NCBI GenBank assembly: GCA_020052615.1
Contig: JAGVOT010000103.1
Location: 1 to 32,887 of the forward strand
Source of the DNA: Nitrospirota bacterium
GTDB taxonomy: Bacteria > Nitrospirota > UBA9217
Length of the DNA: 32,887 bases
Reading direction: 5' to 3'
Part shown: positions 1 to 32,887 of the stretch, one piece after another
Position numbering within the stretch: the stretch's first letter is position 1
How the letters are laid out: each line of letters starts with the position of its first letter
The notes under the pieces: model-generated
What the model saw: the letters and a program-made list of their open reading frames with translations, nothing else
Database searches by the model: none
Told to the model about the DNA's origin: nothing
Program-made: the position numbers and the translations under genes

Positions 1-1047
1 CTGGAGAGCCTGCAGGCGAGCGGCTGCGTGAGCGTGATCACGACGCACCACAGTGTGCTCAAACTGTTCGGCGCCAGGACCGACGGCGCTGTCAATGGCG
101 CGATGGAGTTCGACCCGGGGACCCTTCAGCCGACTTACCGGTTTCTCCCGGGAAGGCCGGGCAGGAGCTACGGGCTTGATATGGCGGCGCGGCTCGGTGT
201 TCCGGACAGCGTCGTGCAGGACGCCCGCGCCCGTCTCAGCAGGGACGAGGCAAGCCTCGACCGGCTCCTGGAGCAGGTCGAGGAGGACGCCCGCCGGCTC
301 CGCTCGGAGCGTCAGCAGGCGGAGCAGGACCTGGCCGCGGTGCAACGGCTTAAGGCCGAAGCAGAGCAGCTCCACCGGACAGCGTCAGAGGTCGCGCGGA
401 ACGCGAAAGCGATGGCAAAGCAGGAGGCGGCAGAAGCACTCGCCGGCCTTCGGCAGAAGCTGAAGGAACTGTCCCGCGCTGCAGCGATCGACCGCGGGCA
501 GGTCGAGCGGGAACGACGGGAGATCGACGCACTTGCCCGGCAGCTCGAACCGGCGGAAGCAGAGCCATCGGGGCAGCCGGTCGATCGCGGAACGATCCAT
601 CCCGGCGACCGGGTGCGGATGCCGAAGCTGAAACGAACGGGCACCGTGCTGTTCGTCCATCACGATGAGCTTGAGGTGGACGCGGACGGCCTGAAGCTCA
701 GGATAGCAATGCGGGACGCGGTCCCGCTGGAACAGGAGACGGCCGCGAAGCGGGATAGCCGGAGCTCCGGCTGGAGCGCCGCTGTCGAGGAGCGCGAAGG
801 CCTGCCTGACCGCGTGAACCTGCTTGGCCTGCGGGTGGACGAAGCGCTGGCCGAGACGGAACGGTTCCTTGACGGCGCCAGCGTGAAGGGTCTCCGCCAG
901 GTCATCATCATTCACGGGCTCGGAACCGGAGCGCTCAAGGCCGCGGTGAGCGGGCTCCTGACGGGCCATCCGCTCGTCGCGTCCGTTCGTACCGGCGAGC
1001 CGTCCGAAGGCGGGGCCGGCGTGACCGTGGCGGAGCTGAAATACTAA
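1..1047 (+). CDS. mutS2: Endonuclease MutS2, C-terminal part (5' end outside window)
   Basis: The reading frame is open from base 1, so only the C-terminal 348 residues are present. It begins in the end of the MutS ATPase core (TTHHSVLKLFG, the MutS2 form of the TTHY segment). It continues through the GLDMAARLGVP helix, a long charged coiled coil (about residues 75-180), a KOW-like patch (GDRVRMPKLKRTGTV) and a C-terminal Smr domain with the LLGLRVDEA and IIHGLGTGALK motifs. MutS2 is known to restrain homologous recombination, or in some species to act on stalled ribosomes. The Smr domain is the nuclease module, and the usual HGxGxG motif is seen here as HGLGTG. The stop lies one base before the dnaG start, so the two genes are probably co-transcribed. 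Confidence 0.93.
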   Translation: MESLQASGCVSVITTHHSVLKLFGARTDGAVNGAMEFDPGTLQPTYRFLPGRPGRSYGLDMAARLGVPDSVVQDARARLSRDEASLDRLLEQVEEDARRLRSERQQAEQDLAAVQRLKAEAEQLHRTASEVARNAKAMAKQEAAEALAGLRQKLKELSRAAAIDRGQVERERREIDALARQLEPAEAEPSGQPVDRGTIHPGDRVRMPKLKRTGTVLFVHHDELEVDADGLKLRIAMRDAVPLEQETAAKRDSRSSGWSAAVEEREGLPDRVNLLGLRVDEALAETERFLDGASVKGLRQVIIIHGLGTGALKAAVSGLLTGHPLVASVRTGEPSEGGAGVTVAELKY

Positions 1048-1048
1048 G

Positions 1049-2842
1049 GTGTACTCCGAAGATATCATACGGCGGGTGCGGGACAGCGTCGACATCTACG
1101 ACCTGGTCTCGGGGTATGTGTCGCTCAAGAAGGCGGGCAAGAACTGGCTGGGGCTGTGCCCCTTTCACAGCGAAAAGACGCCGTCGTTCAATGTGAACCC
1201 GGCCAAGCAGATCTTCCACTGCTTCGGGTGCGGCGTCGGAGGCGACGCCTTCAAGTTCCTCGAGCTGCAGGAGGGGCTGAACTTTCCCGAGGCGGTGAAA
1301 CAGCTCGCCGGGCGAGCGGGCATCACGCTTCCCGAGAGCAGGCCCCGGGCGGACGGGAAGAAGAGCGACGACGAGCGGAAATCGCTGCTCAAGATAACCG
1401 CCGAGGCGGCGGACTACTTCCGGCGGGAGCTCGAAGGACCGGCAGGCAGCGCTGGCCGGGCATACCTCGCGAATCGGGGCCTGACCGATGCGGTCGTCAA
1501 GGACTTTTCCCTGGGCTACGCGCGGCCGGAGTGGGACGGGCTCCTAAGGCATCTGCGGCAGCAGGGCCACTCGCCGGCGCTCCTGGAAAAGGCCGGGCTC
1601 ATCGTCAAGCGGAGCGAGGGTGAAGGCCACTACGACCGCTTCCGGGGCAGGATCATCTTTCCCATCCGGGACATCAGCGGTCAGGTGATCGCCTTCGGCG
1701 GCAGGGTGATGGACGACTCCCTGCCCAAGTACCTGAACTCGCCCGAGACCCCGCTCTACAGCAAGAGCAACGTGCTCTACTGCCTCGACCAGGCGAAGGA
1801 GCCGGCCCGGAAACAGGGATACTTTATCATCGTCGAGGGATACCTCGACGCCATCGCGTGCCACCAGTACGGCGCGAAGAACGCCGTGGCGACGCTCGGC
1901 ACGGCGCTTACGGACGGGCACCTGCGGCTGATGCGGCGGTTCGCCCAGAAGCTCATGCTCATCTTCGATCCGGATCCTGCGGGCGTCAAGGCTGCGCTGC
2001 GCGGCTTCGAGCTCTTTGCCGGGAGCGGCATGAAGGTGAACGTGGTATCGCTGCCCGACGGCGACGATCCCGACACCTTTCTTAAGAAGAAGGGGTACGA
2101 GGCCTTCGCCGCCTGCCTCAGGGGCTCCGTCAAGTTCATGGACTTCGTCCTCGCCCAGGTGGTGAAGGACGGCGCGGCCGCATCGATCGATGAGAAGGTG
2201 GAGCGCGAGGCCGAGATGCTGGGCTTCATCGCAAGGCTGCCCTCGGGCATCGAGCAGGACCACTATCTCAAGAAGACCGCCGAGGCCCTGAACGTCGACG
2301 AAGTGACCCTGCGCCAGGACATGGCGAAGCAGCGCACCGCGCACACTGGACCGCGGGAGCGGACGGCATCGGGAACGACGGCCCCGAAGGGCCAGCGGCC
2401 GCGGGCCGAGGAAATGCTGGTCCACCTCATGCTGAGGGACGAGGCCGTCGCCCGGAGCCTGGCTGAGCAGATCTCGCCCGAGGACTTCACGGACCCGCTG
2501 TACCGGCGCGCGGCAGAGCGGATATTTGCAACGCTGAAGAGCGGCAAGGGGATCGACCTTCGTGAAATCTCCCTGGGGGGAGACGATGAGCTGAACCGGC
2601 TTTTCTCGCACTATAGCGTGCTGGAGATAGAGAACAACGACCAGGAGAGCAGCAATGACCAGCAGTTGAACCTTGCAAAGACGTGCGCGGACTGCGTGGA
2701 GCGGATCAAACAGCATGGTTCGGCAAGGAAGATGAAGTCGCTGCTGGCGGCCATCCATGATGCAGAGTCCCGGGGAGACCGGGAACAACTGAGGTCGCTT
2801 CAAGAGCAGATCGTGCAGATGCGGCGGAAAGAAACGCAGTGA
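1049..2842 (+). CDS. dnaG: DNA primase DnaG
   Basis: Makes RNA primers for DNA replication together with DnaB. The 597-residue length is normal for the family. The N-terminal CHC2 zinc finger is intact (CPFHSEKTPSF then HCFGCGVGGD, about residues 38-70). The catalytic core and TOPRIM domain follow, with IIVEGYLDAIA supplying the catalytic Glu and an FDPDPAG motif in place of the common DGDxAG, both metal-binding Asp being kept. The C-terminal third (after about residue 440) is the DnaB-interacting region. The start is a GTG one base after the mutS2 stop. It gives the family-typical N-terminus (MYSEDIIRRVRDSVDIYDLV), but the Shine-Dalgarno match is poor, suggesting translational coupling. The gene lies directly upstream of rpoD, as in the classic macromolecular synthesis operon. 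Confidence 0.97.
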   Translation: MYSEDIIRRVRDSVDIYDLVSGYVSLKKAGKNWLGLCPFHSEKTPSFNVNPAKQIFHCFGCGVGGDAFKFLELQEGLNFPEAVKQLAGRAGITLPESRPRADGKKSDDERKSLLKITAEAADYFRRELEGPAGSAGRAYLANRGLTDAVVKDFSLGYARPEWDGLLRHLRQQGHSPALLEKAGLIVKRSEGEGHYDRFRGRIIFPIRDISGQVIAFGGRVMDDSLPKYLNSPETPLYSKSNVLYCLDQAKEPARKQGYFIIVEGYLDAIACHQYGAKNAVATLGTALTDGHLRLMRRFAQKLMLIFDPDPAGVKAALRGFELFAGSGMKVNVVSLPDGDDPDTFLKKKGYEAFAACLRGSVKFMDFVLAQVVKDGAAASIDEKVEREAEMLGFIARLPSGIEQDHYLKKTAEALNVDEVTLRQDMAKQRTAHTGPRERTASGTTAPKGQRPRAEEMLVHLMLRDEAVARSLAEQISPEDFTDPLYRRAAERIFATLKSGKGIDLREISLGGDDELNRLFSHYSVLEIENNDQESSNDQQLNLAKTCADCVERIKQHGSARKMKSLLAAIHDAESRGDREQLRSLQEQIVQMRRKETQ

Positions 2843-2884
2843 CCTCGGTCACGCGAGCAGATATCGGGGGAAGGAAGAACAGGT

Positions 2885-4708
2885 ATGCCAAAAAAGGAAC
2901 TGAGGGATATGGCAAAACGGGGCAGGACCGGCGATAGCAAGAAGCCGTCGTCGGCGAAGCAGCAGGGGTACATGCCCTTCGAGGACGGCGCCGAACCCAT
3001 CGCGGCCGAAGAGGTATCAACGGAGCAGCTTGACAGCATCATCTCGCTGTTCGGCGACGAGGACTCCGATATCGAGCTCGGTGCGCCGCGCTCGGACGGG
3101 AAGGCCCGTCCCGTCGGCGACGAGGATGCCGAGGAGGCCGTCGAGACCGAGGAGGCAGGCCTAGAAGAAGCCGGCGAGGAAGAGGCCGAAGAAGAGGATG
3201 TCGATGTCGGGCTCGGCAAAACCGACGATCCCGTCAGGCTCTACCTCAAGGAAATGGGGACCGTGCCGCTGCTGTCCAAGGAGGGCGAGGTCGCCATTGC
3301 CAAGCGGATCGAAGAGAGCAAACGGGAGGCGGCCCAGATCATCTACAGCATCCCCTTTTCGATGCAGGATGTGCGCGATCTCGGCGAACGGCTGCGCAAG
3401 GGCAAGATCAGCATCCACGAGGTGGTGCACGCCGGCGATGATGATTTCGAGGACATGCAGGCGCAGAACGAGGAAGAGCTCCAGGCCCGGGTGCTCAAGC
3501 TGATCGCAGAGATAGACAAGCACAGCAAGGCCCTGAACGCCTTCCACAAGAGCGTCGGCAGCCCCCGTCTGAATGAGGCCAAGAAGAAAGGCCTCCGGGA
3601 CAAGATGCTGACGACGCGGAACACTCTCTTTGACAAGCTCGAGGCGCTCAACGTTCATTGTCGCCAGACGGACCGTGTCGTGATGAAGGTCCATGAGATG
3701 GTGACGGAGATCAACCATTGCGAACGGGAGGTCCATGCATTCGAGAGAAAAACAGGGAAGAGCATCACCGAGCTCAGGGACCTCTTCAGGAAGGTGCGCC
3801 TTGGTGGACGGGACCTTACCAATGCGGCCCGGAAGGCCGGCATCAAGCCCGAAGCGCTCCTGGACATGGAAAAGGCCTACCGGAACGCCGGCAAGCGCAT
3901 CAAGAAAGTGGAACAGGACTGCGGCATATCTGCCGACAACCTCAAGAAGGCCCTCCGCTCCTATGAACGCGCAGAGGAACGGGCGAAGCTCGCCAAGAGC
4001 GAATTGGTCGAGGCGAACCTCCGCCTGGTGGTGTCCATCGCAAAGAAATATACGAACCGCGGGCTCCAGTTCCTCGACCTTATCCAGGAAGGGAACATCG
4101 GCCTCATGAAGGCCGTGGACAAGTTCGAATGGCAGCGGGGCTACAAGTTCAGCACCTATGCCACCTGGTGGATCCGCCAGGCGATCACCCGGGCCATCGC
4201 CGACCAGGCGCGCACGATCCGCATCCCGGTCCATATGATCGAGACCATGAACAAGCTGATCCGCACCTCCCGCGCCCTCGTGCAGGACCTGGGGAGGGAG
4301 CCTACGACCGAGGAGATCGCCTCCACCACGAAGCTGCCGGTGGAAAAGGTCCGCAAGATCATGAAGATCGCCAAGGAGCCCATTTCCCTCGAAACGCCCA
4401 TCGGCGAGGAAGAGGACAGCCATCTGGGCGATTTCATCGAGGACAAGAAGATCGCCTCGCCCCTTGAGTTCGCCATCAGGAACAACCTGCATCTCCAGGT
4501 GCGCAAGGTGCTGAACACGCTGACCGACCGCGAGGAGAAGGTGCTCCGCTGGCGGTTCGGCATCGGCGAGCACACGGACCACACGCTTGAAGAAGTGGGC
4601 CAGGAGTTCGACGTGACCCGCGAGCGCATACGCCAGATCGAGGCCAAGGCGCTCCGGAAGCTTCGCCATCCGAGCAGAAGCAAGCAGCTCAAGAGCTTCG
4701 TGGAATAA
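2885..4708 (+). CDS. rpoD: RNA polymerase primary sigma factor RpoD (sigma-70)
   Basis: Housekeeping sigma factor, 607 residues. A short, acidic, degenerate region 1.1 (about residues 30-110, very rich in Glu and Asp) is followed by region 1.2 ([16 protein letters not shown]) and a long non-conserved insert (about 150-370). Region 2 has the canonical core-binding and -10 recognition helices ([34 protein letters not shown]). Region 3 and region 4 follow, the latter with [14 protein letters not shown] and the helix-turn-helix [20 protein letters not shown]. The ATG at 2885 has a purine-rich GGGGGAAGGAAG stretch upstream. A second in-frame ATG eight codons later is possible. Because regions 2.4 and 4.2 are conserved, TTGACA/TATAAT promoters are expected in this genome, which supports the promoter calls made below. 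Confidence 0.97.
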
Positions 4709-4724
4709 GATCCCTGCGGATTGC

Positions 4725-4753
4725 TTGACATTTCGGCTGCGGTGTGTCAATAT
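4725..4753 (+). promoter_or_regulatory. Promoter of the tRNA gene
   Basis: A perfect -35 TTGACA (4725-4730) lies 17 bases from CAATAT (4748-4753), which is preceded by an extended -10 TG at 4745-4746. Transcription would start near 4760, giving a leader of about 60 bases before the tRNA. It lies just after the rpoD stop. Confidence 0.6.
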
Positions 4754-4820
4754 ACCGTTCCCTCGATCGGCGTTCGGTTCCGGAAACGTTGCAGGGGAAG
4801 TTTGAACAGGCTTCACAGCA

Positions 4821-4896
4821 GGGCCCATAGCTCAGCTGGTAGAGCTACCGGCTCATAACCGGTTGGTCCCAGGTTCGAGTCCTGGTGGGCCCACCA
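4821..4896 (+). tRNA. tRNA with CAT anticodon (elongator Met or Ile2)
   Basis: A 76-base cloverleaf can be folded by eye. The acceptor stem GGGCCCA/TGGGCCC is closed by discriminator A and an encoded CCA. The D arm has GCTC..GAGC, the anticodon stem is ACCGG/CCGGT with loop CTCATAA, and the T arm is CCAGG-TTCGAGT-CCTGG. The anticodon is CAT. The fully paired acceptor end and lack of three GC pairs at the base of the anticodon loop argue against initiator tRNA. It is either elongator tRNA-Met or the tRNA-Ile whose C34 is modified to lysidine by TilS; I cannot separate these from sequence alone. Confidence 0.95.
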
Positions 4897-4962
4897 TCCT
4901 TGACGATGCGGAGTGCGGAATGCGGAATTACGGATACACAGGGAAGGAAGATAGGATTTGAT

Positions 4963-4992
4963 AAAAGTGCGCCTTCAGGCGCACTTTTTTTT
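4963..4992 (+). terminator. Intrinsic terminator after the tRNA
   Basis: A perfect stem of GTGCGCC with GGCGCAC, extended by flanking A and T bases, closes a TTCA loop and runs into eight T. It ends the tRNA transcript. It also rules out an in-frame TTG at 4958 as the start of the next gene, since that codon lies upstream of the terminator stem. Confidence 0.9.
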
Positions 4993-5002
4993 GGAGACGA
5001 CC

Positions 5003-5728
5003 ATGGAAGAACGATTGAACCTGCTGATCCAGCTTCAAGAGATCGACGGCGCGATCCGCGCCCGCCAGGCTGAGAAGAAGAGGCTTCCCGACATGCTCGC
5101 CGAGCTCGAACGGAAGAGCGAGGCGAACAAGGCCGAGCTCGACAGCTTCCGCGAGGCCCTGGAAACGGCCCAGAAGACCAAGCGCGACCGCGACCGCGAT
5201 CTCGAAGAGGGATCGCAGAAGGTCGAGAAGCTGAAGTCGCGAACGCCGGACATCAAGACGAACAAGGAATACACCGCCCTGCTGAAAGAGATCGAGACCG
5301 TTGAGCAGGAGAACAAGGCGATCGAGGAGGACATCCTCAAACTGATGGAAAAGATCGACGCCGCTGCTGCCGAGATCAAGACGGCAGAAGCGCGATCCGC
5401 GCAGGAATCGGCGGCGATCGATGCAGAGCGGAAACAGTTCGAGGAGAGCATGGCGAAACTGGAGGGCGAGCTGGCGGCCGACGGCAGGGTGCGGGATGAG
5501 ATCGCTTCGCGCATCGACGCGGCCCTGCTCGCCAAGTATCAAAAACGGTATGTCGCCCAGGGAGGGCGCGTCGTCGTCGAAGCCCGGGCCGAGTCCTGCT
5601 CCGGCTGCTTCATGAGCATACCGCCGCAGATCTTCGTGAACGTAAAAAAGAACACCGAGATCATCACCTGCCCGAATTGCCAGCGCATCCTCTATTATAA
5701 GGAAGCCATCGCTCCGAAGATGCCCTAA
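5003..5728 (+). CDS. Coiled-coil protein with C-terminal C4-type zinc ribbon
   Basis: A 241-residue protein. About residues 1-185 form an almost uninterrupted charged coiled coil (heptad-like runs of Glu, Lys, Leu and Ala). The C-terminus carries a zinc ribbon with two CxxC knuckles (CSGC and CPNC, about 23 residues apart). This architecture matches the widespread C4-type zinc-ribbon/DUF164 family that includes Helicobacter HP0958, which has been linked to flagellar gene expression and RNA binding; the role here is unknown. The ATG at 5003 is chosen because GGAG sits about 6 bases upstream and a terminator hairpin separates it from the earlier in-frame TTG. In related genomes such genes commonly lie near RNase H and rnpB, as here. 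Confidence 0.88.
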   Translation: MEERLNLLIQLQEIDGAIRARQAEKKRLPDMLAELERKSEANKAELDSFREALETAQKTKRDRDRDLEEGSQKVEKLKSRTPDIKTNKEYTALLKEIETVEQENKAIEEDILKLMEKIDAAAAEIKTAEARSAQESAAIDAERKQFEESMAKLEGELAADGRVRDEIASRIDAALLAKYQKRYVAQGGRVVVEARAESCSGCFMSIPPQIFVNVKKNTEIITCPNCQRILYYKEAIAPKMP

Positions 5729-5738
5729 TGCCGGCGTT

Positions 5739-5856
5739 ACCACAGAGACACCGAGGACACAGAGGACGGCAAGGGCAAAATCACCGAAAGCGATGTCCCT
5801 AGGTTTTATTCGTTTCGAATGTTTTTCTCCGTGACCTCTGTGCCTCCGCGGTGAAA
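5739..5856. repeat. Intergenic inverted repeat of the CACAGAG type
   Basis: The left arm (5739-5768, CCACAGAGACACCGAGGACA onward) and the right arm (5827-5856, reverse complement reading TCACCGCGGAGGCACAGAGG) are imperfect inverted copies flanking about 58 bases. The arms share the core CACAGAGG. I recall such elements between genes of many environmental Nitrospirota and Deltaproteobacteria; function unknown. The right arm ends 16 bases before the RNase HI start, so it lies in that gene's leader. Confidence 0.6.
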
Positions 5857-5872
5857 CGACCTATCCTGAACT

Positions 5873-6274
5873 ATGGAACTGACCATCTACACCGACGGCG
5901 CATCGAGGAACAATCCCGGGGAATCCGGCGCCGGCGTCTATATCCTGCGGGACGGGGAGCCGTTCGAGCAGATCGCGCGGTACCTCGGGACGACGACCAA
6001 TAACATCGCCGAGTACACCGCCGCTATCATCGGCCTTGAACACGCGGTGAAGGTGGGCGCCCGCCGCGTCAGCCTCTTCGCGGACTCCGAGCTCATGGTC
6101 AAACAGATCAACGGCCTGTACAAAGTGAAGAACGAGGGGCTCAAGCCGCTGCATACCAAGGTAAAAGGGCTTATTGCCAGGATTGGCAGCGTCGAGGTAC
6201 AATACATACCGAGGGAGAAGAACAAGGAAGCGGATGGGCTGGCGAACAAAGCGATAGACGAAAAGATACAGTAG
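5873..6274 (+). CDS. rnhA: Ribonuclease HI family protein
   Basis: Cleaves the RNA strand of RNA:DNA hybrids (primer and R-loop removal). The 133 residues cover one complete RNase H fold. The four catalytic acidic residues are visible in the correct order: D8 (YTDGASRNNPG), E47 (NNIAEYTA), D71 (LFADSELM) and D121 (NKEADGLANKA). The sequence resembles the compact archaeal/Bacillus-like type that lacks the basic protrusion of E. coli RnhA. The ATG at 5873 has no convincing Shine-Dalgarno sequence, because the leader is occupied by the inverted repeat. The gene symbol is by family; the exact orthology class was not tested. Confidence 0.9.
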   Translation: MELTIYTDGASRNNPGESGAGVYILRDGEPFEQIARYLGTTTNNIAEYTAAIIGLEHAVKVGARRVSLFADSELMVKQINGLYKVKNEGLKPLHTKVKGLIARIGSVEVQYIPREKNKEADGLANKAIDEKIQ

Positions 6275-6354
6275 CCAGTAGCCGGGAGCCAGTAGCCAGT
6301 GAAGGGAAGGGTTTTGTTAATTAACCGGACCCTTGACCCTGGCCCCTGGACCCC
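6272..6354. repeat. Low-complexity intergenic repeats
   Basis: Just after the RNase HI stop the sequence is built from copies of AGCCAGTAGCC-like units (6272-6300). A second block, 6329-6354, is built from CCTTGACCCTGG / CCCCTGGACCCC units. Both are short degenerate tandem repeats with no coding potential. Confidence 0.5.
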
Positions 6355-6361
6355 GTTGTAT
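6333..6361 (+). promoter_or_regulatory. Candidate rnpB promoter
   Basis: TTGACC (6333-6338), 17-base spacer, TTGTAT (6356-6361). The predicted start near 6369 is within a few bases of the RNase P RNA 5' end. The -35 is good and the -10 is weak. It is embedded in the CCTGG repeats. Confidence 0.4.
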
Positions 6362-6370
6362 TGTTCTTTG

Positions 6371-6750
6371 ATTTCAGAGCGGGTGAGGTGATCGCTCTCC
6401 GGAAACGGGGGGAGGAAAGTCCGAGCTCCACAGGGCAAGGCGGTCCCGAAACGGGACAGGGGGCAACCCCATGGAAAGTGCCACAGAAAAGAAGACCGCC
6501 CGCAAGGGCAAGGGTGAAACGGTGGGGCAAGAGCCCACCAGATTCCCGGGCGACCGGGAATGCTTGGAAAACCCCGCCTGGAGCAAGATCACATAGGGAA
6601 GCGCTTCCCGCAAGGGAATAAGGACGGCCCGTCCGAGACTTCCGGGTAGATCGCTCGAGCCGTTGAGCAATCAACGGCCCAGATAAATGCTCACCGCCCC
6701 GGGAGACCGGGGAGACAGAACTCGGCTTACGGCCCGCTCTGATTTTTTTT
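6371..6750 (+). ncRNA. rnpB: RNase P RNA (bacterial type A) with terminator
   Basis: Catalytic RNA that removes 5' leaders from pre-tRNAs. Helix P1 pairs CAGAGCGGG (6375-6383) with CCCGCTCTG (6733-6741). Conserved blocks appear in order: GAGGAAAGTCCGAGCTCC near 6411-6428, ACAGAAA near 6483, AGGGTGAAACGGTG near 6510, the AGATAAATG block near 6681 and ACAGAACTCGGCTTAC near 6715. All are hallmark segments of the universal core. Eight T directly after P1 (6743-6750) serve as terminator. The ends are estimated from P1, accurate to a few bases. A reading frame spans part of this region on the + strand, but it is an artefact of the GC-rich RNA. Confidence 0.97.
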
Positions 6751-6997
6751 ACCATTCCAGCCCTTGTCGGTCATCCGGCAGGGGCCGTTTTGTCTCTCCG
6801 ATCAGTAGCTCAACTTCCGTTTTATCTCTTGCCCTGAAAATACCCCATCGCATAACTTGATTATTATAGGCAACTGTATTATGCTCCTGCTCAAGTGCAA
6901 GTGAAAATTGCATTGTAGGATTCTTCCTGAAGATGTTATAGGCTTCAACCTCTGCAATATGTAAAGCTCCGTACCGTATCCTTCACAGTATTTTCAT
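6749..6997 (-). pseudogene. Possible decayed reading frame, TGA-interrupted
   Basis: On the minus strand a frame beginning at ATG 6997 reads four codons, meets TGA (6985-6983), then stays open for 77 codons to TAA at 6749. The open part has a protein-like composition (for example AEVEAYNIFRKNP and FSLALEQEHNTVAYNNQ) but no start codon near its beginning and no clear ribosome site. It is AT-rich like the neighbouring 7153-7866 gene. I do not recognise the family. It is most simply a gene remnant in an acquired segment; reading the TGA as selenocysteine is possible but unsupported. Confidence 0.25.
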
Positions 6998-7152
6998 ACA
7001 GTCCCTCATGTCCCTCATGTCAGCGTTGACATAACCGTGAATCAAGCATATATTCGTGACAACGTAATGCACGATAATCATATAGTATTGGTGCCAGGTT
7101 TCGTCCCGATAATGACTTGTTTAACATTAACCTTCTTCAGGAGGATGCATCC
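6751..7152. other. AT-rich gap after rnpB
   Basis: About 400 bases without a confident gene. It contains the decayed minus-strand frame, an 18-base tandem duplication (TCCCTCATG twice, about 7002-7020) and a strong promoter at 7026-7054. GC content drops clearly here relative to the housekeeping block. Confidence 0.5.
7026..7054 (+). promoter_or_regulatory. Strong sigma-70 promoter of the exported protein gene
   Basis: A perfect TTGACA (7026-7031), exactly 17 bases, then TATATT (7049-7054). Start expected near 7061, giving a leader of about 90 bases before the TTG start at 7153. A tandem TCCCTCATG duplication lies directly upstream and could be an operator. Confidence 0.7.
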
Positions 7153-7866
7153 TTGAATAAGATAATACTTCCACTTATTGCTTTGTTCTGCTTTGCTCAT
7201 CCGGTATTTGCAGAGGATTGGGGCATTATGTCACCATATCTTCCACTCGATGGGAAAATTACAGGCAATCTACGAATACGTATGTCAAGTGAAAAAATAT
7301 TGGAGATCAAGGGCAGATTGGACAAAACTATAGAAAAACAAAACGAATGGTATGCAAAATATATCAAAAATCATGATCTTAGAAAGCCTCTTCCCTATCA
7401 TCCCAATTTCGGAATCACAGAGAAGGAATACGAAGCATTAATAAAAACTTATGGTCCGGGCGATAACAGGGTTTTTGAAAATGCTGGCAAGATTGAGTTG
7501 CAGTTTAAGAAACTGCCTAATGGAGATGTGATTGTATCATCTGATGACGTCAATAATTCGCTGCATAATTTACGTTATGTTGTTAAAGAAAATAGCATTG
7601 TGTCGAAGCATGGCACGTTAAACATCTATTCAGATGCGTATGCTTATATTGATAAGGAGGGTGTAAAAAGATCTCGGGAGAGACTTATGTGGAAGAGAAA
7701 CGCGATAGTTGGAAAAGATGGAGAGGGGCCATTTCTGCTATTTACTATGCAGAAATCACTAAAAAGAAATATGGTCGAAATAAGTTATATGGCTACCCAT
7801 CTAGGCGATAATGTGAAGGAACCATTAATTATTGAATTCAGCATTGTATATGAATTAAGCAACTAA
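7153..7866 (+). CDS. Exported protein of unknown function, AT-rich
   Basis: The start is TTG at 7153, because AGGAGG lies 8 bases upstream and this start gives a textbook signal peptide: MNKIILPLIALFCFAHPVFA with cleavage before EDW. Starting upstream at TTG 7117 would bury the signal peptide. The mature protein is about 217 residues, soluble and rich in Lys, Asn and Ile, with no cysteine-based or catalytic motif I recognise. Its base composition is far more AT-rich (by eye 35-40 % GC) than all neighbours, and codon use follows (AAA, ATT, TTA common). It is preceded by a strong promoter and lies alone between rnpB and the glycosylase operon, so it was probably acquired by transfer. Periplasmic or secreted location is inferred from the signal peptide. 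Confidence 0.8.
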   Translation: MNKIILPLIALFCFAHPVFAEDWGIMSPYLPLDGKITGNLRIRMSSEKILEIKGRLDKTIEKQNEWYAKYIKNHDLRKPLPYHPNFGITEKEYEALIKTYGPGDNRVFENAGKIELQFKKLPNGDVIVSSDDVNNSLHNLRYVVKENSIVSKHGTLNIYSDAYAYIDKEGVKRSRERLMWKRNAIVGKDGEGPFLLFTMQKSLKRNMVEISYMATHLGDNVKEPLIIEFSIVYELSN

Positions 7867-7986
7867 TTTGGAACGTCGCTCTCGCAGCAGCAAGTAACAA
7901 CCAATATTCTGCACCGCTTATGTATCAGACATGGTTGCATTGCTAGTAAGTGTAGCCGTTGGCTCTCTCTGTAACGTACATACCTG

Positions 7987-8015
7987 TTGACAGCTTCCTT
8001 GCTCTGCCTTATCGT
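7987..8015 (+). promoter_or_regulatory. Promoter of the glycosylase/radical SAM operon
   Basis: TTGACA (7987-7992), 17 bases, TATCGT (8010-8015). Start near 8022, about 29 bases before the ATG at 8051. This also disfavours use of the earlier ATG at 8030. Confidence 0.55.
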
Positions 8016-8050
8016 GTATTCTGATCACGATGGCAAGGAAGGACCACGCA

Positions 8051-8935
8051 ATGCCCGCATATATGACCTCGAAGAGAGCCCCGATCCGCTCCCGGCCAAA
8101 AGCACGCACATCGCCCCTCACGCCGTCCCAAATCCGTTCCTTTCAGAAAAAGGTCTACAATTACTACGACAACCAGGGCCGCGACTTGCCGTGGCGGAAG
8201 CGCGTCACTCCCTACCGCGTCCTTGTCTCCGAGATCATGCTGCAGCAGACGCAAGTGGACCGTGTCATCGAGAAGTACAAAGAGTTCCTCGCCGCTTTCC
8301 CTGATTTCCCGTCATTAGCAAAGGCGCCGCTCCCGAAGCTTCTCAAGATCTGGTCCGGCATGGGCTACAACCGCCGGGCGCTGTCGCTCAGGAAGCTGGC
8401 GCAGATCGTTGTTGCGGAGCATAAGGGCAGGCTGCCGTCTGACCCGGACATCCTTGTGACGCTGCCGGGCATCGGGAAATATACTGCGGGCGCCGTGTCG
8501 GCCTTTGCCTTCAACAAGCCGGTCGTGTTCCTCGATACGAACGTCCGCCGGGTGTTCATCCACGAGTTCTTTGCCGACCGCCAAGGGGTGCACGACGATG
8601 AACTGGTCCCGGTCATTGAGCGGGCTCTCGACACCGATAATCCTCGAAAATGGTACAATGCTCTCATGGACTACGGGACCATGCTGAAGCAGGAGCATGG
8701 AAATCCCAATGTCCGGAGCGCGCACTACACGCGGCAGAGCCCCTTCGAGAACTCGAACCGCCAGGTGCGGGGCAGGATATTGAAGGCCCTCGTCCATGGA
8801 GCAGCGCTCACGGAGGACCGGATCGTGAAGGAGACCGGCATGGACGCGGAGCGCGTGAAGAAGAACCTGGAGCAGCTCGAGCGTGAAGGATTCCTCATAA
8901 AAAAGAGAGACCGGTATCTTATCCATGACGTATAA
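8051..8935 (+). CDS. A/G-specific adenine glycosylase-like protein (MutY family) without Fe-S cluster
   Basis: HhH-GPD DNA glycosylase expected to remove adenine mispaired with 8-oxoguanine. Residues visible: the catalytic Glu in SEIMLQQTQV (E61), the helix-hairpin-helix LPGIGKYTAG (138-147) and the catalytic Asp in FLDTNVRRV (D162). After the core, where MutY normally has a C-x6-C-x2-C-x5-C [4Fe-4S] loop, this protein has MDYGTMLKQEHGNPNVRSAH with no cysteine at all. The MutT-like 8-oxoG recognition domain is also absent. Instead the C-terminus (about 235-294) looks like a winged helix. The ATG at 8051 is used because GGAAGGA lies 7 bases upstream. The stop overlaps the next gene by 11 bases, so the two are co-translated. 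Substrate specificity is inferred from the family. Confidence 0.88.
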   Translation: MPAYMTSKRAPIRSRPKARTSPLTPSQIRSFQKKVYNYYDNQGRDLPWRKRVTPYRVLVSEIMLQQTQVDRVIEKYKEFLAAFPDFPSLAKAPLPKLLKIWSGMGYNRRALSLRKLAQIVVAEHKGRLPSDPDILVTLPGIGKYTAGAVSAFAFNKPVVFLDTNVRRVFIHEFFADRQGVHDDELVPVIERALDTDNPRKWYNALMDYGTMLKQEHGNPNVRSAHYTRQSPFENSNRQVRGRILKALVHGAALTEDRIVKETGMDAERVKKNLEQLEREGFLIKKRDRYLIHDV

Positions 8936-9845
8936 ACCGCTTGCACCCGATTATGTCCAGTTCTCCCCGACGCTCCGCTGCGACCGGCGCTGTGACTTCT
9001 GTTTCAACCAGGCGCTGTCCGCGGGGGAGGACATGACCCTCGCTTCATTCCGGTCAATGATCGACAGGGTCACGGGCGCGGGCGTGCAGGTCCTCGATAT
9101 CATCGGCGGTGAACCGACGCTGCACCGGGAGCTCCTGCCGATGATCGAACACGCCTGCGGCAGGGGCATGCGGGTCAACATCAGCTCGAACGGGAGGGAC
9201 CCGGACCAGCTTGCGGAGATCATGCGGCGGTTCGCAAGGGTCGTGGTCGGGGTTTCGGTGAACGACCATGCGACGCTGAAGGACCTCGGGCGGTTCCTCC
9301 GGAAGCACCGTCCGATCGTCAAGACCGTCTTCACCAGGGTTGTCGACCATGGGCTGATCGAACAGGTACTCGCGCTGGCGCCGCGGCGCTACTACCTCCT
9401 GTACCGCGATGCACTCGGCCCCGGTGAGCTCGACGGGTCCCTTTCCTTTGACGTGTTCCTCGCGGAGGTGAGCGGCCGGTACGGCTCCCAGATAGGCGTG
9501 GTCTTCTGCTCCGGGTTCATTCCGGATATCGATCAGTATCCCCAGCTCCGGATGGCCCGCTGCCCCGGGGGGACGACGAAGCTCGGCATTCTCCCCGATG
9601 GTTCGGTCTATCCCTGCAATCTCTTATTTGGACTGGGGGAATACCGGCTCGGGAACATCCTTGCCGATCCCTTCGATGCGATCTGGCGCCATCCCGCGCT
9701 CGCGTTCTTCAGGACCTTTGCCGGGAACACCTGCCCCCGGACCACCTGTACGCTCCACGCCAGATGCCACGGTGGCTGTCCCGCCCACAGCTACAGCCAC
9801 ACCGGACGCCGGTCTGCACCCGAACCGCGGTGCAATAGAACCTGA
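8925..9845 (+). CDS. Radical SAM/SPASM-like protein
   Basis: A 306-residue radical SAM enzyme. The cluster motif C19-x3-C23-x2-C26 (CDRRCDFC) sits near the N-terminus. A GGEP-type SAM-binding motif (IIGGEPTLH) and the NISSNG strand follow. The C-terminal part carries a SPASM-like auxiliary cluster region: RCPGG, DGSVYPCNL, then TCPRTTC, ARCHGGCPA and a final PRC. Enzymes of this shape modify peptides or proteins, or mature quinone or heme cofactors; the substrate is unknown. No small precursor peptide gene was found next to it. It overlaps the 3' end of the glycosylase gene (ATGACGTATAA contains both the start and the stop), implying one transcript. Confidence 0.87.
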   Translation: MTYKPLAPDYVQFSPTLRCDRRCDFCFNQALSAGEDMTLASFRSMIDRVTGAGVQVLDIIGGEPTLHRELLPMIEHACGRGMRVNISSNGRDPDQLAEIMRRFARVVVGVSVNDHATLKDLGRFLRKHRPIVKTVFTRVVDHGLIEQVLALAPRRYYLLYRDALGPGELDGSLSFDVFLAEVSGRYGSQIGVVFCSGFIPDIDQYPQLRMARCPGGTTKLGILPDGSVYPCNLLFGLGEYRLGNILADPFDAIWRHPALAFFRTFAGNTCPRTTCTLHARCHGGCPAHSYSHTGRRSAPEPRCNRT

Positions 9846-9865
9846 TATATTGAATGCAATAAATC

Positions 9866-9874
9866 TGTTATACT
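9866..9874 (+). promoter_or_regulatory. Extended -10 promoter for the RAM-domain gene
   Basis: TGTTATACT: extended TG plus TATACT (9869-9874), with no matching -35 at normal spacing. Start near 9881, about 20 bases before the ATG and just ahead of the GGGAGG ribosome site. Confidence 0.45.
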
Positions 9875-9900
9875 AAGAACAATCTGAAGGGAGGTCTATC

Positions 9901-10176
9901 ATGGTCACATCACTGGTTCTTCTCACTGTATCGCGGGACCGGGTCAACGAGGTCGCCGAAGAGCTTGCCGAGATGCAGGGAGTATCCGAGGTCTATTCAG
10001 TTGCCGGGAGGTATGACCTGGCGGTCATCATCCGCGCGCGGGACAACGACCAGCTTGCCGATCTCGTGACCCACCACATGCTCAAGGTGCGGGGCATCCT
10101 CACGTCCGAGACCCTCATTGCATTCCGTGTTCACTCGCGTCATGACCTGGAAGGAATGTTCTCCATCGGGATGTAA
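9901..10176 (+). CDS. Stand-alone Lrp/AsnC ligand-binding (RAM) domain protein
   Basis: A 91-residue protein consisting only of the alpha/beta RAM fold that forms the effector-binding half of Lrp/AsnC regulators. The pattern VLLTVSRDRVNEVAEELAEM, GVSEVYSVAGRYDLAVIIRA, then TLIAFRVHSRHDL is typical. No DNA-binding helix-turn-helix is present. Stand-alone versions exist in many bacteria and archaea and may bind amino acids or modulate full-length Lrp proteins. The ribosome site GGGAGG lies 9 bases before the ATG. Its own -10 element suggests independent transcription from the glycosylase operon. Confidence 0.88.
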   Translation: MVTSLVLLTVSRDRVNEVAEELAEMQGVSEVYSVAGRYDLAVIIRARDNDQLADLVTHHMLKVRGILTSETLIAFRVHSRHDLEGMFSIGM

Positions 10177-10330
10177 GCTCGGACATTGGAAAGAGGAAGA
10201 TCGAGCTGTGATGCGGTCAAATTAAGAAAGGATAAACGTTCCGCTTATTCACAAACACCGGGTAACCACGGTTGCAGCCGCTCGCACCGGGTTACAACTG
10301 CCCGCCATCCACCCTTCTTGTTTATCTTAT

Positions 10331-10350
10331 CGTGATCTCCTTAGATCACG
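10331..10350. other. Perfect hairpin CGTGATCT-CCTT-AGATCACG
   Basis: An 8-bp perfect inverted repeat with a 4-base loop. The tail (TTCTGTCAC) is not a clean T run, so it may be an operator or a weak terminator for the RAM gene. Confidence 0.45.
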
Positions 10351-10444
10351 TTCTGTCACAAAAATGATACGATCCAGTCTTATTTCTGAGAAAACCCTAT
10401 GGCGGTGTTTTGTAAGGGGTTGATTTAGCGGCTAATTTGCATCT

Positions 10445-10458
10445 GGCAGTTTATTTGC
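10445..10458 (+). promoter_or_regulatory. Candidate sigma-54 (-24/-12) promoter
   Basis: TGGCAG-N5-TTGCA places GG (10445-10446) and GC (10457-10458) exactly 10 bases apart, the invariant sigma-54 arrangement, with TGGCA and TTGCA both matching consensus. It lies about 70 bases ahead of the start at 10527. An alternative sigma-70 reading (TTGCAT, 17 bases, ATTATT) overlaps it. Confidence 0.45.
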
Positions 10459-10526
10459 AATTATTCTAGCAATTGATCTAAATCCAGATGAATTGGGACA
10501 ACGGGAACCGAAAGGGAGCGCCCACA

Positions 10527-11003
10527 ATGGATAAAACTGATATTTTCGTCAAGTCGGCCAAAGGTGAACAGGAAATCGCGACTCGCGTCAACAAGCTGCC
10601 GATCAAGCACCGCTCGGTGCTTATCATGATCGACGGCAAGACAACCGAGGAGGACCTGCTCGCCAGGATCTCGGGCATGTTCGATGGCAAGACCATCGTG
10701 AGCGATCTTGAGACCCATGGGTTCATCGAGCGCAAGGCCGTTCCAAGATCAGCCGTCCAGGCCAAAGCGGCGGCATCGGTAACGGTCCAGCCATTGAACA
10801 CCGGCGCGAAGCAATACATGATCGACTATATGTACAAGGTCCTCGGACCTGAGGCCGACGCCTTCGTGGGGCGCATCGAAAAGTGCAGGACCTACTCCGA
10901 CCTGGCTGGGATGATCGATCCCTGCCGGGACACCATTCGCGGCCTTGGGAAACAGCAGAAGGCCGAAGAGTTCGAAAATAAGGTTAGAGAGCTCATAGCG
11001 TAG
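10527..11003 (+). CDS. Conserved hypothetical protein, 158 residues
   Basis: The start is ATG 10527 with GGGAG about 9 bases upstream. The N-terminal part (residues 1-75: MDKTDIFVKSAKGEQEIATR, LPIKHRSVLIMIDGKTTEED, then FDGKTIVSDLETHGFIERK) looks like a compact alpha/beta or winged-helix module. I recall similar N-termini in uncharacterised proteins of Betaproteobacteria and Nitrospirota. A linker rich in Ala and Ser (about 76-90) leads to a helical C-terminal part (about 95-158) without cysteine pairs or catalytic motifs. No signal peptide or membrane segment. The upstream element suggests sigma-54 control, in which case a role in a regulated response is possible; this is inference only. Confidence 0.75.
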   Translation: MDKTDIFVKSAKGEQEIATRVNKLPIKHRSVLIMIDGKTTEEDLLARISGMFDGKTIVSDLETHGFIERKAVPRSAVQAKAAASVTVQPLNTGAKQYMIDYMYKVLGPEADAFVGRIEKCRTYSDLAGMIDPCRDTIRGLGKQQKAEEFENKVRELIA

Positions 11004-11101
11004 CGCCCGATCGCTTTCGGGCACGAGTGAGGCGCCATCAAGGGGATAGGCGCAGGGCTGACGGTTGCACTGCTCAAGCGGAGACAGGAGCCGGGAGAGC
11101 A

Positions 11102-11137
11102 AGAAAGAGGGGAGCAGCATGCTGCTCCCCTCTTTCT
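11102..11137. terminator. Bidirectional terminator, 36-bp perfect palindrome
   Basis: AGAAAGAGGGGAGCAGCA followed immediately by its exact reverse complement. RNA from either strand forms a long GC-rich hairpin ending in U-rich (CUCUUUCUGUUUUC) or comparable bases. It separates the convergent genes at 10527-11003 (+) and 11176-11640 (-). Confidence 0.85.
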
Positions 11138-11175
11138 GTTTTCACATGACGTTGATGCGGGACAACAGCCGCCGG

Positions 11176-11640
11176 TCACCGCTCAACAGGCTTTTCCGAC
11201 AGCACGTCGCCCTTGATGCCGATGACCGTCTCGGTGAAGGGGATGTTCTTTCCCGACTTCTTCAATGCCTCTTTCAGGATCATGGTCATCCCGCTGCAGC
11301 AGGGCACTTCCATCCGGAGGACCGCAAGGCTTTTAAGGGGCGTCGTGCTGAAGATCTGGGTGAACTTCTCCACATACTGCATGCCGTCGTCGAGCTTGGG
11401 GCACCCGATCAGCACCTTCCGGTCCTTCAGGAACTCCTGGTGGAAGTAGGGGGTCGCAAAGGCGGTGCAGTCCGCCGCTACCAGCAGGTCGGCATTGTTC
11501 AGGAACGGCGCGATGGTGCCGATAAGCTTGATCTGGATGGGCCAGTGGGAAAGCCGCTTCACTTCGTCTGCTGCTGCCGGTTCGGCAGCCACGGCAACAG
11601 ATGCGCAGGACGGGCATCCTGCATGGGTATCGTTCTTCAT
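11176..11640 (-). CDS. Cys-containing protein related to anaerobe ferredoxin-associated family
   Basis: 154 residues from ATG 11640, chosen because AAGGAGG lies 8 bases upstream; an earlier in-frame start at 11682 lacks this. The N-terminus has a CPSC pair. The body carries the motifs HWPIQIKLIGTIAPFLNNAD, LLVAADCTAFATPYFH, IGCPKLDDGMQYVEK and MEVPCCSGM. I recall these from a family common in anaerobes such as Geobacter and clostridia, where they usually follow a 4Fe-4S ferredoxin domain; here that domain is reduced to the N-terminal CPSC. Conserved cysteines in ADC, GCP and PCC suggest metal or cluster binding. The biochemical role is unknown. No membrane segment. Confidence 0.78.
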   Translation of the reverse strand: MKNDTHAGCPSCASVAVAAEPAAADEVKRLSHWPIQIKLIGTIAPFLNNADLLVAADCTAFATPYFHQEFLKDRKVLIGCPKLDDGMQYVEKFTQIFSTTPLKSLAVLRMEVPCCSGMTMILKEALKKSGKNIPFTETVIGIKGDVLSEKPVER

Positions 11641-11752
11641 GGAAAACCTCCTTGAGACGGTGTTGATGTTTGATGGTCCCACTTTACTCAGAAAACACTA
11701 TTATTGCTATGAGATAAATCATATCGCGGGCACGGAAATACAGGAAAAATCC

Positions 11753-11782
11753 TTGCAATAAAAGGGGCGAATTTCGTAGAAT
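11753..11782 (+). promoter_or_regulatory. Candidate promoter of the LysE-type gene
   Basis: TTGCAA (11753-11758), 18-base spacer, TAGAAT (11777-11782). The start would be near 11789, leaving a leader of under 10 bases, which agrees with the lack of a Shine-Dalgarno site before ATG 11798. Confidence 0.4.
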
Positions 11783-11797
11783 ACGGCCCATTATCTC

Positions 11798-12418
11798 ATG
11801 GATGCCCTTTTCTTCCTAAAAAGCCTCTTCATCGGATTCGTGATCGCGGCGCCTGTCGGTCCCATCGGAGTTCTTTGCGCGCGCCGTACGCTGCTGCACG
11901 GCCGGAGAGCGGGGTTCTTCTCCGGCATGGGCGCGGCAACGGCCGACGCCATCTATGGGTTCATCGCAGCCTTCGGCCTTACGTTCGCTTCGGACCTCCT
12001 TGTCGAGCATCAGTCGCGGCTCAGGCTTATCGGAGGGGCCGTCCTGGTGTTCATGGGGATGAAGGCGTTCCGCGCCCTGCCGGTGAAAAAGTGCGAGCTG
12101 CCCCGGTCAGCGCGTCATTATGCAGGAATGTATTCCTCCACGTTCTTTCTGACCCTTACCAATCCCATGACCATCTTTTCCTTCGCCGCGGTCTTTGCGG
12201 GCTTCGGGCTGACGGGGATCAAGGGGAGCGCCCTTTCATCGGGAGTCCTTGTGCTGGGTGTGTTCCTGGGGTCAGCGCTGTGGTGGCTCTTTCTGGTCGC
12301 GCTGTTCAGTCTGTACGGCAGGCGATTTCATTCCCATGAACTGGTCTGGGTGAACCGCGTCACCGGTGCCATTATAACCGCCTCGGGAGCCTTTGCGCTC
12401 GGCAGCCTGCTTTGGTGA
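11798..12418 (+). CDS. LysE family translocator
   Basis: A 206-residue inner-membrane exporter of the LysE/RhtB superfamily, which moves amino acids or related small molecules out of the cell. The family signature is at the N-terminus: FVIAAPVGPIGVLCARRTLLHGRRAGFFSGMGAATADAIYG. It is followed by hydrophobic helices around residues 43-62, 74-91, 112-135, 143-170 and 184-205, consistent with six membrane segments. The TLTNPMTIFSF segment is also typical. Substrate cannot be told from sequence. The gene stands alone, divergent from the Cys-containing gene at 11176-11640. Confidence 0.9.
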   Translation: MDALFFLKSLFIGFVIAAPVGPIGVLCARRTLLHGRRAGFFSGMGAATADAIYGFIAAFGLTFASDLLVEHQSRLRLIGGAVLVFMGMKAFRALPVKKCELPRSARHYAGMYSSTFFLTLTNPMTIFSFAAVFAGFGLTGIKGSALSSGVLVLGVFLGSALWWLFLVALFSLYGRRFHSHELVWVNRVTGAIITASGAFALGSLLW

Positions 12419-12514
12419 CCCTCGGCGTTCCCTCCGCACTTCCGTCCCTGAACTTCTTGGCATTTTCCCGCCATGCCGTAGTATGAAGACACCAATTTCC
12501 CGGAGGGTTTGAAC

Positions 12515-12844
12515 ATGGAACTGTCAAATCAGGTCCGCGGTCATCACTTCCTGATGGGCGTGTTCAGGAGCCGGCAGAACGATCCTTATTGCAGCGCGTG
12601 CAGCGCCTTCGCGAACACACTGAAAGCGGCGCGGGAGAGCTTCGCCCGGCTTGAGGCCGAACACGGTGAAGCGCTCAAGGCGCTCTCTCCGGGGTTCGGC
12701 AGAATTACGGCAGAGACCAGAACAGGCCTGTCGCTGCTGCAGGGCCCCGCTGATCCCTCCGGCCAGAAAAAAGCAGGCAATTGCAAGCTTCCCCAGGGCG
12801 TGTGCTTCATCAAGGCGTCCTTTTCCCTCATTCAGCAGATATAA
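12515..12844 (+). CDS. Small hypothetical protein with two Cys pairs
   Basis: 109 residues starting at ATG 12515 with GGAGG 8 bases upstream. It has a CSAC motif near residues 29-32 and a CKLPQGVC motif near 90-97, separated by a predicted helix rich in Ala, Glu and Leu (about 35-60). Four cysteines in two spaced pairs suggest a metal site or disulfides. No signal peptide. I do not recognise the family. Good ribosome site and GC-rich codon use like its neighbours support it being real. Confidence 0.6.
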   Translation: MELSNQVRGHHFLMGVFRSRQNDPYCSACSAFANTLKAARESFARLEAEHGEALKALSPGFGRITAETRTGLSLLQGPADPSGQKKAGNCKLPQGVCFIKASFSLIQQI

Positions 12845-12926
12845 GCCGTCGTTTTCCATTCACTCCTTCTCTCCTTCCAGCCGGAAGATCCTTCCTGAAT
12901 AAGGACAACTTTTAACCGATTTTGCG

Positions 12927-12955
12927 TTCAACTAGTTGAAATTGTGTGCTATAAT
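12927..12955 (+). promoter_or_regulatory. Extended -10 promoter of the rubrerythrin gene
   Basis: TGCTATAAT (12947-12955) is a perfect extended -10, with a weak -35 TTCAAC (12927-12932) 17 bases upstream. Start near 12962, giving a leader of about 105 bases before ATG 13067. Confidence 0.6.
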
Positions 12956-13066
12956 AAGACCAAACCGAAATTAATGAGGATGCGACAGGTCTTTAATGAA
13001 CATTAACCCATTGTTTTCATATGGTTATTGTATTTATCTTTGGATCACAACACCAAGGAGGGCAGC

Positions 13067-13552
13067 ATGAACGCATTGGAATTGGCCAGGAAGATGGAGA
13101 CCGACGCCATACAATTCTACACTGAAGCCGCTGCGAAAACAAACTACGAGGCCGGCAAGAAGATGTTCCTGAGCATCACGGAGGATGAAAAGCGGCACCT
13201 GGTCATGATCTCCGACCTCATCAAGGGCATGAACATCACCATCAATGATGTCAGCCCCATGAAGAAGGTGGCTACGGTCTTTGAGTCGATGAAAGACCAG
13301 ATGATGAAGAAGGTGGCCGCAAGCAAGGACGAGCTGGAAGCCTTCAGGATAGCGATGCAGATGGAGAAGGAAGGGAGGGAATTCTATCAGAAGTCCCTTG
13401 CCGCAGCCACCACGGAGAAAGAGAAGGCCCTGTTCAAGCGGCTCATCGAGGAGGAACGGCAGCACTACGAGATCTTCGAGAATACCTACAGCCACCTTTC
13501 GGACACGGGGAATTGGTTCCTCTGGGAGGAGCGGGGGGTCATAGAAGGATAG
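13067..13552 (+). CDS. Rubrerythrin-like ferritin family protein
   Basis: 161 residues from ATG 13067 (AGGAGGG 6 bases upstream). It forms a four-helix ferritin-like bundle with the duplicated diiron ligand pattern: E11 in METDAIQFY, E41-x2-H44 in EDEKRHL, E100 in MEKEGREFYQ and E130-x2-H133 in EEERQHYEI. The C-terminal rubredoxin domain of classical rubrerythrin is missing, and the protein ends in an aromatic tail (NWFLWEERG). Such proteins usually reduce hydrogen peroxide in anaerobes, taking electrons from a separate rubredoxin-type donor; that function is inferred from the family. The following small gene (13596) is close enough to be co-transcribed. Confidence 0.9.
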   Translation: MNALELARKMETDAIQFYTEAAAKTNYEAGKKMFLSITEDEKRHLVMISDLIKGMNITINDVSPMKKVATVFESMKDQMMKKVAASKDELEAFRIAMQMEKEGREFYQKSLAAATTEKEKALFKRLIEEERQHYEIFENTYSHLSDTGNWFLWEERGVIEG

Positions 13553-13595
13553 GGTCGGAACATTCTGAAATGAGCGAAAGAGAGGAGTGATCTCT

Positions 13596-13871
13596 GTGAA
13601 ATACACCATTGTCGCACTGAAAGAAAAGATCCGGGAAATGTATCCGGACATCGAGAAGCACAAAGTGAGCGTGGGCATCGCGTTCAACGAAGAGAAGGAC
13701 GCCTACATCCTGAAGTTCAAGCGGGGAAAGCAGGAGCTCGTGACGCAGATCGACAAGAGCGACGCCGATGACTGCATGAACAATATCCGCTGCCTGCACC
13801 TCGGCATCAAGGTGGACCAGTTCGTGAGCAACTTCGAGGCGCGAGAGGAATTCGGGAGAAAAGTGGCGTAA
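13596..13871 (+). CDS. Small conserved hypothetical protein, 91 residues
   Basis: The start is GTG 13596, with GAGAGGAG about 8 bases upstream; GTG 13587 overlaps that ribosome site and is less likely. The sequence is MKYTIVALKEKIREMYPDIE, a strand region AYILKFKRGKQELVTQIDK, then DADDCMNNIRCLHLGIKVDQF. It is a compact alpha/beta protein with two Cys (C-x5-C). I recall similar short proteins in Nitrospirota and Deltaproteobacteria with no assigned function. It follows the rubrerythrin by 43 bases, so a shared transcript and possible link to oxidative stress are inferred from position only. Confidence 0.7.
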   Translation: MKYTIVALKEKIREMYPDIEKHKVSVGIAFNEEKDAYILKFKRGKQELVTQIDKSDADDCMNNIRCLHLGIKVDQFVSNFEAREEFGRKVA

Positions 13872-13911
13872 CGGTCAAGGCCCGGTCCAGTACGAGTACG
13901 AGAGAAAGCAA

Positions 13912-13937
13912 GAGCTCGGGGATCACTCCCCGAGCTC
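13912..13937. terminator. Terminator hairpin between convergent genes
   Basis: GAGCTCGGGGA pairs with TCCCCGAGCTC around a TCAC loop (11 bp). On the minus strand it lies about 30 bases after the 20-residue peptide gene and is followed by TTGCTTTCTC. On the plus strand it follows the gene ending at 13871. The U tracts are modest on both sides. Confidence 0.7.
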
Positions 13938-13967
13938 GTATTCCTTGGAGCGCGATTCAGTGCATGA

Positions 13968-14030
13968 TCAACAGGAGCTTTTGCACTTGCAGGTCGTTGC
14001 CGTGGTCTTCGCAACCTTCTTGATCGACAT
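13968..14030 (-). CDS. Candidate RiPP precursor peptide, 20 residues, Cys-rich
   Basis: The frame reads MSIKKVAKTTATTCKCKSSC then TGA. Support is strong for so short a gene. AAAGGAGG lies 7 bases before the ATG. A consensus promoter (TTGACA, 17 bases, TACTAT) lies just upstream, and a terminator hairpin follows. It begins 40 bases after the stop of a radical SAM/SPASM enzyme on the same strand. The layout is a basic leader-like part (residues 1-11) and a Thr/Cys C-terminal core with three cysteines at 14, 16 and 20. Such pairs are typical of ribosomally made peptides whose Cys or neighbouring residues are cross-linked by the enzyme (sactipeptide or ranthipeptide-like chemistry). From memory it may be related to the geopeptide class described for Geobacter; this was not checked. 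Confidence 0.75.
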   Translation of the reverse strand: MSIKKVAKTTATTCKCKSSC

Positions 14031-14058
14031 GGTGTCGCCTCCTTTCATCATCAGCTAA

Positions 14059-14087
14059 ATAGTAGCAAGTCTACCCCTGCTTGTCAA
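14059..14087 (-). promoter_or_regulatory. Promoter of the 20-residue peptide gene
   Basis: On the minus strand TTGACA (14087-14082), 17 bases, TACTAT (14064-14059). Start near 14052, leader about 22 bases containing AAAGGAGG. The element overlaps the last codons of the radical SAM gene, so the peptide can be expressed above the level of its enzyme. Confidence 0.75.
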
Positions 14088-15213
14088 TGACCCCATAGAG
14101 TGAACAGCGGTACAGGTCCCTTCCGGTCGCCCGGTCCATCTGTTCGGCGCGATACCGGCATCCGCCCCGGCACGCTTCCAGGTACTCGCATTTGCAGTCA
14201 AGGCTCTCGAGACGGATGGGCCGTATGCGCTCCCAGCAGGTCCGCAGGCCTTCGTTCAGGGAACCGACGGAGCGGTTTCCGTAGAACGCGCACTTTGCGG
14301 CCCTCCCATCGCAGAGGAGCGCCATAAGATGGAGGCCGCAGGCGTATCCTCTGTCGGTGGCGTGCATGCCGCCGCCGTACCCGTAGCCGAGATACTTGCC
14401 GCCGATCTCGGGAGCGACAACGAACTCGCGGTTGTCACGCAGTCTTCCCTCGGCGCAGGGGACGTCAACGGTCCAGTCCTTGACGCCCAGCGACCTGAAA
14501 AGGTGTTCCATGGCGTCAAAGTCCCCGAGGTTGCCGGGAAAGACCATGGTCGAAACGGAGACCTCGAAGCCGGCGTCCAGACCGCGGCGAAGGGCGCTCA
14601 GGGCGAGATCGTAGGTCCCGCTGCCGCGCAGTGCGTCATGGGCGCTCTGCATGCCGTCGATGCTCACCTGGATCTCATGCACCTTGAGCCGTTTCAGGAG
14701 GTCCTTTTTCAGAAGAACGCCGTTCGTGAACAGCACCTTTCTGAGGTACAGATCCGGAAGCATCTCGTTGATCTCGTCGAACCGGGAGTGCAGGAGCGGC
14801 TCGCCGCCCGTAAGAAGTACCCGGAGGCCCTGCATCTCCTCGAATTCCTTCAGTACCGAGCGGACCTCAGCCACCGATAGTTCCCGGTCGCCGGCGTCAC
14901 CCAGATAACAGTGTTTGCAACGGAGGTTGCATTTGCCGGTGAGCTGGAGCTCGAGGTAGCGCAGCGAAGGGTCCGGCGAAGGCTTGAGAGGGGGCCGTGC
15001 GACCGTGACCCGCTCCCGCGTCAGAAGTCCCTCATCAAGACAGTAATCCACGAAGGCGCTGTCCTTGTCATCGCACCCGCCGGCGGAGGCGCAGGCCCTG
15101 AGAAAGCGAAAGGACTGCTCGTCAAGCTCATAGAGCTCATCCTTGGCAATCTGGTAGACCGAGGGGGCCTCAAGCCATTTCAACACCGCCTGTCTTGCGA
15201 GAGAAAAACTCAT
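14071..15213 (-). CDS. Radical SAM/SPASM peptide maturase
   Basis: 380 residues. The N-terminal 70 residues (YELDEQSFRFLRAC, FVDYCLDEGLL) resemble a small winged-helix recognition domain of the PqqD/RRE kind. The radical SAM core follows with C95-x3-C99-x2-C102 (CNLRCKHC) and LLTGGEPLLH. A SPASM region ends the protein (ACGLHLMALLCDG, KCAFYGN, then CKCEYLEACRGGCRYRAEQ and YRCSLY), able to hold two auxiliary 4Fe-4S clusters. SPASM enzymes of this size install thioether or C-C cross-links on small peptides. A 20-residue Cys peptide gene lies directly downstream and is the probable substrate. The ATG at 15213 has no ribosome site but lies 6 bases from a consensus TATAAT, so the message is probably leaderless. 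Confidence 0.9.
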   Translation of the reverse strand: MSFSLARQAVLKWLEAPSVYQIAKDELYELDEQSFRFLRACASAGGCDDKDSAFVDYCLDEGLLTRERVTVARPPLKPSPDPSLRYLELQLTGKCNLRCKHCYLGDAGDRELSVAEVRSVLKEFEEMQGLRVLLTGGEPLLHSRFDEINEMLPDLYLRKVLFTNGVLLKKDLLKRLKVHEIQVSIDGMQSAHDALRGSGTYDLALSALRRGLDAGFEVSVSTMVFPGNLGDFDAMEHLFRSLGVKDWTVDVPCAEGRLRDNREFVVAPEIGGKYLGYGYGGGMHATDRGYACGLHLMALLCDGRAAKCAFYGNRSVGSLNEGLRTCWERIRPIRLESLDCKCEYLEACRGGCRYRAEQMDRATGRDLYRCSLYGVIDKQG

Positions 15214-15219
15214 ACGTTA

Positions 15220-15225
15220 ATTATA
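15220..15225 (-). promoter_or_regulatory. -10 element of the radical SAM gene (leaderless start)
   Basis: Consensus TATAAT on the minus strand, 6 bases before ATG 15213, so the expected transcription start coincides with the ATG. No clear -35. Confidence 0.5.
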
Positions 15226-15245
15226 CACGATGCCTTAATGATTTT

Positions 15246-15254
15246 TGTTATAAT
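15246..15254 (+). promoter_or_regulatory. Extended -10 of the Cys-rich gene (leaderless start)
   Basis: TGTTATAAT, a perfect extended -10, ends 6 bases before ATG 15261, so the message should begin at the ATG. No Shine-Dalgarno sequence is present. It is divergent from the radical SAM -10, the two hexamers being 23 bases apart. Confidence 0.55.
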
Positions 15255-15260
15255 GTGTCC

Positions 15261-15611
15261 ATGCCCCGGGGAAAGCAGGGAAAGACCGACACTACGCTCT
15301 GCAGGAATTTTTGCCGGTACTACAAACCGGGCAAGAACGAGGAACTTGCCTGCCAGGGGTTCATCGTCGTACACCGGCTCATCGAAAAAGGCCGCAAGCT
15401 GTCCCGGGAAAGGCCAAGGAGAACGACCGCGCCCGACAGGCGAACCATTGAAGGCCTGAAAGGACGGGTGTGCGCTTTCTGCTCGTTCCGGGAGGGTGAC
15501 TGCGATTTCATCCTGAGCGGCGGAACAGCGTCTCCCTGCGGCGGGTATGCGCTGCTGTACCATCTCCTGGGCAGCGGCGACCTGACGCTTGAGGACTTGG
15601 AAGAACGATGA
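15261..15611 (+). CDS. Cys-rich hypothetical protein, 116 residues
   Basis: The start is ATG 15261, supported by the extended -10 immediately upstream. Seven cysteines occur in two groups: C14-x3-C18 and C31 near the N-terminus (LCRNFCRYYKPGKNEELACQ), and C71-x2-C74, C81 and C93 near the C-terminus (CAFCSFREGDCDF, then SPCGG). The middle is very basic (Arg/Lys-rich, about 39-69). The pattern suggests an iron-sulfur or zinc site. I have an impression of similar uncharacterised proteins in Nitrospirota. It is divergent from the radical SAM maturase and 55 bases upstream of the oxidoreductase, so it could belong functionally to either; no function is claimed. Confidence 0.7.
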   Translation: MPRGKQGKTDTTLCRNFCRYYKPGKNEELACQGFIVVHRLIEKGRKLSRERPRRTTAPDRRTIEGLKGRVCAFCSFREGDCDFILSGGTASPCGGYALLYHLLGSGDLTLEDLEER

Positions 15612-15666
15612 CCTTTCCGTTGCTGTTCATTCCGGATCATCGTGCGGTGAAAAACTAGAGGTGCCT

Positions 15667-17397
15667 ATGGACTACACGATCAAGATCGGCGGAGAGGCAG
15701 GGCAGGGCATACAGACCATCGGCGAAACGCTGGGCCGGGTGTTTGCCCGCGGCGGTTATCACGTCTTTACGAACCAGGACTATGAGTCCCGGGTCCGCGG
15801 CGGACATAACTTCTACCAGATACGGTTCGCCGACCGGCCGGTCATGGCGCCGAAGGATGCGGTGGACATCCTCGTTGCCCTGGACAAGGAAAGCATCAGG
15901 CTCCATGAACAGGAGCTTACGCAGCACGGCCGGATCATCTACGATGCCGACGCGCTCAAGGAGAAGCACGAAAAGCCGTCGTTCCTCGACATCCCGTTCA
16001 GCAGGCTGGCCGTGGAGCATGGCGGGGACAAGATCATGGCGAACGCTGTCGCCACGGGCGCCGTCCTCGGCATGCTCGGCATGGAGCTTGGCATCCTCAT
16101 GGGGATCATCGCCGGCACGTTCGGCAGGAAGGGTGAGAAGGTGGTCACCGCGAACAGGAATGCCGCCCTGGCCGGATACGACCACGCGGTGAAGGGCTGC
16201 ATCAAATGCAGCTTCGCCGTTGCCGCGGCAGAGAAGGCTGCGCCGTACATGCTTGTCGGCGGGACCGAGGCGATCGCCCTGGGAGCGCTGGCGTCGGGCG
16301 TAAAGTTCTACTCGGCCTATCCCATGACGCCGTCCACGGGCATCATGGACTACCTTGCGGGCAAGGAAAAGGAATACGCCATGGTCGTGGAGCAGGCCGA
16401 GGACGAGATCGCGGCGATCAACATGGCGTTGGGCGCGTCGTTCGCCGGCGTGCGCGCCATGACCGGCACCTCGGGCGGGGGGTTCGCCCTGATGGTGGAG
16501 GGCGTGTCGCTTGCCGCCATGACCGAGACGCCTGTCGTGATCGCCATGGGACAGCGGCCGGGACCGGCAACGGGGTTCCCCACCCGGACCGAACAGGGAG
16601 AGCTGCATATGGTGCTCCACGCGGGCCACGGCGAGTTCCCGCGGTTCATCTTCGCGCCGGGTACGCCCGAGCAGGCCTTCTTTCTGACGAACAAGGCCTT
16701 TGACCTGGCCGAAAAATACCAGGTCCCGGCCTTCATCCTCTTCGACACCTATCTCGCCGATTCCCAGTGGACCTATAAGGGCTTCGATCTCGAACGGCTC
16801 CGGACGACGGACCACCGCCTTCGGGGCGAGGCGTTCCAGGCGCTGGCCGGTTACAAGCGCCACGCGTTCACCGAGAGCGGAGTGAGCCCGCTGGGCGTGC
16901 CCGGTGACGCGAGTCACCTGGTGGTGACGGACAGCGACGAACACGACGAGGACGGGCACATCACCGAGGACGCCGGCATCCGCGTTGACATGGTGGAGAA
17001 ACGGCTCTTCAAGAAGCTGCCGCCCATGCAGGAAGAGGTCGCCCCGCCGTTCCTGTACGGCGACCACAATCCCGATATTGTCGTCGCCGGCTGGGGCTCG
17101 CTGTACGGCCTCCTGCGGGAAGCCGTCGACGAGCTCTCAAAGAACTACGGGATCTCGATGCTGCACTTCAGCGAGATCTGTCCCTTTCCCGGCACGGAGA
17201 AATTCGACTATCTCAGGCTTCTCACCAAGGCGCATCTTTCCATCTGCGTCGAGCAGAACGCGACGGGACAGTTCGCACGGCTGATGCGGACCGAGACGGG
17301 TTATGAGTTCGGCGCGCTGCTCAACAAGTACGACGGCCGGCCGTTCACGTTCGAGTCGCTGGTAAAGAATCTGAAGGGAATAATAAAGAAACACTAA
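15667..17397 (+). CDS. 2-oxoacid:ferredoxin oxidoreductase, fused gamma-alpha subunit
   Basis: 576 residues. Residues 1-180 are the gamma domain (KIGGEAGQGIQTIGETLGRV, then YESRVRGGHNFYQIRF). From about 200 on is the alpha (pyrimidine-binding) domain, with GGTEAIALGALASGVKFYS, YPMTPSTGIMDYL, EQAEDEIAAINMALGASFAG and TGTSGGGFALMVEG. A C-terminal domain follows (DIVVAGWGSLYG). With the beta subunit downstream it forms the enzyme that converts 2-oxoglutarate, pyruvate or a branched-chain 2-oxoacid to the acyl-CoA with ferredoxin as electron partner, in either direction. Substrate is not certain; KorA-like proteins have this fused form. The ATG at 15667 is chosen because it begins the conserved domain; GAGG lies close upstream. 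Confidence 0.93.
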   Translation: MDYTIKIGGEAGQGIQTIGETLGRVFARGGYHVFTNQDYESRVRGGHNFYQIRFADRPVMAPKDAVDILVALDKESIRLHEQELTQHGRIIYDADALKEKHEKPSFLDIPFSRLAVEHGGDKIMANAVATGAVLGMLGMELGILMGIIAGTFGRKGEKVVTANRNAALAGYDHAVKGCIKCSFAVAAAEKAAPYMLVGGTEAIALGALASGVKFYSAYPMTPSTGIMDYLAGKEKEYAMVVEQAEDEIAAINMALGASFAGVRAMTGTSGGGFALMVEGVSLAAMTETPVVIAMGQRPGPATGFPTRTEQGELHMVLHAGHGEFPRFIFAPGTPEQAFFLTNKAFDLAEKYQVPAFILFDTYLADSQWTYKGFDLERLRTTDHRLRGEAFQALAGYKRHAFTESGVSPLGVPGDASHLVVTDSDEHDEDGHITEDAGIRVDMVEKRLFKKLPPMQEEVAPPFLYGDHNPDIVVAGWGSLYGLLREAVDELSKNYGISMLHFSEICPFPGTEKFDYLRLLTKAHLSICVEQNATGQFARLMRTETGYEFGALLNKYDGRPFTFESLVKNLKGIIKKH

Positions 17398-17425
17398 CGG
17401 CTGCGCAGCCGACCGCGTCTGCGGT
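17398..17425 (+). other. Two consecutive hairpins between the oxidoreductase subunits
   Basis: CGGCTG-CG-CAGCCG (17398-17411) is followed without gap by ACCGC-GTCT-GCGGT (17412-17425). There is no T run, so this is not an ordinary terminator. It may set mRNA stability or subunit ratio. Confidence 0.4.
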
Positions 17426-17467
17426 ATCAGGCGCGCTTCGTGTTCAAGACCGTTCGAGGAGACGCCA

Positions 17468-18322
17468 ATGCCAACGCCCGATGAGTATCGAGGACAAATA
17501 CCTGCATGGTGCCCCGGATGCGGGAACTTCCCCATCCTCAAGACCTTCAGGGACGCCATGGCGGAGCTGGGGATCGAGCCGCACCGGTACACGCTCGTGT
17601 CCGGCATCGGCCAGGCGGCAAAGCTCCCTCATTACACGCGGGGGAATGTCTTTAACGGGCTGCACGGCAGGGCGCTTCCCGTCGCCACCGGCATCCGGCT
17701 CGCGAACCACGATATGCCGGTCATCGTCACGACCGGCGACGGAGACTGCTATGGCGAGGGCGGCAACCATCTTATGGCCGCCATGCGGCGGAACATCAAC
17801 ATCACCTTGTTCGTCCACGACAACCAGATATACGGACTGACCAAAGGACAGCCTTCACCCACGACGGGCGAGGGCATGGTGACGAAGAACATGCCTTTCG
17901 GAGTGCTCTCCGGCCAGTTCAACCCGATGGCGCTCGCCGTGGCGCTGGAGTGCAGTTTCGCCGCACGGGCGTTCGCTGGCGATATCGAGCACCTGAAGGG
18001 GATCATGAAAGAAGCGATCAATCACAAGGGCTTCTCGCTCGTGGACATCCTTCAGCCCTGCGTCTCCTTCAACAAGGTGAACACCTATGAGTGGTACCGC
18101 CAGCGGGTCTACAAGCTCGGGCCTGACCACGATCCCGCGGACCGCGCCGCCGCGTTCCGGAAGTCGCTCGAGTGGGGCGACAAGATCCCTCTCGGGATCC
18201 TCTATCGGAACGACCGGCCGATCTTTGAGGAGCGCTTACCGGTCCTGAGCGGCCTGCCGCTGGTGAAGCAGGAACAGTTCAACCGGGGAAAGCTTGCAAG
18301 AACACTGGCGGACTTCCGCTGA
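17468..18322 (+). CDS. 2-oxoacid:ferredoxin oxidoreductase, beta subunit
   Basis: 284 residues, thiamine diphosphate-binding subunit. CPGCG (C15, C18) near the N-terminus is a cluster ligand pair in this family. The ThDP/Mg motif GDGDCYGEGGNHLMAAMRRN (around 90-109) is followed by LFVHDNQIYGLTKGQPSPT. IGQAAKLPHY and NVFNGLHGRALPVATGIRLA are also typical. Length matches KorB/PorB-type subunits. The start has GAGGAG 6 bases upstream and the gene lies 70 bases after the alpha subunit gene. No separate ferredoxin-like delta subunit is encoded in this window, so electrons are presumably taken by a free ferredoxin. Confidence 0.93.
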   Translation: MPTPDEYRGQIPAWCPGCGNFPILKTFRDAMAELGIEPHRYTLVSGIGQAAKLPHYTRGNVFNGLHGRALPVATGIRLANHDMPVIVTTGDGDCYGEGGNHLMAAMRRNINITLFVHDNQIYGLTKGQPSPTTGEGMVTKNMPFGVLSGQFNPMALAVALECSFAARAFAGDIEHLKGIMKEAINHKGFSLVDILQPCVSFNKVNTYEWYRQRVYKLGPDHDPADRAAAFRKSLEWGDKIPLGILYRNDRPIFEERLPVLSGLPLVKQEQFNRGKLARTLADFR

Positions 18323-18371
18323 ACGACGTGACGGAACGCGCCAGCGGTGAACAAGAAAGGCCCGGACGACC

Positions 18372-19439
18372 ATGCCGAGAGCGTCAAAGCGAAGGACGAA
18401 GAAGGTAGGGCTGCCCGCCGGATCGCTTGTGTACACGGGCGAGCAGGCGGTCGGAAAGGTCGAAGTCACGCTCATAGACTACGATGAGCAGACCTTCGAG
18501 GAGCGGCCGCTGCACGCCGTGGACGAATGCGTGGTCTACAAGGCCAGGCCTACGGCTACCTGGATCAATGTGGACGGCGTGCACGACCCCGCGATGCTCG
18601 AAAAGATCGGCGAGTGCTTCGGCCTCCACCGCCTCGTGACCGAGGACCTGATGAGCGTGGTCCAGCGTCCCAAGGTCGAGGACTTCGGCGAGCATCTCTT
18701 TGTGGTCCTCAAAATGCTCACCTATGACGAGAAGGACGGCCGGATCGTTCCGGAGCAGGTGAGCCTCATCGTGGGAGACAACTTCCTGCTGTCCTTCCAG
18801 GAAGGCGTCAAGGGCGACGTGTTCCCCCTGATCCGCGACCGCCTGCGCACAGGGAGGGGGAAGATCCGGAAGATGGGCGTGGATTACCTTGCCTATTCGC
18901 TCCTCGACGCGCTGGTGGACGGCTACTTCGTGATCCTCGAGAAGCTCGGAGACCGCATCGACCTGCTGGAGGAGGAGCTCATCGCCCGGCCCGGCAAGAC
19001 CGTCGTTGGACAGATCTATCAGCTGAAGCGGGAGCTCCTGTTCCTGCACAAGGCGGTGTGGCCGCTCCGCGAGGTCGTTTCGTCCCTGGTGCGGCGGGAG
19101 TCGCCGCTGATCAGGGAGACGACCGCGCCCTATCTGCGGGACGTGTACGACCACGTGGTGCAGGCAATCGACAGCGTGGAGATCTACCGCGACATGCTCT
19201 CGACCATGCTCGATCTGTACCTTTCGAGCGTCAGCAACCGGATGAACGAGATCATGAAGGTCCTGACCGTCATCGCCACGATCTTCATGCCGCTCACGTT
19301 TCTGGCAGGGGTCTACGGCATGAACTTCAAACATATGCCCGAGCTCGAATGGAGATACGGGTACCTCTTCGCCTGGACCATCATGGCGGGGATCGGGATC
19401 GCCATGGGTTTCTACTTCAAGCGGAAAAAATGGATGTAG
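18372..19439 (+). CDS. corA: Magnesium/cobalt transport protein CorA
   Basis: 355 residues, the pentameric inner-membrane Mg2+ channel. The N-terminal cytoplasmic funnel domain has WINVDGVHDPAMLEKIGECF, HRLVTEDLM and QRPKVEDF. The stalk helix includes ISNRMNE-like VSNRMNEIMKVLTVIATIFMP. The first membrane helix ends in the signature YGMNF (GMN at 316-318), the second helix lies at about 330-350, and the C-terminus is basic (KRKKWM). No strong ribosome site is seen before ATG 18372, though the N-terminus matches CorA proteins. It follows the oxidoreductase by 49 bases, same strand. Confidence 0.93.
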   Translation: MPRASKRRTKKVGLPAGSLVYTGEQAVGKVEVTLIDYDEQTFEERPLHAVDECVVYKARPTATWINVDGVHDPAMLEKIGECFGLHRLVTEDLMSVVQRPKVEDFGEHLFVVLKMLTYDEKDGRIVPEQVSLIVGDNFLLSFQEGVKGDVFPLIRDRLRTGRGKIRKMGVDYLAYSLLDALVDGYFVILEKLGDRIDLLEEELIARPGKTVVGQIYQLKRELLFLHKAVWPLREVVSSLVRRESPLIRETTAPYLRDVYDHVVQAIDSVEIYRDMLSTMLDLYLSSVSNRMNEIMKVLTVIATIFMPLTFLAGVYGMNFKHMPELEWRYGYLFAWTIMAGIGIAMGFYFKRKKWM

Positions 19440-19645
19440 CGCCCTGGCGGTGGATCGGAATGCGGACTGCAGCGACCAGCAGAGCAAGGGCGGGTGGACA
19501 CAGCAGAAGTCCTGACGATGCTGAACAACCGGCCTGCTCCATCACAACGACCCCGCCCACTTTCCAGCGTATCCGCATGTCTCCGAGTCAACTGCTCTAT
19601 CCAAGCACGGGTAAGGGTGGGGAAGCGGGGCGGCGCAGCGATCGG

Positions 19646-22159
19646 TCAGATCGCGCCGCCAACATGGAGGACCTCATTGACCTTCCGGAGGAGGTCCTCG
19701 GGGAGGAACGGCTTCGAGAGCAGCGTCGTTGAACTGTCGAGGACGCCTTTTCTGCCGAGATAGTCCGCAGTGTATCCGCTGATGAACAGCACCTTGATGT
19801 CAGGGTCCATCTGCCTGATCTCGCCAAGGACGGTCCTGCCGTTCTTTTTTGGCATGATCACGTCGAGGACAAGCACCTCGATCGCGGTCCGGTTCGCACG
19901 ATATTTTTCAACCGCGTCCTCTCCATCCACTGCCTCGATGACCGTGTATCCCGCCGCCGTAAGGGCGTCCCGGGTGAGGTCCCGCACTTCCCTGCTGTCC
20001 TCGGCAAGCAGAATCGTCGCCGAACCTCGGACGAGGTCCTTCCCAACCGGCGCACGGTGGCCGCTGATCGACGCATCGACCTCGGGAAAATAGATCGAGA
20101 AGGTCGTGCCGCTTCCCTGCGCGCTGGTCACGAAGATGTTTCCGTGGTGCTGCTTGACGATCCCGTAGACGATCGAAAGGCCGAGACCCGTGCCCTTCCC
20201 GATGTCCTTGGTCGTAAAGAAGGGGTCAAAGATCTTCCCCCGCGTGTCGTCGCCTATTCCCATGCCGGTGTCCGCTATTGCGAGCACAATATAGCGGCCC
20301 GGTCCCTCGAGGCCCAGCGCCAAAGCGCGTTCCCGGTCAAGCTCCTGCCGTGCCGTCGAAATGGTCAGGACCCCGCCTTCGGTCATGGCGTCCCGGGCAT
20401 TGGTGCAGAGGTTCATCAGGACTTGCTCGATCTGCCCCGCATCGCCCAGGACCTTCAATTCCCCGTCTGAAAGCATGGTCACGAGTTCGATGTCCTCACC
20501 GATGACCCTGAGCAGCAGCTTCTCCATGTTCCGGACGGTGTCATTCAGGTTGAACGGCCGGTTCTCGATCTTCTGCTTTCTGCTGAAGGTAAGGAGGCTT
20601 TTCGTAAGGCTTGCTGCACGGTTCGCCGCCGCGAGAAGGCTTTCGATGATCTCCGGCGACTGCCTGCCCTCCCGGGCCTGTGTCTTGAGGATGCTCGTGT
20701 AGCCCAGGATGGCGGTCAGGATATTGTTGAAATCGTGGGCAATGCCGCCGGTAAGGGTGCCGACGGCCTCCATCTTGAGAGCGTGGCGGAGCTGGTCCTC
20801 AAGGTTCCGCTTCGCGGTGATGTTGTTGATGGTCTCGATGACCGAAACGACGTTGCCGTTCGAGTCCTTCATGGGAAAGGACTTCGTTTCCACGTACACA
20901 TAGTTCCCGGCGCTGTCCCGGTGGGTGTGAAGAGCGGCATGGGACATCCCCGTTTCGTAGGTCTGCTTAACAGCGCACTCCTCGCCTGATTCGTAACAAG
21001 GCCTCTGGATCTTGTGGGAGATCTCATAGCAGTGCTTCCCGATGATCGCTTCGGCCGGCATCCGCACCTGGTCGGCATAGGCCCGGTTCGCCGAGGCCAC
21101 TCGGAAGTCCCGGTCAATGACGATGAAGGCCTCGTCCACCGCCTGAAGGATGTCCCTGTTCATATCGGAGACCTTTTTTTTGTCCGTCACGTCCAGGATC
21201 ATTCCCGAGATGATGTCGCCCTCCAGGGACCCGCTCAGCAGGACATGCCGGGTCTGGCCGGTACGGGTCAGCAGGTCAAGCTCGAAGTTCCGGAGGGAGC
21301 CGTGGTCTTGAAGGCGCTGGATCATGACCGCACGGTCCGAGGGGTTCCGGTAGCGCATCAGTGCGCCTTCCGCCTGGAGGGCCTCTGGCGAGGGGAATTC
21401 GAAGATCTTCGCAAGGGCCTCATTTGCATACAGGAGCTGGCCGGAAAGACTGGTGCGGTAGATTCCCACGAGGGCATTGTCCACAAGATCGCGATAATTC
21501 TTTTCCGATGTCCGGAGCGCTTCTTCCGCTTTCATGCGCGACGTGATGTCCCGGACCATTTCTATCCCGGCAATGACGTTGCCCGATCGGTCGATGAGCG
21601 GCGAGGCGATGATCTCGTAATGAATCGTTCCCTGTTCGGTGAACCGCCTTTGTTCTGCCCGGTGGATCTTGCCGTCCTGAAAGGACATCGCCACATGGCA
21701 GCCGGGGCAGACCCGGTCGCGGCGCTGGTAGGCCCTGTAACAGTACTCTCCGACACGGTCGCCGCAGACGATGTCCTTGTGATGCTGGTTCTGGTAGAGC
21801 ACCCGGAACTCCCGGTCCTGAATGCTGATCCCTTCGCCCATGGCGGCGACAACGGCTTCAAAGCGCGATTTCTCGTGTTCAAGCTCGTGGAGCGCGCTTT
21901 CCAGGGTCCTGTCCACGTGGCGATGAAGGGAAACCTGCCTGTTGACGTACCAGTAGAGAACAGCGGCGGTGATGATGATGAAGAACCAGCCTTTGTAGGT
22001 CTGCATCCGGGCAAACATCCGGGGATCAGAGAACAATGCAGACAGCGCCCGATCGGAAAAGAGGATCCACAGACAACCGGTCAGCCCATAGATCAATGCG
22101 ATTTTGTGCGGGCTGATCCTGCCGGGCTGCGTTTTTTTGCGTGCGTCCAAATTCTCCAT
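19646..22159 (-). CDS. Hybrid PAS sensor histidine kinase with receiver domain
   Basis: 837 residues from ATG 22159. An upstream TTG at 22252 coincides with the -35 element of the gene's promoter and cannot be the start. Order of domains: two membrane helices (about 19-38 and 57-72) with a short periplasmic loop; three PAS domains (roughly 95-210, 220-330, 335-455); a HisKA helix with the phosphorylated His in [11 protein letters not shown] (about 476); an HATPase domain ([37 protein letters not shown]); and a C-terminal receiver with the acceptor Asp in [12 protein letters not shown]1 and PAS3 contain Cys-rich loops ([34 protein letters not shown]), which may sense redox state or bind a cofactor. 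No cognate regulator is adjacent. Confidence 0.92.
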
Positions 22160-22223
22160 AAGGTCGCTCAGCAGGTTCCAGAAAGACCGGCAAGAAGCGT
22201 ACTGGAAGGATAAAACATGAAGT

Positions 22224-22252
22224 ATTATAGGAGGGGATGAAGAAAAATGCAA
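22224..22252 (-). promoter_or_regulatory. Promoter of the hybrid kinase gene
   Basis: Minus strand: TTGCAT (22252-22247), 17 bases, TATAAT (22229-22224). Start near 22217, leader about 58 bases before ATG 22159. Confidence 0.65.
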
Positions 22253-22314
22253 TATTCTTAACTGCTGTGCCGCTGATGCTGATGCACAAGAATGAAACAG
22301 GAATACCCCCAGGA

Positions 22315-22363
22315 GCGGGTCGCGGGCCGACGGCAGGTAAGGACTGATCCTGTCGCGACCCGC
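22315..22363 (-). terminator. Large inverted repeat after the DUF4139 gene
   Basis: GCGGGTCGCG (22315-22324) and CGCGACCCGC (22354-22363) are perfect 10-bp complements with a 29-base interior that itself contains CAGG/CCTG. It lies 28 bases after the DUF4139 stop. No clean U tract follows, so termination is tentative. Confidence 0.4.
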
Positions 22364-22390
22364 AACCTCGCAGGCTGTCTGCCAGGCCGG

Positions 22391-23848
22391 TCAATATCTC
22401 ATCCTGACCCGGTAGATCACCTTTGTCTCCCCATCCTTCAGGACCGGAACCAGGAACTCGGCGGTGAAGGCCTTGGTTTTCGTGAACTCATGGGAGGACG
22501 CGAGCATCTTCCATTCGCCGGGGACCGGCTCCACCACTTTCACTACGACATCCTCCTGTTTGTGGTTCCGCAGCGAGATCTCGAAGGCGGCCTCGTAGGT
22601 GTCATAAGCGATCTTTTTCCAGTCGGTCTGCTTTTTGCTTCCTACCACATCAAAGGCATCACCGAGCTTGATCCTGATTTTTTCGTCCTTGGGCGTATGG
22701 TCGATGGCGTCCTCGCCTACGAACTGGAGGCTGCCCTCGCTGTCATGTTTATAGACGCGCACGGTACCCTTGGGCAGCGGGATGCCGAGGTTGTTCTCCT
22801 TCCTGTTCCGGATCTCGACGAACACGCCGACCTTCTGGTTCGACAAGGCCTCGCCGTAGCGGCTGTAATAATAATGGTTCGCGCCGTGGTACAGGAGCTC
22901 TTTTCTGACCGGGACGGCGTCCGCCTGGACGAGGCTTATCTGCTTGGTCTGGTTGTCCTTGACCGTGGCGGTGCGCTGGAGCGAGTAGATGTGGTACTCG
23001 AAGAAGGACTCCTCCCTGAACTGGGGCGCAGGGGCCTTTGCGGCGGCTGTCTCGGCGACGCGCAGCATCTTGGCGTCGTATTCATGCTTGTCCGTCACCC
23101 GGTTCACGTCGCCGGCGACGAGCTTGAGCTTCGCGTTCCGGTAGGTCGCGCCGCTCCTGTTCTCGATGGTCACCCAGGCCGAGAGATCGGCCTGATCGTC
23201 CTTGTCGTTCAGGGTGACCACATAGTCGGACCGCCAGTTGATCCCGCCGGTCAGGTAGGAGGCCTCCACCTGCTGGCCGTTCAGGAGGGTGTTCTCGGCA
23301 AGCCAGACGAGCGTGGGCTTTGCCATGAGGTTCTCGGGCACGCCGGGGAAGATGACGCGGCCCGGATGGCCGTAGGTGATCTCGTTGCCGATCTTGAAGA
23401 TAGGACCGCCGTTGTTCGAAAGCAGCGTCGCGGCCACGAGTTCTTCGCGCTCGGTGAAGGGATCCCTGCTGTACAGCTTTACCTCCTTGCCCACGTACTT
23501 GTCCAGGAGCTTCTGGGGATTCAGGAGATCATATTCGTAGTTCTGCTCCAGGACGAGGAGGCTGCCGGGATCGGCAAGAGATCTGATGTGTACGCTTGTC
23601 GCGATGATCTGGGACGCCACGTCCATGAACCGGAGTTCGGAAACTCCTTGGGGCAGACGGATCTGGCGGAGGTCCTTCACGAGTCCCAGATTGACGTTAT
23701 AAATGGTGAGACTGACGGACCTCTGGTCGTCGACGGTGCTGGCGACGGGGGCCGCCTTGCCGGCAGGCGCCGGCGCTGCGTGCGAGAAACCGCCTCCGGA
23801 CAGGACGATCGTTGCGGCCAACAGCAGAGAAAGGAACTGGGTAACCAT
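22391..23848 (-). CDS. Exported DUF4139 family protein
   Basis: 485 residues from ATG 23848, chosen because AGGAGG lies 7 bases upstream and the N-terminus is then a clean signal peptide (MVTQFLSLLLAATIVLSGGG, cleavage probably after SHA or the following Ala). The body matches the DUF4139/mucoidy-inhibitor-like family: VSLTIYNVNLGLVKDLRQI, GVSELRFMDVASQI, YLTGGINWRSDYVVTLND, KGTVRVYKHDSEG and the final beta-rich repeat. Proteins of this kind are periplasmic or surface-associated with unknown biochemistry. No lipobox is visible. It lies in a minus-strand run of signalling genes but is separated from each neighbour by about 190-230 bases. Confidence 0.85.
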   Translation of the reverse strand: MVTQFLSLLLAATIVLSGGGFSHAAPAPAGKAAPVASTVDDQRSVSLTIYNVNLGLVKDLRQIRLPQGVSELRFMDVASQIIATSVHIRSLADPGSLLVLEQNYEYDLLNPQKLLDKYVGKEVKLYSRDPFTEREELVAATLLSNNGGPIFKIGNEITYGHPGRVIFPGVPENLMAKPTLVWLAENTLLNGQQVEASYLTGGINWRSDYVVTLNDKDDQADLSAWVTIENRSGATYRNAKLKLVAGDVNRVTDKHEYDAKMLRVAETAAAKAPAPQFREESFFEYHIYSLQRTATVKDNQTKQISLVQADAVPVRKELLYHGANHYYYSRYGEALSNQKVGVFVEIRNRKENNLGIPLPKGTVRVYKHDSEGSLQFVGEDAIDHTPKDEKIRIKLGDAFDVVGSKKQTDWKKIAYDTYEAAFEISLRNHKQEDVVVKVVEPVPGEWKMLASSHEFTKTKAFTAEFLVPVLKDGETKVIYRVRMRY

Positions 23849-24040
23849 GGTGAACCTCCTGATGTCGGGGTGCTGCCCCGGGGGGGCGGGTGATGCCTGG
23901 TGCCCGCCTTCTGGGCCATTGGACAAGAGAGGTTCCTGAAAAGTTCCCGAAAGGTCGACCGGGCAACTACGCTCTCGGGCAAAGTTCGGTTTGCTGTTCA
24001 GAAGGGATCACGCGGAGGTCATGAGCGATGCCGGGAAAGG

Positions 24041-25018
24041 CTAGGGCGTCCTGGCGCGGGCGCGTTTGCGCTCATACATGTTCCGGTCCGCCTGGTGCAT
24101 CAGCTCCTCGATCGTAACGGGTTTCCCCGGATCGTAGCGGGACCAACCGATGCTGAGGGACAGGGTGTAGGGATTGGTGCTCTGGGAGTTGTAGATATTC
24201 ATGATGTCCTGCAGGCGGCGGACGAGCCGGTCCGGCTCGATGGGCACGTACTCGATAAGGAAAACGACGAACTCGTCGCCCCCGATGCGGGCGATGATAT
24301 CGGAATCCCGGAAGTTGCGGCGGATCATGTCCGCTGCTCCCCGGATGGCCTGGTCGCCCGCCTGGTGGCCGCAGGTGTCGTTGATGACCTTGAGGTCGTC
24401 CATGTCAACGGAGAAAAGCAGCCCGTCCTTGCCGAGCCGATTGGCCATGCGGAGCTCCTGCTTCACGAGCGTGAAGAACCCCCTCCGGTTATGCAGGCCG
24501 GTGAGCTCATCGGTAAGCGACAGGGAGCGTAGCTCCTCTTCCATCCGCTTGCGGTCGGTGATCTCCTTCGAGATGGCGGTCACTGCGGTGACGGCGTTCG
24601 CTGTGTCCCGTACAGGACTAAGCGTCCTGATGAAGAACTTCTGGTCCCGCTCCGCCTGGTACTCGTGATGGAGCGACCCGCCGCTCTGGAAGACCGAATT
24701 GACGCTGTTCTGGAAGTCCTCCGTCTCGGCGGCCGAATGGAAGTCGCGGTAGTTCTTGCCGGTGACCTGGTCCTCGGAAGTGAAGCCAAGACGGGACAGA
24801 TGCTTTTTGTTCATGAACAGGTAATTGCAGTCCCTGTCCACGACATAGATCGAGTCGTCGGTGGAATCGACAAGCGAGCGGAAGCTGTCCTTGCTTCGCC
24901 TCAGATCGTCCTGCACGCGGACGTGTTCGCGTTCCAGGACCTCCAGTTCGGAGACGCGTTTTCGCATCTTTTCGAGCTCTCTGGCAAGCTGTTCTTCTGT
25001 CATATCATGTTCGTTCAT
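24041..25018 (-). CDS. PAS-GGDEF diguanylate cyclase
   Basis: 325 residues from ATG 25018. An N-terminal coiled coil (about 5-40) is followed by a PAS domain (about 45-155; SFRSLVDSTDDSIYVVDRDC, NYLFMNKKHLSRLGF) and a GGDEF domain (about 165-320). The active-site sequence is an intact GGDEF (IARIGGDEFVVF), and RDSD five residues upstream is the RxxD inhibitory site, so the enzyme should make cyclic di-GMP and be feedback inhibited. LTDELTGLHNRRGF and DMDDLKVINDTCGHQAGD are standard. No membrane segment, so the sensor is cytoplasmic. The start is not certain: the ribosome site is poor, an in-frame TTG at 25048 abuts a possible -10 (TATACT), and a further ATG lies 5 codons inside. Confidence 0.9.
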   Translation of the reverse strand: MNEHDMTEEQLARELEKMRKRVSELEVLEREHVRVQDDLRRSKDSFRSLVDSTDDSIYVVDRDCNYLFMNKKHLSRLGFTSEDQVTGKNYRDFHSAAETEDFQNSVNSVFQSGGSLHHEYQAERDQKFFIRTLSPVRDTANAVTAVTAISKEITDRKRMEEELRSLSLTDELTGLHNRRGFFTLVKQELRMANRLGKDGLLFSVDMDDLKVINDTCGHQAGDQAIRGAADMIRRNFRDSDIIARIGGDEFVVFLIEYVPIEPDRLVRRLQDIMNIYNSQSTNPYTLSLSIGWSRYDPGKPVTIEELMHQADRNMYERKRARARTP

Positions 25019-25204
25019 GGGAATAAGGCCAGCGTCCTTGACGTTCAAAATAGTATAACACCTATAGCACAGGAAAAAGAAAAAAGCTACAGGTATTATT
25101 GTGCTTTACCAGATTACTTTGTTGGGGTCGGCCCGTGGATCTGCCGTCACTCCGGGCTGAGACGCTTCCGCGATGGTCAGGGTCGCCACAGGCCCTGGCG
25201 GGGA

Positions 25205-26236
25205 CTAGCGCTGTTGTTCGGTCCAGCCGTCCTGCCGCAGTTCATAGACGCCGAGCAGACGGATGCGGGACCGGTCGTAGCAGTAGAGGTATTTCGCCAG
25301 CCTGCCGGACAGGTCGACATCGACCACATACCTGTTGGAACAGGGGCTGGCACGGAAGGTCTTCGTTTCCCCCATCCAGCGGAGGTCTGTGAGGCCAGGA
25401 TCGAATTTCCGGGTATGATACCGCAGTCCCTTCCTTTTCATATTCTCGGGCAGATCGACCTTCACGAAATGCTCGGTCACCTCCAGCAGCGTCTCGGCCT
25501 CACGGTCACCTTCAAAGGCCTTTTTTGCTGCGAGCTCTTCGGACAGGGCCTCGCGTCTGGCCTCAGGCTGCCGAACGGCGCCGGTCGATGGCGCGGCCTG
25601 CTCTGTGATGAAGGACGGCGCTGCGGTCCGGGGAGCGGCTGCCGGTTTTCCTGCTTTCTCTTCTTTTGCCGGCGCCGGTGCCGATGCGACCGACCGGTCC
25701 TGCGGCGCCGGCGGCGCCGGTTTCTCATAGGCATATTTCATATCGAGAGATTTGTAGTCCGGCTTTCCGGGCGCCTGCTTTGCCTTTGGCACGGCGTCCC
25801 GCACAGCTGCATCCTTTTCCCGCATGTGATCACCTGCAGGAGCTTCCTTTTTTGACACCATGCCGACAGGTTCCTCAGTATACTTCTGTGTGGGCTTGAT
25901 GCTGTGATAGATATAGAAGGCGGTAACCGCAAGGAACAGGACAGCCACTGCCTGAACCGGGAAGTGTCCGAGCACGGGAGCAAAAACACGCTGCCACAAC
26001 CCCCTTTTCGAGTCCCGCTCTTCCCGCACCTTCGCCATGATCTTCTGCGTCATCCAGGCAGGGGCGTCCACCTCCTCGACCGCATGAATGTGCTCGACGG
26101 CACTGCGCAGTTCGCGCAGCGCTTCGGAGCATTCCGAACAGGTCTTCAGATGATGCTCAATTTCCGCCTGTGCACCGGGTGCAACAGCGCCATCGATGAA
26201 TTCCGATAATTTATGGCGAATCTCTTCGTGGTTCAT
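25205..26236 (-). CDS. Anti-sigma factor with zinc-binding ZAS domain and large extracytoplasmic part
   Basis: 343 residues. The N-terminal ZAS motif H29-x3-C33-x2-C36 (HHLKTCSEC) binds zinc and holds the partner ECF sigma. One membrane helix lies at about 92-111 (FPVQAVAVLFLAVTAFYIYH). A Pro/Ala/Lys-rich linker (about 115-230) leads to a C-terminal domain of about 100 residues (VTEHFVKVDLPENM, LRWMGETKTFRASPCSNRYV), probably periplasmic and possibly of the DUF2275 type; that name is from memory. The start codon overlaps the sigma factor stop (ATGA), so the two proteins are made together in near equal amounts. Confidence 0.88.
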   Translation of the reverse strand: MNHEEIRHKLSEFIDGAVAPGAQAEIEHHLKTCSECSEALRELRSAVEHIHAVEEVDAPAWMTQKIMAKVREERDSKRGLWQRVFAPVLGHFPVQAVAVLFLAVTAFYIYHSIKPTQKYTEEPVGMVSKKEAPAGDHMREKDAAVRDAVPKAKQAPGKPDYKSLDMKYAYEKPAPPAPQDRSVASAPAPAKEEKAGKPAAAPRTAAPSFITEQAAPSTGAVRQPEARREALSEELAAKKAFEGDREAETLLEVTEHFVKVDLPENMKRKGLRYHTRKFDPGLTDLRWMGETKTFRASPCSNRYVVDVDLSGRLAKYLYCYDRSRIRLLGVYELRQDGWTEQQR

Positions 26237-26856
26237 AAGAGGTCTCCCATGGTCTTCTTCAAACAGTCCTTCACCGATTCCCGCGCCCGGAACAGCCGCG
26301 ACTTGACCGTGCCCGCGGCGACCTTCAGCATCCCGCCGATCTCTTCGTAGGAAAGATCCTGCATATCCCGAAGGACCAGGACCTCGCGGAAGTCCGGCTC
26401 AAGCATCTTGATGCAGTCCAGGATCTTTGCCTGTACATCCCGTTTTTCCATCCGGTCCAGGACCGAGGGCTCGCCCGAAGGAGGATCGGCCATCACCTCG
26501 CCGTCGTCCGTCCGGATCGGCGCATCGAGGGAAACGGGGACCCTCGACTGGTGCAATCTCATCCGCTTCAGCCGGTTCCTCGAAAGGTTCATGGTGATGG
26601 CCGTGAGCCAGGTCGAGAACCTCGCTTCCGCCCGGAAACCCTTCAGGTTTCTGTAGGCCGAGACGAAAGCATCCTGCACGACCTCCGAGGCGTCGTCGAA
26701 ATTGCCAAGGAAGCGGAAGGCGATGTTCAGCATCCGCTTCTGGTATTTCTCCACCAGGGACTCGTATGCCGACAGGTCGCCCTGTCGGGACAAGGCGACA
26801 AGGGCCGCATCATCGTCAAGGTTGGCCGAACTGTTCTCTGCTGGAATATTAGACAT
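26233..26856 (-). CDS. ECF (RpoE-like) RNA polymerase sigma factor
   Basis: 207 residues with only regions 2 and 4, as in ECF sigmas. Region 2: YESLVEKYQKRMLNIAFRFL, DDASEVVQDAFVSAYRNLKG, RFSTWLTAITMNLSRNRLKR. A linker with acidic residues follows, then region 4: LEPDFREVLVLRDMQDLSYE, EIGGMLKVAAGTVKSRLFRAR. The N-terminal 20 residues are acidic. It is coupled by a 4-base overlap to its anti-sigma partner, the standard arrangement for membrane-stress regulons. A GGAAC element occurs 22 bases before the ATG but without a matching -10 at the right distance, so autoregulation is not shown. The gene is divergent from the selenoprotein gene. Confidence 0.92.
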   Translation of the reverse strand: MSNIPAENSSANLDDDAALVALSRQGDLSAYESLVEKYQKRMLNIAFRFLGNFDDASEVVQDAFVSAYRNLKGFRAEARFSTWLTAITMNLSRNRLKRMRLHQSRVPVSLDAPIRTDDGEVMADPPSGEPSVLDRMEKRDVQAKILDCIKMLEPDFREVLVLRDMQDLSYEEIGGMLKVAAGTVKSRLFRARESVKDCLKKTMGDLL

Positions 26857-26893
26857 GGGTGATCAATGCTTTGTTCCGTCGCTGAAGCCGAAT

Positions 26894-26940
26894 GATAAAA
26901 TTCCTTTGGTCCTGAGAGGCGCCTGTGATACAATTTTATC
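26894..26940. repeat. Inverted repeat in the divergent sigma/selenoprotein promoter region
   Basis: GATAAAATT (26894-26902) and AATTTTATC (26932-26940) are perfect 9-bp inverted copies 29 bases apart, centred between the divergent genes. The right copy overlaps the predicted -10 and start site of the selenoprotein gene. It could be an operator. Confidence 0.5.
26906..26934 (+). promoter_or_regulatory. Candidate promoter of the selenoprotein gene
   Basis: TTGGTC (26906-26911), 17 bases, TACAAT (26929-26934). Start near 26941, leader about 46 bases, ending in AAAAGGAGG. Confidence 0.5.
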
Positions 26941-26986
26941 AGAACGGCCCGGGAATGACCAACGGGAAATAAAAGGAGGCCAGATC

Positions 26987-27202
26987 ATGGCGGGCAGGAT
27001 AACGATCTTCGGGAAGGCCGGTTGACCGTATACCGTGAAGGCCCGGGAGGCCTATGGCGCAGAGGCGGACTACTTCGACGTGAAACTAGACGCAGCGAAA
27101 CTGGACGAAATGCTCAAGTATTCCAGGGGACAGCGCAGTGTACCGGTGATCGTTGAAGGCGATAAGGTCTCGGTCGGCTACGGAGGCTCATGAGGGGTAT
27201 GA
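26987..27202 (+). CDS. Glutaredoxin-like selenoprotein with two selenocysteines (UXX-star type)
   Basis: ATG 26987 follows AAAAGGAGG by about 8 bases. The frame meets TGA at 27023-27025 and again at 27191-27193, and ends at TGA 27200-27202. With both internal TGAs as selenocysteine the product has 71 residues. The N-terminus MAGRITIFGKAGUPYTVKAR has the glutaredoxin active site with Sec13 in place of Cys (UPYT), then REAYGAEADYFDVKLD and the cis-Pro segment RSVPVIVEGDKVSVGYGG. The end is S-U69-G-V-stop. I recall a family called UXX-star whose name refers to exactly this C-terminal U-x-x-stop. The glutaredoxin pattern continues unbroken across the first TGA, and a SECIS-like hairpin follows each TGA at a similar distance. 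A frameshift or nonsense-damaged gene is the alternative. The neighbouring thioredoxin reductase fusion suggests its reductant. Confidence 0.85.
27039..27053 (+). promoter_or_regulatory. SECIS-like hairpin for the first UGA
   Basis: AGGCC-CGGGA-GGCCT forms a 5-bp stem with a 5-base loop beginning 19 bases after UGA 27023-27025. Bulged extension pairs (A38/T55, CC33-34/GG56-57) lengthen it. Position and G-rich apical loop fit the bacterial SECIS pattern. Confidence 0.55.
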
Positions 27203-27223
27203 GCGGCGGCAGGATGCCGTCGT
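27203..27223 (+). promoter_or_regulatory. SECIS-like hairpin for the second UGA
   Basis: GCGGCGGC-AGGAT-GCCGTCGT forms an 8-bp stem (two G-U pairs) with a 5-base loop beginning 18 bases after UGA 27191-27193. It begins directly after the true stop codon, so it is free of coding constraint. No T run follows, which argues against a terminator. Confidence 0.6.
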
Positions 27224-27305
27224 AAATTGCGGATCTCGGATTGCTGATTACAAAGTCCCCTTTTTTCCGCGTCCCCCCGTCTCCGTGTCCCCGTGTACCC
27301 GTGTC
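27222..27305. repeat. Low-complexity intergenic repeats
   Basis: Degenerate units of GCGGATCTCGGATTGCTGATT type (27228-27249) are followed by tandem CCGTGTCCCCGTGT-like units (about 27280-27305). Similar GCGGA-type units occur at 4906-4935 after the tRNA. Non-coding. Confidence 0.5.
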
Positions 27306-27342
27306 GCTTTTGTACAAGGAATTTAAGGAAGGGGGAACATTT

Positions 27343-27900
27343 ATGTCAGTGGATAAGTTCATACTGGACAAGAACAATGCGGTGCTTCTGATCATCGACA
27401 TCCAGGAGCGGCTTGCCGTCGTTATGGACAGGAAGGACCAGGTCGTGAAGAACACGCTGCACCTGGTCGAGCTTGCCAGGATGCAGAACCTTCCGGTCGT
27501 GGTCACCGAACAGTACCCGAAAGGCCTCGGCAGGACACTGCCGGAGATCACGGCAGCGCTGCCGGTATACCTGCCCATCGAGAAGGTCTCGTTCAACTGC
27601 TGCGGCGAGGCGTCGTTCAACGAACAGATGAAGCGGCTCGGAAAGAAGAAGATCATCGTCACCGGCATGGAGACCCATATCTGCGTGCTCCAGACCAGCC
27701 TCGGGCTCATCAAGGGCGGCTTCGATGTCCACCTGGTGATGGACGCCGTGTGCTCGAGGACCAAGGCCAACTGGAGATCGGGCGTTGAGCTTATCCGCGA
27801 CGCAGGCGGCGTTCTGACCAACACCGAGACGGTCCTGTTCCAGCTTCTTGGCGTGGCGGGCACGCCGGAGTTCAAGACGATCTCGAACCGGATCAAGTAA
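27343..27900 (+). CDS. Isochorismatase family cysteine hydrolase
   Basis: 185 residues from ATG 27343, with an AAGGAAGGGGGAA purine tract upstream. The catalytic triad of the family is visible: D19 in LLIIDIQERL, K81 in PIEKVSFNC and the nucleophile C114 in GMETHICVLQT. The fold is the alpha/beta nicotinamidase/isochorismatase type; family members hydrolyse nicotinamide, isochorismate, N-carbamoyl compounds or peroxyureidoacrylate, or remain uncharacterised. The motifs VVTEQYPKGLGRTLPEI and VMDAVCSRTKANW match the common bacterial subgroup annotated only as hydrolase. It sits between the selenoprotein and the thioredoxin reductase fusion on the same strand. Confidence 0.92.
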   Translation: MSVDKFILDKNNAVLLIIDIQERLAVVMDRKDQVVKNTLHLVELARMQNLPVVVTEQYPKGLGRTLPEITAALPVYLPIEKVSFNCCGEASFNEQMKRLGKKKIIVTGMETHICVLQTSLGLIKGGFDVHLVMDAVCSRTKANWRSGVELIRDAGGVLTNTETVLFQLLGVAGTPEFKTISNRIK

Positions 27901-27925
27901 TAACGTCCGTGAGATGAGGTTAGGT

Positions 27926-29566
27926 ATGGCCGAACAGCAGGAACTTATTCCCGATGATGTGAAACAGACCATCAAGCAGACCTTTTTCGAACAACTGAAG
28001 GCCGATGTGGCGATCGAGGTCTATACCCTCGCCGGCATCAACGACAAGTTCAACGACTTCGCTGTCGACCTGGTCCGGTCCCTGGCCACCCTGTCCGACA
28101 AGATCAAGGCGTCCTTTCATACGGTCGGAGACGCGCAGTCTCAAAAGCGGGCCGTGACCCGCTCCCCTTCGGTGCTGATCGCTCCCGATAAGTATCGCAT
28201 GCGCTACACCGGGGCCCCGATGGGTGAAGAGGGACGGTCCCTGCTCGTGGCGATCATGATGGCGTCGTCGGGAGCGACCATCCTGTCGGAACCGTCGCTC
28301 AAGAAGCTTGCCGAGCTCCGCGAGAAGCGCGATATCCAGGTCTTTGTCAGCCCCACCTGCCCCTATTGCCCGCAGCAGGTCCTTGCCGCATTCGCTTCGG
28401 TCATCGCGAGGCCGGACCTCATCTCCGCCGAGGTCATCGAGATCTATGAGAACCACGACCTCGCCGAAAACCTCGGGTCCCTGACCGTGCCCCAGACTTT
28501 TGTGAACGCGATCTTCACCGGCGCCGGGCTCCAGCCCGAGCCGGCGTTCGTCGAGACCCTGCTCACGCTCAAGGAACCGCAGATGGCCTCCACCCAGATA
28601 TCGGGGGAGCCGCAGGACAAGGACCTCGTCATCATCGGCGGCGGACCGGCCGGACTTACGGCGGCCATCTACGCGGCACGCGCCGGCTTGAACTGCGTCG
28701 TCATCGAAAAGTCGAACCTTGGCGGACAGGTGGCCATCACGCCCGTGGTGGAGAACTACCCCGGCTACATGCGCATCGGCGGCAAGAGCCTGGTGGACCT
28801 CATCGCCCAGCAGGCGTCCCAGTACGCCGAGGTGCACGTGGGTGAGTACGTGACCGAGGTGTCAAAGGAGAGGGACGACGGCAGGTTCCACCTCAAGACG
28901 AATCACGCGATCTACAACACCCGGGCGCTGCTCCTCGCCACGGGGGTGGGGAACCGCGCGCTGGACGCCCCGGGCGCGCAGAAGTTCTACGGCAGGGGCG
29001 TGAGCTACTGCGCAACGTGCGACGGGTACTTCTTCAAGGACGGCAAGAAGGTGGTCGTCGTCGGCGGCGGGAACACGGCGGTGACCGACGCGCTCTATCT
29101 GCACAACCTCGGCTCGAAGGTCACGCTGGTCCATTGGCGGGACAGCCTCCGCGCCGAGGCCCGGCTCCAGGAAAGCCTGAAACAGACCGGCATCCCGGTG
29201 CTCTGGAACAGCGAGGTGCGGGAGATCCACGGCGACAAGGTCGTGCGGTCCGTAAAGATCGTGGACAAGGGCTCCGGCACAGCCCTGGGAATGGCCGTGG
29301 ACGGCGTATTCATCGCCATCGGCTACATCCCGAACAACGAGGTGGCGAAGCAGCTCGGCCTTGAAGTGGATGACCTGGGCTACATCAAGACCGACCTCGC
29401 CACGATGCGGACATCGATACCGAACGTCTATGCCGCCGGCGACATCACCGGCGCGCCCAAGCAGATCGTCGTCGCCGTTGCCCAGGGATCCACAGCGGCT
29501 ATGACGGCCTTCGAGGAACTGCAGGCTGAAGGTGTCAAGAAGAGATCGCCCGAAAAAATGGCCTGA
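27926..29566 (+). CDS. Thioredoxin reductase fused to an N-terminal protein disulfide oxidoreductase module
   Basis: 546 residues from ATG 27926, 25 bases after the hydrolase gene. Residues 1-215 resemble a two-fold thioredoxin/glutaredoxin-like PDO unit. The first fold (about 25-115) has no active-site cysteines. The second has C145-P-Y-C148 (FVSPTCPYCPQQ) and the cis-Pro loop TVPQTF. Residues 230-546 are an FAD/NAD(P)H thioredoxin-disulfide reductase: GGGPAGLTAAIYAARAG, the redox-active C362-A-T-C365 (YCATCDGYFF), GGGNTAVTDALYL and the final AAGDITG. The layout is like AhpF, with the thioredoxin-like part in front of the reductase. Electrons would pass from NAD(P)H through FAD and CATC to CPYC and then to a partner, plausibly the nearby selenoprotein; this last step is inference. 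Confidence 0.92.
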   Translation: MAEQQELIPDDVKQTIKQTFFEQLKADVAIEVYTLAGINDKFNDFAVDLVRSLATLSDKIKASFHTVGDAQSQKRAVTRSPSVLIAPDKYRMRYTGAPMGEEGRSLLVAIMMASSGATILSEPSLKKLAELREKRDIQVFVSPTCPYCPQQVLAAFASVIARPDLISAEVIEIYENHDLAENLGSLTVPQTFVNAIFTGAGLQPEPAFVETLLTLKEPQMASTQISGEPQDKDLVIIGGGPAGLTAAIYAARAGLNCVVIEKSNLGGQVAITPVVENYPGYMRIGGKSLVDLIAQQASQYAEVHVGEYVTEVSKERDDGRFHLKTNHAIYNTRALLLATGVGNRALDAPGAQKFYGRGVSYCATCDGYFFKDGKKVVVVGGGNTAVTDALYLHNLGSKVTLVHWRDSLRAEARLQESLKQTGIPVLWNSEVREIHGDKVVRSVKIVDKGSGTALGMAVDGVFIAIGYIPNNEVAKQLGLEVDDLGYIKTDLATMRTSIPNVYAAGDITGAPKQIVVAVAQGSTAAMTAFEELQAEGVKKRSPEKMA

Positions 29567-29657
29567 GACAACGCTGTTGCACCAAATTGCACCCACATTT
29601 TTTGTGCCACTTTATTTCCCTACCCCGAAAATACCCCGCTATTTCCTCAAACATTAA

Positions 29658-29686
29658 TTGACCTGCTGCAACTTCAATACTATACT
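29658..29686 (+). promoter_or_regulatory. Promoter of the pilin gene
   Basis: TTGACC (29658-29663), 17 bases, TATACT (29681-29686). Start near 29693, leader about 70 bases with GGGAGG before ATG 29764. This rules out an in-frame start at 29698. Confidence 0.7.
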
Positions 29687-29763
29687 TCTCGCATCTTTTG
29701 CCCATTTTCTGTCAATGGGTTGCCCTATCGCTTTTCCAAATAGACCTGTCGGGAGGTAGTGCA

Positions 29764-30357
29764 ATGTTCAAGCATACTATGGAAGGTTTTTCGCTCGTCG
29801 AGATCCTTGTGGTGGTATCTCTGGTGTTCGTGCTGATCGTCATGACCGGTACGCAGCTGATGGCGTACAACTATCAGAGTGCCAATGCCGCCGCTGCCGC
29901 AGACCTCAGAAATGCCGCGGCTGCGGAGAAGACGTTCTATACCAATTGGGGGGTGTATGCTTCCTCTGGTTATTCCGGAACTCCTGGTTCCGCTTCGGTG
30001 CTCCTCTCTAGTTCTCCTCCCATCGAAATTTACCAGTACTCAATTAACGGGACCGCGCCGAGCGCCAATACAACGTTTACCATAAGCGTTTCGCAAAATG
30101 TGGGCGTGGTGGTCAACACATCGGCGATGGGTGCAAGCTACACCATGGGCAGCAAGAACGCTGCAGGTGACCGCTGCTTCGCAATGGATTCCGATAGCCG
30201 CGAGGTCTACTGGATCAATGGACCGGTTGGCGCTGTGATGGCGAATACGGCCGTACCGGTTGCACTTGCCAGCAGCTACAACGACTTTGAGGGGAGAGGA
30301 GGGGTGCTGCCTTGCTTGGGCACGGCCCCGGCCAGCGTTATATGGACGGCCCTGTAG
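29764..30357 (+). CDS. Type IV pilin-like protein
   Basis: 197 residues from ATG 29764 (GGGAGG 8 bases upstream). It has a short basic leader MFKHTMEG cut by prepilin peptidase before Phe9. The mature N-terminus FSLVEILVVVSLVFVLIVMT has the conserved Glu5 and the hydrophobic assembly helix. The globular part is rich in Ser, Ala, Gly and Thr and contains only two cysteines near the C-terminus (DRCFAMDS and LPCLG), which could form the usual D-region loop. The length and small-residue bias suit a major or minor pilin or a pseudopilin. It is followed by a large secreted NHL protein on the same strand 67 bases away, perhaps an associated surface component. Confidence 0.88.
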   Translation: MFKHTMEGFSLVEILVVVSLVFVLIVMTGTQLMAYNYQSANAAAAADLRNAAAAEKTFYTNWGVYASSGYSGTPGSASVLLSSSPPIEIYQYSINGTAPSANTTFTISVSQNVGVVVNTSAMGASYTMGSKNAAGDRCFAMDSDSREVYWINGPVGAVMANTAVPVALASSYNDFEGRGGVLPCLGTAPASVIWTAL

Positions 30358-30424
30358 TCTCGTGATAAATGCGGCATCCAGCGTGTTCACCCTGTACGCG
30401 CTCTTTCATTGGAGGAATGGGATC

Positions 30425-32887
30425 ATGAATAGATCATTTAAGCTTGTACGAACGATCACGCTCTTGAGTGTGATGCTGTTAACCGGTGTTTTGCTCATGC
30501 AGCCGGCACTGGCGGCGCCGGGCGATATCCATCCCGCTGCTGGCAACGGCAGCATGGACATTCCTGACGGCCTGTATCTTCCGCGGGCTGTGCATATGAC
30601 AGCGGCTGGTGACGTGTATGTCGCCGATACCTATAACCACCGGATCGTAAAGATCCTGGCCACCGGCGTGACCGCGACCGTCGCGGGGAATGGGTATGGC
30701 GACTTTTGCGGGGACGGAGGTCCGGCGATCGAAGCCTGCCTGTTCTATCCCAGCGGCATCTTCGTCGATAACGCGGGCAATATGTTCATTGCCGATACGA
30801 TGAACGACCGGATCCGGAAAATTGACACGACAGGCATCATCTCGACGATCGCGGGCTACTCCATGCCGGGCTATCTGGGTGATGGCGGCCCGGCCGCCGA
30901 TGCATTGCTCAACGCTCCGACCGGCGTGGTAGTGAGCACATCGGGTGAAGTGTTCATTGCCGACGAGACCAACAACGCCATCAGAAAGATCGATGCTACG
31001 GGTACGATCTCGACGGCTTACTCGATCGGACAACCCTATGGCCTGGCCCTAGATCCCTCCGGTACGCTGTATGTCTCGACGCAGAACTCTGGGGTGTACA
31101 AGGACGGTGGTACGGAACTTGTCTCGGTACCCTCCTGCAGCACCGCCCGTGGTTTGTCCGTGCCGGTAGCCGATACGGTCTACATGGCCTGCCCGCTCGA
31201 GAACAGGATCGCGATGATAGCACCCGTCGCGTCGTTGGTCACCGCTGCCGGCACCGGCGCTGCGGGGTTCTCCGGCGATAACGGACCGGCGACCTCTGCC
31301 ATGCTTGATATGCCCTGGGGTGTTGCGGTTGACCAGAACGGAGGGATGCATGTTGCCGATTCGGGCAACAGCCGGGTGCGCGTCGTCGAGGTGTCCGATA
31401 CCGCCCCGCCCGTGACCGCGGCTACGCCTCCCGGCGGGACCTATATCGCACCGGTCACGGTATCGCTGTATTGCTATGACAGTGTCGGATCGGGATGTGG
31501 TCAGACCTTTTTCTGCAAAGGAGCGGGGTGCTCATCGTTTGCGCCCTATTCCGTCCCGATCACCTTCTCTGCCACAGACGTTTTACGCTTCTACTCGGTT
31601 GACAATGCATCTCGACAAGAGATTGTCAGGGAACAGGCCTACACGATCGATCCTCTGGCGGGCTGGTACGTTCACAGCGTCATGGCGGGGGGAACATCCA
31701 ACATCGACTGGTACGCGGGCCAGCATACTGTCCTGTCGCCCAATACCTATGTTTTGATCAACGGGACCTACTATCTCGTCGACGCATCTGCCTCTGGTTC
31801 CTGGAGCGACCCTTCTATATTTTTTAACTCCGCCCATCTGAGCAACTGCGACCAGATCACTGGCCAGCCCCTTGGCACCTATCCCGACATGACGGACATG
31901 ATCGGCCGGACGATAGCGCACTTTGCTGCCTGGCCGGTCGCCCCTCCGGCGGGCTGGAGAGTGTTTTCCCGTGATCCTTCCGCGCAGGGCAGGATCGACT
32001 GGTATGCGGGCCAGAACGCCCCTCTCGCGCCCGGGAACTACGTCTTTCTCTATTGGACGTTCTACTACGTCGCAGAGTCCGGTCCGGGCTCATGGAACGA
32101 CGGATGGGGCGTGCCGAAAGCGTACTATAATTACGCGCGCCTGCAGCAATGCAACCAGTCAACGGGCCAGCCCCTGACCGATGGAGGCGGGGCGCCCCTC
32201 TGGGCGGATACCAGCTGGTTCGCGGGGATGCCGCTTAAACTGTATCGGGCATGGAACGACCCGCAGCCTCCGATCATGATCAACAACGGCGCGGCCACGA
32301 CCTATGCGCAGACCGTGGCGCTTTCGCTGTCCTGCGATCATATGTATTGGGATTGCGTCGCGATGCGTTTAAGCAACGATGCAGGCGGCTGGTCGGCATT
32401 GGAACCTTACCATGGCCTGCATTCGTGGACCCTGACCGGCGGTTCCGGGCTCAAGACCGTCACGGTCCAGTTCATGTACGGGCACGGCGCCTGGTCGCCG
32501 GCCCACGGCGCCAGCATTGTCTTCGCGGAGTCGGTGGCGCTTTCTGTTGAAACGTCAGGGAGCGGCATCGTTACGAGCAGTCCTGCAGGAATCTCCTGCG
32601 GGACCGACTGCGGTGAAGCGTATCCTGCGGAAAGCGTTGTAACTCTTACGGCGACGCCGGACGCAGGTTCAGCCTTCGCCGGCTGGAGCGGCGATCCTGA
32701 CTGCGCCGACGGCGTGGTCACGATGAACGAGGCGAGGAACTGCACCGCAAGTTTCACTGTGATGACTCCTGCTGCCAAGCCCGCAAGCCTCTGGGTTCGG
32801 TCCATCACGGACATCACCCCGAATCCGGTTATTTGGGGCGCATCAGCAACACCGGACGTGATCTATGAGCTGGAAGAGGACACGGAC
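30425..32887 (+). CDS. Large secreted NHL-repeat protein with tandem unknown domains (3' end outside window)
   Basis: Open from ATG 30425 (GGAGG 9 bases upstream) to the window edge, 821 codons, no stop. Signal peptide: MNRSFKLVRTITLLSVMLLT and following residues to PALAA. Residues about 35-320 are a set of NHL beta-propeller repeats (DVYVADTYNHRIVKI, NMFIADTMNDRIRKI, EVFIADETNNAIRKI, GMHVADSGNSRVRVV). Next is a CHB_HEX_C-like bacterial Ig-type segment (TPPGGTYIAPVTVSLYCYDS). Two tandem copies of an unrecognised domain follow (bases 31661-31876 and 31952-32177), each with IDWYAGQ, GSW-D and C-Q-TGQPL. Towards the edge is an InlB-B-like repeat (GSGIVTSSPAGISCGTDCGE, FAGWSGDPDC). It is an extracellular or surface protein, probably involved in binding; the link to the pilin upstream is positional. 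Confidence 0.85.
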   Translation, partial: MNRSFKLVRTITLLSVMLLTGVLLMQPALAAPGDIHPAAGNGSMDIPDGLYLPRAVHMTAAGDVYVADTYNHRIVKILATGVTATVAGNGYGDFCGDGGPAIEACLFYPSGIFVDNAGNMFIADTMNDRIRKIDTTGIISTIAGYSMPGYLGDGGPAADALLNAPTGVVVSTSGEVFIADETNNAIRKIDATGTISTAYSIGQPYGLALDPSGTLYVSTQNSGVYKDGGTELVSVPSCSTARGLSVPVADTVYMACPLENRIAMIAPVASLVTAAGTGAAGFSGDNGPATSAMLDMPWGVAVDQNGGMHVADSGNSRVRVVEVSDTAPPVTAATPPGGTYIAPVTVSLYCYDSVGSGCGQTFFCKGAGCSSFAPYSVPITFSATDVLRFYSVDNASRQEIVREQAYTIDPLAGWYVHSVMAGGTSNIDWYAGQHTVLSPNTYVLINGTYYLVDASASGSWSDPSIFFNSAHLSNCDQITGQPLGTYPDMTDMIGRTIAHFAAWPVAPPAGWRVFSRDPSAQGRIDWYAGQNAPLAPGNYVFLYWTFYYVAESGPGSWNDGWGVPKAYYNYARLQQCNQSTGQPLTDGGGAPLWADTSWFAGMPLKLYRAWNDPQPPIMINNGAATTYAQTVALSLSCDHMYWDCVAMRLSNDAGGWSALEPYHGLHSWTLTGGSGLKTVTVQFMYGHGAWSPAHGASIVFAESVALSVETSGSGIVTSSPAGISCGTDCGEAYPAESVVTLTATPDAGSAFAGWSGDPDCADGVVTMNEARNCTASFTVMTPAAKPASLWVRSITDITPNPVIWGASATPDVIYELEEDTD

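Follow-up and report, generated by a model that had tools for sequence, protein, structure and literature searches.

A predicted two-selenocysteine glutaredoxin-like protein of UXX-star family 1 and its conserved gene neighbourhood in a Nitrospirota lineage

Glutaredoxin-like proteins with two selenocysteines (Sec) are already described as NCBIfam NF041114, listed as "distant Grx-like protein 1 (UXX-star selenoprotein family 1)", with the motif UxxT and 2 Sec, in a 2026 review that traces the entry to a metagenome paper from 2008 (PMC13188914, Table 1). The same review models the bacterial SECIS element (bSECIS) as a hairpin with a loop of 3–9 nt, a stem of 4–16 bp, a G at loop position 1 or 2 and a distance of 16–37 nt between the UGA and the loop (PMC13188914). 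Alongside family 1, the superfamily NF041212 includes UXX-star families 2 and 3 (NF041211 and NF047338) and the HUGP/GUXX-star fusion (NF045501), all likewise featuring a C-terminal Sec motif. Since the gene studied here matches NF041114, a family listed with two Sec, the protein, including both of its Sec, is of a catalogued kind and the double-Sec protein is not new. The member found in this genus is ordinary, and its interest rests on the genes around it, which suggest a possible reductase and a possible regulator for a member of a family that is catalogued with no reaction assigned to it.

The gene lies on the forward strand at 26987..27202 of the window, i.e., the whole stretch of 32,887 nucleotides that was analysed, which also carries an RNase P RNA gene (6376-6744) and a tRNA-Met gene (4821-4896). 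It consists of 71 codons and a TGA stop, and it starts with an ATG at 26987, separated by 7 nt from an AGGAGG ribosome-binding site (26974-26979, + strand), so that the start is as well positioned as the original prediction had claimed, and the coordinates and description given there are right. When TGA is translated as Sec (TGA=U), the protein sequence is MAGRITIFGKAGU-PYTVKAREAYGAEADYFDVKLDAAKLDEMLKYSRGQRSVPVIVEGDKVSVGYGGSU-GV-stop. The first Sec codon (27023..27025, +) specifies residue 13 of a UPYT active site (residues 13-16), the second (27191..27193, +) specifies residue 69 of a C-terminal U-G-V-stop, and the third TGA of the frame (27200..27202, +) is the true stop codon. A glutaredoxin-like frame had been read through the first UGA and a second UGA placed three codons from the end. 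Profile searches bear out both points: the match to PF00462 (E 3e-9) covers residues 5-60, while the match to NF041114 runs through UGA69 (residues 5-71). The latter spans profile positions 1-70 of 70, with 108 bits against a cut-off of 72, and the superfamily profile NF041212 gives 77 bits against a cut-off of 66; the score, the UxxT Sec motif and the C-terminal Sec-x-x-stop expected of UXX-star members are all found. Regarding structure, AlphaFold predicts a glutaredoxin fold (pLDDT 83.6), for which the best Foldseek matches are glutaredoxins and NrdH, with a probability of 1.00 and no E-value below 0.001, and the positions conserved in the alignment, in which Sec was entered as C, are residue 13 (Sec or Cys), Pro53, Gly64, GG 66-67 and residue 69. 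Altogether, we give a probability of about 0.95 to the reading of this gene as a UXX-star family 1 selenoprotein of glutaredoxin fold, with Sec13 (UPYT) and Sec69 (U-G-V tail) each served by its own SECIS. The two-Sec reading is upheld by the Sec machinery of the genome, by the conservation of both UGA codons with their hairpins and by the curated two-Sec family.

The search for selA, selB, selC and selD, on whose outcome the prediction had been made to depend, recovered the whole set in the genome of the host (3.99 Mb, 97.8% complete). The genes selA (613 bits) and selB (384 bits) are adjacent to each other on contig 96, selD (362 bits) is on contig 59, and a tRNA-Sec (64 bits) is confirmed by ARAGORN with the anticodon TCA, all four being over their cut-offs. 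According to this reading, SelB and tRNA-Sec would decode each UGA via its own SECIS, one intragenic and the other just past the stop, and, judging from the sequences, Sec is almost certainly inserted at both codons. Three further observations concern the same genome. First, selD (C59:21410-22333) has an in-frame TGA of its own, as is common in Sec-containing SelD. Second, two tRNA-Sec genes exceed the Rfam cut-off (C50:31653-31747 and C130:47997-48087), the latter being divergent (52.9 bits) and having a CCG-domain Fe-S protein and a rhodanese nearby; more than one tRNA-Sec was not found in any other relative searched, and nothing pertinent to bacteria with two selC genes turned up in the literature searched. 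Third, another glutaredoxin-like gene (C37:29615-29785) has an in-frame TGA within a UPYC motif and is preceded by a hydrophobic stretch in its frame context, its nearest family being YruB, at 83 bits for a cut-off of 88.55.

Upstream of the UXX-star gene, on the reverse strand, are a divergent ECF sigma factor gene (26236..26856; PF04542/PF08281, TIGR02937) and a gene for an anti-sigma factor with a zf-HC2 zinc finger and a DUF2275 domain (25208..26236), both of which are adjacent in relatives too. Downstream, on the forward strand, follow two conserved neighbours: an isochorismatase-family hydrolase (27343..27900; PF00857, E 5e-30) and an AhpF-like protein (27926..29566; TIGR03140, TIGR02187, TIGR01292) in which a glutaredoxin/thioredoxin-type N-terminal part is fused to a thioredoxin reductase, and which reaches 298.6 bits with TIGR03140, under the cut-off of 502.9. 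The gene order in the taxonomic family of the host is anti-sigma <- ECF sigma, UXX-star -> isochorismatase -> AhpF-like reductase. In that family, 13 genomes (own included) have the UXX-star gene: every one of them has the isochorismatase next to it, 12 have the AhpF-like gene (the contig of the remaining one ends before it) and 10 have the ECF sigma gene divergently upstream. At three deltaproteobacterial loci, the sigma and anti-sigma genes are downstream instead, and, since the neighbours differ outside the taxonomic family, the AhpF-like partner and the sigma control are not general. Regarding glutathione, neither gshA (PF04262) nor GCS2 (PF04107) nor gshB (TIGR01380) was detected in the 97.8% complete genome, which speaks against glutathione as the available reductant, although it may be taken up from outside. 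This lack of detected glutathione-synthesis genes and the conservation of the neighbourhood in the family of the host are what our analysis contributes.

From the predicted fold, the gene neighbourhood and the failure to detect gsh genes, we infer a glutathione-independent redoxin, in which Sec69 would be the resolving partner of Sec13. In such a thiol/selenol oxidoreductase, Sec13 would attack the substrate and Sec69, beside the conserved GG loop, would resolve it as a diselenide, to be reduced in turn by the adjacent AhpF-like NAD(P)H reductase, while expression would probably be controlled by the ECF sigma/zinc-finger anti-sigma pair. The GG loop contributes to glutathione binding in ordinary glutaredoxins. 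The neighbourhood and the lack of detected gsh genes are consistent with a glutathione-independent relay, possibly a U13–U69 diselenide, the relay itself being what we infer from them. The complete scheme, i.e., a glutathione-independent diselenide redoxin in this lineage, with Sec69 in the place of glutathione, the AhpF-like protein as electron donor and the sigma/anti-sigma pair as a thiol-stress switch, is tentative, and we would put it at somewhat less than even odds.

The chief rival to a redox pair is that both Sec bind a metal or a metalloid, such as mercury or arsenic. Five homologues, the Syntrophaceae-type variants L068, L070, L073, L076 and L079, adjoin an SBF-family transporter that is presumably ACR3-like, which would fit such a role, and Sec of the UXX-star family have been suggested to bind metal or to interact with unknown substrates (PMC13188914). 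However, the protein keeps the glutaredoxin fold with its active-site position, the neighbourhood in the family combines a reductase of AhpF-like type with sigma and anti-sigma genes, and no metal gene was seen among the immediate neighbours scanned, so that we regard metal binding as rather unlikely, albeit worth keeping in view. The two-Sec reading, the hairpins, the family membership, the neighbourhood and the lack of detected gshA/gshB were computed here.

Both predicted SECIS elements fall within the published bSECIS limits. SECIS 1 (27039..27053, +) has a 5-bp stem (AGGCC/GGCCT) and a CGGGA loop (27044-27048) that begins 18 nt after UGA13; the loop of the best-scoring hairpin is in the same place in 31/53 homologues. 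Because this hairpin overlaps the coding sequence and, in the window, 10/100 shuffles are equally stable, it is modest evidence alone. SECIS 2 (27203..27223, +) comes directly after the stop codon and is wholly 3' of it, with a 9-bp stem (GCGGCGGCA/TGCCGTCGT) and a GGA loop (27212-27214) located 18 nt from UGA69, and 1/100 shuffles is equally stable. In 35 loop-aligned sequences, 92.9% of its pair cells are standard (65.8% when shuffled, at most 54% in slid controls), a percentage inflated by construction since these sequences were selected by, and centred on, their own best hairpin. In the same set, two-sided changes occur at all 8 pairs, the first loop G is invariant, and the covariation score reaches 0.794, versus 0.267 when shuffled (0/500) and no more than 0.265 in slid controls. 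Independent support comes from two sources: the fixed distance to UGA69, the loop starting about 18-21 nt after it in nearly all homologues while the position was not imposed within roughly 15-22 nt, and the shuffle comparison of unselected sequences, in which the hairpin has a mean score of 17.5 versus 9.0. Covariation thus argues strongly for the predicted SECIS 2, whereas the case for the predicted SECIS 1 is weaker. Lying past the stop, SECIS 2 would provide a clean bacterial example of a Sec signal entirely outside the coding sequence.

Matches to the protein (E <= 1e-6) were found in 21/61 genomes, own included, with exactly two in-frame TGAs in 20/21, a recurrence much too frequent to be due to chance, and a collection-wide scan yielded 45 loci, mostly from Nitrospirota and deltaproteobacterial assemblies, but also from Acidobacteria, Armatimonadetes and others. 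A wider phylum search showed the two-UGA pattern in many more taxonomic families. Codons were tallied by hand over 60 distinct sequences (window included), of which 57 could be parsed at codon 69. Codon 13 is TGA in 53 of the 60, Cys in six (L043, L068, L084-L087) and unreadable in one, the wider phylum search adding a further Cys13 form (L114). Codon 69 is TGA in 56/57, the lone exception being a TGG at locus L055, and the two codons after it nearly always encode G-V or similar. The original prediction looked for Cys in Sec-free relatives at both positions; it was seen at position 13 (6/60 plus L114), but at position 69 in none of the homologues examined; hence, the usual Sec/Cys replacement test speaks for position 13 only. 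From these codons, the predicted Sec is kept more strictly at position 69 than at position 13. Homologues ending at either UGA with no Cys/Sec equivalent, which would have told against the two-Sec reading, did not turn up, both codons being conserved. On the side of the variants, L124 has a TAA at the Sec13 codon and L055 the TGG mentioned above, each in a single metagenome assembly and possibly due to errors or decay, while the five Syntrophaceae-type variants have an insertion before the C-terminal Sec and some of them read beyond the usual end.

It could be argued that Sec13 alone is real and that the protein ends at residue 68, given that UGA normally terminates translation and that the fold is nearly complete by codon 69. 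A stop at this place should nonetheless drift as the terminal stop does. The codon three after 69 is TAA in 23 homologues, TAG in 14, TGA in 18 and CAT in two (stop in 55/57), whereas codon 69 stays TGA, which indicates that it is not a stop; and since the terminal stop is TAA or TAG in most relatives, the Sec codon can be told apart from it. Together with the G-V-like codons preceding that stop and the covarying SECIS-like hairpin at a fixed distance, this makes a true stop at UGA69 very improbable. As for a decayed glutaredoxin gene with both TGAs as nonsense mutations, a gene so short with two stops in frame might evoke it, but its probability is practically nil and we consider it ruled out, because dozens of genomes from several phyla share both TGAs while conserving the remaining protein, and NF041114 membership speaks against it too. 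A genome-wide reassignment of UGA was also set aside as improbable, as UGA ends this very gene and the Sec machinery suffices.

Compared with known systems, the two-Sec protein of the window is closest to NF041114, with which it shares a whole-length match, the UxxT motif, two Sec and the C-terminal U-x-x-stop, no feature having been found that distinguishes it from the family. Its scores with the related profiles NF041211, NF047338 and NF045501 are 39.7, 44.1 and 39.2 bits, for respective cut-offs of 100, 97 and 325. Dithiol glutaredoxins and NrdH (PF00462; E. coli Grx3, clostridial Grx1) are alike in fold and active-site position, yet the window's protein is shorter, stopping at the GG loop apart from its Sec tail, and has UPYT instead of CPYC, in a host where no glutathione synthesis was detected. 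Finally, mammalian thioredoxin reductase, an unrelated flavoenzyme, has the C-terminus Gly-Cys-Sec-Gly, in which the partner of the tail Sec is the adjacent Cys. Both proteins have a Sec near the penultimate position of a C-terminal tail, a likeness to be taken as an analogy only: in the protein studied here, the redox residue nearest to the tail Sec would be Sec13 rather than an adjacent Cys.
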